This document shows positions 1 through 64,000 of a stretch of 64,000 nucleotides of DNA, in pieces. The DNA comes from Oceanobacillus damuensis (GTDB taxonomy: Bacteria > Bacillota > Bacilli > Bacillales > Amphibacillaceae). Numbering within the stretch: the first letter of the stretch is position 1; each line of letters starts with the position of its first letter. Location of the stretch: positions 1 through 64,000 of the forward strand of contig NZ_LQNF01000010.1 of the NCBI RefSeq assembly GCF_001618145.1, given 5' to 3'. The translations under genes were made by a program, and so were the position numbers. A model generated the notes under the pieces. That model was not told where the DNA came from, made no database searches, and was given only the letters and a program-made list of their open reading frames with translations.

Positions 1-30
1 AATTGATGGATAGTTCAGAAAAAAAATAAG

Positions 31-83
31 GCTGTCGAGGGTTTCTCGACAGCCTGAAGCTCAGTTAAACTGAGCTTTTTTCT
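31..83. terminator. Double hairpin, probable bidirectional terminator
   Basis: Two adjacent hairpins: a 10-bp stem GGCTGTCGAG/CTCGACAGCC at 31-55 and a stem AAGCTCAG/CTGAGCTT at 57-79 followed by a T run on the + strand. The opposite strand has its own T run after the first hairpin (complement of the A run at 17-28). It can therefore end transcripts entering from the left edge and the leftward gene at 133-1137. Confidence 0.75.
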
Positions 84-132
84 ATTAGTGAGAGCAAGCC
101 TGTGGGAGAGAGATCTAACCGTCACAGTGTGC

Positions 133-1137
133 TTAAAATTCCTTCAATTTTGCTTTTGCTTCTTGATCCCCTTTGAGTGCTGCTTTTTGATACCAATATT
201 TTGCCTTTTTCATGTTGATTGGGGTGCCGATTCCGGATTCGTAGCACATGCCGAGATTGAATTCCCCATAGACGTCTTGTCGGTCTGCAGCCAGCTTGTA
301 CCAGCGGAGGGCCTCTTCACCAAGGCCATTCTCGACAGCTTCATTGCCGAGTCGGTTGGCAGCAAAGTCGTCTCCATTCTTGGCTGATTCGGTGAACCAA
401 TGCTTAGCCTTTTCAGCATTTCTCTCCGTGCCGATACCGTTTTCATATAAATAACCTAGCGTATACATTGATTCGGCAACACCACGCTCAGCGGCAATAG
501 TAAACAGTTCGAATGCGCGTTTATCGTCCTTTTCCACGTATTCACCAAGAAAATACATGTCAGCGTAATTATTCATTGCATCTGCATGCCCTTTTAAGGC
601 TGCTTCCTTATAATAATGGAATGCTTTTTCAAAGTTTTTCTTCACATAACCCCCGTCAAAATAATAGTTCCCGAGCCAGTAAATTGCATCGAGAATACCT
701 GCATTCGCTGCGGCTTCATACCAGGCGAATGCCCAATCATCTCTTCCCAGGGCCTTGTAGTATTTACCCAGCTCAAGCTGTGCATCGGGGTCAGCCTGTA
801 TTGCTTTTTTATACATTATAACTGCTTCCTGTATTTCATTCGCTTCCAAGAAAATCTTAGCCGAATTGTCGGCAGGTTTAACGATTTCCAGTAAGATTGT
901 TTCAAAATCCCGTAACAATATTCTTTCGCAAGCTTTGTCATAGGATGATGAAGCATTTACTTGAGCATATAGAATTCGTATATCGTCGGGAAAATCAGTG
1001 GCTGCAGTTTTACAGTTTTTTAGAATCTGCCGGATCATTGTTAGTTTATCATCGCATTCCTCAAACGTAACGAGTAGTTCTGCAGCTTTTTCGCAGCCTA
1101 GTTGTAAAAGATCCCGTTTAAATGATTGTATTTCCAT
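133..1137 (-). CDS. Sel1-like/TPR repeat protein
   Basis: A 334-residue protein whose C-terminal two thirds is a chain of Sel1-like repeats (alpha-helical pairs of about 36 residues with recurring A-x-x-x-x-G-x-x-Y/A and G-V/I-G-T-x-x-N-x-x-K-A patterns, for example YENGIGTERNAEKAKHWF and YESGIGTPINMKKAKYWY). Such solenoids act as protein-protein scaffolds. The N-terminal 90 residues have no repeat signature. There is no signal peptide or membrane segment, so it is probably cytoplasmic. It stands alone, leftward, ending at the double hairpin at 31-83. Its partner and role cannot be read from the sequence. Confidence 0.85.
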   Translation of the reverse strand: MEIQSFKRDLLQLGCEKAAELLVTFEECDDKLTMIRQILKNCKTAATDFPDDIRILYAQVNASSSYDKACERILLRDFETILLEIVKPADNSAKIFLEANEIQEAVIMYKKAIQADPDAQLELGKYYKALGRDDWAFAWYEAAANAGILDAIYWLGNYYFDGGYVKKNFEKAFHYYKEAALKGHADAMNNYADMYFLGEYVEKDDKRAFELFTIAAERGVAESMYTLGYLYENGIGTERNAEKAKHWFTESAKNGDDFAANRLGNEAVENGLGEEALRWYKLAADRQDVYGEFNLGMCYESGIGTPINMKKAKYWYQKAALKGDQEAKAKLKEF

Positions 1138-1491
1138 AGAATCACACTTTCTTCTTTCGTTCTACATATAATACCATTTCAGGGAATGAAGAGGAAGCTG
1201 AGTCAGTTGTTGGTATGGTTATGTATATTGAGATTGAGAGCGAAAGGTATAATTATGGAGGTAAGCATTAAAGTTGGGGATTGTACCAAGGGATCGTTTG
1301 ATGTGGAAAACCTGGATCTGTACCAGGGAGCAGTCCGAGACAGAGGGAAAAGTCTGTTTTTAAAAAGAAGCTAACAACATCCTGTATCTCAGTTGTTAAC
1401 TTCCTTTTATTTTCTTTATATTGATGTAAAAATTAACTGCCTCCAAAAATGGTACTTATTCAGTGGTTTCAATCTTGTCTCTGGTTCTCGT
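1138..1491. other. Intergenic, no supported gene
   Basis: Between the Sel1 gene start and the ywnB-like stop. Open frames here are short, lack convincing ribosome binding sites and overlap neighbours. I see no clear terminator or known motif. Confidence 0.5.
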
Positions 1492-2130
1492 TTATTCAGC
1501 TTCACCGACAATAGTGAATCTTTCTTTAATATGCTTCGGATCCTCGATTTCATCCAATACAGCGATGGCATAGTCAGCATAGCTGATATAGCTGTCACCC
1601 TTTGTATTAACAAGCAGGTGATCTTTTCCGGATTTGTAGGCCCCGGTTCTTTTTCCTTCCGCATCAAAGATGGCTGAAGGGCTGATGAATGTCCAATTAA
1701 GATCTGTTGCTGCTTGTAATTCTTCCAGATTGCGACCTTGTCCTTTTGCGGTTGGTTTGACGATGTCCGGAAATTCTGGTGTGTCGATTAACTGAACTGT
1801 TTTGGCTTCATCGACATAAAGACTTCCGGCACCGCCGACAACAACAACTCTTGTTTCTGTACCATTTGCAGCTTCAATTAAAGCATGCCCGGCATCCACG
1901 TGTGCCTGTTCTTCACCTAGAGGAGCCCCAAAGGCATTTACAATTACTTCAAATTGCTTTACATCCTCGGTTTTAAGGTCAAAAATATTTTTTTCGATAA
2001 CGTTCACATTTTCATCTGTGATTTTTCCAGCATCTCTAACAATTGCTGTTGCTTGATGCCCTCGGTCAATCGCTTCTTTTAAAATTAAGCTTCCAACTTT
2101 TCCGCTTGCTCCGATTACTGCTATGTTCAT
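1492..2130 (-). CDS. ywnB: NAD(P)-binding oxidoreductase, YwnB-like
   Basis: A 212-residue atypical short-chain dehydrogenase/NmrA-like protein. The N-terminal Rossmann motif GASGKVGSLILKEA (G-x-x-G-x-x-G) follows a beta strand MNIAVI, and VVVVGGAGSLY and the SPSAIFDAEGKRTG loop are typical of the family. Substrate is unknown for this family. The start ATG has AGGAGG 8 nt upstream. It lies 64 bp downstream of the Rrf2-type regulator in the same direction, as ywnA and ywnB are grouped in B. subtilis. A 19-bp palindrome sits in the gap, so it is probably controlled directly by that regulator, perhaps in response to an electrophile or redox signal (inference). Confidence 0.85.
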   Translation of the reverse strand: MNIAVIGASGKVGSLILKEAIDRGHQATAIVRDAGKITDENVNVIEKNIFDLKTEDVKQFEVIVNAFGAPLGEEQAHVDAGHALIEAANGTETRVVVVGGAGSLYVDEAKTVQLIDTPEFPDIVKPTAKGQGRNLEELQAATDLNWTFISPSAIFDAEGKRTGAYKSGKDHLLVNTKGDSYISYADYAIAVLDEIEDPKHIKERFTIVGEAE

Positions 2131-2153
2131 AAATATTCCTCCTACAGTTTAAT

Positions 2154-2172
2154 TGTAACAATGATAGTTACA
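2154..2172. promoter_or_regulatory. Candidate YwnA-type operator 1
   Basis: TGTAACAATGATAGTTACA is a near-perfect 19-bp dyad in the 64-bp gap between the regulator and the reductase. It matches the copy at 2618-2636 at 18 of 19 positions. Binding by the adjacent Rrf2 protein is inferred. Confidence 0.75.
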
Positions 2173-2194
2173 TTCGAGTGGTGAAAAAATCTCT

Positions 2195-2602
2195 TTAATC
2201 AAAGAGATCTCCTAAAATGTCATGAAGTGTTTGATTGGCTAATTCATTTTCCATCGCATTCTGTGCCCGCATAAAGCTCTCCTCAAGCGTGGTTTGAATG
2301 TTCTTCCCAACGATGCATTGCGGGTTAGGGTCTTCGTGAATGGAAAAAGTCGTTTCGCTTTTTCCTTGGACCGCTTTATAGATGTCCAGTAAAGTAATTT
2401 CAGACGGTTCTCTTGTCAGGTAGACCCCTGGAATGCCTGCTTGGGATTTGAGGATACCAGCCTTTTTCAACAAACTGTTTATGCGTCGGATGACTACGGG
2501 ATTCGTGTTAACACTGCTCGCAATGAAATCAGAAGTGGCTCCAGATTGAGTGGATGCTAACGACAGGATATGAATTGCAACCGCAAACCGACTATTTTTC
2601 AT
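2195..2602 (-). CDS. ywnA: Rrf2-family transcriptional regulator, YwnA-like
   Basis: A 135-residue winged-helix repressor of the Rrf2 family. It has the helix-turn-helix segment TSDFIASSVNTNPVVIRRIN, the wing GIPGVYLTREP, the dimer helix, and the family phrase HEDPNPQCIVGKNIQ. It has one cysteine (in NPQCIVGK) and lacks the three-cysteine cluster of iron-sulfur Rrf2 members such as IscR or NsrR. It resembles B. subtilis YwnA closely, so it probably senses a small molecule or modification at that cysteine (inference). The ATG is preceded by GGTGGTGA. A 19-bp palindrome abuts this site (2618-2636), indicating autorepression. Confidence 0.88.
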   Translation of the reverse strand: MKNSRFAVAIHILSLASTQSGATSDFIASSVNTNPVVIRRINSLLKKAGILKSQAGIPGVYLTREPSEITLLDIYKAVQGKSETTFSIHEDPNPQCIVGKNIQTTLEESFMRAQNAMENELANQTLHDILGDLFD

Positions 2603-2617
2603 ATGGATTCACCACCG

Positions 2618-2636
2618 TGTAACAATTATAGTTACA
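2618..2636. promoter_or_regulatory. Candidate YwnA-type operator 2
   Basis: TGTAACAATTATAGTTACA, a 19-bp dyad just upstream of the regulator's ribosome binding site and nearly identical to 2154-2172. Its position suits autorepression. Confidence 0.75.
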
Positions 2637-2812
2637 ACTAGAGATGATTGTCAAATAAAAAAAAAGATTCGATTAGTAGATGGTCGCGATGAGGATGCAG
2701 GCACATTTTGAGATATTTTGGACCGAGGAACCTGTCCCTCCGGACCGCATTGATTTATATACACTGGCATGAATGGAGGCTTTTTTTCATACTATATTCT
2801 GGAGGTGTAAAA

Positions 2813-3253
2813 ATGGCAAGAGTTGCTTACCGAAGTGCAGATGTTGACTTAATGGCCAGGATGATGAGAGCAGAAGCTGAAGGAGAAGGACAGCAAGGAA
2901 TGCTCTACGTTGGGAATGTAATTGTTAACCGTGCTATAGCAGATTGTACTGACTTTATTGATGTGAGAACAATTGAGGATGTCATTTTTCAAATACAAGG
3001 AGGAAATTACTCTTTTGAAGCCGTTCAAAAAGGCAATGTGTTTTATCAAAGAGCAAGAGAATCTGAAAAAAGATTAGCAAGGCAAAATTTGGATTATTGG
3101 AGAGATCACCCAGCGAAATATGCGCTTTGGTACTTTAATCCATATGCTCCATGTCCCCCAACATGGTATGACCAACCTTTTACTGGACAATATAAACTGC
3201 ATTGTTTTTATGAACCGTTAGCTGGAACGTGTGAAAGTGTTTATATGGGTTAA
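2813..3253 (+). CDS. CwlJ/SleB-family cell wall hydrolase
   Basis: A 146-residue protein with the Hydrolase_2 (SleB/CwlJ) fold. MMRAEAEGEGQQGMLYVGNV near residue 15 holds the conserved AEA-x-GE with the presumed catalytic glutamate, and ALWYFNPYAPCPPTW is the typical C-terminal block. Like CwlJ it has no signal peptide and no peptidoglycan-binding domain, so a role in spore cortex lysis at germination, deposited from the mother cell, is likely. The start at 2813 is chosen because TGGAGGTG lies 7 nt upstream. No gerQ partner is adjacent. Confidence 0.85.
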   Translation: MARVAYRSADVDLMARMMRAEAEGEGQQGMLYVGNVIVNRAIADCTDFIDVRTIEDVIFQIQGGNYSFEAVQKGNVFYQRARESEKRLARQNLDYWRDHPAKYALWYFNPYAPCPPTWYDQPFTGQYKLHCFYEPLAGTCESVYMG

Positions 3254-3292
3254 CAGTCCCGGATGTTTTTTTGGTGTAGTATTATTATGCAA

Positions 3293-3332
3293 AAAAAGGG
3301 GATTTCCGGGTTTTAGCAGGGAGTCCCTTTTA
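3293..3332 (+). terminator. Probable terminator of the CwlJ-like gene
   Basis: AAAAGGGGA ... GTCCCTTTT hairpin about 40 nt after the stop codon, followed by a T-rich stretch. Confidence 0.55.
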
Positions 3333-3913
3333 ATATTTATAAATATTTTTCTATGAATAATTTTTCTCGAAGAAATTTGGTGCATGGGAGGAAGTACATT
3401 TCTTGTTAAAGGAATAAAATTCTATAGCAAAGCTCCGTTCTTTGAGTTACTATTTAATCATAAGAACCATTATCTTACAAAATATGGGTTTTGCTCCTGG
3501 CTTTTAGTAGAACTGGGAATGAACATCTAAAACCTGCTTTTGCTTTTGCGTTTTATCATCAAACCAGTTCACTGCTATTATTCCAGTTACATAGTTTTTC
3601 CTGATTTTTAGTGACAAATGCCATAGTTCACAGTGTATTTGCCGTATTTTCCACTAAATTTGCCGTTGTTTTCTGCCATGATGCCATAGTTCACAATTTT
3701 TTCGCCATAGTTCACAATTACAGAGTGAGCGATGATAGCAGGCAGCAGAATTCATTGTAATCAACAAAAAAAAGTTTTATGCAAAAGTGAATGTAACCGC
3801 TTTATCAAGAGTGAACAAGTAGATGAAAAAAAGGGAGTATTCCCGGACAAGTTCACAAAAAAAGTTTTCTCACTAGATTTTTGAGAAGAAATATTTACAG
3901 GGGAGTGGGTTAT
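3333..3913. other. Long intergenic region with short repeats
   Basis: No supported gene in about 580 bases. It is AT-rich and holds three copies of GCCATAGTTCACA (see 3618-3720) and no obvious promoter for the NUDIX gene. Confidence 0.5.
3618..3720 (+). repeat. Short direct repeats GCCATAGTTCACA
   Basis: ATGCCATAGTTCACAGT near 3618, ATGCCATAGTTCACAATT at 3680 and CGCCATAGTTCACAATT at 3703, spaced irregularly, with looser echoes between them (TTGCCGTATTTTCC, TTGCCGTTGTTTTC). Inverted copies GTGAACTATGGC and GTTTACTATGGC occur at 43055 and 43075. Confidence 0.6.
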
Positions 3914-4336
3914 ATGGCAGCACCAAAGCATTTTGTTTCAGCTGCTACAATTGTTTTAAACGATGCAAATGAAATTCTTTTAATAAAAGGACCTAGGAGA
4001 GGATGGGAAATGCCGGGTGGTCAAGTTGAAGAGGGCGAGTCAATAAAGAATGCAGCAATTAGGGAAACAAAGGAAGAAACGGGAATAGATATCGAAATAG
4101 AAAAGTTTTGTGGGATTTTTCAAAATGTCAGTGGTTCCATTTGCAATACATTGTTTCTGGCCAAGGCTATCGGTGGAGAAAGAACAACTGGCCCTGAAAG
4201 TTTAGAAGTAGACTTTTTTCCAGTAAATGAAGCTCTGGAAATGGTTACATGGGGGAATTTCAAACAAAGAATTGAATATGCCTTAAATGAAAGTCTTCAT
4301 CCTTTTTATATTGAGTTTTCTAACGGGAAATGGTAG
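3914..4336 (+). CDS. NUDIX hydrolase
   Basis: A 140-residue NUDIX protein. The Nudix box G-x5-E-x7-R-E-x2-E-E-x-G is complete (starting GGQVEEGES and ending RETKEETGI), giving the metal-binding glutamates for hydrolysis of a nucleoside diphosphate linked to another moiety. The exact substrate cannot be told. I start it at 3914 (MAAPKHFVSAAT) because AGGGGAGTGG lies just upstream, which drops 11 residues of the longest reading frame. It stands alone, about 100 bp before a MaoC-like gene. Confidence 0.85.
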   Translation: MAAPKHFVSAATIVLNDANEILLIKGPRRGWEMPGGQVEEGESIKNAAIRETKEETGIDIEIEKFCGIFQNVSGSICNTLFLAKAIGGERTTGPESLEVDFFPVNEALEMVTWGNFKQRIEYALNESLHPFYIEFSNGKW

Positions 4337-4432
4337 GCAGGTCATCGAATAAGTATAACTAGCTGATAATGGTTAACAGGGAACGGACTGGTCGAAACGA
4401 TAACCCAATGCAAATTAAAGGGGGGAATAAAA

Positions 4433-4810
4433 TTGTCTTTAAAAGTTGGCGATATAATAACATTTGAAAGGACTTTTACAGCAGAAGATGTTGAATTGTT
4501 TACGAAGATTTCGGGTGATAAGGGCTCTCATCATGTTACCCCTAATGAACAGGGAAGACTGGTCGTTCAAGGGCTGTTGACTGCTACATTGCCGACAAAA
4601 ATTGGTGGAGATAACAATGTACTGGCCCGTACCATGAATTTTGAATTTTTAAGGCCGGTTTTTACTGGGGATACAATCATATGTGAAGCGACAATCGATC
4701 AGTATGAAGAACAGGATAAGAATAGAATAGCTATCTCGGCATCTTTCCAATGCACCAATCAGAAGAATAAACTAGTATTGGGAGGAAACTTTGCGGGAGT
4801 AATCTTATAA
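4433..4810 (+). CDS. MaoC-like hot-dog dehydratase family protein
   Basis: A 125-residue single hot-dog domain. KVGDIITFERTFTAEDVELFTKISGDK is the MaoC/R-hydratase N-terminal pattern, followed by a GRLVVQGLLTATLPTKIGG helix and FLRPVFTGDTIICEATI. Members hydrate (R)-enoyl thioesters, with Asp and His as catalytic residues. Here the usual D-x-N-P-x-H segment reads SGDKGSHHVTPNEQGR, so the catalytic loop is only partly recognisable and the activity is uncertain. It starts at a TTG with GGGGGG upstream. Confidence 0.7.
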   Translation: MSLKVGDIITFERTFTAEDVELFTKISGDKGSHHVTPNEQGRLVVQGLLTATLPTKIGGDNNVLARTMNFEFLRPVFTGDTIICEATIDQYEEQDKNRIAISASFQCTNQKNKLVLGGNFAGVIL

Positions 4811-4958
4811 ATTTATATATTCATCAAAGCGAGAGATATGATTGGTAGTTTTTATAGAAATAGATTGCGATTGCAAAATTCAGTATTATATTATTTTTTA
4901 TCGATCTATTGTTTATTTGGAAAACCTCTGTTAAAATTCAAAAATCAACTTCATACGA

Positions 4959-5029
4959 TCCTTATATATCTATGGAAATATGGTCCATAAGTCTCTACCT
5001 GGCAGCCGTAAAATGCCGGACTATAAGGA
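4959..5029 (+). ncRNA. Purine riboswitch aptamer, guanine class
   Basis: All three helices are readable: P1 TCCTTATA/TATAAGGA, P2 TATGGA/TCCATA closed by loop AATATGG, and P3 CTGGCA/TGCCGG closed by a GCCGTAAAA loop. J2/3 is TAAGTCTCTAC. The specificity base in J3/1 (ACTAT) is C, which pairs guanine/hypoxanthine; adenine aptamers carry T there. It precedes a terminator hairpin (5063-5108) and nupG, so ligand binding should shut the gene off. Confidence 0.93.
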
Positions 5030-5062
5030 AAGTCAGAGCGCGACATGGGACACGTTTACCTT

Positions 5063-5108
5063 GGTGCATTCTCTTCTTTCTTTATTGATGGAGAGGATGC
5101 ACCTTTTT
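5063..5108 (+). terminator. Riboswitch expression-platform terminator
   Basis: GGTGCAT...CTCTT pairs with GGAGAGGATGCACC, followed by TTTTT, 30 nt after the purine aptamer. It is the switching terminator of the nupG leader. Confidence 0.85.
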
Positions 5109-5176
5109 ATATAATAAAAAGGTCAGACGTCTAACGATAATAAGGGTCTATGAAGCTCATTATAAGGAGGTTACCT

Positions 5177-6370
5177 ATGGGTATTTTATCTGGTTTATTA
5201 TCACTGGCAGGATTACTGTTTTTGGCTTGGCTTCTAAGTAAAAATAAAAAGGCGATCAAATGGCGTACAATAGTAGTAGGTGTGGCGTTAGAAGGAATTT
5301 TCGTTTACTTTATGCTGAATGTTTCCCTTGGTCGTTGGGTTCTTAACAAGGCCGCTCAAGGAGTACAGCACGTACTGGACTTTAGCAACGCAGGAATTGA
5401 ATTTTTATTTGGTGGGTTCTTTACAGAAGGAACAAATGTAGGATTTGTTTTTGCTATTCATGTTTTATCTGTCATCATTTTTATCTCCGCATTGGTTGCC
5501 GCTCTGTATTATTTACGTATCATCCCAATTATTGTACGAGGCCTCGGATTGGTTGTTGGGAAAATATTTGGTACTACCCGGGTGGAATCATTTAATACGG
5601 TTGCCAACACGATGTTAGGGGTAGTAGAAGCCCCATTACTCATTAAGCCTTATCTCGCAAAACTGACGCGCTCAGAATTGTTCACCGTAATGGTTGGGGG
5701 CACAGCTTCGGCAAGTGGTGCGATTCTATTATCCTATGCGCAAATGGGAATTGACGTAAAGTATTTACTCATATCAGTATTCTCGGTACCATTTGTCGCT
5801 ATTGTCATATCCAAAATTATAGAACCGGAAACGGAAGAGTCTAGAACAATGGATGATGTCAAAATGGAAGGGGCAGGACACGCCAACATTTTTGAAGCTA
5901 TTTCAGAAGGAGCTGTCAGCGGCGTAAAGCTAGCTGCCAATATTGGTGGGTTGCTCATTGCTTTTATCAGTATTTTAGCTCTTGTCGACGGCTTATTAAA
6001 CATCATTGGAACAGATTTAGCGACGGTATTTGGTTATGTCTTCTTTCCTTTTGCTTTACTTGTTGGAATTCCGTTTGAAGATGCATTCCAGGCTGCGTCC
6101 ATTATTGGTACAAAGCTTACCGCCAATGAACTGATCGCATTCCAGGAGGTACTGAAAATCCAAGAGGTATTACAACCAGAAACGATTGCCATTTTAACCG
6201 TTGCATTATGTAATTTCGCGAACCTATCATCAATTGGGCAATTAATTGTAGGTTTAGGTTCTATAGCACCATCAAAGAAAAAATTAGTCTCATCATTAAG
6301 CTTTAAAGCGATCATCGCTGGTACGATGGCAAGCTTTATTACAGCAATTTTTGTAAATATGTTTATCTAA
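5177..6370 (+). CDS. nupG: Purine nucleoside transporter, CNT family
   Basis: A 397-residue concentrative nucleoside transporter, a cation-coupled importer in the membrane, with many hydrophobic segments and the family blocks GTTRVESFNTVANTMLGVVEAP, GTASASGAILLSYAQMG and LCNFANLSSIGQLIVGLGSI. The length matches B. subtilis NupG (YxjA), the purine nucleoside carrier, better than the pyrimidine carrier NupC in regulation, because it sits behind a guanine-class riboswitch. The start at 5177 follows AAGGAGGT. It ends before a hairpin at 6460. It probably imports guanosine/inosine when purines are scarce. Confidence 0.9.
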   Translation: MGILSGLLSLAGLLFLAWLLSKNKKAIKWRTIVVGVALEGIFVYFMLNVSLGRWVLNKAAQGVQHVLDFSNAGIEFLFGGFFTEGTNVGFVFAIHVLSVIIFISALVAALYYLRIIPIIVRGLGLVVGKIFGTTRVESFNTVANTMLGVVEAPLLIKPYLAKLTRSELFTVMVGGTASASGAILLSYAQMGIDVKYLLISVFSVPFVAIVISKIIEPETEESRTMDDVKMEGAGHANIFEAISEGAVSGVKLAANIGGLLIAFISILALVDGLLNIIGTDLATVFGYVFFPFALLVGIPFEDAFQAASIIGTKLTANELIAFQEVLKIQEVLQPETIAILTVALCNFANLSSIGQLIVGLGSIAPSKKKLVSSLSFKAIIAGTMASFITAIFVNMFI

Positions 6371-6459
6371 AAGAACAAAAGCTGCAGGTACACTGAAGAA
6401 CATCATATGTGTTGGCCTGAGCACAGAGAAGACAACTTAACTTCAGAAAAACTTTTTAA

Positions 6460-6505
6460 AACTATCCTTCTTCCAATCTATTTGGTGATGAAGGGTAGTT
6501 TTTCT
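6460..6505 (+). terminator. Terminator downstream of nupG
   Basis: AACTATCCTTC / GAAGGGTAGTT hairpin followed by a T-rich run. Confidence 0.8.
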
Positions 6506-6712
6506 TTAAAATTTAATGTTTCTGTTTTGCAACCCCTTCATAGAAAAGGAATCTTTTTTGATATGTCTTTTTTTCCTCTTAGTAGAGCCATTTGTAGAAT
6601 CAAAAACCAGACAATACAATAAAAATATAATATTATTCAATAATTATTTATTGATAATCGATAAAATAAGTGTTAAAGTAAGATCTACAATAAATTAAAT
6701 GAGGTGCTTCTT

Positions 6713-7189
6713 ATGAAACGTGGTTCAACACTCTTTTTAAAGATGGCTGTTATTCTTATTGGACTTCCAGTTCTTGCTTTGTGCATATTTGGGTTTCCCT
6801 GGCTAGCGAATAATCCAGTAAATCCAGACTACGCCCATATACTCTATCCCATTTTAATAGGTATGTATGTATCGGTGATTCCGTTTTTTATCGCATTGTA
6901 TCAGGCTTTTAAACTTTTGAGCTTTATTGATAGGAACCAGGCTTTCTCTGACCTGTCTGTTAAATCTCTGAAGAATATCAAATTCTGTGCAATGACAATC
7001 AGTGGTTTGTATGTGGCGATGATGCCATTTGTTTATCTCGTAGCAGAGCTGGACGATGCACCAGGACTCATTATAATTGGAATGGTTCCTGCATTTGCTT
7101 CACTGGTGATTGCCGTCTTTGCTGCCGTTCTTCAAAGACTTCTAAAAGAAGCGATCGATATAAAATCGGAAAATGACTTAATAGTCTGA
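6713..7189 (+). CDS. DUF2975 membrane protein
   Basis: A 158-residue integral membrane protein with four hydrophobic segments (about 10-30, 45-65, 95-120 and 125-145) and the DUF2975 core (YQAFKLLSFIDRNQAFSDLSVKSLKNIKFCAM). Function is unknown. It is followed 10 bp later by a small XRE regulator. The two are a known tandem pair in Firmicutes. ATG 6713 is preferred over an upstream GTG because GAGGTG is well spaced. Confidence 0.82.
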   Translation: MKRGSTLFLKMAVILIGLPVLALCIFGFPWLANNPVNPDYAHILYPILIGMYVSVIPFFIALYQAFKLLSFIDRNQAFSDLSVKSLKNIKFCAMTISGLYVAMMPFVYLVAELDDAPGLIIIGMVPAFASLVIAVFAAVLQRLLKEAIDIKSENDLIV

Positions 7190-7199
7190 GGTGAAAACA

Positions 7200-7421
7200 A
7201 TGGCGATTATAATCAATATTGATGTGATGCTGGCTAAAAGGAAAATGAGCGTGACAGAACTTTCAGAGAGGGTTGGAATAACAATGGCTAACCTTTCCAT
7301 ATTAAAAAATGGAAAAGCGAAAGCGATTCGATTTTCAACGTTAGAGGCGATTTGTAAGGCTTTGGAATGTCAGCCGGGAGATATTTTAGAGTACAGAAGT
7401 GATCAACACACCCAAGAATAA
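7200..7421 (+). CDS. Small XRE-family regulator, YozG-like
   Basis: A 73-residue protein that is essentially one Cro/C1 helix-turn-helix: MSVTELSERVGITMANLSIL then KNGKAKAIRFSTLEAICKALECQPGDILEY. It presumably regulates its own operon with the DUF2975 protein. ATG 7200 follows GAGGTGAAAACA. There is no effector domain. Confidence 0.85.
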   Translation: MAIIINIDVMLAKRKMSVTELSERVGITMANLSILKNGKAKAIRFSTLEAICKALECQPGDILEYRSDQHTQE

Positions 7422-7527
7422 AAAAACTGTGCAGTGTTTTAATATCAAGTGTTTTACACTCCATTAATTGATGAACCTGAATACTGCCCTCCGCTCATCA
7501 TGTATAAAGGAGCACTACCTTGATTAG

Positions 7528-7599
7528 AAAAAGATAAAGCAAACGGTCCTGCATCCTACATTTAATACGTGAGTGCCGGTGCTTTTGCTTTGTCTTTTT
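7528..7599. terminator. Bidirectional terminator
   Basis: AAAAAGATAAAGCAAA at 7528 pairs with TTTTGCTTTGTCTTTTT at 7583, with T runs on both strands, between the convergent XRE and ykkD genes. Confidence 0.7.
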
Positions 7600-7629
7600 C
7601 ACACCAAGTAATTTATTACTGTATGTTGT

Positions 7630-7944
7630 TTACGAGACAAGTTTTAAACCAACAGCTGCAACTAAAACCATTGTAATAAATATAATTCTTCTCCAATCTC
7701 TTGATTCCCCGTAAAATATCATTCCCACTATGGCCCCACCCGACGCTCCAATCCCTGTCCAGATTGCGTAGGCCGTACTCATCGGGAGTGATTCCATTGC
7801 ATAGGCAAGAAAGAGAAAACTTGCACCAAATCCAGTAATTAAAAGTATCACAGAAAGCAAATTACGATCTCTGTGCAATTTATTGATCATCGCAACACCA
7901 AACATTTCAAATAAACCCGCCAAAACTAAAGAAGCCCATGCCAT
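7630..7944 (-). CDS. ykkD: Guanidinium exporter subunit YkkD, SMR family
   Basis: A 104-residue four-helix small multidrug resistance protein with the signature MSTAYAIWTGIGASGGAIVG and membrane glutamate E13 in LVLAGLFEMFGVAM. It aligns along its length with B. subtilis YkkD. Paired SMR proteins form antiparallel heterodimers. It overlaps the stop of ykkC by 1 bp and shares its guanidine-I riboswitch, so export of guanidinium is the likely job, with drug efflux as a side activity. Confidence 0.92.
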   Translation of the reverse strand: MAWASLVLAGLFEMFGVAMINKLHRDRNLLSVILLITGFGASFLFLAYAMESLPMSTAYAIWTGIGASGGAIVGMIFYGESRDWRRIIFITMVLVAAVGLKLVS

Positions 7945-8285
7945 TATGACTCAACTCCTTCTTTAACTTTTTCATCCGTAACTAATTTCAAACCAATTAC
8001 TCCGGTCAATAAAATGAGAATCAGAAGAATTTTAGATAATTTAAAGGCTTCACCAAAAAAGACGATTTCTGAAAAAACAGTCCCTACAGTGCCTAGTCCC
8101 ACAAAGACAGCATATACGGTGCCCACGGGGATTTTTCTGCCTGCAGCAATCATTAAATAAAAACTGATGAAAATAGAAATGATAGTCCCTGACCACTCCC
8201 AAAATCCATCGGCGTGTTTTAATCCAATAACCCAAAAAACTTCAAAAAAAGCAGCAACAAAAACTTTAATCCAGTCCATATTCAT
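7944..8285 (-). CDS. ykkC: Guanidinium exporter subunit YkkC, SMR family
   Basis: A 113-residue SMR protein closely matching B. subtilis Ykk[24 protein letters not shown], then VPVGT-type motif [19 protein letters not shown], ending [11 protein letters not shown]. The glutamate in FFEVFW is the proton/substrate site. I start at 8285 (MNMDWIK) because GGAGGTG lies about 10 nt upstream; longer reading runs into the riboswitch. It is the first gene of the ykkC-ykkD operon. Confidence 0.92.
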
Positions 8286-8317
8286 TCCATCTGCACCTCC
8301 AGTTATTCTTGCCAAAT

Positions 8318-8363
8318 AAAAAAGCCAAAGAGACAACTTGATCAGTTCCTCCCAGGCTTTTAT
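8318..8363 (-). terminator. Terminator of the guanidine riboswitch
   Basis: On the minus strand AAAAGCC at the aptamer 3' end pairs with GGCTTTT followed by more T, with G-U extended pairing inside. The stem shares bases with the aptamer, so guanidine binding should prevent it forming. Confidence 0.75.
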
Positions 8364-8434
8364 CCTTCCGTGACACAGCAATGCTGTGAGTTTTCTCTCG
8401 GACCAGTCCAACAGTTATGTTGCGGAACCCTAGA
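8345..8434 (-). ncRNA. Guanidine-I (ykkC) riboswitch
   Basis: Read on the minus strand it shows the ykkC-class conserved blocks in order: CTAGGGTTCCGCA, GACTGGTCCGAGAGA and ACGGAAGGATAAAAGCCTGG. It precedes the SMR pair ykkC-ykkD and overlaps a terminator, so it should act as an ON switch for guanidinium export. Confidence 0.95.
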
Positions 8435-8440
8435 AAACAT

Positions 8441-8778
8441 GTAACCTATGTAGTTACCATATATTATATAATTTATTAAATCATAGTTCAAGATGAAAGA
8501 GTTTGGCTTTTTGACTAACTGATTACCTGTTCGAAATGAAAAGGTCTGAGGGTTTTGGCCTGCTTTTGTTTTTGCGGAAGGATTAAAAAGTCTAAATTGT
8601 GCACTTGGTATTTGTTAAGGATGTGTAAATTTTTGTGTAAAAATTGTTTTATGTCGATATTTGTATTATTATTTACTATTAGATTGTACACACAATTTTT
8701 AGTGGCAGTTTTTGGGCAAAAAAGGAATTTTAAATATGGTAAGCAGAAACTAAATAAGAATAATTTGGAGGAATTTAA
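8441..8778. other. Divergent spacer, ykkC leader / codY upstream
   Basis: No gene supported. It holds the ykkCD promoter region on the left and an AT-rich codY upstream region on the right. I could not pick one promoter with confidence. Confidence 0.5.
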
Positions 8779-9555
8779 GTGAATTTATTAACAAAGTCCA
8801 GAAAAATCAATGCGATTATACAAAATGCAGGAAGTAAACCTGTAAACTTTACAGAAATGGCAAAAACACTATCAGAAGTGATCGAAGCGAATGTCCTGGT
8901 GATCAGCAGAAAAGGGAAAATCCTTGGCCACGGATTGCACGATAATATTGAAAGTGAGCGAATGAACCATATGTTAGAGGAACGCCAACTGCCTGAAGAC
9001 TATTCAAATCGTCTATTAACTGTTCATGAGACAGCTGAAAATTTGGATATAAACAGTGAATACGCCGCTTTCCCTGAAGAAAGCAAAGAGTTATTCAAGA
9101 GAGGACTCACGACAATTGTTCCCGTTATTGGTGGTGGCAGACGGCTGGCAACACTAAGCATTTCACGCCTGGAGAAGGAATTCAGCCCGGATGACTTAGT
9201 ATTGTCCGAATATGGGGCAACCGTTGTAGGCATGGAAATTTTGCGTGGTAAAACGGAAGAAATTGAAGCTGAAGCCCGCAGTCAGGCAATCGTGAAACAG
9301 GCCATTAGTTCCCTTTCTTACAGTGAGATGGAAGCTGTTGATCATATTTTTGAAGAGCTTGATGGGATGGAAGGATTGCTTGTAGCATCCAAAGTCGCTG
9401 ACCGTGCCGGTATCACCCGATCCGTAATCGTGAACGCATTGAGAAAATTGGAAAGTGCTGGAGTTCTCGAATCACGCTCACTTGGTATGAAAGGAACATA
9501 TATTAAAGTGCTGAACGATAAATTCCTTGTAGAGCTGGAAAAAGCTAAACTGTAA
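8779..9555 (+). CDS. codY: GTP/branched-chain amino acid responsive repressor CodY
   Basis: A 258-residue CodY with an N-terminal GAF ligand domain ([20 protein letters not shown] and [18 protein letters not shown], which bind branched-chain amino acids) and a C-terminal winged helix ([19 protein letters not shown] then [19 protein letters not shown]), nearly identical to the family. It is the global nutrient regulator of low-GC Gram-positives. It starts at GTG 8779 with GGAGG upstream and ends at a clear terminator. Unlike the usual xerC-hslV-hslU-codY arrangement, it is monocistronic here. The N-terminal domain is more diverged than the DNA-binding domain. Confidence 0.95.
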
Positions 9556-9580
9556 GGAACATACCCACTTTGATAATTAG

Positions 9581-9623
9581 AAACACCTGTAAGCTAGTTC
9601 ATAGCCTGCAGGTGTTTTTTCTA
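9581..9623 (+). terminator. Terminator of codY
   Basis: AAACACCTG / CAGGTGTTT hairpin with a TTTTTT run, 25 nt after the codY stop. Confidence 0.85.
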
Positions 9624-10016
9624 TTGGGTAAGCAAATAAAGGGTACGCTTTTTACGATTACATTAATCATTATAATTTGAAATACAATTCGCATGTTGAA
9701 TTTGTAATCACATTTATTAGAGTGCTTTCTTTCATAAGTGCAACTGGGCCATTCACGTAATCTGTAATGTATTTAGCTATATTCCCTCGAAGTCTTTTCT
9801 GAAAGCTATTCGCGATGGTCGCGATAAGCAGGAACTCTTTATAATATGTCGAAATACTTACTAATGGAGAATTCTTTTCAAGTCAGCTGCACAAACTTAC
9901 TCACTATCACAACAGGAGTAATTGTCATGTGGCAGATTAACTAACTGTTTGGAGAACCGGGAATCGTAACAGGTGAAACTATGAAAAAATTGTCATAAGA
10001 ATAGGAGGTTTTCTTC
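9624..10016. other. Intergenic, no supported gene
   Basis: About 390 AT-rich bases. CATAAGTGCAACT at 9733 matches the end of dispersed repeat family A but without its hairpin. Nothing else recognised. Confidence 0.45.
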
Positions 10017-10472
10017 ATGATTGAAGGTTTGTTTGAAGCGCATTTACCAGTAAGTGATTTAGAGCGTTCAATAGATTTTTATAGTAATCTTGGTTTGGAA
10101 CTTGATCATATTGTTGAGGATAGATTGGCTTTTTTATGGATAGAAAAAGATAAAAGTTGGTTGGGTTTATGGGAGTCCGATAAAGTGGAACTTGATTATC
10201 ATCCATCTATAAGACACATAGCTTTTCAGGTTTCCCTGCAAGGATTGAAAGATTCGGTTGCATGGTTAGAAAGTAAGGGATATAAACCAAGAGAGGCTTT
10301 TGGTTTTGAACCAATTGAGCCTTTCGTTATGCCGCAGAAGGATTATGCAACCGCTAAAATTCATTTTAATGATCCCGATGGCAATAGTTTAGAATTTATA
10401 TGTAAAATTGAAAATCGCAAAAAAATAAAGGAGCGTATGTATTTGAGTGAGTGGGAAGAAATAAACAGATAA
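10017..10472 (+). CDS. VOC/glyoxalase-fold protein
   Basis: A 151-residue vicinal-oxygen-chelate protein with two beta-alpha-beta-beta-beta modules: EAHLPVSDLERSIDFYSNLG at the start and KIHFNDPDGNSLEFICKIE at the end. Candidate metal ligands are H9 of the first module, the histidine of IRHIAFQV, and E in LEFIC. The family includes glyoxalases, dioxygenases and fosfomycin or bleomycin resistance proteins; the substrate is not readable. AGGAGG precedes the ATG. It is monocistronic. Confidence 0.82.
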   Translation: MIEGLFEAHLPVSDLERSIDFYSNLGLELDHIVEDRLAFLWIEKDKSWLGLWESDKVELDYHPSIRHIAFQVSLQGLKDSVAWLESKGYKPREAFGFEPIEPFVMPQKDYATAKIHFNDPDGNSLEFICKIENRKKIKERMYLSEWEEINR

Positions 10473-10624
10473 TTTTCAGCTTAGAGAGTCATTGCCGAGA
10501 CGGTGGTAATATACTCCTTTTCTGGTCGAGTGAAGGGGGTTATTAAACCTTATGCCATCAAATTTAGAATAAGATGATAAGAAGAAAGAGGTCACAGTAT
10601 TTCTGCTCTTAGGGGAGGATGGAA

Positions 10625-11122
10625 ATGGGTATTGAAATTGTTGCGTGTAAACCTGAGCATTCTAAAGCAATTGCTGAAATATGTGCGATTGGATGGCAAC
10701 AAACGGTAGAGGGGAAATTAAGCAAAAAATACCAAGAAATTGCAAAAAAAGTTTGGTACACAGAGGAGCGTGTGAGAAATGAAATTAATAAAGGTATCTA
10801 TAAATATAGTGCAATTGCAGATGGGAAAGTAGTAGGTACTATTGGTGGCGAGTTAAATAAAGAACGGCTTTCCTGGATATGGGTATTATACATAGGTGAG
10901 GCATATCGCTATCAAGGAATTGGAAAGAAACTTCTGCATGCATATTCAAAAGATCATATTGAAGCAGGTGCAACCGAACAATGGGTAACCGTTATGAATG
11001 AAAACTACCGTGGCATTCCTTATTATGAATCAAATGGTTTTATAGTGCAAGAACGTGTAGTAAAGAAAACAGAAACAGATGAGGATGAAATTGTCTGGAA
11101 ATATAAACGGAGTCTTAAATAA
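10625..11122 (+). CDS. GNAT-family N-acetyltransferase
   Basis: A 165-residue GCN5-related acetyltransferase. The acetyl-CoA loop is YRYQGIGKKLLHAYSKDHIE (R/Q-x-x-G-x-G/A) and the C-terminal YYESNGFIVQE is the usual beta-bulge region. The N-terminal CKPEHSKAIAEICAIGWQQ is the standard acceptor-site start. Acceptor unknown. The start at 10625 is taken because GGGGAGG is about 6 nt upstream; the ATG at 10619 is too close. Confidence 0.83.
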   Translation: MGIEIVACKPEHSKAIAEICAIGWQQTVEGKLSKKYQEIAKKVWYTEERVRNEINKGIYKYSAIADGKVVGTIGGELNKERLSWIWVLYIGEAYRYQGIGKKLLHAYSKDHIEAGATEQWVTVMNENYRGIPYYESNGFIVQERVVKKTETDEDEIVWKYKRSLK

Positions 11123-11575
11123 AAATTAGCTGGGTGGGAAAGAAGAATAGAAAGAGCTACCAAATCTTAAGAAGAAACTATGTATAGGACTTATTATACA
11201 ACGGGGCGCTTTTCTGTTTGAAAGGAGGTTGGTTAAAGAGATGAAAAGGCTAGTGATTATTACTGTCGAATCGCGTAATTGACGATTAAGTGAGAGATGG
11301 CGTGCTTGAGAGTATTAGGCCCTTTTTTTGGCTGCAATCCGCCTGTTTACGAGAATATCAAGATGGACAAGGATGCGGACAAAATTACGTTCTGTTATAC
11401 AAAGGATTTTACATATTGCTCGATGCTCTTGATAATACATAAATCGTCGATGAACAAATTTCACAAGTGGACCAGTAAACCTGTCCCCGTGGACCTCATA
11501 TAAAGCGGAATTTTTTTGACAAAGCAGTTTAATTGGAGTAATCTAATATCTATTATTTGGTTTTAAGGAGAGGGA
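11123..11575. other. Intergenic region with a 13-codon reading frame
   Basis: No convincing gene. AAAGGAGGT precedes a tiny frame at 11241-11282 (MKRLVIITVESRN), which may be a decayed gene start or a leader peptide. ACCAGTAAACCTGTCCCCGT at 11471 resembles AGGAACCTGTCCCTCCGGACC near 2728, a short recurrent intergenic motif. Confidence 0.4.
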
Positions 11576-12454
11576 GTGGGATTTTTGAAAAGAAGTAAAT
11601 ACATATCTATTATTCTATTGGCTTCTATAGCGATTTTAAGTGCATGTGGAAGTTCCGATGAGAGTACTGCAGGCAGTGGGAGCGGTGAAGGTACGACGGA
11701 TGAAAGATGGGAAGAGATCCAGGAAAAAGGAGAGATTGTAGTAGGGACTTCCGGTACATTGTTCCCGGCATCTTATTATGAAGATGGCGATGACAACTTA
11801 ACAGGGTTTGAGGTTGAAGTAATGCGGGAGGTTGCCGATCGCATGGAGCTGGACATCACTTTTGAAATATTGGGGATTGATAGTGTACTTCCAGCCATTC
11901 AAAGCGGAAGAATTGATGTTAGTGCAATGCAGCCTACTGAAAAAAGGGAAGAGGAATTCAATTTCAGTGAACCTTATAAATACTCCTATACGACCATGGT
12001 GGTCCGCAAAGATGATAATTCAGATATAAATTCACTGGAAGATCTGGAAGGGAAAAAGGCCGGTGGCGGAGCAACGACTATCTATAGTCAGATTGCCGAG
12101 CACTTTGGAGCGGAAGTGGTTACCTATGGAAACGCTCCAAATGAAGCTTATTTACGGGATGTTCATAATGGCAGAACCGATGTAGTCATCAATGATTATT
12201 ATTTGCAGAAATTCGGTATTGCTGAATTTCCTGAATTTGATATCCATTTGCACCCTGATCTTCAATTCAGACCAACCGTGAAAGCTATTGCCATGCCAAA
12301 ACAAGCTGATCAGCTGACAGAGGAAATTAACAATGCTCTGCAGGAGATGCGTGAGGATGGCACACTGTCTGAATTGGCAATCCAGTTTTTTGAAGAAGAT
12401 GCCTCCCAAAAACCAGACTTGGAAATGGAAGATATTGAGGGGCTCGATTTGTAG
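11576..12454 (+). CDS. Amino-acid-type ABC transporter substrate-binding lipoprotein
   Basis: A 292-residue family-3 solute-binding protein. The signal peptide ends in the lipobox LSAC (cysteine near residue 24), followed by a Ser/Gly linker. The ligand domain shows GEIVVGTSGTLFPASY, LTGFEVEVMREVADRM, IQSGRIDVSAMQPTEKREE and FSEPY, typical for polar amino acid or cystine binding. No permease or ATPase is nearby, so it must work with a distant transporter. The start may be GTG 11576 or TTG 11585; both give a functional signal peptide. Confidence 0.85.
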   Translation: MGFLKRSKYISIILLASIAILSACGSSDESTAGSGSGEGTTDERWEEIQEKGEIVVGTSGTLFPASYYEDGDDNLTGFEVEVMREVADRMELDITFEILGIDSVLPAIQSGRIDVSAMQPTEKREEEFNFSEPYKYSYTTMVVRKDDNSDINSLEDLEGKKAGGGATTIYSQIAEHFGAEVVTYGNAPNEAYLRDVHNGRTDVVINDYYLQKFGIAEFPEFDIHLHPDLQFRPTVKAIAMPKQADQLTEEINNALQEMREDGTLSELAIQFFEEDASQKPDLEMEDIEGLDL

Positions 12455-12512
12455 TCATATGGTATGTGACAGTTAATCGAACGGGCCGCTTCCGAGAACT
12501 TTTCAGAAAGAG

Positions 12513-12551
12513 AAAGGGTGCTTTTCCTGATTTGGAATTGCACCCTTTTTT
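12513..12551 (+). terminator. Terminator after the solute-binding protein gene
   Basis: AAAGGGTGC / GCACCCTTTTTT hairpin with T run. It lies upstream of the chosen start of the next gene (12577), supporting that start. Confidence 0.85.
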
Positions 12552-12576
12552 AAACTATCGAACAGGGGGTAAGAGT

Positions 12577-13011
12577 ATGTTGGTCATGAAAGAGCTTCTG
12601 TCAAAAGATGAAATAATTGAAGCGTATCCGATTATGAGACAGCTGCGTACACATCTTGATGAAAATACATATCTAGAATTAGTTATGGATGCGAAAGAAA
12701 AGGATAGCTATAAAATATTTGCTTTAGTTGATGCGGGTAAAATAGTTGCAGTAACTGGTTTTAAGCCAATGATCACGCTGTACTATGGAAGGTTTGTCTG
12801 GGTGTGTGACCTCGTTACAGAAAAGACGATGCGTTCAAAAGGGTATGGTGAAAAACTGCTTGGATATGTCCACGAATGGGCTATGGAAAATAATTATGAA
12901 AGTATTGCGTTGTCATCAGGATTGCAGCGTACAGATGCACATCGTTTTTACGAAGATCGAATGAATTATGAGAAGGTAAGCTATGTTTTTAAAACATCTT
13001 TATATAACTAA
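12577..13011 (+). CDS. GNAT-family N-acetyltransferase
   Basis: A 144-residue acetyltransferase with acetyl-CoA loop TMRSKGYGEKLLGYVHEWA and VWVCDLVTEK as the preceding strand. SSGLQRTDAHRFYEDRMNYE is the standard C-terminal block of this subgroup. The acceptor is unknown. Start 12577 follows AGGGGGTAAGAGT; a longer frame would begin inside the upstream terminator. Confidence 0.84.
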   Translation: MLVMKELLSKDEIIEAYPIMRQLRTHLDENTYLELVMDAKEKDSYKIFALVDAGKIVAVTGFKPMITLYYGRFVWVCDLVTEKTMRSKGYGEKLLGYVHEWAMENNYESIALSSGLQRTDAHRFYEDRMNYEKVSYVFKTSLYN

Positions 13012-13180
13012 GAAGAAAAAAGTAGAACTGAATCAGCCACAGAACTCGATGCTTTCCTTCAACTTATAAGGAGAGTATCTTTTCATATGCCCCTGAATAT
13101 GTATGGATTAAAAGGATTCTCGATAAACCGTGTCGAAGTAGTTAACATCAGAAAAATCTTCACTTGCTGAGGTGATTGAC

Positions 13181-13603
13181 GTGGCAATTAAAGGTCTTAA
13201 CCATTTTCTGTTTTCGGTTTCTAATTTGGAGAACGCCATTAAATTTTACGAAAAAGTATTTGATGCTAAATTGCTTGTAAAAGGGAGAAGCACTGCCTAT
13301 TTTGATTTATGTGGGGTGTGGCTTGCCCTCAATGTGGAGAAAGACATTCCTCGGAATGAAATAGAAAAATCCTACACACATATAGCTTTTACAATCGACG
13401 AAGCGGAATTTGACCAAATGTATAAGAGGTTAAAAGAGCTGAAGGTAAATATATTGCCAGGCAGACCTAGAGATGCAAGAGACAGAAAATCAATCTATTT
13501 TACAGACCCGGATGGCCATAAGTTTGAATTTCATACAGGTACTTTACAGGATAGGTTAGATTACTACAAACAAGATAAAACACATATGGAATTTTATGAT
13601 TAG
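13181..13603 (+). CDS. fosB: Metallothiol transferase FosB (fosfomycin resistance)
   Basis: A 140-residue VOC protein nearly identical in pattern to B. subtilis Fos[71 protein letters not shown] and [20 protein letters not shown]. Metal ligands are the His of GLNH, the His of YTHIA and the Glu of FEFH. It adds bacillithiol to fosfomycin and opens the epoxide. GTG 13181 is used because GAGGTGA lies 6 nt before it and the product then starts like other FosB proteins. A kinase remnant follows 13 bp later. Confidence 0.95.
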
Positions 13604-13616
13604 GGGGAGATAGCGA

Positions 13617-13739
13617 ATGAACTTAGGTACTCCAATCGCCACCGGCAATACAGCAAAAATCTATCTTCTCGAAAATAAAATAATCAAAGTATTTAACGAC
13701 TCTTTGACTGATAATGAATCATTAAGCAGTTTATTTTAA
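13617..13739 (+). pseudogene. N-terminal remnant of an aminoglycoside-phosphotransferase-like kinase
   Basis: The 40 codons from ATG 13617 (AGGGGGAGA upstream) read MNLGTPIATGNTAKIYLLEN then KIIKVFNDSLTDNES, which is the glycine-rich loop and beta-3 lysine start of the APH/choline-kinase-like family found in Firmicutes. The frame then stops. No catalytic HGD or DFG segment follows, because a DoxX-like gene begins 17 bp later. It is therefore a truncated remnant left by deletion; a very short functional peptide is less likely. Confidence 0.65.
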
Positions 13740-13756
13740 AAATAGGAGGTTTGAAA

Positions 13757-14149
13757 TTGACTGGAATCTTGATGCAAATAAGCAGATTGTTTTTAGGTGT
13801 CGTTTTTTTGATTGCGGGCATAAATGGTTACTTTGTCATTCTGGGGCTGGGCCCATTTATAGCAACCAGTCCAGAAGCAATGGTATTATTTGAATTTGAT
13901 TATCTATTAATTGCAGAAAAATCATTGGAAGTTATATGCGGGATATTACTCTTGACTAATCAGTTTATCCCGCTGGTACTTGCTATATTAACTCCAATTG
14001 TAGCCAATATTTTTTTACTCCATTTGTTTCTTGACCACTCATTACTGCTTTTGGCATCATTGCTCGTCCTTTCGCTGGGTTATTTATTGTTTTTTTATCG
14101 AAAAAGCTATATGGGCTTGCTGGAGAGAAAATCAAATCCTTTGCCATGA
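13757..14149 (+). CDS. DoxX-like four-helix membrane protein
   Basis: A 130-residue membrane protein with four hydrophobic segments; the pattern ISRLFLGVVFLIAGINGYF and the spacing fit the DoxX/YphA-like family. The function of this group is poorly known. TTG 13757 is preferred because AGGAGG is 7 nt upstream; TTG 13751 would be too close. It follows the kinase remnant and was perhaps joined to it by deletion. Confidence 0.7.
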   Translation: MTGILMQISRLFLGVVFLIAGINGYFVILGLGPFIATSPEAMVLFEFDYLLIAEKSLEVICGILLLTNQFIPLVLAILTPIVANIFLLHLFLDHSLLLLASLLVLSLGYLLFFYRKSYMGLLERKSNPLP

Positions 14150-14252
14150 TGCATTTTTTCAATCGTTATAAGAGTATGTATATCCGAGGAGCAATCTCAC
14201 TCTTGTAAGAAAAAGAATTTTTTTAAAGTCATTTATCAATAGTGTGTACGCG

Positions 14253-14297
14253 AAAAATAACAGGCAGCCGAAAGGAGAGACCCGCGACTGCCTGTTA
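14253..14297 (-). terminator. Terminator for the leftward spore peptide genes
   Basis: TAACAGGCAG / CTGCCTGTTA hairpin; on the minus strand it is followed by a T run (complement of GAAAAA at 14252). Confidence 0.75.
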
Positions 14298-14345
14298 GCA
14301 TTTCCATTGTTTTTATCCGTTACTCAAATTGTTTGTTGCAGCGTA

Positions 14346-14540
14346 TTATTTAAACCACACTGCCCCTACAATAATGAGAAGGATAAACAACACTACGATT
14401 AAAGCAAATCCAGTACGGCCGCCATAATAGGCTCCGCCAACAGGTGCACCATAGCCAGCGCCGGCAACATTCCCGTCGCAGCCATATCCGCCTGCACCAG
14501 GTCCAAATCCATATCCACCGTAATCAGGTCCAAATCCCAT
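14346..14540 (-). CDS. YjcZ-family sporulation protein
   Basis: A 64-residue peptide: a Gly/Tyr-rich N-terminal part (MGFGPDYGGYGFGPGAGGYG) and one C-terminal hydrophobic segment GFALIVVLFILLIIVGAVWF, the hallmark of YjcZ/YdgA-type proteins made during sporulation and found in coat or forespore membranes. The start at 14540 follows AGGAGAGG. A shorter paralogue lies directly upstream. Confidence 0.88.
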   Translation of the reverse strand: MGFGPDYGGYGFGPGAGGYGCDGNVAGAGYGAPVGGAYYGGRTGFALIVVLFILLIIVGAVWFK

Positions 14541-14582
14541 ATATACCTCTCCTAATTTATGACTTTCTTTAATTCTCAAACT

Positions 14583-14705
14583 CTAATAACCATATCCACC
14601 GTATCCACCGAAAGATGCTCCGACAATAATCAAGAGAATAAACAATACAACTACGAATGCAAAACCTCCACCATAGCCATATCCTGCTCCAGTTGCTTCA
14701 CTCAT
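14583..14705 (-). CDS. YjcZ-family sporulation protein, short paralogue
   Basis: A 40-residue peptide (MSEATGAGYGYGGGFAFVVV, then LFILLIIVGASFGGYGGYGY) with GGAGGTGATAGGAA before the ATG. It shares the FALIVVLFILLIIVGA membrane segment with the 14346-14540 protein but ends in a Gly/Tyr tail. The two are in tandem 42 bp apart, probably one transcript, as a local duplication. Confidence 0.88.
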   Translation of the reverse strand: MSEATGAGYGYGGGFAFVVVLFILLIIVGASFGGYGGYGY

Positions 14706-14793
14706 TTCCTATCACCTCCGTTAATTAACATATGGAATTTCCTGAATTTTGATTGGGCTCAATGCAGATATTGCCTATGGAAAAATGGAATTT

Positions 14794-15639
14794 TCATGTG
14801 TAGTTACTGTAGAACGCATTTAGATAGAATAAATATTCATCACATGAAATCGAACACTTGCCATGATGGATTACGACAGGTAAAACTTTGGACCTACGGG
14901 ATGACAGCGAAATATTTGCCAGATTTTTGAAAGATGGTCTTGTGACCTGTTCAAGCATATAGGCTGATCGAGTGCTGCCTGAACGTCTCATTTCATTCAG
15001 TGCCTGAATCATCTCGTCAGCGGATCTGATTCCCAACCCGTGTCCAAAATATGTCCCGTCTCCCAAATCAACCGCATTTTCGCCTCTCCACCAGGAGGTT
15101 TCTGGATTTACATCAGGATTATTAAAATAAACAACATCTCCTGGGATGACATGAGTGGTATAGATGGTTTGTATTCCAAGATCAGGGTCAAAATTCCAAC
15201 TGTACAAATAGATGTTTTGAAATAATTGATTAAATAAATTGTCATCATCCATGGTGTTCAATACGGCGTGGTAATAGATCATTACCTTTGCCATGGCACA
15301 TTCAAATCCATATAAAGAACTATTCTCGAAAATATCCCGAATTGCATCGGATGGTAGAACGTCATGCCTTAATTGGAACCCCCCTGCACTTGTCACACGC
15401 CAATACCTTGGATTGCTCCTGGACGTGTCAAAGGTTTCGAATCGCGCATCTCCTGCATTCATCGCTCTTGCACTTGCTATAATGTTGTTCCGTAACTTGA
15501 CTTCAAATCTCAATTCTTCGATGGAAGAATATGAATAAACAATCGGATGTTCAGCCATTCGTTGAATAATTATATTTTCAATACTCCCGGTAGGCCATAA
15601 ATCAGTTTGTTGAAATTCAATCCCGGCGACTTGTATCAT
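14794..15639 (-). CDS. tgl: Protein-glutamine gamma-glutamyltransferase (spore coat transglutaminase)
   Basis: A 281-residue protein matching B. subtilis Tgl, which crosslinks lysine and glutamine side chains of spore coat proteins. It has NNIIASARAMNAGDARFETF, NPRYWRVTSAGGFQL, AIRDIFENSSLYGFECAMAK with the catalytic cysteine, and the conserved SWWRGENAVDLGDGTYFGHG. The start at 15639 (MIQVAGIEF) follows GAGGGATCAA and fits the family. Tgl is usually about 245 residues; here about 35 extra residues follow the usual end (after RPSFKNLANISL), with two cysteines. It ends just upstream of the YjcZ pair, a spore-surface cluster. Confidence 0.92.
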   Translation of the reverse strand: MIQVAGIEFQQTDLWPTGSIENIIIQRMAEHPIVYSYSSIEELRFEVKLRNNIIASARAMNAGDARFETFDTSRSNPRYWRVTSAGGFQLRHDVLPSDAIRDIFENSSLYGFECAMAKVMIYYHAVLNTMDDDNLFNQLFQNIYLYSWNFDPDLGIQTIYTTHVIPGDVVYFNNPDVNPETSWWRGENAVDLGDGTYFGHGLGIRSADEMIQALNEMRRSGSTRSAYMLEQVTRPSFKNLANISLSSRRSKVLPVVIHHGKCSISCDEYLFYLNAFYSNYT

Positions 15640-15853
15640 TTGATCCCTCATTTCAGTATCTTTTGTATTATTACCCATTGTATTCAACTAGAATAGTCTT
15701 GTGTTTGTGGATGGATTAATCCCGAATTCAATCAGTGCTATACCAAAGTTTAGGATAAATTCATTTTTCTTCCGTTTCGGAATAATGAAAATTCATGTTA
15801 AGATTATCCTATAGATTAGCAGGAAGAGAAGGAAACTTATGGAGGTCATACTC

Positions 15854-16120
15854 ATGTTTGCCGCAGCTTTAATGATTATTATTATTGCCGGCATTGCTAT
15901 TATCAAAGGATTGAAGCAAATGATAAATAATCCAACGATTGAATTAAGAGATCAGATAATAAAACTCGAAAACAGGGTAAATGAATTGGAGAATAAAATA
16001 AATTTAACAGAACTGCAGGATTCCAGGTGGATCAACAGTTTAATCACTTACATAGAACATACGAATAGAGAGCCCTTACACAAACATTACCCAAGCACCA
16101 TGCATATGATGAGTTTATGA
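15854..16120 (+). CDS. Small membrane-anchored coiled-coil protein
   Basis: An 88-residue protein with an N-terminal membrane helix (MFAAALMIIIIAGIAII) and a heptad-rich segment (LRDQIIKLENRVNELENKI) likely to form a coiled coil, then a polar tail. Not recognised. The start at 15854 is preferred because GGAGGT lies 9 nt upstream. It sits 4 bp before the ferritin-like/cupin gene and is probably cotranscribed, divergent from tgl. Confidence 0.65.
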   Translation: MFAAALMIIIIAGIAIIKGLKQMINNPTIELRDQIIKLENRVNELENKINLTELQDSRWINSLITYIEHTNREPLHKHYPSTMHMMSL

Positions 16121-16124
16121 AATT

Positions 16125-17045
16125 ATGAAGGGAATGAGAAATGTGTACTATTCTCCTAATATGTATTCATCTTCCTACTATGGTAATACACCAGCCTATC
16201 ATCCACAATTTATGGCAAGAAATATCCAAGGAAATGAACAACAAGTACTTGAAGCTGTTCTTTCCGCAATAATTGGAAAAGCAACAATTATGGACTTATA
16301 TAGCCGGTTGGCAGATGTGGCTCCCAATCGACAGGATAAGGAAGAAATTTTAAATGCGTTGGAAAATAGAAAAATCCATTTGAAAAAATTTACTGACCTT
16401 TATGTGTCACGTACCGGAATCCAGCCTGTTTACGAGATTGATAAAGTTAACTTTGACACGTATCGAGAAGGGTTACAAAAGGCATATGACGCAATAGTAG
16501 AGGATTACGAAAAATATCGAAATAGTTATGTACTTACGCGACATTCACCAGCCCGTGATATATTTTTCCAGGTTTGCAAAAACGAGGTGGCACATGCGGA
16601 ACGATTCAGTTCTTTAGCATCGAATGAGCAAGGCCGGATTGAATTAAAGGATTATGGTTCCCAACCATTTATTGTGGATATTGAGGAAGCGACGAAGCAA
16701 AATAACACGTTCCGTACCGCCTTATGGACGGGAAGCCATCTGCAAGTTACGGTAATGAGTATTAATGCTGGTGAAGATATCGGATTAGAAGTTCATCCTT
16801 CGGTTGATCAATTCCTGCGTATTGAACAAGGGGAAGGATTAGTTCAGATGGGGAACAGGGAGGATGATCTGGATTTTCAGGTAAATGTCTATGATGACTA
16901 TGCAATTATGGTACCAGCCGGTAAATGGCATAATCTAACCAACACGGGAAATAAACCTCTAAAACTTTACACCATCTATGCTCCACCTGAACATCCATTT
17001 GGAACGGTTCACAGAACGAAAGCAGAGGCAATGGCCGCTGAATGA
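16125..17045 (+). CDS. Ferritin-like plus cupin fusion protein
   Basis: A 306-residue two-domain protein. Residues about 35-180 form a four-helix ferritin-like domain (EQQVLEAVLSAIIGKATIMD ... CKNEVAHAERFSSL with E-x-x-H). Residues about 190-300 are a cupin (EDIGLEVHPSVDQFLRIEQG and IMVPAGKWHNLTNTGNKPL, giving H-x-D-x-F ... E and H metal ligands). The cupin half resembles stand-alone Bacillus cupin proteins. A Tyr-rich start (YYSPNMYSSSYYGN) is coat-like. The start could also be GTG 16143, better spaced from AAGGGA. Function unknown; perhaps a metal or oxygen protective protein of the spore. Confidence 0.75.
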   Translation: MKGMRNVYYSPNMYSSSYYGNTPAYHPQFMARNIQGNEQQVLEAVLSAIIGKATIMDLYSRLADVAPNRQDKEEILNALENRKIHLKKFTDLYVSRTGIQPVYEIDKVNFDTYREGLQKAYDAIVEDYEKYRNSYVLTRHSPARDIFFQVCKNEVAHAERFSSLASNEQGRIELKDYGSQPFIVDIEEATKQNNTFRTALWTGSHLQVTVMSINAGEDIGLEVHPSVDQFLRIEQGEGLVQMGNREDDLDFQVNVYDDYAIMVPAGKWHNLTNTGNKPLKLYTIYAPPEHPFGTVHRTKAEAMAAE

Positions 17046-17186
17046 TATCATTGTTGAAAAGTTAATGAAATAAGTCGCCTGTGCAAGGGTGTGAAAGAGT
17101 TGTCAATTGCTTTTATCGACTTTTTCATCCTTGCTTGATTACATAGTAAAGACAGATAAATAAGAAACGAATCGTGAGGGATCAGT

Positions 17187-17408
17187 TTGGGAGATATTAT
17201 TTTTACATCTTACTTCGTAATTGTCATATACGTGGTACTAATTTTGAGCTACTTTTATCCGAGGGAAAGTATATTGTTTGGGAAAAGGTGGATGTACGAA
17301 GAAGATCCGGAGCCTTCTGAAGAGGCAATTCGTTTTGCCAGATTAGGTGCGGTGGCCGGTATTGTTATCGTTACGATTATCGTCCTGGCTTCTGTTTTTT
17401 ATGAGTAA
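17187..17408 (+). CDS. Small two-helix membrane protein, unknown
   Basis: A 73-residue protein with hydrophobic segments at about 5-22 and 52-70 and an acidic loop with RWMYEEDPEPSEEA. It starts at TTG with GAGGGAT 8 nt upstream. Not recognised beyond small uncharacterised Bacillaceae membrane proteins. Followed by a repeat element. Confidence 0.65.
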   Translation: MGDIIFTSYFVIVIYVVLILSYFYPRESILFGKRWMYEEDPEPSEEAIRFARLGAVAGIVIVTIIVLASVFYE

Positions 17409-17410
17409 AG

Positions 17411-17578
17411 AAAGTATAAATTTTGGCAGCAATTAATTCTTACACATAAACAGCCACGTCCAGCTCCAGCGCCTACCCCCTCGAGGTCTTAAGTAGAAAC
17501 TACCTGTGGCAAAGAACGCCACTGGTAGTTTCTACTTAAGACCTCGAGGGGGTGATCAAGGCGCTTGCGCTTTTGTTC
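17411..17578. repeat. Repeat family B copy with a 36-bp inverted repeat core
   Basis: The left end reads TTTTGGCAGCAATTAATTC to CCAGCTCCAGCGCC and the right end is GGCGCTTGCGCTTTTGTTC, as in the copy at 30516-30712. The core is different: arms 17475-17504 and 17524-17553 are perfect 30-bp inverted repeats, extended by six further pairs after one mismatch (17506-17510 with 17518-17522 and so on) to a 7-nt loop. It could also act as a terminator between the convergent genes. Confidence 0.85.
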
Positions 17579-17651
17579 AATAGTGATAGATTTCCAGGTC
17601 AGTCCCACTCTACATAATACATGGGGACCAACCCTTTTAGTTTTTTGTATG

Positions 17652-18041
17652 CTAGGATTCTTTCACAATCGTACCTGAGAAACGGTCATGGGGAAATATT
17701 GCTCCATCCTGTTCTTCAAAAGCTTTACGATTTTTCAAATAATCAAAAGAGCTTAACGTATCCCGATATGCCATGCGTTTCAAAATCGTGTTGCATGTTA
17801 ATTTGGAATGATCTTCGGTCTCCAGTTTCAGCCCCATTTTGCTGTACCCAATTATTTGTCCATTTTGGCGCAATAGCGCGTATTCAAGTCCCCACATGAT
17901 AACAGTGGGTGTTACCAATGCATGAAACGCTTCGTTTTTTACTTTTTTCCGTAAAAAATACTCCACGCCAGCGGTCACAGCACTTGAAACAGCCAGGTCA
18001 ATCAAATACGCTTTTGCTCGTTTTTTCGTAATGGATTTCAT
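17652..18041 (-). CDS. RDD-family-like membrane protein
   Basis: A 129-residue protein with RAKAYLIDLAVSSAVTAGVE, TPTVIMWGLEYALLRQNGQI and IIGYSKMGLKLE, the R-D and G-x-x-x-x-K-x-x-x-G pattern of RDD proteins. Two to three membrane segments. Function unknown; the RDD family includes ion antiporters. The start at 18041 follows GGAGGAGGAAGA. Confidence 0.72.
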   Translation of the reverse strand: MKSITKKRAKAYLIDLAVSSAVTAGVEYFLRKKVKNEAFHALVTPTVIMWGLEYALLRQNGQIIGYSKMGLKLETEDHSKLTCNTILKRMAYRDTLSSFDYLKNRKAFEEQDGAIFPHDRFSGTIVKES

Positions 18042-18168
18042 CAATCTTCCTCCTCCAATTTTCTCGCTATATATATTTACATGTACGAGGAGTGTTGGAT
18101 AAAGTTTCAAATTTCTTTTGGAAATAAATGAGATAGATAAAATGGGGGCAGATTTTCAATGAAAAAAA

Positions 18169-18202
18169 GTGCCTGGCAGCCGCTGGTAACGATTGTCAGA
18201 CA
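18169..18202 (-). terminator. Probable terminator for the small leftward gene
   Basis: AGTGCCTGGCA / TGTCAGACACT imperfect hairpin (one mismatch); the minus strand then has a T run (complement of GAAAAAAA at 18161). Confidence 0.55.
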
Positions 18203-18211
18203 CTATTACTG

Positions 18212-18394
18212 TTATTCTATTTCAGTGTTGCTTTTGAGTGCGATATCCCATTGGCGGTTAGGTTTTGTCATGGAGTTTATCTTATTTGCGAACAGCAGAG
18301 CAGAATCATAGGTCAGGAAAGTTTTTTTCAGATGGCTGCTTGATTTTGTCAAGATTTCTCTTGACCCATTCATTCTTCTTTGAAGAATAAACAT
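18212..18394 (-). CDS. Small hypothetical protein
   Basis: A 60-residue basic protein (MFILQRRMNGSREILTKSSS). A strong GGGAGG lies 8 nt before the ATG at 18394 and a hairpin with T run follows the stop, so I regard it as a real gene. No family recognised. Confidence 0.55.
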   Translation of the reverse strand: MFILQRRMNGSREILTKSSSHLKKTFLTYDSALLFANKINSMTKPNRQWDIALKSNTEIE

Positions 18395-18756
18395 ACGATC
18401 GACCTCCCTCGTCATGTTCAGCTTTATGTTCTTTTAGCTGCTGAAAATATTGTCTCATATTGGAAGAAGTATGTATATAGGATCGTCTAAAAATATATAT
18501 AATTAACTAAATTTGAGGGATTTAGTATTTATTAAGTCATGCATACGAGATATTATCGAAGCGCAGTAGCAGTTTTGTGTTATATTGTCAGGTAGTAATA
18601 TAGGGCTTTCAGTTAATCGTAGTTTTGCATCAAAACCAATCTGGATATGTGCAACAAAAGCATTAGCGAAAAATATTGATGAGTGTCAGGGATAATTAAT
18701 TTATCGTAGAAACGGGTAAGCATCTTATAGGACGAATAATAGAAAGGTGGAGACGT
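18395..18756. other. Divergent spacer, no gene seen
   Basis: AT-rich region between the divergent small gene and fructokinase. No catabolite-response or operator palindrome was obvious. Confidence 0.45.
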
Positions 18757-19722
18757 ATGAGCACAAATTCTTCAGTTATTTGCATCGGTGAATTGCTAAT
18801 TGATTTCTTCTGTACAGATGTGGATATAGATTTAAGCGAGGGTGAAAATTTCAAGAAGCAGGCAGGTGGAGCACCTGCAAATGTGTGTGCAACGATTGTA
18901 AAATTGGGTGGAGATGCTTTATTTAGCGGGAAGGTTGGTCATGATCCTTTTGGGCTTTTCTTAAAAAATACATTGGATGAACTTAAAGTTGACACATCAA
19001 TGCTTCTTTTAGATGCTGGACACCCGACGACATTGGCATTTGTATCGCTCAAAAATAATGGGGAGAGGGATTTTGTATTCAACCGGGGAGCAGACGCCTT
19101 TTTGACTGAGGAGGATTTGGATAAAGAAAAATTAAAGAATGGTGGTATACTGCATTTCGGTTCAGCAACAGCGTTATTGGATGGTCCCTTCCAGTCTACC
19201 TATTTAAATACGATGAAATGGGCAGGTAGGGAAGGAAAATACATTTCATTTGATCCTAACTATCGGGCAGACCTCTGGAAAAATGAGGTAGAAACCTTTG
19301 TGAAGAAAGTGAAACAAGGTGTATCCTTGGCTGATTTTGTAAAAGTGAGTGATGAGGAACTAAAAATCATAACAAGTGAAAATGACATTTCACGAGGAGT
19401 TCAAGTAATGCACCAATTGGGAGCAAATGTAGTTGCTGTCACTTTAGGAAAAGAGGGAACTTATATTTCGAATCGTGAGCAGCAGGGGATTGTTCCAAGT
19501 ATTCCAGTTACCTCTATCGATTCCACTGGAGCGGGAGATGCATTTGTAGGGGCTGTTCTATGCCAGTTGGCAAAAGAAGACAACCCGAAAGAAGTGAATA
19601 GTGATTTTGATAAATTAAAACATATCATTGCCTTCAGTAATAAAGTTGGTGCATTTGTCTGCAGAAAGGTGGGAGCCATTTCCGCCATACCGACAATGGA
19701 GGAGCTTTCAAGTGAATCATAG
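18757..19722 (+). CDS. PfkB-family carbohydrate kinase, probable fructokinase
   Basis: A 321-residue ribokinase-like kinase. The N-terminal motif is [20 protein letters not shown] and the C-terminal motif is [19 protein letters not shown] with the catalytic aspartate of [15 protein letters not shown] is typical of fructokinases of the ScrK/YdjE group, converting fructose to fructose 6-phosphate with ATP. It stands alone with no sugar transporter or regulator, so the substrate is inferred. AGGTGG precedes the ATG. Confidence 0.85.
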
Positions 19723-19882
19723 GGACGGTTTACTTTAAAGTCAATTAGAGGAAGAAAGCAGTAAAACAGTTACCATGTTTCATATGGATAATTAGGCTGC
19801 TAAAGCAGAAACTAGAATGAATAGAATTGGCTGATTACCTTTAATCTAAACGCTTTGACTGCTTCATCAGAAAGGGGATATT

Positions 19883-21358
19883 ATGTCAAACAGTAAAGAA
19901 ATGAAAGAAATAGGTTGGAATTTAGATAATAGTTATGCACATCTGCCGGAATTATTTTTCAATAGTCTTGCTCTGAACCCTGTACATTCACCGGAGCTGA
20001 TTATTTTTAATAATGAGCTTGCAGCAGAGCTGGGGTTGGATGCCAAGGAGCTAATAAATGACAATGGCGTTGCGATTCTTGCTGGAAACAAGTCGCCAGA
20101 AGGAGCTTTTCCTATAGCACAGGCATATGCAGGTCATCAATTCGGAAATTTCACCATGCTGGGCGATGGGCGGGCATTGTTATTTGGAGAGCAAATCACT
20201 CCATATGGCGACCGGGTTGATATTCAGCTCAAAGGTTCAGGGAAAACACCTTTCTCTCGTGGGGGTGACGGGCGAGCTGCACTTGGTCCGATGCTCCGTG
20301 AATATATTATCAGTGAAGCGATGCATGGGCTTGGTATACCAACAACACGTAGTTTGGCAGTGGTGGCAACCGGTGAGGCGGTCATTCGTGAAACCGAACT
20401 GCCTGGTGCCATTCTTACCCGCGTGGCAGAGAGCCATCTACGCGTCGGAACATTTCAGTATGCTGCGAATTGGGGCAGTAAAGAGGAACTTCAGGCATTG
20501 GCTGATTATGCGGTGAAGCGTCATTACCCGGAAATGGAAATGACTCCAAATCCGTATCTGTCCCTGCTTCAGGGAGTAATCAAGCGTCAGGCGGTGCTTG
20601 TTGCACAATGGCAACTGGTTGGTTTTATCCATGGGGTGATGAATACGGACAATATGACCATTAGTGGAGAAACGATTGATTATGGCCCATGTGCTTTTAT
20701 GGATAAGTATGATCCAAAAACAGTTTTCAGTTCGATTGATATTCAAGGACGCTATGCCTATGGCAATCAGCCGGGTATTGCCGGTTGGAATCTTGCTCGA
20801 TTTGCTGAAACGTTAATTCCACTGCTGGATGAAGATGATGACAAGGCGCTTCAGCTTGCTCAAGATGCCGTATCACAATTTCCGGAGCTGTATCGCGCTA
20901 ACTGGCTCTCGGGAATGCGGGCGAAGCTTGGTATATTTAATGAAGAGAAAGAGGATAAAGCCTTAGTGGAAGAACTCTTAAGCATCATGGAAAAATACCG
21001 TGCAGATTTTACGAATACTTTCCTTGCGTTAACTTTTGATTCACATAAGGAGTTCGAGCTGTTTGGTACTCCTGAATTTATTCAGTGGCAGGAGAAATAT
21101 AAAGAGCGGTTAAGCAGGCAGGAAGAGTCGGAAGATGCATCAAAAGAAATGATGCAAAACAGCAACCCAGCGGTAATCCCCCGGAACCATCGGGTGGAAG
21201 AGGCTCTTGAAGCGGCCGTAAACGATAGAGACTACAGTGTGATGGAAAAACTTCTTGATGTTCTTGAAAATCCTTACGAACATGCAGAGGAGCAGGCAGA
21301 ATACGCTAAATTGCCGGCAGAAGCAGACCGTCCTTACCAAACTTTTTGCGGAACGTGA
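19883..21358 (+). CDS. selO: Protein adenylyltransferase SelO (YdiU/UPF0061)
   Basis: A 491-residue pseudokinase-fold enzyme that transfers AMP to Ser/Thr/Tyr of target proteins. Family blocks are complete: [60 protein letters not shown], the metal-binding [20 protein letters not shown], and [14 protein letters not shown]. It ends in TFCGT, with cysteine near the C-terminus where SelO orthologues carry Sec or Cys in a redox motif. AAGGGGA precedes the ATG. Monocistronic. Confidence 0.93.
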
Positions 21359-21541
21359 TCATACTGGGTAAACCCATTTTTTTACAGAATAATGTCCTGC
21401 ACAACTTAGCTTGACTGGTTAGTATAAAGGTTTGAAAAAGATGTCAACCGTATTGAAATAACAATGCAAAACATTTTTGTTACCTTATTGAGACTGCTGA
21501 CTCCAGTGTTTTAACCATGACAGCTTCGATTGAGGGGGATC

Positions 21542-21709
21542 ATGCTTTGTTTAACCAACAAAACGAGTGAACCATTAAAGGCAATTTCACAGGTCTTACC
21601 TAATTTACTGAAGGATCTAATCATTAAACATACAAGTTATGCAGAAAATACAGAGCCTTCTCCTATCTGGTTTTTAGTTAATCAGGTGGTGGAGGTTCTT
21701 TACAATTAA
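21542..21709 (+). CDS. Possible 55-residue hypothetical protein
   Basis: ATG 21542 follows GAGGGGG at short spacing and the frame runs 55 codons (MLCLTNKTSEPLKAISQVLP to VNQVVEVLYN). No family recognised. It could instead be leader sequence of the downstream FUSC gene. Confidence 0.3.
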   Translation: MLCLTNKTSEPLKAISQVLPNLLKDLIIKHTSYAENTEPSPIWFLVNQVVEVLYN

Positions 21710-21820
21710 AAATTGATATTAAATCTGGTATCCTTAGAGATGGTTGTGAAAATATTATTAGGTAGTCTGCAGCCAATCATCGCATCTTATTGGCATTTAT
21801 ACTTAGAAAGAAGTGGAAGA

Positions 21821-23752
21821 ATGAAAGAAGCTGTAACAGGTAAAAAATCAAAATCCCCTTCGCTATTCAGACAGGCGCTAAAAGTAAACAGGAAGCCGTT
21901 TCCATGGTTAAAAGCTTTTTCAGCAGGGCTGGCTGCCGGTCTTCCGATTATCATCGGATTATTATTTGGGAATCTTGAATATGGGTTAATTGCCGGATTG
22001 GGTGGATTTACTTACTTATATGTGTTTAATATTCCTTACGCACAACGAGCTAGAAAATTAGCATTCGTTGTATTTGGGATGACCCTGGTCACCTTTTTAG
22101 GGTCAATTGCCGCACCATACCCGTTGGCTGTAGCAATATTAATGGGAATTATTGGAGCGACGGCTATTTTTGTCTTTGGTGCTTTACGGATTGCAGGTCC
22201 TTCAGCGATTTTCTTTGTACTGGTTTTTTCCATGATTACAGGAATGTCTGCAGAGGAGCCTGAACTTGCATTCTTACGTGCGGGTCTTGTCTTTCTCGGT
22301 GCGAGTCTATCATTCTTCATTGCAATGATCGGCTGGTTTTTTGATCCGCATGGACCAGAGCAGGGTGTTGTGAGAAGGGTCTATCTCGAGCTTGCGTCAT
22401 TGATTGATTCCGTTGGTACAGCCAGGTTTAATGAAGCAAGACACCGTATGATGACCGTGTTGAAAGAAGCGAATGAAACCCTTGCTGCTGCACATATCCC
22501 GTGGCGAGAGACTGATTTGTTTAAAAGATTATACATCATGAATGATCATGCAAATAAAATAACGATGTATATCATTGATCATTTTTCGGATTCACAAGAA
22601 TCATTACCTCCAGAATTGGGGAAAATGGTTCGACGACTTTCGGTGTCACTCGAGAAGAAAAAACATGGGGTCACCGGCGGGCACATTCTTCAGACTGGTG
22701 AAGTGGATGGTCCTGTAAGTCGATTATTTGCCAAAGTTTATGATGCGGATGCAATCATGAATGAACCGGCGGCAAAGATTGATCAATCGATTCAAATTTC
22801 CAAAATCTCTCCGAAAGTCATTTTGGGAGGTGCCTTTAACAAGAGCTCCATCATTTTTATTACAGCCATGCGTTTTGGTTTTGTAACTATCATTGCGGCT
22901 ATGATCGCTTTTCAGCTGGATCTGGCCCGTTCATATTGGGTGCCTTTATCCTGTGTGGCAGTTATGTCAGGAGCTTCGATTGTAGCTACGCATCACCGGG
23001 CCATTCAGCGTGGGATCGGAACAGTTATCGGTATCGTAATCGCCAGTGTGATTCTTGCCTTGGACCCCTCGGGATATATTATTGCATTCTTTATCATGCT
23101 GCTGACATTCATTACCGAGCTGTTTATTGTGAAAAATTATGGTCTTGCTGCGCTTTTCTTCACGCCAAATGCTTTATTGATGGCTGAGAGTACTTCGGTT
23201 GGAGACTTTAGCTTTTCCTACTTTGCTTCAGCAAGAATCATCGATGTGCTCATAGGTATCGCGATCGGTCTGATTGGTGTCTGGCTGATTGGAAGAAAGT
23301 CTGCATCAAGTCGGATTCCACATTTAATTACGAAAACAATCCGTAGTCAGGCACAATTTCTAGTCGTTCTCTTCTCGAATCAAGGCGAGGATTTCCATGC
23401 ACATGAAAATCCGGCGTTAAGAAAAATGCGCATCAATATTAATAACTTAGAAACGTTGTACAATGCTGCTGCAGGAGAAATTCCAGTAAATCGGAAAGCA
23501 TTGGATTATTACTGGCCGGTAACCTTCACCATCGTCCAATTAGGCTATCTGCTTGAAGAATGTGCAAAAAGTGAACAACGGACGGTTCTTTCGGATCAGA
23601 CACTTGCAAAGCTGCTCTATGCATGTGAAAGCATGGCAACCGCAGCTGAGCAGAAAAAAGCGCCATCTATAAAAGAAATACCTGAATTTGAGGGTTTTCC
23701 AAGTTTACAAAAAGAAATCGTCCGACTCCAGAACGTGTTGCGAATGAAATAA
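21821..23752 (+). CDS. FUSC-family membrane protein, putative aromatic acid exporter
   Basis: A 643-residue membrane protein with two membrane blocks (about residues 30-165 and 345-480 from this start), each a cluster of hydrophobic helices, separated and followed by cytoplasmic helical regions, as in YccS/AaeB-type FUSC proteins. RSYWVPLSCVAVMSGASIVA and HHRAIQRGIGTVIGIVIASV in the second block are family-typical. It probably exports aromatic or other organic acids. ATG 21821 is used because the preceding 36 codons have no ribosome binding site; its own site (AAGTGGAAGA) is weak, so the start is uncertain. Confidence 0.8.
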   Translation: MKEAVTGKKSKSPSLFRQALKVNRKPFPWLKAFSAGLAAGLPIIIGLLFGNLEYGLIAGLGGFTYLYVFNIPYAQRARKLAFVVFGMTLVTFLGSIAAPYPLAVAILMGIIGATAIFVFGALRIAGPSAIFFVLVFSMITGMSAEEPELAFLRAGLVFLGASLSFFIAMIGWFFDPHGPEQGVVRRVYLELASLIDSVGTARFNEARHRMMTVLKEANETLAAAHIPWRETDLFKRLYIMNDHANKITMYIIDHFSDSQESLPPELGKMVRRLSVSLEKKKHGVTGGHILQTGEVDGPVSRLFAKVYDADAIMNEPAAKIDQSIQISKISPKVILGGAFNKSSIIFITAMRFGFVTIIAAMIAFQLDLARSYWVPLSCVAVMSGASIVATHHRAIQRGIGTVIGIVIASVILALDPSGYIIAFFIMLLTFITELFIVKNYGLAALFFTPNALLMAESTSVGDFSFSYFASARIIDVLIGIAIGLIGVWLIGRKSASSRIPHLITKTIRSQAQFLVVLFSNQGEDFHAHENPALRKMRININNLETLYNAAAGEIPVNRKALDYYWPVTFTIVQLGYLLEECAKSEQRTVLSDQTLAKLLYACESMATAAEQKKAPSIKEIPEFEGFPSLQKEIVRLQNVLRMK

Positions 23753-23820
23753 CCATGGAGCTGACTGAAGAATCGAATATTAGCCAAAAAAGAACCGGGA
23801 GTGTTTTTCGGTTCTTTTTT

Positions 23821-23909
23821 GGCAGATAGGAAAGTATAAAACTTTCCTATCTGCATAAGTGCAACTAAGGCTGTCACCGAAAGGCTTGTGACAAAAGCTT
23901 GCCAACCTG
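23821..23909. repeat. Hairpin plus inverted copy of repeat family A
   Basis: GCAGATAGGAAAGT / ACTTTCCTATCTGC is a strong hairpin at 23822-23854, repeated at 27485. It runs into CATAAGTGCAACTAAGGCTGTCACC at 23854, the reverse complement of the family A right end, with stem TGTCAC / GTGACA. It probably ends FUSC transcription. Confidence 0.75.
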
Positions 23910-24021
23910 AATCAAATATTTTTCTAATGGATCCATGAAAAGTTTTTAACCAGCTGGTTACGGGTATGTATGATAAACCAACTGGTAAAGGTGAAAAATA
24001 TGAAGATAGGGATGTTTAACA

Positions 24022-24576
24022 ATGAGAAAAGAAGAACAATGTATCCTGATTGGTATAGCCGGTGGTTCGGGCAGCGGAAAATCTACGTTCGCCACCAATC
24101 TGGCGGCCTCTTTTGATCGGATAAATGTAAAATTAATAGAAATGGATGATTATTTTAAAGAGGACAAGCCTAAAGTAGAGGCTCCTTTCAATGAGGAGAA
24201 ATACGAGGATTATGACCAGCCGGATTCGGTTGATATTGACAGGTTAATGATTGACCTGACTAATTGGATAGCTTCGAAAAGGTATGAAGTCATTATTATA
24301 GAGGGTTTAATGGTTTTACATTTTGATGAAATCAGAGAAAAGCTCCATCTGAAATTGTTTGTTGACTGTCCATCAGATGAGAGGCTTGTCAGGAGGTTAA
24401 ACAGGGATAATGACAAGCAGACATTTGACGAAATTACAAGGAAGTATCTTGATTTAGTCAGGTACCGCCATCAGCAGTTTATAGAACCAACGAAATGGTG
24501 TGCGGATTTTATCATAAATGGATCAAGACCCTCTAAACATGCACTGAGCGCGGTTTGTAAATGGGTGTTAAAATAG
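24022..24576 (+). CDS. Uridine-kinase-like P-loop protein
   Basis: A 184-residue NTPase with Walker A GIAGGSGSGKSTFA, then MDDYFKEDKPKVEAPFNEEKYEDYDQPDSVD (the Y-x-x-P-x-a-D pattern of uridine/phosphoribulokinase folds), VIIIEGLMVLHF and the lid LVRRLNRDN. It is shorter than Udk (about 210) and lacks the typical C-terminus, so the nucleoside substrate is uncertain. A 21-bp tandem array begins 46 bp after the stop. Confidence 0.8.
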   Translation: MRKEEQCILIGIAGGSGSGKSTFATNLAASFDRINVKLIEMDDYFKEDKPKVEAPFNEEKYEDYDQPDSVDIDRLMIDLTNWIASKRYEVIIIEGLMVLHFDEIREKLHLKLFVDCPSDERLVRRLNRDNDKQTFDEITRKYLDLVRYRHQQFIEPTKWCADFIINGSRPSKHALSAVCKWVLK

Positions 24577-24621
24577 CTTATCAATATCAGTAGCTGCGGT
24601 AAATATGGTGGGTGTGGATAG

Positions 24622-24835
24622 GACGGGAGAGAGCGCCGTCAGAGCGGGAGAGCAGCCCGTCAAAACGGGAGACAGCGCCGGCATATCGGGAGGGCAACCC
24701 GTCATAGCGGGAAAGAGCGCTGGCATGTTGGGAAAGAGTCCCGACAGAGCGGAAGAGCATCCCGTCAGAACGTGAGAGAGCTTCGTCAGAGTCAGAGTGG
24801 GAGAGAATACCGTCAGAACGGGAAACAATCCTCCG
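24622..24835. repeat. Degenerate 21-bp tandem repeat array
   Basis: About ten consecutive units of 21 bp with consensus near GTCAGAGCGGGAGAGAGCCCC; one unit (from 24785) carries a 6-bp insertion. It is GC-rich and purine-rich on the + strand, unlike its AT-rich surroundings. Because 21 is a multiple of three, several frames stay open and would encode seven-residue repeats, but none has a ribosome binding site. Confidence 0.9.
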
Positions 24836-24952
24836 GCATATTTTATTTAGAAATGCTTTCGGCAATCCACCATCTTCCATACTATGTCAAAAGTAATGGG
24901 TCAATTTTCATAAAATTTTAGATTTTTGTGGAAAATTACCTAAAAATATGGC

Positions 24953-24992
24953 AAAATAAGGTTGGGAAATTCAATTTTCCAACCTTATTTTG
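24953..24992 (+). terminator. Strong hairpin terminator
   Basis: AAAATAAGGTTGGGAA / TTTTCCAACCTTATTTT, about 15 bp, with flanking A and T runs so it can work in either direction. It lies between the tandem array and the sigma factor gene. Confidence 0.8.
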
Positions 24993-25091
24993 TTTAAAAC
25001 TGAATTTTACTCCAAATATTCCTTTAAAAATCACGCTATGCTATAAGGATAGCTTTAAATAGATTATTAAAAATTGAATAGAAAGGGATCG

Positions 25092-25643
25092 ATGAAGTTG
25101 ACAATCTATCATAAGGTAAGCTTTGAAGAGATTTTTAATCAAAATGAAAATAGGATCTATTACCATATGCAGCATTTAGGCATTCATGATCCGCACAGGG
25201 AATTTTATATGGAAGGGCTATACGGAATGTGGCTTGCATATAAAAAACACCAGCCAGATAAAGGCCCGCTATCCACGTACTTCAATTTTTATATTCGAAA
25301 TCACCTCATTGATACACTTCGCAAGAAAACAAGACAACAGCAAAATGATAAGAATCTAACAAGTGAAAAGTTAAAAATGGACCATGATGGCAATCGTTAT
25401 GGAGACACAAAACTTCCGATTGCGGATTCTGCAGGGATTTCAGTAAACAATCAGATTATCTGGGAAGATGTTTTTTCTGATATGACTGAGAAACAGCAAA
25501 AATGGCTGTATTATCATATCATATTGGATATATCCCTAAAAGAAATAGCAGAAAGAGAAAGCACCAGCGTGGAAGCGGTAAAAAGCTGGGGGAAAGGGGT
25601 TAAGAAAAAGTTGAAGCGGTCAAAGGAGCATGTGTTGAGCTGA
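25092..25643 (+). CDS. Orphan short sigma-70-family sigma factor
   Basis: A 183-residue protein with sigma region 2 (MEGLYGMWLAYKKHQPDKGP and LSTYFNFYIRNHLIDTLRKK) and a C-terminal region 4 helix-turn-helix (MTEKQQKWLYYHIILDISLK and EIAERESTSVEAVKSWGKGV). Such compact factors resemble ECF or ComX/SigH-like sigmas and direct RNA polymerase to a small regulon. No anti-sigma membrane gene is adjacent. ATG 25092 follows AAAGGGA; an upstream TTG lacks a ribosome binding site. The regulon is unknown. Confidence 0.75.
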   Translation: MKLTIYHKVSFEEIFNQNENRIYYHMQHLGIHDPHREFYMEGLYGMWLAYKKHQPDKGPLSTYFNFYIRNHLIDTLRKKTRQQQNDKNLTSEKLKMDHDGNRYGDTKLPIADSAGISVNNQIIWEDVFSDMTEKQQKWLYYHIILDISLKEIAERESTSVEAVKSWGKGVKKKLKRSKEHVLS

Positions 25644-25773
25644 GGCAAACGCCGTACCTGTTTTCAGCAGAACATAGCAGCAGGGAAATTAAAGCTTCAT
25701 AAAATGCTTGAAATGAGGAGACATAGGACAAAAGTGTTTTCTGGTTGGAAGCAGGAGATTCGCTCCATTGTAA

Positions 25774-25966
25774 CTATAAGGTATAATCTTCTTTTTGTGT
25801 TTCGTTTGTATTATTCCTGATATAACCATTTCCTATTGTGTAAACAGAATGAACTACGGTAGAAACAGCGCTTGTCATTGCAGCGAACAATGCTGTTGTA
25901 CTTTGCAGGTATTCTCCCATAAAACCTAAAGCAGCAGTTGCAAAGGTAGCACGACCAAAATTTACA
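25774..25966 (-). pseudogene. C-terminal fragment of a membrane protein
   Basis: Read leftward, one frame gives about 64 codons with no start: FVNFGRATFATAALGFMGEY, then LQSTTALFAAMTSAVSTVVH and SVYTIGNGYIRNN, ending at TAG 25774-25776. It looks like the last two membrane helices and tail of a transporter. The frame is cut at its beginning by the terminator of the upstream acetyltransferase gene. The family is not recognised. Confidence 0.5.
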
Positions 25967-26001
25967 AAAAGGCATGCGTATCAAATGATTTCGCATGCCT
26001 T
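25965..26001 (-). terminator. Terminator of the YwnH-like acetyltransferase gene
   Basis: AAAGGCATGCG / CGCATGCCTTT, 11-bp perfect stem, T run on the minus strand (complement of AAAAA at 25965). Confidence 0.88.
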
Positions 26002-26008
26002 TCATGAG

Positions 26009-26497
26009 TCAACTGCTCTCAAAAATCAGCTGATAATAATGGACTTCCTGCCATTCCCAAAATTTATATCCTACTTCTTTTAACGTGCCAGCATGTACAA
26101 AGCCGAAATTCTTATGTAAGTAGATGCTTGCTTCATTTCCACCCGTTATTCCACCAATTACGGTGTGGAAGTTCATTTGCTTTGCAAGTTCAAGTATTGC
26201 CTTCATCAGTTTCTTTCCAATTCCCTTGCCCTGATGATTTGGTGCGATATAGATCGATAATTCTGCTGTTTGTGCAAAAGCTGCTTTTTTGTTAAAAGGG
26301 TTTAAACAGCTGTATCCAATTACGTTCCCTTCCTCCTCAGCTACAATTAGGGGATATTTATCATCAAAACATTCCATTTGTTGCTCCAGCGTTTGTTCCT
26401 CCAGCTCAAATGTTGCTGTAAGATTGAGTATTGCATAATTATAAATGTCCAAAAGTGGCGGCAGATCGTCTATGACTGCATTTCTTATTACTATCAT
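26009..26497 (-). CDS. GNAT acetyltransferase, YwnH/phosphinothricin type
   Basis: A 162-residue acetyltransferase of the Pat/YwnH group: IYNYAILNLTATFELEEQTL, GYSCLNPFNKKAAFAQTAELS, the acetyl-CoA loop YIAPNHQGKGIGKKLM, IGGITGGNEASIYLHKNFGF and VGYKFWEWQEVHYYQ. Members acetylate phosphinothricin or methionine sulfone/sulfoximine; the natural substrate here is inferred. AGGAGGAACACTGG precedes the ATG and a strong terminator follows. Confidence 0.88.
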   Translation of the reverse strand: MIVIRNAVIDDLPPLLDIYNYAILNLTATFELEEQTLEQQMECFDDKYPLIVAEEEGNVIGYSCLNPFNKKAAFAQTAELSIYIAPNHQGKGIGKKLMKAILELAKQMNFHTVIGGITGGNEASIYLHKNFGFVHAGTLKEVGYKFWEWQEVHYYQLIFESS

Positions 26498-26910
26498 CCA
26501 GTGTTCCTCCTGAGTTAAGTGTCATGTAACCTATTTTACGATGTTTATTGCTTATTTGTATATAATTTTTTTTTCGCAGGTAACGGGCGGAAAATTCAAT
26601 GTCTCACAAATTTGGTAAAGGAAATTTGGGTAGCAGGTATAATGGAACCTTATATCGAATTAGTTACATACAGGTCATATCCTCATATAAAGGCGATGAT
26701 ATTCTTGCCTCAAAAATCTCGATTATCTAACGTGTTACAGGTGGGATTATGCCATAAATGTCCGATTCTGTTAAAGGAGAAGACCCGACTGTTTCAAGCA
26801 GCATTGGGAAATTGAAAGAAAGAAAACAAAAAGAGACTGAAAAGGGAAGGGGACAAAACATCTTCATATTACCATTGCCCCTTTTTAGGAAACCAAAGGA
26901 GGCGTCTTAA
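26498..26910. other. Intergenic, with a hairpin before the next gene
   Basis: About 410 bases without a supported gene. AAAAGGGAAGGGG near 26838 and CCCCTTTTT near 26878 can pair just before the small membrane protein gene; it may be a terminator or a leader hairpin. Confidence 0.45.
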
Positions 26911-27189
26911 ATCGCAATAGGAATTGCAGCAATTTTGTTGGCAGTTATAATAATACTTGCTTTCATAGGAAGTAAAGACAGACAAGAAAAATGGAAATAT
27001 ATTATTTGGGGTGTTACGACGATGATAGCAATAGCCCCTCTTTCTTCGTTTATCATCGCTATTATATATGCAATATATGTAGCTGATGGGTTTGCTGGTG
27101 TAGCGGTGCTTGGTTTGCTGTTTCCTGTATTTTTCCTCGTTGGGTTAGTCGTGCTGATTATCGGTATTTACAAGGCCGTTAAAAGCTGA
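26911..27189 (+). CDS. Small membrane protein with an apparent ATC start
   Basis: A 92-residue frame with three hydrophobic segments (IGIAAILLAVIIILAFIGSK, then TTMIAIAPLSSFIIAIIYAI and VLGLLFPVFFLVGLVVLIIG). An AAAGGAGG at 26896 lies 7 nt before codon ATC 26911, which directly follows an in-frame TAA, and the membrane segment begins there. TTG 26932 and 26935 are the only usual starts nearby but are about 28 nt from the site and would cut the first helix. Function unknown. Confidence 0.5.
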   Translation: MAIGIAAILLAVIIILAFIGSKDRQEKWKYIIWGVTTMIAIAPLSSFIIAIIYAIYVADGFAGVAVLGLLFPVFFLVGLVVLIIGIYKAVKS

Positions 27190-27288
27190 TTTCATTTTTG
27201 TTCGCTAACCTAAAAGGCTGACAAAGAAAATATCCAAGTATCAACCTTGCGAAGTTTGTTCAAGATAACATATGAGGAGGTGTGATTC

Positions 27289-27444
27289 ATGGCTCAAGAT
27301 GTACTTTGTGAAGTCAATAACTGTGAATACTGGGGACCTGGAAACAAATGTCATGCAAAAGCGATTTATGTAGTCAGCCATAAGGGAAAACAAGCATCCA
27401 ATAGTGAAGAAACTGATTGTAAAACGTTTATACCAAAAGTTTAA
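27289..27444 (+). CDS. DUF1540 small cysteine protein
   Basis: A 51-residue protein (MAQDVLCEVNNCEYWGPGNK ... CHAKAI ... TDCKTF) with cysteines at 7, 12, 21 and 44, the single DUF1540 motif C-x4-C-x8-C-x22-C. These small proteins are thought to bind metal; Bacillus members are often sporulation associated. GAGGAGGTG precedes the ATG. Confidence 0.88.
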   Translation: MAQDVLCEVNNCEYWGPGNKCHAKAIYVVSHKGKQASNSEETDCKTFIPKV

Positions 27445-27484
27445 GGGAAATCAGGGTGACCATGCAGAAGGGTTAACCTGTTTT

Positions 27485-27518
27485 GCAGATAGGAAAAGAA
27501 GGAACTTTCCTATCTGCA
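27485..27518. terminator. Hairpin terminator, repeated element
   Basis: GCAGATAGGAAA / TTTCCTATCTGC, the same stem as at 23822-23854. It lies 40 bp after the DUF1540 gene. Confidence 0.65.
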
Positions 27519-27655
27519 ATAATATAATCATTCAACTGACAGCATAGGCATCGATACCTGTATTTATAGGGTATATGCTTATTTCAGACGCTGTGATATT
27601 GCAACGGCCGCACGCTGTTATCATCGTATTGCCTTTTTTATTTTACCTTTAGAAA

Positions 27656-28225
27656 TCAGGCAATTTTTTTCTTTGTATCTGTCACCAGTTTTGCCTGTAT
27701 CAATCGTTGTCTGACGGTAATCCCGATCCAGCTTGCCAAGTAGGCTTTAATTAATCCGACGACAATAAATGGATATACTCCAGCTGCAATTGCCGCATTC
27801 CATCCTAAATCCAATACATATTTAAGCTGGATGGTACCGAAGATTAATGTAATGATCATCCCTGCAATATTTGCAAGAAAAGCCATTGAGATTGTGAACT
27901 TTGTTTTTTCCAAAATCAGGCCGGTGAAGTATGCTGCCGCAATGAACCCGAAAATATATCCGCCAGAAGGTCCTACAAGCACTTGTGGACCACCACTGAA
28001 GCCTGCAAAAACAGGCAGCCCCACTGCACCGATGGCAGCATAACAGGTCATTGCCAGGGCACCTTGTCGGCTGCCCAGCACCGTAGCGGCAATACCTACA
28101 GCTAACGTCTGGCCGCTTATGGGGATAAGTGGCAATGGAATTTCAACCTGAGCCAAAATTGCTGTGATTGCAGCAAAGATGGAACAGTTAAGAATAACTC
28201 TAAGTCTTTTGCTTTTTTTATTCAT
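27656..28225 (-). CDS. bioY: Biotin ECF transporter substrate-binding protein BioY
   Basis: A 189-residue six-helix S component. VEIPLPLIPISGQTLAVGIA, GSRQGALAMTCYAAIGAVGL, PVFAGFSGGPQVLVGPSGGY and IFGFIAAAYFTGLIL are the BioY hallmarks. It captures biotin and works with the shared EcfA-EcfA'-EcfT module encoded elsewhere. Monocistronic; a sigma-A promoter with 18-bp spacing lies upstream (28298-28327). Regulation by BirA is expected, but I could not identify a clear BirA operator. Confidence 0.94.
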   Translation of the reverse strand: MNKKSKRLRVILNCSIFAAITAILAQVEIPLPLIPISGQTLAVGIAATVLGSRQGALAMTCYAAIGAVGLPVFAGFSGGPQVLVGPSGGYIFGFIAAAYFTGLILEKTKFTISMAFLANIAGMIITLIFGTIQLKYVLDLGWNAAIAAGVYPFIVVGLIKAYLASWIGITVRQRLIQAKLVTDTKKKIA

Positions 28226-28297
28226 TGATTGATTCAGCTCCTCATTTTTTTACGTTGGTGAAGGAAATGCTTAGTATGTAATTTTCTTACTGTTTGG

Positions 28298-28327
28298 ATT
28301 ATAGAATAGATGCGTTTATATTGTCAA
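28298..28327 (-). promoter_or_regulatory. Promoter of bioY
   Basis: On the minus strand TTGACA (28322-28327), an 18-bp spacer and TATAAT (28298-28303). Confidence 0.75.
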
Positions 28328-28590
28328 CTAAAATTTATTTTTGGGTGACATACTATTGTGCGAAGCAATATTTTTCAGGTTGGAAGAAAACGCGTCTTAT
28401 TTTGACAGACTGGAATTGAGGAGATGCGGAGAATTTTGCTTTAATTAGAAGGATTTCAAAAGAATAATTCTGGGATGTCCAACTCGACCGAAAAAGGGAA
28501 TGTGATGATTTTTGTATATGAAATTGTCGTCTATTTTTTTCTTTTGGAAACACTAATTGATAAAGTTGTGTTTATATTAGGAGATCATTT

Positions 28591-29235
28591 ATGAAAAAAG
28601 GAATCTTTATTGGAATCATTTATTTAATAATGATATATATGGCTTTTTTGTATCGGGAGCCGTTAATGGATTGGTTGGACCAGAGTGACATCTCGCAGCT
28701 TCCTTTCATGTTTTTTCTCTCTGTATTTTTTGGTGTGATTCCTGTCATTCCTTTTTCAGTGTTTGCTGGATTGATGGGAGTGAAGTATGGGATATTGCTC
28801 GGGACAGTGATTAATTTGACTGGATCGGCGGGGGCTGCTGTCATTTTTTTCATTTTCGCGCGATATTTTTTTGTGCAACAATTTCAAACCTATATAGCAA
28901 AATTCTCGAAAATAAAAAAGTTTGACTATACGATTAGCCAAAACGCATTTGTAGCTGTTTTGTTCAGTAGATTGATTCCTGTCGTACCTCCGCCTGTTGT
29001 CAATATTTATTCGGGTTTGAGTACGATGCAGTTTAAAGTGTATGCAGCTGCCACAGTAATCGGCCAAATACCCGGAATGATTGTGTATGCCTATTTGGGA
29101 AATCAGCTGTTCACTTCAACACATGCCTTTATTTTTGGTATCTCTATATATGCCGGATTCATTCTCCTGGTGCTTATTATTTACCGCTGGTGGTTTAAAC
29201 GAATTCAAAGAATCCCGGGTATAGGGGGAAATTAG
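28591..29235 (+). CDS. TVP38/TMEM64 (VTT domain) membrane protein
   Basis: A 214-residue DedA-superfamily protein. FFGVIPVIPFSVFAGLMGVK, GSAGAAVIFFIFARYFF and FSRLIPVVPPPVVNIYSGLS contain the re-entrant loop motif F-x-x-R-x-x-P-x-x-P and the G-x-x-G-x-x-x-x-x-x-x-R/F pattern. The superfamily is linked to lipid flipping such as undecaprenyl phosphate or phospholipid recycling. The substrate here is unknown. AGGAGATC precedes the ATG. Confidence 0.85.
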   Translation: MKKGIFIGIIYLIMIYMAFLYREPLMDWLDQSDISQLPFMFFLSVFFGVIPVIPFSVFAGLMGVKYGILLGTVINLTGSAGAAVIFFIFARYFFVQQFQTYIAKFSKIKKFDYTISQNAFVAVLFSRLIPVVPPPVVNIYSGLSTMQFKVYAAATVIGQIPGMIVYAYLGNQLFTSTHAFIFGISIYAGFILLVLIIYRWWFKRIQRIPGIGGN

Positions 29236-29585
29236 AGGTTTGTCATATTTTTAATTCAGAAGAGAAAGGCTTGGTTCCTTGTTATGGGCAAGAAATAAAA
29301 ATAAAACGCCGAGGTTACTATGGCTATTGTCTGAAACTTCAATTCTGCGTTCCGGAAATGGGGACAATGTTTAAACAGACCCTTTTATTTTGGTACACAA
29401 AACAGGACAAGAATTCCCTGTCCATTTTATGTAGGAGGACAGGCAGATAGAACCTGCAACATTAAATATATTCAATTTTTAATATACTCATACAATTTGT
29501 AATATTACCTTAAACGAGCTGTAACCACAAATGATTTTTGCTGTGCTAACATTAAGCTTGTCAATAATAAAAGGGGGACTACATA
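29236..29585. other. Intergenic region upstream of the YocH-like gene
   Basis: About 350 bases. A small hairpin GGACA / TGTCC lies near 29413-29432. Single TGTAAT and TGTAAC hexamers near 29497 and 29520 resemble WalR half-sites, but they are not spaced as a proper direct repeat. No gene supported. Confidence 0.4.
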
Positions 29586-30446
29586 ATGAAAAAATTAGTA
29601 GCCGCATTGATAGGGTTAATCATTTTAAGTTTTGCTGTAACGTCTGTATCGGCAGCTGAATACGAAGTGCAAAAGGGAGATAACCTTTGGGAAATAGCAA
29701 ATACCAATAATACATCTGTGGAATTGTTAATGGAAATAAATGATCTGAATTCTTCGTTGATTCTTCCAAAGCAGGTATTGGACATTGAAGAAATAGAACC
29801 GGAATATTACATCGTACAGGAGGGGGACACCCTTAGTCATATCAGCAGTGTTCATGGGGATGAAATATCAGTCGAGGAACTGAAAGAATGGAATGATCTG
29901 AGTTCAGACTTGATTATCATCGGACAGCAATTGATCGTTAGTGACCCTGAAGCTGACCAGCAAGCAATGAAAGTGGATGAACAAAATGATAATACGGAAG
30001 ACTTGGTCCTGGAAACAGAAGAGGTAGAAACTACATCCATGAATACGGAAGAAAGTGAGTCTGTAGCGGAGGAAACTGTGGCTAATACACAGAATGTTGA
30101 GGCTGAGGAGAAAGCAGAGTCACAAGAACAGGCGTCACAAGATGTGCAACCAAAAGGGAATACATTTTCTGTTGAAGCAACTGCCTATACCGCAGGATGT
30201 ACTGGATGCTCTGGTATTACGGCAACAGGGATAAACCTGAATAACGATCCGTATGCAAAAGTGGTTGCCGTCGATCCAAACGTTATTCCCCTTGGAACAA
30301 ATGTTTATGTTGAAGGCTATGGGTATGCTGTAGCTGGTGACACTGGCGGGGCGATTAAAGGAAATAAGATAGATGTCCATCTTCCGACAAAGGCAGAAGC
30401 ATACAGCTGGGGCAGAAGGACGGTGAGTATAACTGTTTTAGAGTAA
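29586..30446 (+). CDS. YocH-like secreted cell wall protein (2 LysM + 3D domain)
   Basis: A 286-residue exported protein. The signal peptide (about 1-23) ends SVSAAE, then come LysM at about 24-68 (YEVQKGDNLWEIANTNNTSV) and LysM at about 72-118 (YIVQEGDTLSHISSVHGDEI), a Glu/Gln-rich linker, and a C-terminal 3D domain (ATAYTAGCTGCSGITATGIN, VDPNVIPLGTNVYVEGYG, DTGGAIKGNKIDVHLPT) whose aspartates resemble lytic transglycosylase folds. Length and order match B. subtilis YocH, a WalR-controlled autolysin. The linker is unusually acidic, as expected for a halotolerant secreted protein. Confidence 0.9.
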   Translation: MKKLVAALIGLIILSFAVTSVSAAEYEVQKGDNLWEIANTNNTSVELLMEINDLNSSLILPKQVLDIEEIEPEYYIVQEGDTLSHISSVHGDEISVEELKEWNDLSSDLIIIGQQLIVSDPEADQQAMKVDEQNDNTEDLVLETEEVETTSMNTEESESVAEETVANTQNVEAEEKAESQEQASQDVQPKGNTFSVEATAYTAGCTGCSGITATGINLNNDPYAKVVAVDPNVIPLGTNVYVEGYGYAVAGDTGGAIKGNKIDVHLPTKAEAYSWGRRTVSITVLE

Positions 30447-30450
30447 TTAG

Positions 30451-30503
30451 ACCATGGGGTGTTTTTCAGCTATTTCGGCTGAAGAGCACCCCATGGTTTT
30501 TTT
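30451..30503 (+). terminator. Strong terminator of the YocH-like gene
   Basis: ACCATGGGGTG / CACCCCATGGT with an inner TCAGC/GCTGA stem and a run of seven T, 4 nt after the stop codon. Confidence 0.93.
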
Positions 30504-30515
30504 AAGAGGATAGGA

Positions 30516-30712
30516 AAGTATAAAATTTTGGCAGCAATTAATTCTTACACATAAACGGCCACGTCCAGCTCCAGCGCCCAGGGACTACCGAGACTTCCTT
30601 CGCCTCTGTACGATAAGTCAACATCGACTCTCTCCGTTCGTCGTGTTTCCTTTATCTCCTACGCCTCAGTCCAGTCCGCACGTCCCTAAACGGGCGCTTG
30701 CGCTTTTGTTCG
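30516..30712 (+). repeat. Repeat family B, full copy
   Basis: Begins AAGTATAAAATTTTGGCAGC, contains CACGTCCAGCTCCAGCGCCC, then a core of about 105 bp (GGGACTACCGAGACTTCC ... CCGCACGTCCCTAAACGGG), and ends GCGCTTGCGCTTTTGTTC. Both ends are shared with 17411-17578 but the core is unrelated. Confidence 0.85.
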
Positions 30713-31187
30713 GATTAGAAAAGTGTTTAACTTAGCTGCCTGCATAGTTGCAATTTATCCTGTCAGTAGAGGGTGTGGTGTCAACCGAGTTTTCTAAAAA
30801 AATAAGAAGTATCAATTTTGGCAGAATTAACGTTTACACATAAACAGTCGCGTCCAGCTCCTGTTCCTGGAAAAACGTGAATGAGCAATGGATATTCCGA
30901 GCGCGAAAACCATGCGCCTTCCAATTCTTTGTTAGCGTAGATTTTCTGAACAATCACCTCCGCTATTGTTCATCCAGCTTCAGCGACTACCCACCTCCAT
31001 ATCTTCCTCCCGAAAACTGCTGTCATAAGCAATTGAAACTCGTATCGCGCAAAAAAATAAGCGCTGTCCGTACTTTTATGCATCCGTTTTAGAATCAATT
31101 ACTTACTTTTTACATCTTTATTTCACATCTCCTCCGATAATATCTTTTACCCTAATGTATATGGAAACACTTTACACTACGTATTAG
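30713..31187. other. Repeat-rich intergenic region
   Basis: Contains a second, partial family B copy (30805-30863) whose core begins TGTTCCTGG and has no recognisable right end. Frames here are repeat sequence, not genes. Confidence 0.55.
30805..30863 (+). repeat. Repeat family B, left-end copy
   Basis: GAAGTATCAATTTTGGCAG, then TTTACACATAAACAGTCGCGTCCAGCTCC with several substitutions relative to the copies at 17411 and 30516. Confidence 0.8.
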
Positions 31188-31472
31188 GTGTGCAAATCGA
31201 GAGTGACGGTGAGAATAGTGCATTTAGTCAGTTTGAACGGATTGAGCCAGATTACGGGTATCCCGCAGCATATCGTTGAAAACTGGATTCATGATTTTAA
31301 TTGCGATTTTCTGCAAAAGAAGCTCAATCACCGCATCTATTATGAATTGGAAGCGATTAATGTCATTAATTTCATTAAAGATTGTAAAAAAAAGCGATAT
31401 GGTGAAATGAAGATTCGCACGATGCTTGCAAGCAGAACGTTCGTTTTTACAGAGGAAGAATTTTACGAATAA
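31188..31472 (+). CDS. Small MerR-like helix-turn-helix protein
   Basis: Up to 94 residues: LNGLSQITGIPQHIVENWIH then DFNCDFLQKKLNHRIYYELE, a MerR/RacA-type winged helix where the wing residues read LNHRIYYE instead of NGYRYY. It has no effector domain. The start is uncertain (GTG 31188, 31203 or 31218). It sits directly upstream of nirK in the same direction; a link to nirK regulation is only a guess. Confidence 0.6.
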   Translation: MCKSRVTVRIVHLVSLNGLSQITGIPQHIVENWIHDFNCDFLQKKLNHRIYYELEAINVINFIKDCKKKRYGEMKIRTMLASRTFVFTEEEFYE

Positions 31473-31494
31473 TAATGGAAAAAATGAGTCGAAA

Positions 31495-31513
31495 TGTACA
31501 TAAATTATACATA
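31495..31513. promoter_or_regulatory. Imperfect dyad upstream of the nirK promoter
   Basis: TGTACATAAATTATACATA, an imperfect 19-bp palindrome, about 63 to 82 bp before the predicted transcription start. AT-rich dyads of this kind are bound by NsrR or ResD upstream of nitrite/nitric-oxide genes in Bacillus. The binder is not known here. Confidence 0.4.
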
Positions 31514-31527
31514 ATTGAGCTGAAAGC

Positions 31528-31543
31528 AGTGATTAAAATCACG
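31528..31543. promoter_or_regulatory. FNR-type site of nirK
   Basis: AGTGATTAAAATCACG: GTGA-N6-TCAC as in the Fnr/Crp half-sites TGTGA-N6-TCACA. Its centre (31535.5) lies 41.5 bp before a start of transcription placed 7 nt after the TATACT box at 31565, the class II activator position. Confidence 0.75.
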
Positions 31544-31564
31544 TGCCTCTAGTTCGGATTAACC

Positions 31565-31570
31565 TATACT
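31565..31570 (+). promoter_or_regulatory. -10 box of nirK
   Basis: TATACT; no good -35 box is present upstream, as expected for an activator-dependent promoter. Confidence 0.6.
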
Positions 31571-31652
31571 TGAATTAAAGATAAGAGATAATCCAGCGAG
31601 GGAGATTGAAGCTGAATCATGTTTCTTATCTAAACTTTAAGAGGTGAGGATC

Positions 31653-32666
31653 ATGAAATTAAGTAAAAGTACTGTCGGTTTAGCCACGGGTCTGCTTTTA
31701 AGCTCATTTATCCTTTATGCCTGCAATGATAATACGGTGCAGGAACATGATTCAGTAAGTGCGGAAGAGAATGGAATCGCTGTCATTAAGCCGCATGAGG
31801 AATTAAATCAAGCTCCGGTTGCTCCAGAAATTGAGCGGGATGGGGAAGATGTTTACGTAAAGATGACATCCCAAATTACTGACATTGAAATTGCCAAGGA
31901 TTACATCTACAAAGCATGGACATTTAATGGTGAGGCACCGGGGCCGGTAGTTGTTGTCAATGAAGGAGACACCATTCATTTCACACTCGATAATCTGGAT
32001 CCGGCAATTCCGCACAGTATGGATTTCCACGCTGTCCATACGGCACCTGACACCGGTTTTGCAGATGTAGCACCAAATGAAGAGGGAACTTTTGTTTATA
32101 AAGCAAGCAGCCCTGGAGTGTTTATGTACCACTGTGGCACTGCCCCGGTATTATCCCATATTGCAAATGGAATGCATGGGGTGATCATTGTCAAACCTGC
32201 TGATGGTTATCCAACTGACGATGAGATTGATCGGGAATTTGTCCTTATCCAAAATGAATGGTATCAATATAATGATTTGAATGATATGACGAATGGCGTA
32301 CCTTCTCAGGTGGTGTTTTCATCAAAAGCACTCCCTGGAGAAGATCAGCCGAACACAGATGGAACTGTTGGGGCATTAATAAATCAGCCGCTTAAGGTAA
32401 AGGCAGGAGAAAAAGTCCGGTTCTATCTCGCGAACATGGGTCCTAATGAGTTCTCAAGTTTTCATGTGATCGGTACAGTTATTGATGATGTCTATATTGA
32501 CGGGCATCCATACAACCGCCAAAAAGGAATGCAGACTGTAGGATTGCCGGCAAGCGGCGGGGCAGTTGTGGAATTCACACTGAAAGAAGCAGGGCAGTAC
32601 AAATTTGTAACCCATCAGTTTAACCACGTGGAAAAAGGAGCGGTTGGAAAGATTATTGTTGACTAG
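31653..32666 (+). CDS. nirK: Copper-containing nitrite reductase, lipoprotein
   Basis: A 337-residue two-cupredoxin enzyme that reduces nitrite to nitric oxide. The signal peptide ends in the lipobox LYAC (Cys near 24), so it is anchored outside the membrane. Type 1 copper ligands: H121, C161, H169, M174 (PHSMDFHA ... YHCGTAPVLSHIANGM). Type 2 ligands: H126, H160 and H321 (VTHQF). D124 is the proton-relay aspartate, and the His of SSFHVIG completes the site. ATG 31653 follows GAGGTGAGG. An FNR-type site lies upstream. No nitrate reductase, nor, or nos gene is in the window. Confidence 0.95.
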   Translation: MKLSKSTVGLATGLLLSSFILYACNDNTVQEHDSVSAEENGIAVIKPHEELNQAPVAPEIERDGEDVYVKMTSQITDIEIAKDYIYKAWTFNGEAPGPVVVVNEGDTIHFTLDNLDPAIPHSMDFHAVHTAPDTGFADVAPNEEGTFVYKASSPGVFMYHCGTAPVLSHIANGMHGVIIVKPADGYPTDDEIDREFVLIQNEWYQYNDLNDMTNGVPSQVVFSSKALPGEDQPNTDGTVGALINQPLKVKAGEKVRFYLANMGPNEFSSFHVIGTVIDDVYIDGHPYNRQKGMQTVGLPASGGAVVEFTLKEAGQYKFVTHQFNHVEKGAVGKIIVD

Positions 32667-32680
32667 GCTGGTATTAAATT

Positions 32681-32737
32681 GTTCGACTCATTCCGACAAA
32701 AACCGGGAAGTGACAGGCACCATAGTGCCTGTCACTT
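32681..32737. terminator. Repeat family C copy forming a convergent terminator
   Basis: TTCGACTCATTCCGACAAAAACCGGGAAGTGACAGGCACC with a perfect 13-bp hairpin AAGTGACAGGCAC / GTGCCTGTCACTT at 32708-32737. It separates the convergent nirK and yugH-like genes and touches the latter's stop codon. Confidence 0.8.
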
Positions 32738-33941
32738 ATTTGGCTTTTTCTAATTTTTGGTTTTGCTTCGTTTCAATTGTCTTTAAGAACCGTTCGATTC
32801 GATTCATTGCTTCCTGTAATTGCTCAATGGATGTAGCATAAGAACACCTTATATAACCTTCGCCTGATTCTCCGAATGCATTGCCCGGTACGACTGCCAC
32901 TTTTTCCTGTTGCAGCAGTTCTGAAGCGAACTGTTCGGAAGTAAGGCCGGTTTTTTTAATCGACGGAAAAACATAAAATGCTCCACCTGGTGTATGACAT
33001 TCCAAACCGATTCTATTGAGTGACTGAACTGTGAAATTTCTTCTTCTCCAGTAATTTAGTTTCATTTTTTCGACTTGGTCAGAGCTATTGCGCAGTGCTT
33101 CGATTGCACCGATCTGGAGCATATATGGTGCACACATCGTTGTATATTGATATATTTTGACCATGGCACTAATGATCTCACTTGGAGCTGCTAAAAATCC
33201 TAGACGCCAGCCTGTCATTGCAAATCCCTTGGAGAAGCCGTTTATCAATATGGTCCTTTCATACATTCCTGGCAGTGATGCAAAGCTCGTATATTCCTGA
33301 TCATAGGCGAGCTCCGCGTAAATCTCATCTGAAACGACGAGCAAATCATGTTCTTTTACAACGCGTGCAATTTCATTCAGCTCCTCCTTATTTAAGCATG
33401 TGCCTGTCGGGTTATTAGGTGAACAGAGCAAAATTGCTTTTGTCTTATCGGTGATGGCTGCTTCCATTTGCTCAGGTGTAACTTTAAATCCATTTTCTTC
33501 TTTGGTGGCAATACGTACTGGTACGCCACCTGCCAATGTTACAAGTGAAGCGTAGGAAACAAAAGCCGGTTCAATGACCAGTACCTCATCTCCAGGGTTC
33601 AATATTGCGCGAAATGCCAAATCCAGTGATTGACTGGCGCCGACTGTAACAATCACCTGATCTTCAGCACGATAGTTAACATGGAATTTTCTTTTCAGGT
33701 AGGAAGTGATTTCCTCGCGCAGCTCAAGTAATCCTGCATTGGCGGTATATGACGTATAGCCATCCTGTAATGCTTCGATGGCAACTTCACGAATATTCCA
33801 CGGGGTAATAAAATCCGGTTCTCCGACTCCAAGGGAAATCACGCCTTCCATGCTTGCAGCCAAATCGAAAAACTTTCGTATTCCGGATGGTTCAAGGTCG
33901 TTTGCTGTTTTGGAAAGATAATTTTGGTAGTTCATATTCAT
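32736..33941 (-). CDS. yugH: PLP-dependent aminotransferase, YugH-like
   Basis: A 401-residue class I aminotransferase. VSDEIYAELAYD, INGFSKGFAMTGWRLG (PLP lysine in the SKGFAMTGWR block), SPNNPTGT and GEGYIRCSYATS (arginine for the substrate carboxylate) are present. Acts on an aromatic or other amino acid in the PatA/YugH group. Its start overlaps the Lrp-type gene by 4 bp (ATGA), as yugG and yugH pair in B. subtilis, so the regulator probably controls this operon in response to an amino acid. Confidence 0.87.
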   Translation of the reverse strand: MNMNYQNYLSKTANDLEPSGIRKFFDLAASMEGVISLGVGEPDFITPWNIREVAIEALQDGYTSYTANAGLLELREEITSYLKRKFHVNYRAEDQVIVTVGASQSLDLAFRAILNPGDEVLVIEPAFVSYASLVTLAGGVPVRIATKEENGFKVTPEQMEAAITDKTKAILLCSPNNPTGTCLNKEELNEIARVVKEHDLLVVSDEIYAELAYDQEYTSFASLPGMYERTILINGFSKGFAMTGWRLGFLAAPSEIISAMVKIYQYTTMCAPYMLQIGAIEALRNSSDQVEKMKLNYWRRRNFTVQSLNRIGLECHTPGGAFYVFPSIKKTGLTSEQFASELLQQEKVAVVPGNAFGESGEGYIRCSYATSIEQLQEAMNRIERFLKTIETKQNQKLEKAK

Positions 33942-34441
33942 GGGGATATCACCATTCTGCGGTCTTTGTCATTGTTCCCTTCAATAATGACGCCATCATG
34001 CTTATATTTTTTTAATTTAAAGTGAGTTGTTGTGGATACCACGTATTCGATCGTTGCCAGTTTATTGGACACAAACAACGCAATTTCTTTCATTGTTTTT
34101 CCCTCAATGGTCACTGATAAATCATATGTACCGGACATTAGATACAGTGAGGTAACTTCCGGGTAACGGTAAATCTGTTCCGCCACTTCATCAAAGCCAA
34201 CATTGCGCTGTGGCGTTACTTTTACATCAATCATTGCTACGATTGTTTCTTTCCCTTCAATTTTGTTCCAGTCGATGAGTGTAGGATAGCTTACAATGAT
34301 ATTTTCATCTTCCATTTTCTTAATAAGCTTCTGTACGTCATCTTTCTTCATATCCAACTGCATCGCAATGGATTCAGTGGATAAGCCATGACTTTCGTCC
34401 AGTATTGCTAAGATATTTAATTCTTCGTTTGTTAGTTTCAT
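33938..34441 (-). CDS. yugG: Lrp/AsnC-family regulator, YugG-like
   Basis: A 167-residue feast/famine regulator: N-terminal helix-turn-helix (GLSTESIAMQLDMKKDDVQK) and a C-terminal RAM domain (IVAMIDVKVTPQRN, VTSLYLMSGTYDLSVTIEGK) that binds an amino acid. GGAAGGCGG precedes ATG 34441, with a GTG one codon before. First gene of the operon with the aminotransferase. Confidence 0.87.
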   Translation of the reverse strand: MKLTNEELNILAILDESHGLSTESIAMQLDMKKDDVQKLIKKMEDENIIVSYPTLIDWNKIEGKETIVAMIDVKVTPQRNVGFDEVAEQIYRYPEVTSLYLMSGTYDLSVTIEGKTMKEIALFVSNKLATIEYVVSTTTHFKLKKYKHDGVIIEGNNDKDRRMVISP

Positions 34442-34568
34442 CACAATCCGCCTTCCATTGCTTCCGATTTGTTATTTGAATCCTATTTATCAAATTAACA
34501 GTGCAATGCAGAAATTATATCACTTTAAAAAATAATGGACAATAAACAACGGATATGTTCTTGTTATT

Positions 34569-34608
34569 TTTCGACAAATAATGACAAAAACCGGGGAGTG
34601 ACAGGCAC
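34569..34608 (+). repeat. Repeat family C, half copy
   Basis: TTTCGACAAATAATGACAAA followed by AACCGGGGAGTGACAGGCAC; same as the right half of 37834-37939 and the left part of 32681-32737, without the pairing arm. Confidence 0.8.
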
Positions 34609-34659
34609 TGCATTTGTTTTTTATTTATATTTGGGTTATAAAGGAAGAGGGTGATTTTT

Positions 34660-34851
34660 ATGATGGTTTCAATAATTCTTGTAATTATATTATGTATTAT
34701 TGGTGGTATTTTAACCTGGAGGGAAGCCGGGAAGAGTGACGAGGATTATGACAAGTCATCCAAAAGGAATGTCACTCGGCTCACATGGATCTACATAATA
34801 ACAATCGGAATATCGTTGCTGGCACTAGCTTTATATATTTATAATCTTTAA
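34660..34851 (+). CDS. Small membrane protein, unknown
   Basis: A 63-residue protein with two hydrophobic segments (MMVSIILVIILCIIGGILTW and LTWIYIITIGISLLALALYI) around a charged loop. GAAGAGGGTGA precedes the ATG. Convergent with the YrdB-like gene. No family recognised. Confidence 0.6.
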   Translation: MMVSIILVIILCIIGGILTWREAGKSDEDYDKSSKRNVTRLTWIYIITIGISLLALALYIYNL

Positions 34852-34868
34852 ATGGCTGTCACTGCCCA

Positions 34869-35141
34869 CTATAAGCTTTTTCGCATGGTCATGCCGCTGT
34901 ATAGTGCGGCGGCTGCCAGCGCAAATAGAGCAATTTTTATAATCGTTCTGATTGGCACTTCGAGTCGATGCGGAGCGTTTGGGGAAATGAACGCACCCCA
35001 AAATAGCGCAGCAAGTAATGGGGTGCCAATTCCGAACAGAAAGCCTGCAAGTCTGCTTTTGCCCATGCCAAATCCCCAGTATGCAAAGGCTGCAAGGGAT
35101 GCAACCTCCATTAAAAACAAGAAAGCATATACCAAGATCAT
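34869..35141 (-). CDS. YrdB-like DUF2568 membrane protein
   Basis: A 90-residue protein with four hydrophobic segments: LVYAFLFLMEVASLAAFAYW, RLAGFLFGIGTPLLAALFWG, then F-I-S-P-x-A-P-H and IRTIIKIALFALAAAALYSG. The G-W/F-G-A-F-x-x-P-x-A-x-x pattern is that of DUF2568/YrdB. Function unknown. Confidence 0.78.
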   Translation of the reverse strand: MILVYAFLFLMEVASLAAFAYWGFGMGKSRLAGFLFGIGTPLLAALFWGAFISPNAPHRLEVPIRTIIKIALFALAAAALYSGMTMRKSL

Positions 35142-35196
35142 TCCGAATCAAATCCCTTCTTTTTTGCGGTAAGTATATCCACGCTTTACTAGTAAC

Positions 35197-35889
35197 CTAG
35201 CTAATCTTCTCATGCAGTTCTTTTTCCATTTTGTTAACATACACATCCAATTGCTGTGCGGGGTCATAAACGGTGCTGCCATGACAAACCTCCAATGTCT
35301 TCGGATTCAGTTTCTGGATAATCATGCCGCTCTTAACAGCGTCCTTCATATCTCCAGTAAACATGGGCATAGGCTTGTGAAGTCTCCCTTTCTTGCTCGT
35401 AAAAAGGTCACCTCCCAACAACACTCGATCCTCTTCGTGAAAGTAGGCGACATGGCCAGGCGAATGCCCGGGTGTGAAATATGGAGTGAGCCCGCAAACT
35501 GTTTGTAAATGGCCATATTCATCTGTTTCCAATGGTTTCACGAGCCCCTTTGGAACATTTTTCTCATGCTTTTTTCTTCTTGGATAGAGCTGATCACCTT
35601 CCATATATGGTATTTCAATCCCATGTGCGTACACAGGAACATTCTTTTCTTTCAAGATGCCTTGTAAAGCCCCAACATGATCAGAATGTCCATGTGTAAG
35701 GAGAATGCGCTTCAGGGGACCGATCTCCCGCTGCGCGAAAAATTTTAAAATTCCTTTAGCCATAAATGGCATCCCCGCATCGACAAGCGTGTAACCCCCA
35801 TCCTTATCTTTAACAACCCATACATTTACAGATATCAGCATCCAGCTTTTCAAACTCCAAATATGCTCGGAGATTTTTCTGATTTTCAT
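35197..35889 (-). CDS. MBL-fold metallo-hydrolase
   Basis: A 230-residue metallo-beta-lactamase-fold protein: VWVVKDKDGGYTLVDAGMPF, LLTHGHSDHVGAL (H-x-H-x-D-H), FTPGHSPGHVAYFHEEDRVL and GGDLFTSKKG give the two-metal site. Similar to YflN-type enzymes acting on thioester or lactone-like substrates. It overlaps the TetR gene by 4 bp, so the regulator and the enzyme are one operon, and the substrate may be related to the inducer. Confidence 0.86.
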   Translation of the reverse strand: MKIRKISEHIWSLKSWMLISVNVWVVKDKDGGYTLVDAGMPFMAKGILKFFAQREIGPLKRILLTHGHSDHVGALQGILKEKNVPVYAHGIEIPYMEGDQLYPRRKKHEKNVPKGLVKPLETDEYGHLQTVCGLTPYFTPGHSPGHVAYFHEEDRVLLGGDLFTSKKGRLHKPMPMFTGDMKDAVKSGMIIQKLNPKTLEVCHGSTVYDPAQQLDVYVNKMEKELHEKIS

Positions 35890-36518
35890 TCGTTTTCCTC
35901 TCCTTCTTTTAATTTTTCTTTAAAGCCCATGATGAGAATGTCAAATGCTAGAGTAAAGGTTGGCGTTATTCGCTCAATTAAAACCTCGGTAGGTTCATGC
36001 TGGTAGGAATAGGTGTTCAATATGCCATATAGGTTGTAGAAGTATATGCGGGAAAAAGCCATCAGTTGTTCAGTGTTGTCCGGTATAGAAAGGCTTTCTC
36101 CCAGCATCTGTTTCATTAATGCAAAAATTTCCAGCCGGACTTTGTTGATTTCCATGTCTGGATTGAGTTCATCTAATCGTGTTGACTTCGCGTTAATAAA
36201 AATGGAGAAGACATTTTTATTCCGTAAACAAAATTGGATAAACTCGTTGCTGATCTTTTTAAGTCTGTCCTCTGGGCTGTCAGACCCTGATTCGGTAATC
36301 TGTATCATGTTTCCCCGTAACTGCAGCAGGGCAGGCATTGATAATTGGTGCAGCAATTCTTCCTTATCTTTGAAATAAACATACATAGTCGTATGGGAGC
36401 AATTGGCTTCCTTAGCAATCTCTCTTATAGAAACCGCATCATATCCTTTTTTGGAAAAAAGTTTTTCTGCTGCCTTGAGCACTAACTTTTTCGTTTCCTC
36501 GGAACGCTTTGTTTTCAA
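35886..36518 (-). CDS. TetR-family regulator
   Basis: A 210-residue repressor. The N-terminal helix-turn-helix is complete (KKLVLKAAEKLFSKKGYDAV and SIREIAKEANCSHTTMYVYF), and the C-terminal ligand domain is diverged as usual. Start TTG 36518 is preferred because GGAG lies about 11 nt upstream; TTG 36542 would have none. Its promoter is covered by a 41-bp palindrome (36563-36603), indicating autorepression. Inducer unknown. Confidence 0.88.
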   Translation of the reverse strand: MKTKRSEETKKLVLKAAEKLFSKKGYDAVSIREIAKEANCSHTTMYVYFKDKEELLHQLSMPALLQLRGNMIQITESGSDSPEDRLKKISNEFIQFCLRNKNVFSIFINAKSTRLDELNPDMEINKVRLEIFALMKQMLGESLSIPDNTEQLMAFSRIYFYNLYGILNTYSYQHEPTEVLIERITPTFTLAFDILIMGFKEKLKEGEENE

Positions 36519-36562
36519 CTTTCCACTCACTCCTTTCAGCAATGAATTTATTCGGATCTATC

Positions 36563-36603
36563 AAAACTAACCACTGGTTATAATATAACCGGTGGTTAGT
36601 TTT
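36563..36603 (-). promoter_or_regulatory. TetR operator over its own promoter
   Basis: Two 19-bp arms (36563-36581 and 36585-36603) match as an inverted repeat with one mismatch around AAT. On the minus strand TTGACA (36605-36610), a 17-bp spacer and TATATT (36582-36587) form the promoter, so the operator spans the spacer, the -10 box and the start region. Confidence 0.88.
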
Positions 36604-36611
36604 ATGTCAAT

Positions 36612-36931
36612 ATATTTTCTGATTTTTTTGGCAGCGGATTGATAGATTGGCTAATTATGGATTGAGGGGAGTGCAATCGAGGACTAGGAGATTTTCAACG
36701 AATAGGGGCAAAAAAATTGAGAGTTGGGTACCGGTAATTGTTCCTCTTTGGTTCATGGTAACTGACTGAAAAGGTCCGGGCAGAATGGTAACATTTCTAC
36801 ATGTCGGTTGGTTTTATTGGCGACAATATGTAGCTTTTTTCTATAGGTTTGAGATATGAATATGATACGATGTGTAAGCATCTATTTTTAAATTTCTAAA
36901 ATCTAATGATTCTTAGACAGGAGCATCAGCA
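36612..36931. other. Divergent spacer, no gene seen
   Basis: Between the TetR operator and the AEC gene. GGTACCGGTAATTG near 36728 is not a recognised site. No second palindrome was found near the AEC gene. Confidence 0.45.
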
Positions 36932-37834
36932 TTGTCCAGTTTTAATGAACAGTTTATATATTCAATTATCATTATTGCATTAGGCTATATCTTGAAGAAG
37001 TCGACGATTATTAAAGAAACAGATGGAGAAGGTCTGTCAAGAATTATTTTTAATATTACACTCCCTGCACTCATTCTCGTGACATTTAATGATATAACAA
37101 TCGAATATTCTTTATTTGTACTGATCCTGATTGGGTTTGCTTATGGATTGTTTGCAGCGTTTTTAGGGATTCTCGTATTCAGGAAACAGACAAGGAATAT
37201 AAAAGGGATGCTGGCAATGATGGTACCGGGGTTCAATATTGGTCTCTTTGCCTATCCACTGGTGGAAGGTATCTGGGGAAGGGAAGGGGTACAGCATTTC
37301 GGGATGTTTGATGTCGGTAATTCATTTATCGTATTTGGAGTTTGCTATTTTATAGGCAGTTATTATGCAGGGGAAGACGTTCGCTTGGATATAAAAACGA
37401 TGTTGGGAAAGATGATCCGATCGATTCCTCTGATGACCTACATGGTTGTACTGCTCCTGAATTTAGTGGACTTTAAACTGCCATCCGTTATCATCGGAAC
37501 AGCTGATATCATCTCGCTTGCAAATATGCCATTATCGTTGCTGTTGCTTGGTATTTATTTGAACTTCAAGTTTGATAGAAGGTACATAAACCTTATTTTC
37601 AAATACATGGCAGTAAAATATATACCGGGGATCATTGTAGGTGTAGCGCTGGTTATCCTGCTGCCATACGATGATATGTTCAAATATACGGTACTGATCG
37701 GGCTGCTATTGCCGACTTCGATGTCAATTCTGCCATATGCAGTTGAATTTGAATATGATAAACGATTTGTGGGCACTGTATCCAACCTGACGATCATAAC
37801 CAGCTTCATCCTCATATGGATCATCGCCAATTAG
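36932..37834 (+). CDS. AEC-family transporter (auxin efflux carrier-like)
   Basis: A 300-residue membrane protein of the PIN-like AEC superfamily, about ten hydrophobic segments. IFNITLPALILVTFNDITI is the conserved N-terminal N-x-x-x-P block, MVPGFNIGLFAYPLVEGIWG follows, and the second half holds ANMPLSLLLLGIYLNF and GLLLPTSMSILPYAVEF. Bacterial members export small carboxylates such as malate. It starts at TTG with AGGAG. The substrate is not predictable. Confidence 0.85.
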   Translation: MSSFNEQFIYSIIIIALGYILKKSTIIKETDGEGLSRIIFNITLPALILVTFNDITIEYSLFVLILIGFAYGLFAAFLGILVFRKQTRNIKGMLAMMVPGFNIGLFAYPLVEGIWGREGVQHFGMFDVGNSFIVFGVCYFIGSYYAGEDVRLDIKTMLGKMIRSIPLMTYMVVLLLNLVDFKLPSVIIGTADIISLANMPLSLLLLGIYLNFKFDRRYINLIFKYMAVKYIPGIIVGVALVILLPYDDMFKYTVLIGLLLPTSMSILPYAVEFEYDKRFVGTVSNLTIITSFILIWIIAN

Positions 37835-37939
37835 GTGCCTGTCACTCCCCGGTTTTTGTCAATTTTTGTCGATAGATTCATTGTTGGTCAGTAGATTCTT
37901 TCGACAAACATCGACATATTTCGGGGAGTGACAGGCACC
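37834..37939. repeat. Repeat family C, long inverted-repeat copy
   Basis: GGTGCCTGTCACTCCCC (37834-37850) and GGGGAGTGACAGGCACC (37923-37939) are perfect 17-bp inverted repeats around a 72-nt interior that also holds TTTTTGTC and TCGACAAACATCGAC. It fills the space between the AEC stop and the phnE stop, convergent genes, and probably terminates both. Confidence 0.88.
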
Positions 37940-37940
37940 A

Positions 37941-38750
37941 TCAGCCTCTTACCAATCTCGTTCTTAATTTGTTGGAAACAACATCAACGATAAGAATTAG
38001 TATAACAAGTCCAATCAAAATAGAGCCGACTTCCTGCCAGCGATAGGAATTCATGGCGAAAATCAACGGTGCGCCAATTCCGCCGGCGCCAACGAGTCCA
38101 AGAACAGCGGCATCCCGCAGGTTCATGTCAAAACGGTAAATCATGATTGACAGAAACATGGCAAATAATTGTGGAACAATACCATATCTGATTTTCTCGA
38201 AGGTCGTACAACCAATAGAGCTCATTGATTCAAGCACACTGATATCCAAATCTTCAATAGCATCCACATAAAGCTTGGAAAGCATCCCAATCGAAGTCAA
38301 TGACATTGTCAGGACACCAGCGAATGGGCCTGTACCTGTGACACGGATGAACATTAGGCCGTAGACAATCGCGGGAACGGTACGTATGGCTATCAAAAGT
38401 ATCTTTGTCATATATGCAATTGGCACAGGCACGATATTGGATGCCGACAAGAAGGCAAGCGGGACCGCCAGAAGGGACCCGATAATTGTTCCTAAAAATG
38501 CAATTGCGATTGTTTCGATCAATAGATAGGCAACACCACTTTGGGTCATATCAAACAAAAGATTCAGATCAGGATTCAGAATTCCGAGAATGATATTGGA
38601 AGCGATCATCAGGCCACTGCTGTCCATTTTTTCCAAATCAATCGTGGTTGCTGACCAGATAAACAGGATGCACAAAATAATTGAAACAGTAAGTATATAG
38701 TTCAGGTTTTTCGGTTCTTCAAGCAATCGTTTTTCCACAGCAGTCATCAC
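37941..38750 (-). CDS. phnE: Phosphonate-type ABC transporter permease
   Basis: A 269-residue permease with the PhnE pattern: IAIRTVPAIVYGLMFIRVTG, MLSKLYVDAIEDLDISVLES and EKIRYGIVPQLFAMFLSIMI (the E-A/S-x-x-S-x-G-x-x-x-x-x-x-x-x-G-x-x-P coupling loop), GAGGIGAPLIFAMN and RTRLVRG. Second permease of the operon, 12 bp after the other phnE. It completes a heteromeric channel for phosphonate, phosphite or phosphate esters. Confidence 0.9.
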   Translation of the reverse strand: MMTAVEKRLLEEPKNLNYILTVSIILCILFIWSATTIDLEKMDSSGLMIASNIILGILNPDLNLLFDMTQSGVAYLLIETIAIAFLGTIIGSLLAVPLAFLSASNIVPVPIAYMTKILLIAIRTVPAIVYGLMFIRVTGTGPFAGVLTMSLTSIGMLSKLYVDAIEDLDISVLESMSSIGCTTFEKIRYGIVPQLFAMFLSIMIYRFDMNLRDAAVLGLVGAGGIGAPLIFAMNSYRWQEVGSILIGLVILILIVDVVSNKLRTRLVRG

Positions 38751-38762
38751 TTATGACCTCCC

Positions 38763-39578
38763 CTAATTCAGTTTTTTTCTGAAATGCTCGCTTATGTTCT
38801 CGATAATAAAAACCGTAATGATCAGCATAAGCAGAATCATCCCGACATTTGGATAGTTGCGCCAGCCAATGCCTTCATTTAACAGAAGTCCGACGCCACC
38901 AGCACCAACATAGCCGAGGATAGCGGCATATCGAACATTTCCTTCAAAACAGAATAAGGAAGTAGAAAGGTAATTAGGCAGAATCTGAGGGACGATCGCA
39001 TATCGAAAGGCTTGGATTTTCGTCAGTCCCATCGACTCTATTGCTTCAAACGCACCCATATTCACATTTTCAATTTGTTCATATAATAGCTTTCCTACGT
39101 ATGCCAAGGTGAACAGGAAGATGGCAACCGTACCTGCCAATGTCCCTAAACCAAAGATAAATGTTGCAATCAGAGCAGAAACCAGTGTAGGCAGTGTCCG
39201 CAATATACTTAGCAAAAATTTGGAGATGCCTGCAATCAGCTTGTTCCTCGTAATGTTTGATGATGCCAGCACTGCTGCAGGTACTGCTGCTATCGCACCC
39301 AATAAAGAGCCGAGCAGAGACATTTTGATTGTATCCAATAATGGACCCCAAAGATGGGGTAAATACTCCCACGTAGGGGGGGTCATCTGGCCGATAATCA
39401 CAAAGAATTCATCCCACCGGTCCATAAGAAGTTCCATATCGAATCCTGTAATTTCAATCGATACGATCACTGAAATAAGTATGAGAGCAATTACGAAGGG
39501 TATGCGCGTTCTTTTCTCCGACACTATTTTTCCATTTGGCAACGTTATTTTTTTAGGCAGAAAAATTTTATCGTACAT
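38763..39578 (-). CDS. phnE: Phosphonate-type ABC transporter permease
   Basis: A 271-residue paralogue of the other permease: ILRTLPTLVSALIATFIFGL, GKLLYEQIENVNMGAFEAIE and SMGLTKIQAFRYAIVPQILP as coupling loop, GYVGAGGVGLLLNEGIGWRN. It overlaps the end of phnC by 11 bp, indicating translational coupling. The N-terminal tail (FLPKKITLPNGKIVSEKRT) is cytoplasmic and charged. Confidence 0.9.
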   Translation of the reverse strand: MYDKIFLPKKITLPNGKIVSEKRTRIPFVIALILISVIVSIEITGFDMELLMDRWDEFFVIIGQMTPPTWEYLPHLWGPLLDTIKMSLLGSLLGAIAAVPAAVLASSNITRNKLIAGISKFLLSILRTLPTLVSALIATFIFGLGTLAGTVAIFLFTLAYVGKLLYEQIENVNMGAFEAIESMGLTKIQAFRYAIVPQILPNYLSTSLFCFEGNVRYAAILGYVGAGGVGLLLNEGIGWRNYPNVGMILLMLIITVFIIENISEHFRKKLN

Positions 39579-40344
39579 ATTCAGTCACTTCCTCTGTCAA
39601 TTCGGTCCGATTTTTCCCGTATATTTTATCCAAAACAGGGTCGGTTACTTCCGATGATTTCCCATCAAAAATGATTTCACCGTCGTAAATCCCTATGATC
39701 CGGTCAGCATATTCCAACGCAAGCTCGACATGGTGGATGTTCATGATCACAGAAATATTCATTTCCTGATTGATTTTCTTGAAGTCATCCATTACCTGTT
39801 TGGCCGTTACAGGATCGAGGGAGGCGACAGGTTCATCGGCAAGAATGATGGCGGGATTCTGGGCAATTGTCCGGGCTAATGCGACACGTTGCTGCTGCCC
39901 TCCGGAAAGCTGGTCGACACGTGAAAATGCTTTGTCTAAAATTCCTACCTGATCCAATGCCGATAAAGCAGCCAGCTTGTCCTGCCTGGAAAAGATCCCA
40001 AAAATCTTTCTCCATAGCGGCATTTCAGGCACATTTACTACGAGGACATTCTTTATAACTGTTGTGCGTGTTACAAGATTGAACGATTGGAAAATCATTC
40101 CTATCCCTCTCCGGAAGCTGCGGATTTCTTTTCCTTTCAATGTAGCCACTTCTGTGCCATTGACGATCAGCTTTCCACCTGTAATATCATGCATGCGATT
40201 GATGCAGCGTATTAACGTCGATTTTCCCGCTCCGGATAAACCGATCACTGCTACATATTCTCCCTGGTCAATTTTGAGATTGATGCTATGTAATGCTTGT
40301 ACACCGTTTGGATATTTCTTTTCGACATCTATAAATTCTATCAT
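39568..40344 (-). CDS. phnC: Phosphonate-type ABC transporter ATP-binding protein
   Basis: A 258-residue ABC ATPase: Walker [15 protein letters not shown]-loop [17 protein letters not shown], signature [20 protein letters not shown], Walker [14 protein letters not shown]-loop [37 protein letters not shown] is the PhnC start. Follows phnD with an intervening hairpin (40430-40460). Confidence 0.93.
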
Positions 40345-40429
40345 GGCAATTCTCCATTCCTTTTAAACAGCTTAAAAATGCAATAATGGTGTTAACCCCA
40401 ATTCTGGGCGAATAGCTAAGCCTTCTAAG

Positions 40430-40460
40430 AAAAAAGAGAACATCCACCAGGAATGTTCTC
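40430..40460 (-). terminator. Hairpin between phnD and phnC
   Basis: GAGAACATTCC ... GGATGTTCTC hairpin followed on the minus strand by a T run. It lies inside the operon and would let only part of the transcripts reach phnC, giving more binding protein than transporter. Confidence 0.8.
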
Positions 40461-40485
40461 ATGTTTTGGTCATCAGCCTAAGCAG

Positions 40486-41586
40486 TTATTCAGAACCAAG
40501 ATCCTGGACAAGCTGCTGGGCAGCGCGCTCATTATCATAATCGGAATCTTCAGCTTCCATATATCCCTCGTGGTTATAGATTGCGATTACTTCTTTTCCT
40601 TCATCTGTCTCCGCAATATTAATAAATGCTTCCTGCAATGCAGCTTTTAAATCATCATCCATAATAGCTGAGTTTTTGCTGACACTGATTGTATCATTAT
40701 AGATAGCAGGTGTTACACCAATCACATTAGTTTCATCCCAAATTGATTCACTTCGACCGTAATCATCTGTCCATGTATCAACATGATCCCTTCGTGCATC
40801 TGCGTATGTAACAAGTACATCAATCTGACCAGCTGCCAATCTGGCAAAAGAGCTACCATAGGAATCTGCCTGTACAACATTATCAAGGTCAGTGATGGTT
40901 TGATCAAAGTGATCCTTCAGCCATAGTGCTGGATAGATATATCCGGCAGGGGAGGAAGATGACATGACACTCCATGATGCACTGTTTACATCATCAAATG
41001 TCAGTTCTTCGCCATTATTCACTTTTTCAGCCAATTCCTGTCCTTTTTCGGAAGGACCGGCGATGAGCAGCGCACGGTACGAAGTTGTTTGTTCATCTGT
41101 CGGTTCTGTTGGCTTGTTGTCGTTCCAATCTTTAGCGTCATCTGAGTCATTGTTCAAGCCTGCTCTTGTAGATGTAAGAATTACTTCTGCACCATCGTCA
41201 TACAAGACATAGGTGCCCCCAGGGATCAATCCGATATCTGTCGTGCCTGCTGACAGTGCTTCCCCAACAGCTTCGTAATTTGTTCCGACTGTAATATCAA
41301 CTTCATTGACGTTATATCCTAATGTTGCTAATTCATCTGTCAGTAATTCCTTCAAAGGTTCTGTTGCGGTTACAATTTCATCCGGATCTCTTGATGGTAC
41401 AAAGCCAATAGAAAGCTTTTCAATTTCCGTACCTGCATCTTCTTCTGCATTTTCCTCTTCACCAGTTGTACTTTCGTCGGCATCGTTATCTGTTGCAGAT
41501 GCATCATCCGATTCCGAATCTCCACATGCTGCCAGCAGAACAACAAGCATGGTCATAGCAATAAAATACAAAACTCTTTTGTTCAT
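40486..41586 (-). CDS. phnD: Phosphonate-type substrate-binding lipoprotein
   Basis: A 366-residue PhnD-type binding protein. Lipobox LAAC near residue 21, a very acidic Asp/Glu linker (about 23-50), then LSIGFVPSRDPDEIVTATEP, VGTNYEAVGEALSAGTTDIG, LIPGGTYVLY and SSSPAGYIYPALWLKDHF, the phosphonate/phosphite binding pattern. The ligand (alkylphosphonate, phosphite or hypophosphite) cannot be told. It heads the phnD-phnC-phnE-phnE operon. No C-P lyase or phosphonatase gene is adjacent. Confidence 0.9.
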   Translation of the reverse strand: MNKRVLYFIAMTMLVVLLAACGDSESDDASATDNDADESTTGEEENAEEDAGTEIEKLSIGFVPSRDPDEIVTATEPLKELLTDELATLGYNVNEVDITVGTNYEAVGEALSAGTTDIGLIPGGTYVLYDDGAEVILTSTRAGLNNDSDDAKDWNDNKPTEPTDEQTTSYRALLIAGPSEKGQELAEKVNNGEELTFDDVNSASWSVMSSSSPAGYIYPALWLKDHFDQTITDLDNVVQADSYGSSFARLAAGQIDVLVTYADARRDHVDTWTDDYGRSESIWDETNVIGVTPAIYNDTISVSKNSAIMDDDLKAALQEAFINIAETDEGKEVIAIYNHEGYMEAEDSDYDNERAAQQLVQDLGSE

Positions 41587-41839
41587 TCTTTTTTCTCCCC
41601 TTCGTTATCAGTTATAAAAGCAGTTACTTTGCAAGTATAATTTAACGTTATTAATATTGTGTTAATTATTTGTAAAATATTGTTAAGAAATAGACTATTT
41701 AGATAGTTATTAACGTAAAGTGTCATGTTATCAGAAAAGATGTGATGAGGTATTTAGAAAAGAACCTTCAATTTATCGTTCAACTTCAAGGGATTCTCTA
41801 ATCCTGTTATAATAAGTGCTACAGACGTTCAGAAAGTAG

Positions 41840-42490
41840 ATGATTTTTTTGGCTGATACACACATTTTTTCCAAGGGTGAGGAGATTGCAAATGCAGTTA
41901 CTCACGGTATTGGAGCGATTTTAAGTCTTTTGGGTCTAGTCGTGCTGATTATAGCTTCATCCATGCATGGCACGGTATGGCATGTCGTGAGCTTTACGAT
42001 TTTTGGTACAACGATGTTAATTTTATATGTATCCTCTACGATGGTACATGCGTTGCTTCCGGGAAAGGCAAAAGATCTGTTTGAGATTTTTGACCATTCG
42101 TCCATCTATTTATTTATAGCAGGTACCTATACACCGTTCACTTTTCATATTATCCAGGGAACGCTTGGATGGGTCATGTTTGGGATTATTTGGTGCCTTG
42201 CCATCGGGGGAGTTATCTTTAAAGCCTTCTTTGTAAAAAAATATATGTTTACCTCCACACTGCTTTATGTATTAATGGGTTGGCTCGTTGTGGTCGGCTG
42301 GAATCAAATTGTTGAAAATTTACATAGCAACGGCGTTATCCTGCTTGTTATCGGTGGGCTTTTTTATACAGTTGGTGCTGTGTTTTATGTGTGGCGGGGG
42401 TTCAAATATCATCACCTGGTCTGGCATATTTTTGTTTTGGCCGGCACGACGGCACATTATTTCTGTGTACTTCTGTACTTATTGCCTTAG
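41840..42490 (+). CDS. Hemolysin III/PAQR-family membrane protein, YplQ-like
   Basis: A 216-residue seven-helix protein: FSKGEEIANAVTHGIGAILS, STMVHALLPGKAKDLFEIFDHSSIY (H-x-x-x ... D-H-S), IAGTYTPFT and the C-terminal VWHIFVLAGTTAHYF, the zinc-binding His residues of PAQR proteins. Linked to membrane homeostasis; hemolytic activity is not implied. Start ATG 41840 lacks a good ribosome binding site; TTG 41849 gives the family-typical start MADTHIFSKGEE. Confidence 0.87.
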   Translation: MIFLADTHIFSKGEEIANAVTHGIGAILSLLGLVVLIIASSMHGTVWHVVSFTIFGTTMLILYVSSTMVHALLPGKAKDLFEIFDHSSIYLFIAGTYTPFTFHIIQGTLGWVMFGIIWCLAIGGVIFKAFFVKKYMFTSTLLYVLMGWLVVVGWNQIVENLHSNGVILLVIGGLFYTVGAVFYVWRGFKYHHLVWHIFVLAGTTAHYFCVLLYLLP

Positions 42491-42553
42491 AAAAAGCACC
42501 ACCTATCTAGGAGGAAAACTAGTTTATTTTAAAAGTAAAAGAAAAATGACTCC

Positions 42554-42601
42554 TTAGAAAACTTGGCATACGCCAAGCCTCTGGGCGTATGTCTTAGTTG
42601 C
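42554..42601 (+). repeat. Repeat family A copy with changed stem
   Basis: TTAGAAAACTTGG, then stem GCATACGCC / GGGCGTATG, then CTTAGTTGC. The flanks equal the copies at 54755 and 60272 but the stem bases are different on both sides while still pairing. Confidence 0.85.
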
Positions 42602-42925
42602 CTTCCTCATCTTCATTCGTTACGGTAAACGGCCGCATCATATCATAGTCCTCATGCTAAGAATGTGACAGTGCCATACATAATCTCCTTGGAATGGTGC
42701 TAATTTGGCGATGATTCTTGTCACTTGGCCTGAAGGAGCCTGAATAGTGTCTTTCCAGCCGCGCTCATTCGATGCTGGTGCCATAGGTGGTCCTGTATAT
42801 ATGATTTGCACATCCATTCATATCTTTCCAGATCGAACGGCTGGTGATCAAGTACTTGAAATTGAATCAAATGTATATGAATCGGATGGCCAAAACCGGT
42901 GACATTGATCAAAGACCAAATTATG
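42594..42925 (-). pseudogene. C-terminal fragment of a CotA-like multicopper oxidase
   Basis: Read leftward from about 42925: SLINVTGFGHPIHIHLIQFQ (copper ligands H-P-x-H-x-H) then VLDHQPFDLERYEW; a frameshift near 42815; DVQIIYTGPPMAPASNERGW and KDTIQAPSGQVTRIIAKLAP, FQGDYVWHCHIL; a one-base loss near 42660; HEDYDMMRPFTVTNEDEEGN and TAA at 42594-42596. These are the last about 110 residues of a CotA-type spore laccase. The rest is missing, and two frameshifts prove decay. Its end lies in a family A repeat. Confidence 0.85.
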
Positions 42926-43150
42926 ACAAGCGCACAGAAATTGGGAAAAGCGCACAGAAATTGGGAAGGCTGATGTAATGGATTTGTCTATAATTTTTGG
43001 CTGAGAGGGGGATGATTTACTTTGGGGTGGCTGAAGTCTTGTGCTGCGATAATCGTGAACTATGGCTTAAAATTGTTTACTATGGCATATCCCTTATATT
43101 ATGGCAGTTTTCTAGTGGGTACCGCCCGAACAACCTCTTTAATAAAAAAA
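42926..43150. other. Spacer with a 20-bp tandem duplication
   Basis: AAGCGCACAGAAATTGGGAA occurs twice without gap (42928-42947 and 42948-42967) at the broken edge of the laccase remnant. GTGAACTATGGC (43055) and GTTTACTATGGC (43075) are inverted relatives of the 3618-3720 repeats. Confidence 0.7.
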
Positions 43151-43154
43151 TGAA

Positions 43155-43183
43155 TTGACATGTGTATGGTAATCGATTAGTAT
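43155..43183 (+). promoter_or_regulatory. Promoter of the metK-spe operon
   Basis: TTGACA (43155-43160), 17-bp spacer, TAGTAT (43178-43183). It places the transcript start near 43190, giving a leader of about 230 nt before metK. Confidence 0.75.
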
Positions 43184-43189
43184 TATTCT

Positions 43190-43383
43190 CAGCATGAATA
43201 AAGTCTATCTTATTAATAGCCGTTGAGACGAGGGGTCGAAGAAGCGGTGGCAAACCAGTCCAAATCAATGATTTGGATATGGGGCCCAACCTGAGCGCAG
43301 AGCTTTTCTGTTCTGTGAACAATAAGAGGATAAGCAGCTGATATTAATCGAAGCTTTCCTTAGGTTGTGGGAGAGCTTTTTTT
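43190..43383 (+). ncRNA. Structured leader RNA of the metK-spe operon, unknown class
   Basis: A closing stem TCTTATT (43208-43214) / AATAAGA (43321-43327) encloses a conserved-looking interior with the hairpin TCCAAAT-CAATG-ATTTGGA (43259-43277), extended by flanking CCA/TGG. A terminator AAGCTTTCC / GGGAGAGCTT with seven T (43351-43383) precedes the metK ribosome binding site. This is the layout of a transcription-attenuation leader. I do not find the S-box core, T-box or other riboswitch motifs that I know. Confidence 0.65.
43351..43383 (+). terminator. Attenuator terminator before metK
   Basis: AAGCTTTCC and GGGAGAGCTT form a 9-bp stem followed by TTTTTTT, only 36 nt before the metK start, upstream of its ribosome binding site. 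Confidence 0.85.
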
Positions 43384-43419
43384 GTGCCTGAAACAGGAAA
43401 TTTTTAGGAGGTATTTATA

Positions 43420-44607
43420 TTGGCGGAGAAGATTTTATTCACTTCCGAATCGGTATCTGAAGGGCATCCAGATAAAATTGCAGATCAGATTTCTGATGCT
43501 GTACTGGATGCAGCACTGGAACAGGATCCGTTCTCAAGGGTAGCCTGTGAAGTGTTTACAACTACAAATACGGTGATAGTAGGCGGAGAAATCACTACTG
43601 AAGCCATTTTAGATATTGAAAAAATCGCAAGGGACACCTTGGTGGAAATCGGTTATACCGATGACAGACTTGGGATAGATGGGCGCACGTGCAATGTACA
43701 GGTGCTTGTACACACGCAATCCTCTGATATAGCAATGGGAGTTAATTCATCAAGCGATACGAAGGCAATTGGTGCCGGCGATCAAGGGATTATGTTTGGA
43801 TATGCAACAGATGAAACAGCCAATTTGATGGCTTTGCCAATTGAAATGGCACATTCGCTTGTAAAAAAGGCTTCGCAATTAAGGAAAAGCGGAGAATTTA
43901 AATGGGCACGGCCTGATATGAAGTCACAAGTAACGATTGATTATACAAATCCCGAGAAACCCGAAATTGACACAATCTTAATGTCAATCCAGCATGATGG
44001 GGATTATGATAAAGAGGCATTTGAAGCGTATGTAATTGAACATATCATTAAAGAAACTGCAGGTGAGTTTCATTTAAATAAAACATTTCGGATTTTGATT
44101 AACCCAACAGGACGATTTGTTGTTGGTGGTCCCCACGGTGATGCCGGCCTGACTGGACGTAAAATCATAGTGGATACGTATGGCGGAGCTGCCCGTCATG
44201 GCGGCGGTGCATTTTCAGGTAAGGATTGTACAAAAGTTGACCGTTCCGCAGCATATGCTGCCAGATATGTGGCGAAAAATATCGTTGCAGCGGGACTGGC
44301 AAAAAAATGTGAAATCCAGTTGTCGTATGCCATTGGTATAAGTGAGCCTATCAGCATTGCTATTGAGACATTTGGAACCGAAAATGTATCTCATGAGCAG
44401 TTGCTGACAGCAATAAGGCAGATTTTTGATTTATCACCAGCAGGCATCATCGATATGCTAGACTTGCGCAAACCGCAATTTAAACAAGTAGCAGCCTATG
44501 GCCATTTTGGCAGAAGTGACATTGATGTGCCATGGGAAAGAACAGATAAGGCAGAGAATATTAAAGCGTTTTTGGCAACCTATGAATTTGCTGGAGTCGG
44601 CCAATGA
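43420..44607 (+). CDS. metK: S-adenosylmethionine synthetase
   Basis: A 395-residue full-length Met[20 protein letters not shown], the [15 protein letters not shown] hexapeptide region, [31 protein letters not shown] and [16 protein letters not shown]. It makes SAM from methionine and ATP. TTG start with AGGAGGT. It is the first gene of a polyamine operon, overlapping speA by 4 bp, an unusual place because metK is normally monocistronic with an S-box. It may be a second, pathway-dedicated copy or the only one; the window cannot say. Confidence 0.95.
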
Positions 44608-46103
44608 TTCACGGTGTAAAAAATGTTCCTGTCAAAAGCAATCCATTGGAAGACCAGGGAAAAATGCCATTGTTCGAAGCTTTGGTCCACTATGCAAAGC
44701 AGGATGTTACACCGTTTGATGTTCCGGGGCATAAAATGGGCGCACAACTAGATCCATTGAAAGAAGTTCTTGGTGATATGGCGATGCGAATGGATGTGAA
44801 TTCCATGAAAGAGCTTGATCTCTTAAGCCATCCGCAAACCGTAATCAAGGAAGCACAAGAGCTTGCAGCGAAAGCTTTTGGAGCGGACCATGCATACTTT
44901 CTCGTTAACGGAACAACGATTGGCATCCTTGCGATGATGATGGCTGTCTGCAAACCGGAAGATACGTTGCTTGTACCAAGGAACGCCCATAAGTCCGTCA
45001 TGGAGGGGATTGTCCTTAGCGGTGCTAGACCGGTATTTATTCAACCAGAAATAGACTACCATTTTGGTATTTCTCATAATGTTTCTGTTGCGAACGTTAA
45101 AAGAACACTAGAGGAGCATCCTGAAACGAAGGCATTGCTTGTCACCTATCCGACATACTTTGGGACAATGAATGATCTGACGGAAATTTGCCGTATTGCC
45201 CATGAAAAAAATGTAACGGTCATTGTTGATGGAGCACATGGAGCACATCTTGGCTTTATGCCAGATGAAATGACAGATCCGATGTCGGCTGGTGCAGATG
45301 CAGTAACGGTAAGCATGCACAAGACTGGTGGCTCGTTAACGCAGAGCTCCTTGCTTCTAATCAATCAAGACAGAATACCAGCAAAAATGATACAAAAGGT
45401 TTTGAATATGCTGCAGACCACGAGTGCAAATTACCTGCTGATGAGTTCACTGGATGTCGCCAGAAGAGAGTTGGTATTGCATGGAAAACAGCGTTATCGT
45501 GAATTAAAGACAGTCGTGGAAGAAGCGATAAAAGCAATTGAATCAGGCTCTCGCTATGAAGTATTGAAAGCTGATTATGTAAAAGACCAGTTTCATCAAA
45601 GCTATGACTGGACGAAGTTAGTCATCCGGGTGAATGGAATTGGATTAACCGGATTTGAGGTCTATCGTCTTTTGAAGGAAAAATACGGTGTTCAAATGGA
45701 GCTTGCTGAAGGGTATGTCATTATGGGAGTTATCAGCGGTTCCGACACGAAAGAATCAATTGACAGACTTGTCTTTGCCTTAAGGGAAATAGAAAAAAGC
45801 TTTGGAAAAAATGACGTACTCATGTCAACACAGGTAATCGCCGATCAGGTTAATGAACTTGTATTATGCCCCAGAGATGCCTTTTATAGGGAGCAGGAAT
45901 CGATTGCAATCGAGGATGCTGTCGGCCGAATCAGCGCAGATACATTGATGATTTATCCACCAGGTATACCGCTTGTCATTCCAGGAGAACGAATTTCAGA
46001 AGATGTGGTCCGGCAATATCATTATTACGAGGACACCTTTGGAAATGTCCTTACAGAAACGAAAGAAGCGAACCATATTACAGTTATAAAGGAGAATGCA
46101 TAA
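44604..46103 (+). CDS. speA: Arginine decarboxylase (Orn/Lys/Arg family, SpeA)
   Basis: A 499-residue fold-III PLP decarboxylase: [59 protein letters not shown] with the PLP lysine K240, and a C-terminal domain [20 protein letters not shown] plus [15 protein letters not shown]. Matches B. subtilis SpeA in length and order. Arginine to agmatine is inferred from the speB agmatinase in the same operon; lysine decarboxylase is the alternative. Confidence 0.92.
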
Positions 46104-46538
46104 ATGGGATTGGAAATAACAGCATTAGGGAGACATGTGTTGATTGAGTTTTACGGCTGCCCGAGTGACATCATTGAGAATAATGCATTGATTGAAAAGT
46201 TTATGCGGGGGGCGGCAGATTACTCTGGTGCCACAATTGTGGAATCTGTTTTCCATCATTTCAATCCATATGGAGTTTCGGGAGCGGTTATCATTGCAGA
46301 ATCGCATCTGACAATCCACACATGGCCGGAATATGGTTTTGCTTCTGTTGATGTCTATACTTGCGGTGATTCGGTAAACCCATGGAAAGCAGCAGACTAC
46401 TTGTCTGAAAAACTGCAGGCCAAAAAGACAGAATCATTTGAAGTACCGCGCGGCATGGTTGATAAAATCCGCCAATTCGCGGAACAGGAGATTGAAGAGG
46501 TAAAAGTGAAACCTCAGGAACTAGAAGGTGTTAAGTAA
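46104..46538 (+). CDS. speD: S-adenosylmethionine decarboxylase proenzyme
   Basis: A 144-residue SpeD of the short Bacillus/Thermotoga type. It self-cleaves before Ser67 in AESHLTIHTWPEYGFASVDV to make the pyruvoyl cofactor; the active-site His (TIHTW) and Cys (VYTCG) are present. Product: decarboxylated SAM, the aminopropyl donor. It starts directly after the speA stop (no gap) and its stop overlaps speE by 1 bp. The C-terminus is about 18 residues longer than in B. subtilis. Confidence 0.95.
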   Translation: MGLEITALGRHVLIEFYGCPSDIIENNALIEKFMRGAADYSGATIVESVFHHFNPYGVSGAVIIAESHLTIHTWPEYGFASVDVYTCGDSVNPWKAADYLSEKLQAKKTESFEVPRGMVDKIRQFAEQEIEEVKVKPQELEGVK

Positions 46539-47392
46539 TGAAATGGTATACCGAACAATGGAGTACAAATTGTAAATTTTCCATTGCATATGATAAAAAG
46601 TTATATAGTGAAAAGACGCCTTATCAGCAAATTGATTTTTACGAGGGAGAAGAATTTGGTACCTTTTTTACTTTGGACGGTTTGATGATGGTAAACGAAA
46701 AAGATGAATTTATTTACCACGACATGATTGTGCATCCTGCATTTGCAACAAACCCACGGATTAAAAAGGTATTGATCATTGGTGGGGGAGATGGCGGTAC
46801 AGCCCGTGAAGTGCTGCGTTATTCCAATGTGGAAGAAGTAGTAATGGCAGAAATCGACGAGCGTGTTTTCCGTTTATGCCAGCAATATTTGCCTGTTACT
46901 GCAAATGGTGTGGAAGAAGACAGCAGAATGGAATTGCGTTTTGAAGATGGGTTGGAATATGTAAGAAATGCACCAGATCATTCCTTTGATCTCATTCTAG
47001 TAGATTCAACCGATCCTGTTTCAGTTGGCGAAGGTCTATTTACAACTGAGTTTTACAAGGAATGTTATCGTGTATTAAATGAAGATGGTATTTTGATCAA
47101 TCAGCATGAATCCCCGTATTTTGCTGAATATGCCGAGAACATGAAAAAAGCTCACCGGAAAATTAAAGATATTTTTCCGCTGACACATGTTTATCAATAC
47201 CATATGCCAACATACCCTTCAGGTCACTGGTTGTTTGGATTTGCATCTAAATCCATTGATCCCCTGAAGGACATGGATGCAGAGGCCTGGAACAATTTTG
47301 GGATCAAGACGAAGTATTATAATACAGATCTTCACAGAGGTGCCTTTGGTTTGCCGAATTACGTGAAGGAGGCACTTCATCGTGAGAAATAA
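46538..47392 (+). CDS. speE: Spermidine synthase
   Basis: A 284-residue aminopropyltransferase: IGGGDGGTAREVLRYSNVEE (SAM-like binding loop), MAEIDERVFRLCQQYLP, LILVDSTDPVSVGEGLFTTE (catalytic D-S-T-D-P-x-G), QHESPYF and YQYHMPTYPSGHWLFGFASK. It joins putrescine and decarboxylated SAM to spermidine. Overlaps speD by 1 bp and speB by 11 bp. Confidence 0.95.
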   Translation: MKWYTEQWSTNCKFSIAYDKKLYSEKTPYQQIDFYEGEEFGTFFTLDGLMMVNEKDEFIYHDMIVHPAFATNPRIKKVLIIGGGDGGTAREVLRYSNVEEVVMAEIDERVFRLCQQYLPVTANGVEEDSRMELRFEDGLEYVRNAPDHSFDLILVDSTDPVSVGEGLFTTEFYKECYRVLNEDGILINQHESPYFAEYAENMKKAHRKIKDIFPLTHVYQYHMPTYPSGHWLFGFASKSIDPLKDMDAEAWNNFGIKTKYYNTDLHRGAFGLPNYVKEALHREK

Positions 47393-48239
47393 ACGTAACA
47401 TAAGCACCTTCATTGGCTGTGAAAGCTCCTATGATGAAGCAAAGATTGTTCTGTTTGGCGTGCCGTTTGATGGGACGACAAGCTTTCGCCCAGGGACCCG
47501 CTTTGCAATGCAGGCAATCAGACAGGACTCCTATGGGCTGGAGACCTACTCGCCATATTTGAATAAAGATCTGGAAGAGCAAGCGATTTTCGATGGTGGC
47601 GATCTGGAGTTACCCCTAGGAAATACTGCCAAAACGATGAATCAGATCTTAGAATATACCGAGGAAGTATTGCAGGACGGTAAGAAATTCCTGATGGTAG
47701 GCGGAGAGCATCTGGTAAGCTTGCCAACAATTCAGGCTGCATATGAAAAATATCCGGATTTGCACCTTATTCATATTGATGCCCATACTGATCTGCGTCA
47801 TGATTATCTGGGGGAAAAACTTTCACATGCATCGGTTATCCGCCGTTGTCATGAGTTTCTTGGTGACGGACGAATTTTCCAGTTTGGAATTCGCTCCGGA
47901 CTCAAGGAAGAGTTCGAATGGGCGAAGGAGCACACGTATCTCGAAGCCTTTTCACTGGATACCCTGAAAGATAAAATACGTGAACTGCAGGACGTTCCTG
48001 TCTATATCACGATTGATCTGGACGTCCTTGATCCAGGTATTTTTCCCGGCACCGGAACACCGGAACCAGGCGGGATCACATACCGTGAATTATTGGTCGC
48101 CATCAATAGGCTTCAGGAACTGAATCAGATTGTAGCTGCTGATGTTGTGGAATTGTCTCCGCCCTATGATGCCTCAGGAGCATCGACAGCTATTGCCTGC
48201 AAAACGGTTAGAGAGCTGCTGCTTACGCTGGCAGATTAA
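47382..48239 (+). CDS. speB: Agmatinase
   Basis: A 285-residue ureohydrolase with the manganese ligands in GGEHLVSLP, HIDAHTDLRHDYLGEKLSHA and TIDLDVLDPGIFPGTGTPEP. It splits agmatine to putrescine and urea. GTG start with AAGGAGG lying inside the end of speE. Last gene of the operon; a terminator-like hairpin follows at 48339-48396. Confidence 0.94.
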   Translation: MRNKRNISTFIGCESSYDEAKIVLFGVPFDGTTSFRPGTRFAMQAIRQDSYGLETYSPYLNKDLEEQAIFDGGDLELPLGNTAKTMNQILEYTEEVLQDGKKFLMVGGEHLVSLPTIQAAYEKYPDLHLIHIDAHTDLRHDYLGEKLSHASVIRRCHEFLGDGRIFQFGIRSGLKEEFEWAKEHTYLEAFSLDTLKDKIRELQDVPVYITIDLDVLDPGIFPGTGTPEPGGITYRELLVAINRLQELNQIVAADVVELSPPYDASGASTAIACKTVRELLLTLAD

Positions 48240-48338
48240 ATAACCTGAAGCCCTCGAGGGGCAGGAGCTTGAAGCGGCTGGTGATGAATTAATTTTGCTG
48301 TTCAAATATATTGCTTTCTTATTATATAAATACAAAGG

Positions 48339-48396
48339 AAAATCCGAACTAATTCGAATTCTAACTAAAGAATTCCGAATCATAGTTCGGATTTTT
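48339..48396 (+). terminator. Terminator of the metK-spe operon
   Basis: AAAATCCGAACT / AGTTCGGATTTTT with an inner GAATTC/GAATTC pairing, T run, 100 nt after speB. Confidence 0.85.
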
Positions 48397-48844
48397 CTAT
48401 AACTAAACCACTTTTGTCCTGCCCCTTTCCCCATGTTCAGAATATCGTTTTTCAATAGGGTGGCATCTAAAGGCCTCATACCTTACCATTTTACACATGC
48501 TTACCATACTGCTTCTCTTAAACTCGCGGCTCTCTACTATTCTATTCGCCCTTGATAAATTTGTATCCCTCCTTTTGTGTGATTGCGATTGCTGCAATAG
48601 TGATAACACACAAACCTATTAAATCGGGGATTGTCAGGTTTCAAATATCCCGACAACAGATGTTGAAAAGATCCTTATTCATGAATCTACATACTGAAAT
48701 TAAAATCTTCTTTTTCAATTTAGTAAAATATGATCAGAATATTATTAAATTTAATAATATATTTTAAAATTGCAAATATAATAGTAAAAGAGATTGGTAG
48801 CCTGTCAAATTTATTCTATTATCGGTGCTGAATGGAGTGTTTGT
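48397..48844. other. Intergenic region before the app operon
   Basis: No supported gene. AT-rich from 48700 to 48790, likely holding the app promoter; I did not find a clear -35/-10 pair or CodY box. Confidence 0.45.
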
Positions 48845-49846
48845 ATGAAAAATGGCCCAGTATTGGAAGTTAATCAATTAAAAACATATTTTTATTTACG
48901 CGATAATAAAGTGGCAAAAGCTGTCGATAATATTTCTTTTTCTATTTTACCGGGGGAGACTGTAGCAATTGTTGGGGAGTCAGGCAGTGGCAAAAGCATT
49001 ACGGCACTCTCAATTATGAGGCTCATCAATAAGCCCGGCCGTATAGTGGACGGTGAAATTTTATTGGACAAGGAAGAGATCCACCGGTTTTCGCCGAAGC
49101 AAATGATGAAAATTCGCGGTAATGATATCGCGATGATTTTTCAGGAGCCAATGACTTCCTTAAATCCGGTGTTCACCATCGGAAATCAAATCATTGAAAT
49201 TCTCAGGAAACATAAAAAGATGAGTAAAGGTGATGCAAGCAACAGAGCGATCCAGCTGTTAAAAATGGTAGGTATTCCAAGGGCAGAAGAAGTTATGAAA
49301 GAATATCCTCACCAGTTATCAGGAGGTATGAGGCAGCGTATCATGATTGCAATGGCAATATCCTGTGACCCGAAGCTGCTTATCGCTGACGAACCGACGA
49401 CGGCGCTTGACGTTACAATACAGGCACAAATCCTCGATTTGATGGTGGAAATGAAAGAAAGATTCCAAATGGCTGTATTGCTTATTACGCACGACATTGG
49501 AATCGTCTCGGAATATGCAGATCATGTACTGGTCATGTATGGTGGTCAGATTGTGGAACAGGCTTCAGCAAAAGAGCTGTTACAGAACACAAAGCATCCT
49601 TATACAAAAGGTCTTCTGGAGAGCCTGCCGAATATCGATGATGATGTGGAGCGGCTTGGAACGATAAAAGGGACAGTCCCATCGGCATCTGATTTCCCAA
49701 CAGGATGTCGATTTTCATCCAGATGTCCGAATGTAATGGAAAAATGCACACAATCCAATCCGGATTTGATGGAGATAGAAAAAGATCATTTTGTCAGGTG
49801 CTACCTGTATGAAGGGGGAATAAAAAATGACAATGAATACGTTTGA
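48845..49846 (+). CDS. appD: Oligopeptide ABC transporter ATP-binding protein AppD
   Basis: A 333-residue OppD/DppD-class ATPase: Walker [15 protein letters not shown], signature LSGGMRQRIMIAMAISCDPK, Walker B LLIADEPTTALDVTIQAQIL, H-loop LLITHDIGIV, and the C-terminal Cys-rich FPTGCRFSSRCPNVMEKC iron-sulfur motif of peptide transporters. ATG 48845 follows GGAG. First of five genes in the D-F-A-B-C order seen in B. subtilis appDFABC. Confidence 0.92.
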   Translation: MKNGPVLEVNQLKTYFYLRDNKVAKAVDNISFSILPGETVAIVGESGSGKSITALSIMRLINKPGRIVDGEILLDKEEIHRFSPKQMMKIRGNDIAMIFQEPMTSLNPVFTIGNQIIEILRKHKKMSKGDASNRAIQLLKMVGIPRAEEVMKEYPHQLSGGMRQRIMIAMAISCDPKLLIADEPTTALDVTIQAQILDLMVEMKERFQMAVLLITHDIGIVSEYADHVLVMYGGQIVEQASAKELLQNTKHPYTKGLLESLPNIDDDVERLGTIKGTVPSASDFPTGCRFSSRCPNVMEKCTQSNPDLMEIEKDHFVRCYLYEGGIKNDNEYV

Positions 49847-50831
49847 GGTTCCCCAAGACGTACTTGTTGATGTACGGAACGTCAAAAAGTATTTCCCTAT
49901 AAAAGGTGGCATTCTGAAGCGGACGATCGGTCATCTGAAAGCTGTGGATGATATCTCTTTTCACATTCTGAAAGGAGAAACCTTGGGAATCGTGGGTGAA
50001 TCCGGCTCCGGAAAATCCACTCTCGGCCGTGTCATACTTCGTTTATTGGATCCTACAGCTGGAAGTATTTATTTTAATGGAACAGATATATCCTATTTGA
50101 ATCGAAAAGAGATTCGTCCGCATCGCCGGGATATGCAAATCGTGTTTCAGGATTCGTTTGCTTCCTTAAATTCAAAAATGAGTGTTGCCGAACTTGTGGA
50201 AGAACCGCTCCTTGTCCAAACAAAACTGTCAAAATCCGAGAGAAGGGAAGCCGCCGTTGAAATCATTGAGAAAGTCGGATTGCGGGCAGACGATCGGTTA
50301 AAATATCCCCATGAATTTTCAGGTGGCCAAAGGCAGCGAATCAGTATAGCCAGAGCGCTTATCACCCGACCAAAGTTCGTCATTTGTGATGAACCGGTCT
50401 CAGCATTGGATGTTTCCATCCAGGCACAGGTTCTTAATTTAATGAAGGATCTGCAGGATGACCTAGGATTAACCTATTTATTTATCGCCCATGATTTAAG
50501 TGTCGTAAAGCATATCAGCAATCGAGTCGCTGTGATGTATCTAGGGCGCATTGTTGAAATAGCTGACAAAAAATCCCTTTACGATAACGCCTACCACCCT
50601 TACACACAAGCATTACTTACTTCCATACCTGTCATAGATAACAATTCAGATGCAACACCGAGACGGACGAAAATTAAATTAACCGGTGATTTGCCAAGTC
50701 CAGCAGACCCGCCATCAGGATGTACGTTTCGGACGAGATGCCCGTTGGCCCATGATCGTTGTTCAATCGAAAGACCGGAACTAAAGGAAAAAGATAATGG
50801 GCACGTTGTAGCCTGTCATTTATATACATGA
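49827..50831 (+). CDS. appF: Oligopeptide ABC transporter ATP-binding protein AppF
   Basis: A 334-residue OppF-class ATPase: [96 protein letters not shown], and [18 protein letters not shown]. It overlaps the end of appD by 20 bp, in another frame, with GGGGGA upstream. Forms the ATPase heterodimer with AppD. Confidence 0.92.
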
Positions 50832-50930
50832 CTTGATCCGCGAAATACCGATTTAGGAGGTGATTGAACTCAAAAAAAACAGATGATAAGTCCTATATTG
50901 TCGCACCTTGCAAAATTATCATGAGGGGGA

Positions 50931-52748
50931 ATGAAATTGATTAATCGCAAGCATGGAATAGCGCTTCTTGTCTTACTTTTTCTGCTTAGTATGGTGATGG
51001 TTGCCTGTAATAATGAGACTGCAGAACCGGAAGAAGAAACAGAGGACCCAGTGGAGCAGGAGGATCCGGAGGAAGAATCTGAAGAGGAATCGGAAGCTCC
51101 AGATGAGGGCCCGCAAATGGGAGGTACACTGACAGGTGCTATGGACACCGCCCCTGCTGGTGTATTCAACCCAATATTTTATCAGGAGGCATATGAAGCA
51201 AACATTTTGGACTTTACCCATGAAGGTCTAGTGAGCCAAAATGAGAGTCTTGAGTTTGAAGCGAACCTTGCTAAGGAATGGACGATCAATGACGATAATA
51301 CAGAGATTACATTAACACTCGAGGAAGGCGTCACATGGCATGATGGTGAACCATTTACTGCTGATGATGTCGTATATACTTACAAAGCAATTGCATCTCC
51401 AGGCTATATCGAAGCTGGAGGGGTGCGCACAGAATATGCAAACAAACTGGCAGGTTATGAAGCTTTCAACAGTGGAGAAACAGATGAATTTGAAGGTGTT
51501 GTAGCTGAGGATGATCATACAGTTACCTTTAAGTTCACAGAATCAAACGTAACGATCTTAAAGGATGTTTCTTTCCCGATTATTCCGGAACATGTTTTTG
51601 GAGAAGTTGCAATCGAAGATATACCTTCACATCCAGGAACGCTTGATGCGGGTGAAGTCATAGGTACAGGCCCATTTAAGTTTTCAGACATGCTGGAAAG
51701 AGAACAATATGTTCTTACAAAGCACGCAGACTATTGGAAAGGTGAACCATATCTGGATCAGATTGTATGGCGTATCGTTGATCAGTCGGTAATGCTTGGT
51801 CTGCTGGAAAATGGTGAAATAGACTTTATCTCCGATCCTAATGGTGTTCCGGCAGCTGATTTCGACACAGTAGCGGCACTCGATCACATTGAAATTATTG
51901 AGCAGACCGACTTTGGCTATCAGCTGATGGGCTTTAAAGTAAACCATCGAACAGATGCTGATGTCGATAGTGGAACGATCAACCAAGATAATTGGGTGCC
52001 TAACGAAGACATGAGTGAACAGCTGATCCGTCAGGCGATGGCGTATGCAATTGACCGTCAGGCACTTGTGGACAATTTATTGTACGGGCATGGTTCGGTA
52101 ATCAATGCACCAATTGCACAACAGTTCTGGGCATATGATGAGAATGCTGTAACAGCTTATTCCTATGATCCTGATAAAGCGAATGAGCTGCTCGATGAAG
52201 CGGGCTATGTTGATACAAATGATGATGGGTACAGGGAAACACCAGCAGGAGAAGAGTGGGTCGTTAACTTGAACTATCCAACAGGGAATCAGCTTCGTGA
52301 AGCATCTGCGCCGATTCTTGCACAGTTCCTGGAAGCAGTCGGCATTAAAATTGATCTAAGACAACCGAAAGAAATGTCAGCATATGTGGAAGATTTGACA
52401 AATGATAATACAGATTGGGATCTTTACTTGATTGGCTGGAGTTTGGCCAGCGGTGACCCGGATCCATCCGGATTATGGAAATCAGGGGCAGCATACAACT
52501 TCTCCCGCTGGAACAATCCAGATTCCGATCAGTTAATCGAAGAAGCTATGCAGGCGCCGGAAGCTTTTGAACAAAGCTACCGGGAAGAAAAATACAGTGA
52601 ATGGCAATCCGTTTTCTCTGAGGACCTTCCAGCCCTGCTTCTTTATGCACAAAACACAATATACGGCTTTAACGAAAGATTAAATGGCGTTGCTCCAATG
52701 CCATACAGTTTTATTAACGATCCACATTTATGGTGGGTATCTGAGTAA
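50931..52748 (+). CDS. appA: Oligopeptide-binding lipoprotein AppA
   Basis: A 605-residue family-5 solute-binding protein: lipobox MVAC near residue 26, a very acidic linker (about 30-60, mainly Glu, Asp, Pro), then GGTLTGAMDTAPAGVFNPIF, LAKEWTINDDNTEITLTLEE, GVTWHDGEPFTADDVVYTYK, a typical peptide-binding core and YRETPAGEEW near the C-terminal lobe. GAGGGGGA precedes the ATG. The linker and acidity fit a halotolerant host. A hairpin follows before appB. Confidence 0.92.
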   Translation: MKLINRKHGIALLVLLFLLSMVMVACNNETAEPEEETEDPVEQEDPEEESEEESEAPDEGPQMGGTLTGAMDTAPAGVFNPIFYQEAYEANILDFTHEGLVSQNESLEFEANLAKEWTINDDNTEITLTLEEGVTWHDGEPFTADDVVYTYKAIASPGYIEAGGVRTEYANKLAGYEAFNSGETDEFEGVVAEDDHTVTFKFTESNVTILKDVSFPIIPEHVFGEVAIEDIPSHPGTLDAGEVIGTGPFKFSDMLEREQYVLTKHADYWKGEPYLDQIVWRIVDQSVMLGLLENGEIDFISDPNGVPAADFDTVAALDHIEIIEQTDFGYQLMGFKVNHRTDADVDSGTINQDNWVPNEDMSEQLIRQAMAYAIDRQALVDNLLYGHGSVINAPIAQQFWAYDENAVTAYSYDPDKANELLDEAGYVDTNDDGYRETPAGEEWVVNLNYPTGNQLREASAPILAQFLEAVGIKIDLRQPKEMSAYVEDLTNDNTDWDLYLIGWSLASGDPDPSGLWKSGAAYNFSRWNNPDSDQLIEEAMQAPEAFEQSYREEKYSEWQSVFSEDLPALLLYAQNTIYGFNERLNGVAPMPYSFINDPHLWWVSE

Positions 52749-52763
52749 AAAAATTCTTTCCGG

Positions 52764-52799
52764 AAGAGCGTGCGTTGCTGGCGCATGCTCTTTGGTTTT
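52764..52799 (+). terminator. Hairpin between appA and appB
   Basis: AGAGCGTGCG / CGCATGCTCTT with a weak T-rich tail. Like the phnD hairpin it lies just after a binding-protein gene and may set expression levels. Confidence 0.7.
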
Positions 52800-52839
52800 A
52801 ATTAATAAGCGTTGAAAATCAAGTCAAGGTGGGAGAATC

Positions 52840-53808
52840 ATGTATAAATATATCATTCGCCGTATCCTTATTTTCATTCCTATGCTCTTCGCATTGACGA
52901 TCATTGTATTTGGTCTGGCTCAATTGGCACCAGGGGATGCGTTAACTGGCGTTTCGCTCTCAGATCCGAATATAGATCCGGAAGTGTATGAGATGCAACG
53001 AGAAGCGTACGGATTAAACGATCCGATACCTGTTCAGTATTTTCGCTGGATCAGTTCTGTGGCACAGGGTGATTTGGGAAATTCACTCGTGTTTAACGGA
53101 CGTTCTGTATCAGAATTGATTGAATCCAGACTTGCAAACACGATTTACCTGGGACTATTTTCATTGGCGATTACTATTATAGTAGCAATTCCGATCGGTA
53201 TCTATTCTGCCAGACGTCCGTATTCATTGCTTGACTATGGTGCCACCGGTTTTGGCTTTCTAGGGCTTGCGATTCCTAATTTTTTTTTCGGGCTCATTGC
53301 CATTTACGTTCTTTCCATTAAGCTGGGCTGGTTTCCTGCACAGGGAACGCTGACAACACCAGGAGTGACAGGACTCGCGGCTATATTGGACCGCATTCAT
53401 CATATGATTTTACCAGGAATAACGTTAGGTCTTGCAGGAACAGCGACATATATGCGCTATATGCGTTCCGAAGTCCTGGACGTGCTAGGCAGTGATTATA
53501 TCCGTACTGCAAGAGCGAAAGGATTGTCGGAAAGCACCATTCTTTACAAGCATACACTTCGTAATGCATTGATTCCGATCATTACATTAATGGGTTTTGA
53601 GATCGGTGTATTGCTGAGTGGAGCGGTCATTACGGAACAGGTCTTTCAATACCCCGGGCTTGGCACGCTATTCCTAAGCTCTGTCACGAACCGTGATTAT
53701 CCAGTAGTAATGGCAATTGCAATGATACTTGGAATTCTGATTCTTGTAGGTAATTTACTGGCTGATATCTTTTACAGTATTATCGACCCAAGAATCAGAT
53801 ACGATTGA
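52840..53808 (+). CDS. appB: Oligopeptide ABC transporter permease AppB
   Basis: A 322-residue permease: MYKYIIRRILIFIPMLFALTI, GLNDPIPVQYFRWISSVAQG DLG, and the coupling loop YIRTARAKGLSESTILYKHT LRNALIPI (split here for length). About six membrane segments with a long first loop, as in OppB/DppB. 12 bp before appC. Confidence 0.92.
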   Translation: MYKYIIRRILIFIPMLFALTIIVFGLAQLAPGDALTGVSLSDPNIDPEVYEMQREAYGLNDPIPVQYFRWISSVAQGDLGNSLVFNGRSVSELIESRLANTIYLGLFSLAITIIVAIPIGIYSARRPYSLLDYGATGFGFLGLAIPNFFFGLIAIYVLSIKLGWFPAQGTLTTPGVTGLAAILDRIHHMILPGITLGLAGTATYMRYMRSEVLDVLGSDYIRTARAKGLSESTILYKHTLRNALIPIITLMGFEIGVLLSGAVITEQVFQYPGLGTLFLSSVTNRDYPVVMAIAMILGILILVGNLLADIFYSIIDPRIRYD

Positions 53809-53819
53809 GGTGAAAACAT

Positions 53820-54743
53820 ATGCAAGCAAACCCGAAGGAAACAGTACCAGAGCAGCCGGAAAGGAAGCACGGGAAAAATCTGAACAAAAGCTACAGTCCT
53901 TTTCAGCTTGGCGTGTACAGATTTTTGCAAAATAAAATGGCAGTAGTAAGTTTATTTATATTATTCTGCATTATCTTGGTTTGTATCATGGCTCCGGTTT
54001 TTACGGATATTGATCCGGAAGAAACGGACCTTCTGTTGATTGAAAAGGGACCAAGTGATGAGCATCTATTGGGTACAAACGGAACGGGCCAGGATAACTT
54101 CTCCAGATTGTTGTACGGTGGAAGGATTTCCTTGATTGTCGGTTTCAGTGCGATGTTTTTCACCCTGATTATCGGAGTCGTGCTCGGATCGTTGGCCGGT
54201 TATTACGGGGGCAAGATCGATAATGTAATAATGCGGGCAACAGATGTTATGCTGATGCTGCCGTTCCTCGTACTCGTTCTGACGATTATGGCTCTGATCG
54301 ATAAAGTTACCATCGGATTATTTGTTACCATTATTGCTTTAACTTCCTGGCCGAATCTGACACGTATTATCCGGGGAACGTATTTATCGTTGCGTGAGCA
54401 GGAATTTGTACTGAGTGCACGGGCAATCGGAGCGACAGATTTCCGAATTATCTTTAAGCATTTTATCCCAAATGCGATCGGACCGATTGTCGTTAACGCA
54501 ACCTTAATGATGGCTTCCTATATTATCATTGAGTCTGGTCTGAGCTTTATTGGTTTTGGTATTCCCAAGCCAACGCCCACATGGGGGAATATGATCTCAG
54601 AAGCTCAAAACATAAGGATTTTGCGCAATCATCCGGAAGCATGGATTCCTCCAGGATTAGGAATATTGATTACGGTTCTGTCTATTAATTTTATTGGAGA
54701 TGGTTTACGGGATGCTTTTGATCCAAAAAGTAATCAAAGATAG
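53820..54743 (+). CDS. appC: Oligopeptide ABC transporter permease AppC
   Basis: A 307-residue permease of the OppC/DppC type: a charged N-terminal tail, first membrane segment AVVSLFILFCIILVCIMAPV, HLLGTNGTGQDNFSRLLYGG RISL, coupling loop VLSARAIGATDFRIIFKHFI, ESGLSFIGFGIPKPTPTWGN and GDGLRDAFDPK. Forms the channel with AppB. Last gene of the operon. Confidence 0.92.
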   Translation: MQANPKETVPEQPERKHGKNLNKSYSPFQLGVYRFLQNKMAVVSLFILFCIILVCIMAPVFTDIDPEETDLLLIEKGPSDEHLLGTNGTGQDNFSRLLYGGRISLIVGFSAMFFTLIIGVVLGSLAGYYGGKIDNVIMRATDVMLMLPFLVLVLTIMALIDKVTIGLFVTIIALTSWPNLTRIIRGTYLSLREQEFVLSARAIGATDFRIIFKHFIPNAIGPIVVNATLMMASYIIIESGLSFIGFGIPKPTPTWGNMISEAQNIRILRNHPEAWIPPGLGILITVLSINFIGDGLRDAFDPKSNQR

Positions 54744-54754
54744 GAACATTGTTT

Positions 54755-54823
54755 TTAGAAAACTTGGCTGTCACCAGAGCCTTTCGGTGACAGCCTTAGT
54801 TGCACTTATGCAGGTTGGTAAGT
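54755..54823 (+). repeat. Repeat family A, complete copy
   Basis: TTAGAAAACTTGG, 10-bp perfect stem GGCTGTCACC / GGTGACAGCC with loop AGAGCCTTTC, then TTAGTTGCACTTATGCAGGTTGG. It lies just after appC. Confidence 0.88.
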
Positions 54824-54871
54824 TTATGCTTTCCAGCCTGCCAGGGAATGGTTACCTGAATAAAACGAATA

Positions 54872-54926
54872 AAGAAACTACCATGAGTGGGAAGGAAACC
54901 CCTAAGCCCATGGTAGTTTCTTATTT
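54872..54926. terminator. Convergent bidirectional terminator
   Basis: AAGAAACTACCATG / CATGGTAGTTTCTT, 14-bp perfect stem with GTGGG/CCC inside, between appC and the convergent YppG-like gene; A and T runs on both sides. Confidence 0.88.
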
Positions 54927-55110
54927 ATTTATTTATCATCTTTTTTACATAAGGTCGGAGTTCCATATAAATTTTTTCAATCTGATTTACAGTTGCAAAC
55001 ACTTGATCAATATCAATTTTTCCAACCTGCTGTTGAAGCGCATTAAACCTGCCATGCTCTCTCTGGCCATAATCATGATGAAAAGGTCGTCTCGGCCGTT
55101 CCGGAAACAT
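54925..55110 (-). CDS. YppG-like small protein
   Basis: A 61-residue protein, MFPERPRRPFHHDYGQREHG then RFNALQQQVGKIDIDQVFAT and VNQIEKIYMELRPYVKKMIN. The charged N-terminus followed by a short helical domain resembles YppG/YqfQ-type Bacillus spore-associated proteins; assignment is tentative. AAAGGTGGTGAT precedes the ATG at 55110. Confidence 0.68.
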   Translation of the reverse strand: MFPERPRRPFHHDYGQREHGRFNALQQQVGKIDIDQVFATVNQIEKIYMELRPYVKKMINK

Positions 55111-55257
55111 TAGAAGATCACCACCTTTAACCGGTTCTCCATACAAAATATGCAGGAAAGAGCAATGTTGAAGATGGTTATCGCCTAAACAGTCATGGAA
55201 CAAACTTCGTTACGGCGCATAATTTAAGCAGAGAAACAGACTGACGGAGGTGCTCGA

Positions 55258-56031
55258 ATGGGAGTTATTCAAACCGATGAGTGGCTGCTTAAATCCTATG
55301 ATAATCCAATTGAACTATGTAAGAAGCTGGAGGTTTATTTTAATGAGGTTTCAGCTTATGAAATTTATGATCACTTAAGAATGCATGGCATGTACCGCCC
55401 AATAAACCGTGGTAAAGAACAAATAAACCTCATGAAGAAGAGTGAAGTTTGGGCTGTTGTGCAAGAGCAATTATCAGGATTAAAGGAGAGATGGAATGGA
55501 CCAGAAATTCCCGTTTTTATTTTTCCATCCGACACAACAAACCGAAAATTAACAAGAGATTTTAATGGAAAGTCAGGATTGGCATTTAAAGATAAACTTT
55601 TGCTGTTTATTTCAGCTGAAAATGAACGAAAGGAAATAGAAGCATTGCTGACACATGAATATAATCATGCATGCAGGCTGAACCGTTACAAAAAAAATAT
55701 GGAAGACTATTGTTTACTTGATACGATTATTTTGGAAGGAATGGCGGAGTATGCTGTACAGGAACAGATTGGTGAAGAATATGTGGCAGGCTGGACGAAA
55801 TATTATACGGATAACGAGCTGAAGGTATTATGGGAAGAAAGGATTTTTCCGCATCGGAATAAGATGAGAAAACATCCGTTACATGATAAATTACTGTATG
55901 GATTTTCGCTCTATCCCAAAATGCTCGGTTATAGTGTTGGCTATTACTTGATTATGAAATATACAAAGGAAAATAAGTCGAGTGCTGCAGAACTATTCAC
56001 ACTTCCTTCTGAACAATTTATCCGCATGTGA
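55258..56031 (+). CDS. yjaZ: DUF2268 putative zinc protease, YjaZ-like
   Basis: A 257-residue protein. LTHEYNHACRLNRYKKNMED holds the zinc motif H-E-x-x-H and EGMAEYAVQEQIGEE the third ligand glutamate, the gluzincin arrangement of DUF2268. No signal peptide, so a cytoplasmic metalloprotease of unknown target. In B. subtilis yjaZ neighbours appDFABC, and it lies on the other side of the app operon here. GGAGGTG precedes the ATG. Confidence 0.85.
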   Translation: MGVIQTDEWLLKSYDNPIELCKKLEVYFNEVSAYEIYDHLRMHGMYRPINRGKEQINLMKKSEVWAVVQEQLSGLKERWNGPEIPVFIFPSDTTNRKLTRDFNGKSGLAFKDKLLLFISAENERKEIEALLTHEYNHACRLNRYKKNMEDYCLLDTIILEGMAEYAVQEQIGEEYVAGWTKYYTDNELKVLWEERIFPHRNKMRKHPLHDKLLYGFSLYPKMLGYSVGYYLIMKYTKENKSSAAELFTLPSEQFIRM

Positions 56032-56096
56032 CGGGAAGTTAGCCAATAGTTGATTGAATTTTCGCCTTTACTGATTTCCCCATTCAGAATGATGAA

Positions 56097-56143
56097 GCAG
56101 GGAATGAAACAGACAATGGTTTTCCGTCTGTTTCATTCCTGCT
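56097..56143. terminator. Strong bidirectional terminator
   Basis: AGCAGGGAATGAAACAGAC / GTCTGTTTCATTCCTGCT, 18-bp stem, between convergent yjaZ and the LSm-like gene. Confidence 0.85.
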
Positions 56144-56150
56144 TTGATGC

Positions 56151-56411
56151 CTACCAGAAAAATGGAAGTAGTACCAATGTGGCTATCGCTCCTATAGCAA
56201 TGCCTGCTCCAAACCCTGGTCTCCCAAAACCGTAACCATACCCATAACCAAATCCCCATAAATTTGGGTTGCGTCTGAGTGGTTGCAAATATACGTTTCT
56301 ATCATCTACATCGCTGATAATCCCCCTGTGAATTCTACCATCAAGTGTTCTTATTTCAACAGCTCTGCCCCTGTTTCTCCGGCATACTGAATGATAATGT
56401 TCAAACGACAT
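56151..56411 (-). CDS. Small LSm-like protein with Gly/Tyr-rich tail
   Basis: An 86-residue protein. Residues 10-45 (RNRGRAVEIRTLDGRIHRGI, ISDVDDRNVYLQPLRR) read as an SH3-like barrel of the LSm/Hfq type. Then comes a GFGYGYGYGFGRPGFGAG stretch and a C-terminal hydrophobic segment. Similar short proteins occur in Bacillaceae spore coats; the RNA-binding idea is only from the barrel pattern. GGAGGTG precedes ATG 56411. Confidence 0.75.
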   Translation of the reverse strand: MSFEHYHSVCRRNRGRAVEIRTLDGRIHRGIISDVDDRNVYLQPLRRNPNLWGFGYGYGYGFGRPGFGAGIAIGAIATLVLLPFFW

Positions 56412-56715
56412 CTTTTCACCTCCGAATGGCTGTGCTAAGCTACAGGATAGTATATGCGAAACCTTCCTTATCTTAACGGCCTTATGCATCAGGGTATTTG
56501 CGGAAATTCTGGAGGAAAAGTTCGGGTTTGTGCAATAGGAAGCTGAGTGTATTGATTCCCGTGAATTGTTTGTGAACATTTTAAATTTAAACAGGAATTA
56601 GCACATTTTTATCGAAAAGCTTATAATAGGTATGTCAATGGTTTGAAATTTTGCAAGAAACAAACAGCTGACAGCATGCTGTAATTTAATTAGATTAAAA
56701 ACGGAGTGAATACGA

Positions 56716-57531
56716 ATGTCATCATTAAAGAGTTTTTCAGGCTACATAAATAAAAATGCCGAGTCTATTGCCAATGAAATAGTTAGGGATGTTGTTGAAG
56801 GTATGAAACTCGATATTTCGGAGCAGGAAGAAGAGCAGGCTTTTAATATGTATCATAATCTCTTCAAATTTTTAGGGGAATCGCTCATTGGCGAAAAAGA
56901 AGAAGTGATTCCAGTGTCCATGATTGAATGGAGCAAAAAAAATTCTGAAATGCAAATTAGATCAGGTGGTGATCTTATGGAAATCATTGTCCGATATCCA
57001 CCTTCAAGGGAAATTATAATTGACCTAATAACCCGTATTAGTGAGAAATTAGAGCTTTCTGTGAAAGAAACTGCCTATATTATTAAGCGTATCAATAAAA
57101 TGTTGGATATCAGTCTAAATGAAACCATTCTTACCTATAAACGCCTTTCAGATCAGGTAAAAGCTGAAACCCAAAAAGAAATCCTCAAATTATCTGCACC
57201 TCTTGTTCCTATTCAGGACGATATCGTAATCCTTCCATTGGTCGGTTATATTGGGCAGGAAAATGCGGAACATATCATGAAGAATGTAATCCCTAAAATC
57301 TCTGATATGGAAGTTGACCATGTGATCGCTGATTTTTCGGGTACATTGACAATAAATATACATATTGCAGATTTTCTTCACCAAACAGGGAGGGCGCTAA
57401 GCCTGATGGGAATACATGTCGTATTTACTGGTTTGCGTCCGGATATTGTGCAAACCATTGTAAATAGCAGAATAGATTTTTCCAACGTAGAAACCTATGC
57501 TACAGTGAAGCAGGCTGTGGAGAATTTATAG
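56716..57531 (+). CDS. STAS-domain protein, RsbR-like
   Basis: A 271-residue protein: an N-terminal helical sensor half (1-150) and a C-terminal STAS domain (about 165-270: DIVILPLVGYIGQENAEHIM, HVIADFSGTLTINIHIADFL, IHVVFTGLRPDIVQTIVNS). This is the layout of the RsbR stressosome paralogues controlling sigma-B. The phosphorylatable Thr after the conserved aspartate (VDT in RsbR) is replaced here (TINIHIAD). No rsbS/rsbT neighbour. Function therefore uncertain; it may be a sensor without phosphorylation. Confidence 0.78.
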   Translation: MSSLKSFSGYINKNAESIANEIVRDVVEGMKLDISEQEEEQAFNMYHNLFKFLGESLIGEKEEVIPVSMIEWSKKNSEMQIRSGGDLMEIIVRYPPSREIIIDLITRISEKLELSVKETAYIIKRINKMLDISLNETILTYKRLSDQVKAETQKEILKLSAPLVPIQDDIVILPLVGYIGQENAEHIMKNVIPKISDMEVDHVIADFSGTLTINIHIADFLHQTGRALSLMGIHVVFTGLRPDIVQTIVNSRIDFSNVETYATVKQAVENL

Positions 57532-57534
57532 TGT

Positions 57535-57581
57535 GGAGCTGGCGTGGCTGTTTACGTTTATGAATTCATACTGCCAAAACA
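57535..57581 (-). repeat. Repeat family B, inverted diverged copy
   Basis: GGAGCTGGCGTGGCTGTTTA ... CATACTGCCAAAAC is the reverse complement of the family B left end (TTTTGGCAG ... GCCACGTCCAGCTCC) with several changes, directly after the STAS gene. Confidence 0.75.
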
Positions 57582-57780
57582 TATGCTTTCTTATCCTTAA
57601 ATAAAGGAGGCCGTAGAGAAGTTTAATTAGAAAAAAGATCCGAACAAGTTCGAATGCTGAACACCAGGTATATTATCCTTAGCAGTAAGTAGTATTGGTA
57701 TGCTCGTAAAAGTATACGCAAACGAGATTTCTTAAACAGCGAGCAGAAATGGCAACGGTAAGAGCATCTAAGTAATTCTT

Positions 57781-57818
57781 AAAGAACACCCAAAAGCTTA
57801 TGATTTTGGGTGTTCTTT
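57781..57818. terminator. Convergent bidirectional terminator
   Basis: AAAGAACACCCAAAA / TTTTGGGTGTTCTTT, 15-bp perfect stem between the STAS and BCCT genes. Confidence 0.9.
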
Positions 57819-57852
57819 CTGCTTGCATATTGTTTTTCAGTTAAATGGATTT

Positions 57853-59331
57853 TCATGACTTTAGTCTATCTTGCTTTAAGGCTTTATAGAAAGAAAAAAC
57901 CATTAAAACCATTATAAATGAGAAAGGTAATGCAGCAACAATCAGCGCGTTCTGCAATGCTTGGAGTCCACCGGTGTAAAGGAGTACGGCAGCAATTGCC
58001 GATTGAAAGAAACCCCACACAAATTTGACAGATGTCGCCGGTGATAAAGAACCATTCGTTGTCTGCATACCGAGCACAAAAGTTGCCGAATCTGCCGATG
58101 TGATAAAGAAGGTTGTAATCAGGAGTATGGCGATAATTGATAAAACAACTCCAAATGGAAAGGTGTCAAACAATCCGAATAATGCTTGCTCATCCGGAAG
58201 CGCCGCAATATTCAGTCCATTGTTTTGTGCATTTATCCCTGAGATGCCAAATGCAGCGAACCAAAGGAAACTGACGATAGATGGTACGAGAAGCACTCCA
58301 GATAGAAATTCCCGTATCGTTCTGCCTCTTGAGATTCTGGCGATAAAGATTCCAACGAATGGAGACCAGGCTATCCACCAGGCCCAAAAGAAAACTGTCC
58401 AGTCGATCACCCACTGTCTTTCCCCTTGATCATTCGGCGATAAGCGTAAACTTTCTGTTGGAAGGGTTTGTACATAGGAACCAATCGAATCTGTCAACGA
58501 GTTGAGAATGTATTGAGTTGGTCCTAGTATCAAAGTGGCAAGGAATAATAGAGCAGCCAGCGTCATATTGACATTGCTCAAATATTTAATCCCCTTACTG
58601 AGTCCAGAGTATGCTGATATCATAAATAAAATCGTTACAATTATAATAATCAGAAGCTGTATGAGAAAAGAACTTTCAATCGCCAGCAGATAGGTAAACC
58701 CTCCATTAATTTGGGAAGCACCAAAACCAAGTGTTGTTGCTACTCCGACAATCGTTGCAAATACAGCAAGAATATCGACCGTTCTTCCCCAGGGCCCTTT
58801 CATTCTGGGGCCAAAAAGTGGCTCCAGTGTCACACTGATAAGACTTCTTTTTCCATGACGAAACGTAAAATAAGCCAGTATTAATGCGATGATTGCATAG
58901 ATTGCCCATGCATGAATTCCATAGTGAAAAAACGTAACACGTAAGGCATCCTCTAGAGCTTCCGTTGTACCAGGCTCAGCCAAGGGGGGTGTCTTCAAAT
59001 AGTGTGAGACAGGGGAAGCCACACCATAAAAGACAAGTCCGATTCCCACACCGGCACTGAAAAGCATTGCAAACCAGGAAGTATAACTGAATTCAGGTTT
59101 ATCATCCTGACGACCGAGCCTGATTTTCCCATACGGGCTGAATATTAAGTATAAACAAAACACAGTAAAAAGCGTTACAATCAATAAGTAATACCAGCCG
59201 AAATGGACAGAAATATATGTCATCACTGCACTTGATATGCCTTCGAAATTATCCGGACCAACAATACCCCAAATGGATATGGCTAATGTGAGTGTCAGTG
59301 TTATCCAAAAGACGGAAGTTACTTTCTTCAT
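57853..59331 (-). CDS. BCCT-family betaine/choline/carnitine transporter, OpuD-like
   Basis: A 492-residue twelve-helix carrier. The signature block is FFWAWWIAWSPFVGIFIARI SRGRTIREF with the tryptophan box; FSAGVGIGLVFYGVASPVSH contains the G-x-G-x-G substrate/sodium region. It imports glycine betaine or related osmoprotectants with sodium. Fits a halotolerant organism. Monocistronic; terminator shared with the STAS gene. Confidence 0.93.
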   Translation of the reverse strand: MKKVTSVFWITLTLTLAISIWGIVGPDNFEGISSAVMTYISVHFGWYYLLIVTLFTVFCLYLIFSPYGKIRLGRQDDKPEFSYTSWFAMLFSAGVGIGLVFYGVASPVSHYLKTPPLAEPGTTEALEDALRVTFFHYGIHAWAIYAIIALILAYFTFRHGKRSLISVTLEPLFGPRMKGPWGRTVDILAVFATIVGVATTLGFGASQINGGFTYLLAIESSFLIQLLIIIIVTILFMISAYSGLSKGIKYLSNVNMTLAALLFLATLILGPTQYILNSLTDSIGSYVQTLPTESLRLSPNDQGERQWVIDWTVFFWAWWIAWSPFVGIFIARISRGRTIREFLSGVLLVPSIVSFLWFAAFGISGINAQNNGLNIAALPDEQALFGLFDTFPFGVVLSIIAILLITTFFITSADSATFVLGMQTTNGSLSPATSVKFVWGFFQSAIAAVLLYTGGLQALQNALIVAALPFSFIMVLMVFSFYKALKQDRLKS

Positions 59332-59524
59332 TTTATTCTCCCTTCCCGCAGCATATGTAACTATTGCTTATAGTATTTCATAAAAATTATTGTCTATACC
59401 AAAAAGGATAGTGAATCTTACGTAAACACTTCAGTCCAGTTCTGGGAGGAACAGCCCTTTACTTTCCGGAGAAAATAGTGAACAATAGATTTATTAAAGT
59501 GAATGAGGCGGGGAGCTCGTTGAA

Positions 59525-60262
59525 ATGGAAAAACTAAGATTTCTTACTTATGAAGAAATTCAAAATAAATGTGAACGATTAAGTGATGTATACGAAATAG
59601 ATGAGGAAAAATTTTATGGAGTAGTGGAAAAATGGGCAAATGAGGAAACGGCTATTGAATCAAAGCTGCTGGCCAGTTTCGAAGAGTTGCTTCAGGTAGT
59701 GAGTAATGAGATAACGAGCATGGAAGCGGCACTCGAAATGAAACCTACCTGCAGAATGGGATGTGCTTTTTGCTGTTATTTCCCCATTATCGTAAATGAA
59801 ATGGAAGCTAAGCTTATGAAGAAGGCGATTGGACATTTTCCTGAAGAGAGAAGGGGAAAGATTCAATCCCATCTATTGACATATTATCAAAAATATGGGG
59901 AGCAGCTGGACAGGCTGACGGCGCTTGATTTTGAGACTGAAAACAATTTTAAACGAACGTATATTGATCGCCAGATTCCATGTCCAATGTTAAATCCGGA
60001 GACAAATCAGTGTATGGCTTATGAAATTCGTCCGCTTCCATGTCGTACTTATATGAATTATACCGATCCGAAAGTTTGTTTTGAAAATGTGATGCCTAAG
60101 GAGACGGTCAGTTTTGAATTTCTGTATGAACAGTACATGGGAGCACTAAATGAGTTTATGCAATTTTTGAGTGAAGAAGGGGACACGGGTTTTGTAGATT
60201 ATCCGAATGATATTTATGCAACAGATTATTTGGTTAATTGGTTAAGACCGTCTCAGAGATAA
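59525..60262 (+). CDS. YkgJ-family cysteine-cluster protein
   Basis: A 245-residue protein with the zinc/iron-chelating pattern C-x3-C-x2-C-C (CRMGCAFCC) near residue 76 and C-P-M-L-N ... C-M-A-Y-E-I-R-P-L-P-C-R-T near 155-175. YkgJ (UPF0153) proteins are of unknown function, sometimes linked to iron-sulfur or flagellar methylation. ATG follows GGGGAGC. A family A repeat lies just after the stop. Confidence 0.87.
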   Translation: MEKLRFLTYEEIQNKCERLSDVYEIDEEKFYGVVEKWANEETAIESKLLASFEELLQVVSNEITSMEAALEMKPTCRMGCAFCCYFPIIVNEMEAKLMKKAIGHFPEERRGKIQSHLLTYYQKYGEQLDRLTALDFETENNFKRTYIDRQIPCPMLNPETNQCMAYEIRPLPCRTYMNYTDPKVCFENVMPKETVSFEFLYEQYMGALNEFMQFLSEEGDTGFVDYPNDIYATDYLVNWLRPSQR

Positions 60263-60271
60263 ATAGAAATG

Positions 60272-60326
60272 TTAGAAAACTTGGTTGTCACCAAGCCTTT
60301 CGGCGACAGCCTTAGTTGCACTTATG
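60272..60326 (+). repeat. Repeat family A copy
   Basis: TTAGAAAACTTGG, stem GGTTGTCACC / GGCGACAGCC (one A-C mismatch), then TTAGTTGCACTTATG. It lies between the convergent YkgJ and GSP13-like genes. Confidence 0.85.
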
Positions 60327-60387
60327 GGGCAAAAAAAGGCAAGCCGAATTATATTCAGCTTGCCTATATCTATATGATCTCAGCCAA

Positions 60388-60825
60388 TTATCCACGTCTT
60401 CCGCCTCTGCCGCCGCGCTTAGATTCGGTACTGCGTTTTAAGGTGAATAAATTTTCTTCACTGGTTTTTAAAAATTTAGCCATTTTATCTTCAAAACTTT
60501 CCTTTGGCTTGAAATTACCTTTAGGACGAGAGTCTCTGGTATTCCTGCTGTCCCTTCCCTGGCGTTCAGGACGCTTGGAATAGCCTTCAGGTCGGTCTAT
60601 CGCTTTTTTAATGGATAAGGAAGTTTTTCCATCCTTTTCACTGATTACCTTTACTTCAATTTCATCGCCTACTGTAAGGTGATCATTAACATCTTTAACA
60701 TAGCTGTCAGCAACTTCACTGATGTGCACGAGGCCAGTTGTACCTCCGGGCAGTTCTACAAATGCTCCAAAATTAGTGATACCGGTAACCTTACCTTTAA
60801 CCTTACTACCTACTTCGATTGACAA
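60388..60825 (-). CDS. yugI: S1-domain general stress protein, GSP13/YugI-like
   Basis: A 145-residue protein. Residues 5-75 form one S1 RNA-binding domain (GSKVKGKVTGITNFGAFVEL, GLVHISEVADSYVKDVNDHL). The C-terminal 65 residues are basic, rich in Arg, Gly, Ser and Lys, ending GGRGGRRG. This matches B. subtilis YugI, which associates with ribosomes and RNA. Start TTG 60825 with GAGGGGG upstream. Confidence 0.9.
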   Translation of the reverse strand: MSIEVGSKVKGKVTGITNFGAFVELPGGTTGLVHISEVADSYVKDVNDHLTVGDEIEVKVISEKDGKTSLSIKKAIDRPEGYSKRPERQGRDSRNTRDSRPKGNFKPKESFEDKMAKFLKTSEENLFTLKRSTESKRGGRGGRRG

Positions 60826-61051
60826 AAAATTTCCCCCTCAATATTTATAAGACCAATTCATTATACCAAGGATGCAAGCCAATATCAATTGGAGGAAATA
60901 GGTTATTTTTCTGCCTTACCGGTAATGATTGTATATTATTCAGTCATTTTATCTTTCAACCTATTAGCACCTGTTATTAAAAGCTAGTATAATTTTCATT
61001 TTCCTGTATAATCATTGTTAATAAGATGTTTCGAGGGGAGTGGATGTTAGC

Positions 61052-61906
61052 ATGACAAAGAAAAAAATTGCATTTGTCACAGATAGCACCGTATACTTAA
61101 CAGAGGAATTGCGATCACATCCAGATGTATACGTTGTACCAATGGTTGTCATCTCGGAAGGCAAAGAATATGAAGATGGTGCAGAACTTTCAACAGATGA
61201 ATTGTATGGAATCATCAGAAGAAACAAGGAAGTACCGAAAACGTCTCAGCCTTCTGTCGGGAGATTTAAAGAGTTTTATGAACAGTTGAAAAATGACTAT
61301 GATCATGCGATAGTGATTCACGTTTCGTCCAAATTAAGCGGTACAATTTCCAGTTCTTCAGCAGCGATTGATGAAGCAGGCTTCGAGGTGGAAATGATCG
61401 ATTCCCTTTCTCTTTCATATGCCATTACAATGCTTATCCAAAAAGGGGTAAAACTGGCAGAACAGAATATGGATTTTAAGGAAATAGCCAAGGAGCTCAG
61501 GGAAGAAGCGACGCGTTCAAAAAATTTGATTCTGCTTGGAAGTTTGGAGCAATTGTATAAGGGTGGAAGAATGTCAGGTGCACAATTCCTATTAGGTAAT
61601 CTTCTTAAAATCAAACCAATTCTATCGATTAATCCCGATGGAGAGCTTGGCATTTACGAGAAAGTCCGTACCGAGAAGAAAGCTACAAATAGACTTATAG
61701 CACTATTGAAGGAATCCTGCAGTGCAAACAATGTATCACAAGTGGGAATTATGCATGGCAATGCGGCAGAAAGAGCTGCAGAACTTAAACAAATGATTAT
61801 AGAGGAAATTCCCAATATTGATATCGTCATCGGTGATATTAGTTCCTCATTGGCTGTCCATGCCGGAGAAGGGACGTTGGCGATTTTTTGGCAGGCAGGA
61901 AAGTAA
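61052..61906 (+). CDS. DegV-family fatty-acid-binding protein
   Basis: A 284-residue DegV protein: FVTDSTVYLTEELRSHPDVY, VPMVVISEGKEYEDG, KTSQPSVGRFKEFYEQL, HVSSKLSGTISSSSAAIDEA, LGSLEQLYKGGRMSGAQFLL GNLL and KPILSINPDGELGIYEKVRT. These bind a fatty acid or lipid and act with the FakA kinase in related species. Start 61052 follows GGGGAG; an upstream GTG would overlap that site. Monocistronic. Confidence 0.92.
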   Translation: MTKKKIAFVTDSTVYLTEELRSHPDVYVVPMVVISEGKEYEDGAELSTDELYGIIRRNKEVPKTSQPSVGRFKEFYEQLKNDYDHAIVIHVSSKLSGTISSSSAAIDEAGFEVEMIDSLSLSYAITMLIQKGVKLAEQNMDFKEIAKELREEATRSKNLILLGSLEQLYKGGRMSGAQFLLGNLLKIKPILSINPDGELGIYEKVRTEKKATNRLIALLKESCSANNVSQVGIMHGNAAERAAELKQMIIEEIPNIDIVIGDISSSLAVHAGEGTLAIFWQAGK

Positions 61907-62020
61907 GAACTTGCCAACCTGTATAAGTGCAACTAAGGCATATAGGGTTATTGAAAAAGATAGCTTTACTTGCTTATATCATATTATAATAGATCCAATA
62001 CGAATTAGAGGAGACAATAT
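61907..62020. other. Short spacer with a family A fragment
   Basis: AACTTGCCAACCTGTATAAGTGCAACTAAGG at 61909-61938 is the inverted right end of repeat family A without its stem. Confidence 0.6.
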
Positions 62021-62194
62021 ATGTCAAGCGATAAGAAACTTAGCACGAGAGAAATCGTCCAGCAGCAACTCGAAAGAAAAAGACAAGCACAAGCCAGCAA
62101 TAAAAATACAAGCAATGTAAACAGTTCTACAAAGCGCATGCAAAGTCAACAAACCAAAAGACCGAGTAATACTCGGCGAAAAATGGGTAGTTAA
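62021..62194 (+). CDS. Small basic hypothetical protein
   Basis: A 57-residue protein (MSSDKKLSTREIVQQQLERK, then RQAQASNKNTSNVNSSTKRM) rich in Gln, Asn, Ser, Lys and Arg, without cysteines. GAGGAGACAATAT precedes the ATG and a strong terminator follows. No family recognised; such peptides are often sporulation or stress genes in Bacillaceae. Confidence 0.7.
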   Translation: MSSDKKLSTREIVQQQLERKRQAQASNKNTSNVNSSTKRMQSQQTKRPSNTRRKMGS

Positions 62195-62203
62195 TAGATA
62201 CAG

Positions 62204-62256
62204 AAAAGAGGCTCTTCCAAAATTAACGTTTTAAAATTTTGGGGAGCCTCTTTTTT
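62204..62256 (+). terminator. Terminator of the small basic protein gene
   Basis: AAAAGAGGCTC / GAGCCTCTTTTTT with inner CCAAAATT / AATTTTGG pairing and a T run. Confidence 0.9.
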
Positions 62257-62487
62257 CATTTGCTGCTATTATCGCATTTATTAGTTCCCTTATTGCTGTC
62301 TTATCATAATGCTGCCATACGAAAACCAGCCTTACATTTGACTTGTCGGAAAAGCGATGGTTGTACTTATTTTATTGGTGCAAAAATTGAGTTATAAACA
62401 GATCAGCAAGGTTGTTATCGACTGCTTTTGAAGCTGAACAGGAAAACGACCCAGCACAAAACAAGTTTGAACTAGGTCATGTACCTA
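62257..62487. other. Convergent spacer, no gene seen
   Basis: AT-rich spacer between the small basic gene and the Spo0E-like gene. I see nothing supported in it. Confidence 0.4.
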
Positions 62488-62706
62488 TTAAGCTGATTCT
62501 GAGTTTTTGTATTGGTTTGCATACTTTGAATTGCTAAGCTCTAATTTGTCCAGACGGTTTAGCAATGCATCCAGCTCCTGACTGCAAGCGATTGTCTTAT
62601 TGGAGGAAAGTCCATTTTTTTCTGCCAGTGTCAGCATTTCATTTCTTTTTTTTACAATCGACAAAACTATTGATTCTCTGTCTGAAATTTGTTGCTCTAT
62701 TAACAT
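62488..62706 (-). CDS. Spo0E-like sporulation regulatory protein
   Basis: A 72-residue two-helix protein. The C-terminal half holds the Spo0E signature S-Q-E-L-D-x-L (ACSQELDALLNRLDKLE). Spo0E-like phosphatases remove phosphate from Spo0A~P and block entry into sporulation. AAGGTGAAAAATA precedes the ATG at 62706. Confidence 0.85.
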   Translation of the reverse strand: MLIEQQISDRESIVLSIVKKRNEMLTLAEKNGLSSNKTIACSQELDALLNRLDKLELSNSKYANQYKNSESA

Positions 62707-62931
62707 TATTTTTCACCTTCACCTTACATGTAATTACCACGATTAGCATTATCTCAAAAATCTATCGTTAAATAAATAGTTTCGACAAAAGCAGACAAAA
62801 GGTTTTTCGTTTAATGTTAACAATTCTGCCTTATTTATCTTCAAGAAGGAAAAAAGGGAAGAAAGCTAGTCATTCAGCTCTTCATGATTTAATTGGAATC
62901 CGTCCAGTACCGGTGGAACGCATCTTCAATA

Positions 62932-64000
62932 CTACGTAAGCTGGGCAAGGAACATCGTTGCAATTCCAAAATAAATCAGAAGGGAAAGGATGTCATTTAT
63001 GGTAGTTATAAGTGGACCGGAAGCTACAGCAGGGTCAATGTTAAGTTTATACAGAACCAATGGAATAACCGTTCCGGTCAGTGTCCCGATTATCAATGTC
63101 AGAAGTAATGATCCTCCAACAACAATCCCTAACGTAAAGTTGCCTTGCCAAACATAAGCGATAATGGATATCAGCAGTGCACAAACAATTCCTATTATTA
63201 TTCCCACCCATAGCTCACGGAAAATCAATTTAATGCTTTGCCTGAAATTCAGATCGTATGTAGTCAGTCCGCGTACGACAACAGCCAAAGATTGTGTGCC
63301 CGTGTTACCGGTCATTCCTGCAATCATCGGCATGAAGAAGGCCAATGCAACAACCTGTGCCAATGTTTCTTCAAAACCACTGATGATGCTTCCTGAAACA
63401 ACTCCAATGAATAATAGCAAAATAAGCCAGGGGAGACGACGGTAGGCAGCAACAAAAGGTTTTGTATTAAAATCAATCGCTTTACCGGAAGCGGATAATT
63501 TTTCAATATCTTCATTTGCTTCCTGGAAGACAACATCCATGATGTCATCAACCGTTACCACGCCAACTAATTTGTGGTCATCTTCAATAACAGGGATGGA
63601 AACGAAATCATAACGTCTGATCAATTTCGCTACTTCTTCCTGGTCGGTGTTTACATTTACCGTAACGACACGGCTGAACATAATATCTTCAATTTTGTCC
63701 TGCATTTCTCCTAACAGCAAATCTTTGTATGATACTACGCCTACCAGCTTTTTCTGATTGTCAATGACATAGAAATAGTTCAGATACTCGGAGAATTCAG
63801 CGAAATGTTTCAGTTTGTCGACAGCTTCCCGTATCGTGTAGTTTTGCGGAATCCACACAAATCGGTTGTTCATAATTCTGCCCGCCGTTTCCAGTGGGTA
63901 ATTCATCAGATTTTGAACGATATTCATTTCTTCCTGTTTCATTTCGGACAGCAGCTCTTCGATTTTTTCCGGTTCCAATTCACTTAACAACGAAGCTACG
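62932..64000 (-). CDS. mgtE: Magnesium transporter MgtE, partial (start beyond window)
   Basis: The frame runs to the window edge; about 355 residues of an expected 450 are visible. From the edge: the end of the MgtE N-domain (LEPEKIEELLSEMKQEEM), two CBS domains (about 20-155: VVSYKDLLLGEMQDKIEDIM, VPVIEDDHKLVGVVTVDDIM), then the five-helix channel part (FFMPMIAGMTGNTGTQSLAV). It imports Mg2+ and is gated by Mg2+ binding to the CBS domains. The start and any M-box leader are outside. Confidence 0.92.
   Translation of the reverse strand, partial: VASLLSELEPEKIEELLSEMKQEEMNIVQNLMNYPLETAGRIMNNRFVWIPQNYTIREAVDKLKHFAEFSEYLNYFYVIDNQKKLVGVVSYKDLLLGEMQDKIEDIMFSRVVTVNVNTDQEEVAKLIRRYDFVSIPVIEDDHKLVGVVTVDDIMDVVFQEANEDIEKLSASGKAIDFNTKPFVAAYRRLPWLILLLFIGVVSGSIISGFEETLAQVVALAFFMPMIAGMTGNTGTQSLAVVVRGLTTYDLNFRQSIKLIFRELWVGIIIGIVCALLISIIAYVWQGNFTLGIVVGGSLLLTLIIGTLTGTVIPLVLYKLNIDPAVASGPLITTINDILSLLIYFGIATMFLAQLT

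Follow-up and report, generated by a model that had tools for sequence, protein, structure and literature searches.

What controls the block of polyamine genes that begins with metK in Oceanobacillus damuensis? The stretch of DNA that we analysed (the window) is 64,000 nucleotides long and corresponds to bases 1–64000 of its contig, NZ_LQNF01000010.1. A reading of the letters alone (the original prediction) had seen the layout of a riboswitch in the leader that precedes metK. Two questions arise: to which class this leader belongs, and how it would act on the genes behind it.

Layout of the leader and the genes behind it

The predicted riboswitch-like layout was confirmed. We found a promoter-like site, a closing stem, internal hairpins and a terminator (Table 1), and the leader (43190–43390) folds at −65.6 kcal/mol with a z score of −3.43, none of 200 shuffles being as low. 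The terminator ends 36 nucleotides before the metK start codon (43383 and TTG at 43420, respectively), exactly as had been claimed. Taken alone, the promoter match is at chance level (1 found versus 1.3 expected in shuffles); its −35 element TTGAC is invariant in nine of nine aligned relatives, window included, and the full TTGACA occurs in six of the nine. For the terminator-like hairpin at 43350–43379, the corresponding figures are 1 found and 0.4 expected in shuffles. Upstream of the leader, at 42930–42970, a short unit, gcgcacagaaattggga, was spotted by eye twice, head to tail.

Polyamine biosynthesis genes lie directly 3′ of the aptamer, as in the spermidine riboswitch class: metK, a decarboxylase gene, speD, speE and speB. 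We call the decarboxylase SpeA here; its score against the lysine decarboxylase (LdcC) model is far under the cut-off of 968, and its assignment is at the level of the family only.

Table 1. Positions, in window coordinates, of features of the metK leader and operon.
Feature	Position	Strand	Basis or remark
Promoter-like site, TTGACA-17 nt-TAGTAT	43155–43183	+	inferred from sequence
Spermidine riboswitch aptamer (SAM-I variant), very probable assignment	43207–43328	+	extent of RF00162 match
P1, 5′ strand; pairs with 43322–43327	43208–43213	+	
P2 with internal loop; 43219–43224/43243–43248, inner stem 43227–43229/43235–43237	43219–43248	+	
P3; 43249–43251/43284–43286, then 43255–43266/43270–43282	43249–43286	+	double-sided pair changes
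P4; 43296–43303/43310–43317	43296–43317	+	5 of 10 pairs of alignment helix changed on both sides
P1, 3′ strand; end common to antiterminator	43322–43327	+	
Antiterminator; 43326–43330/43357–43361 and 43332–43335/43353–43356	43326–43361	+	predicted, minimum-free-energy fold
Intrinsic terminator; hairpin 43350–43360/43369–43379, then T run	43350–43383	+	conserved in aligned relatives
metK, methionine adenosyltransferase, TTG start	43420–44607	+	TIGR01034, 564.5 bits
Orn/Lys/Arg decarboxylase family protein (SpeA)	44604–46103	+	best NCBIfam match LdcC, 100.4 bits
speD, S-adenosylmethionine decarboxylase	46104–46538	+	TIGR03330, 150.4 bits
speE, spermidine synthase	46538–47392	+	NF002010, 369 bits; TIGR00417, 288.2 bits
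speB, agmatinase	47382–48239	+	TIGR01230, 290.8 bits

The aptamer, SAM-I and the relatives of the leader

Scanned with Rfam at default settings, the window gave nothing at the leader, only a guanidine-I riboswitch (8347–8444, minus strand, 85.7 bits) and a purine riboswitch (4942–5043, plus strand, 80.8 bits) elsewhere, both over their gathering scores. In a permissive scan, SAM-I (S-box, RF00162) aligned to the leader over all 108 model positions with 40.5 bits and an E value of 5.2e-8. The default scan misses the leader because this score falls under the RF00162 gathering score of 44.4 bits, by 3.9 bits. Two further matches of the permissive scan, sR35 (E 3.1) and MIR159 (E 8.9), were rejected as chance-level.

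The leader shares the P1–P4 architecture and much of the framework of SAM-I, but it differs in its score, in its core words, in the polyamine genes 3′ of it and in the published ligand of its kind, spermidine. The genome also contains 13 canonical SAM-I switches, with scores of 75.2–97.7 bits against RF00162. In the window leader J1/2 reads TAATAG, whereas the canonical forms end in GAG. Among the 42 readable variants (see below; row L052 is cut by the end of its locus, and row L046 is without J1/2 in the alignment), the position of the canonical G holds T in 41 and A in one; it is G in 13 of 13 canonical switches. We take this G to be a contact of SAM in the SAM-I structure. The P3 internal loop is GGCAAACC in the window, with one extra A, in contrast to GGCAACC or close forms in the canonical switches. 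The original prediction that the S-box core is absent thus holds for the canonical core words but not for the four-stem architecture, which spans the full RF00162 model.

Could this be an ordinary SAM-I aptamer, merely diverged, through which SAM controls a second metK? The full-length RF00162 match, the position of metK as first gene and the canonical SAM-I leader before the genome's other metK would all suit such an element. Nevertheless, we consider it highly improbable, given the loss of the J1/2 G in every readable variant, the additional base in the internal loop of P3, the wide separation in score from the canonical switches that this genome also carries, and the published result that SAM fails to trigger the member of the class that was assayed (PMC10853860).

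Relatives of the leader were collected in several ways. Of 159 family genomes searched at the DNA level, 12 contained matches, and nine genomes, window included, aligned over most of the aptamer; five short matches of 19–24 nucleotides (L026–L030) were left out of the alignment. With these nine sequences, whose mean column identity is 86%, RNAalifold recovered the four-way junction, and for 12 of 44 pairs one or more of the sequences had both partners changed. We built the covariance model R1 from the same nine sequences. It matches the window at 43203–43335 with 150.5 bits, a score obtained on one of its training sequences. Across 397 genomes of the order, R1 found 11 places in 10 genomes, four with at least 128 bits and seven with 26.8–47.5 bits. 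The seven weak places are not variants: one is a canonical SAM-I switch of the O. damuensis genome itself, and the other six (L035–L040, in other genomes, R1 26.8–42.8 bits) were rejected as all of them pass RF00162 at 68.8–94.5 bits.

A wider set of 43 named loci was gathered by a P2-core pattern, so that conservation of the P2 core within it is not independent evidence. R1 separates variant and canonical SAM-I cleanly. It scores 93.8–153.5 bits on all 44 variants (the 43 named loci and the window), although seven of the named loci appear to be training sequences whose R1 scores are not independent; on the canonical SAM-I switches of the O. damuensis genome it gives at most 47.5 bits for 9 of 13 and no reported match for the other four. 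The named loci belong mostly to Trichococcus, Sporosarcina, Lysinibacillus, Viridibacillus, Rummeliibacillus, Kurthia, Oceanobacillus and Ornithinibacillus. Kurthia, Metalysinibacillus and Sedimentibacter appear in neither the genus list nor the table of PMC10853860. The aptamer of the Sedimentibacter sp. SX930 locus (L083) is nearly identical to those of Trichococcus, and this record may be misnamed.

Conservation among the leaders of relatives is evident in an alignment of all 44 sequences, which was fitted to the structure of R1. Pairing is possible in 95.0% of 1870 cells, compared with at most 52.0% when the structure is slid by 1–3 columns; both partners change in 18 of 43 pairs, and covariation scores 0.361 versus 0.158 in shuffles, 0 of 500 being as high. 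Covariation supports chiefly P3 and P4. The inner six pairs of P1 and the inner stem of P2 are nearly invariant, and pairing is weak at the outer end of P1, where alignment columns 1, 3 and 4 are unpaired in 16–18 of 43 rows.

When the loci were searched with the five proteins of the window operon, the first reference gene 3′ of the switch was metK in 31 of the 44 loci and the decarboxylase gene in 12; the one locus without a gene call, L076, ends 12 nucleotides after the aptamer. The metK match of L053 is a fragment (41% identical). In L018, the metK behind the switch (1720–2903) matches in two reading frames and looks broken. It looks broken in L033 also, where only a stretch resembling the first 106 residues (41% identical) precedes the decarboxylase.

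The published spermidine riboswitch and the predicted switch

Salvail, Balaji, Roth and Breaker (Cell Rep 2023; PMC10853860) described a SAM-I variant with 13 representatives as the spermidine riboswitch. According to the legend of their Figure 1, it departs from SAM-I in J1/2 and in the P3 internal loop, the same two regions that are altered in the window leader. In the class, the altered nucleotides occupy positions that matter for SAM binding. Among the records tabulated in that paper is Oceanobacillus damuensis NZ_LQNF01000010.1/43200-43335, metK. Our R1 match (43203–43335) is offset from this entry by +3 at the 5′ end and 0 at the 3′ end, and the same offset was seen in all six other table records compared (NZ_HE610978.1, NZ_LDPV02000046.1, NZ_LDUE01000005.1, NZ_CCRF01000060.1, NZ_LILB01000001.1 and NZ_AZUC01000044.1). 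The metK leader is one of the two main experimental examples of that paper: O. damuensis metK RNA was in-line probed as “135 metK”, with KD values for spermidine of ∼670 and 730 µM. In T. ilyis ldcC RNA, spermidine and not SAM triggers termination, with a T50 of ∼214 µM and with purified RNA polymerase alone, and SAM, MTA and various other amines are inactive (PMC10853860). A lacZ fusion of T. ilyis ldcC was also assayed in B. subtilis, in the wild type and in speD and speE mutants (PMC10853860).

We conclude that the leader belongs, almost certainly, to the spermidine riboswitch class and is very probably the paper's O. damuensis metK example itself, an identity inferred from the coordinates. 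Record coordinates, gene, four-stem fold and the alterations of J1/2 and of the internal loop of P3 are common to the two, a terminator-based off switch is predicted for the leader as well, and we found no difference between them. Binding of spermidine and rejection of SAM are results of that paper.

The leader is real and was rightly singled out, but it is already known. The original prediction was right that the metK and spe genes are preceded by a riboswitch that works by attenuation and belongs to a diverged class; the possibility that the class was new is superseded by its publication in 2023. The view that the leader was unassigned and unrelated to the S-box was mistaken, given the RF00162 match and the published name of the class, and its nomination as an undescribed element falls in substance with the same covariance search, in which Rfam's SAM-I model matches just short of its gathering score. 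Among the ligands that had been suggested (SAM, arginine, agmatine and spermidine), spermidine is the published one (PMC10853860). A title-level literature search from 2023 on gave no report of a structure for this class among the matches listed.

That the leader represents a new class, differing in fold or recognising arginine, agmatine, putrescine or MTA, is still less probable than a SAM sensor. The gene context suits several ligands of the polyamine pathway, and no Rfam model matches the leader at its gathering score, but against the idea stand homology to SAM-I, the coordinates of a published and tested record, and the inactivity of MTA and various other amines on T. ilyis RNA; the spermidine probing of metK RNA refutes it in substance (PMC10853860). 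A protein-dependent or leader-peptide attenuator that merely resembles a riboswitch, which would share the intrinsic terminator and the upstream promoter-like site, is extremely improbable in view of the covarying four-stem aptamer homologous to SAM-I and of the spermidine-dependent termination of T. ilyis ldcC with no protein but the polymerase (PMC10853860).

How would a spermidine riboswitch at this position act? In the unconstrained fold (−65.6 kcal/mol), the predicted antiterminator pairs 43326–43335 with 43353–43361; when P1 is forced, the terminator hairpin (43350–43360/43369–43379) forms instead, at −64.5 kcal/mol. The antiterminator fold is thus favoured by only 1.1 kcal/mol without ligand or constraint, and P1 and the terminator are each predicted to compete with the antiterminator. 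Because the 3′ strand of P1 overlaps the antiterminator, a ligand that keeps P1 paired would release the terminator. At low spermidine, the end of the P1 3′ strand and the bases following it would base-pair with the terminator's 5′ half, and polymerase would read through into metK, the decarboxylase gene, speD, speE and speB. At high spermidine, the ligand, bound in the altered SAM pocket, would stabilise P1 and block the antiterminator; the hairpin at 43350–43379 would then form and transcription would stop before metK. The net effect would be a feedback shut-off of polyamine synthesis. A mechanism of this kind, linking ligand, P1 and terminator, was proposed and supported for T. ilyis (PMC10853860).

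Two metK genes and what the variant means

The O. damuensis genome contains two matches to PF02772 (metK), the second at G000:C19:2019-2372. This other metK has a canonical SAM-I switch upstream (75.2 bits), and the two MetK proteins are 58.6% identical. Two PF02772 matches were present in 10 of 11 genomes with the variant switch, G178 having one. We also chose five genomes of the same genus that had no variant match in the family DNA search; four have one PF02772 match and one (G066) has two. The second metK of G066 (L107, G066:C4:39279-42629) is 43% identical to the window metK, and neither Rfam (at E 0.01) nor R1 matched anything in its locus.

These copy counts, the canonical SAM-I switch at the other metK and the 58.6% identity suggest a SAM synthetase dedicated to polyamine synthesis. 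We tentatively raise the possibility, which on balance we doubt, of a dedicated module, in which a divergent second SAM synthetase would supply SAM for polyamines under spermidine control while the housekeeping metK is kept under canonical SAM-I. The apparently broken metK at the switch in two relatives speaks against that metK being indispensable. If the module is real, the supply of SAM would run in two arms, regulated by a pair of sister aptamers that share a fold.

A candidate that seemed new when read without tools is now settled, and it exposes an annotation trap: the Rfam 15 scan reported no spermidine family at the leader, and of 10 of the 43 related loci scanned with Rfam, two were labelled SAM at the place of the variant and eight had no label there. 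Beyond the published record, our analysis adds further members and genera and the divergent second metK at the switch. The wider locus set is a starting point for asking how a single aptamer fold came to change its ligand and how two metK genes per cell divide between SAM and spermidine control.
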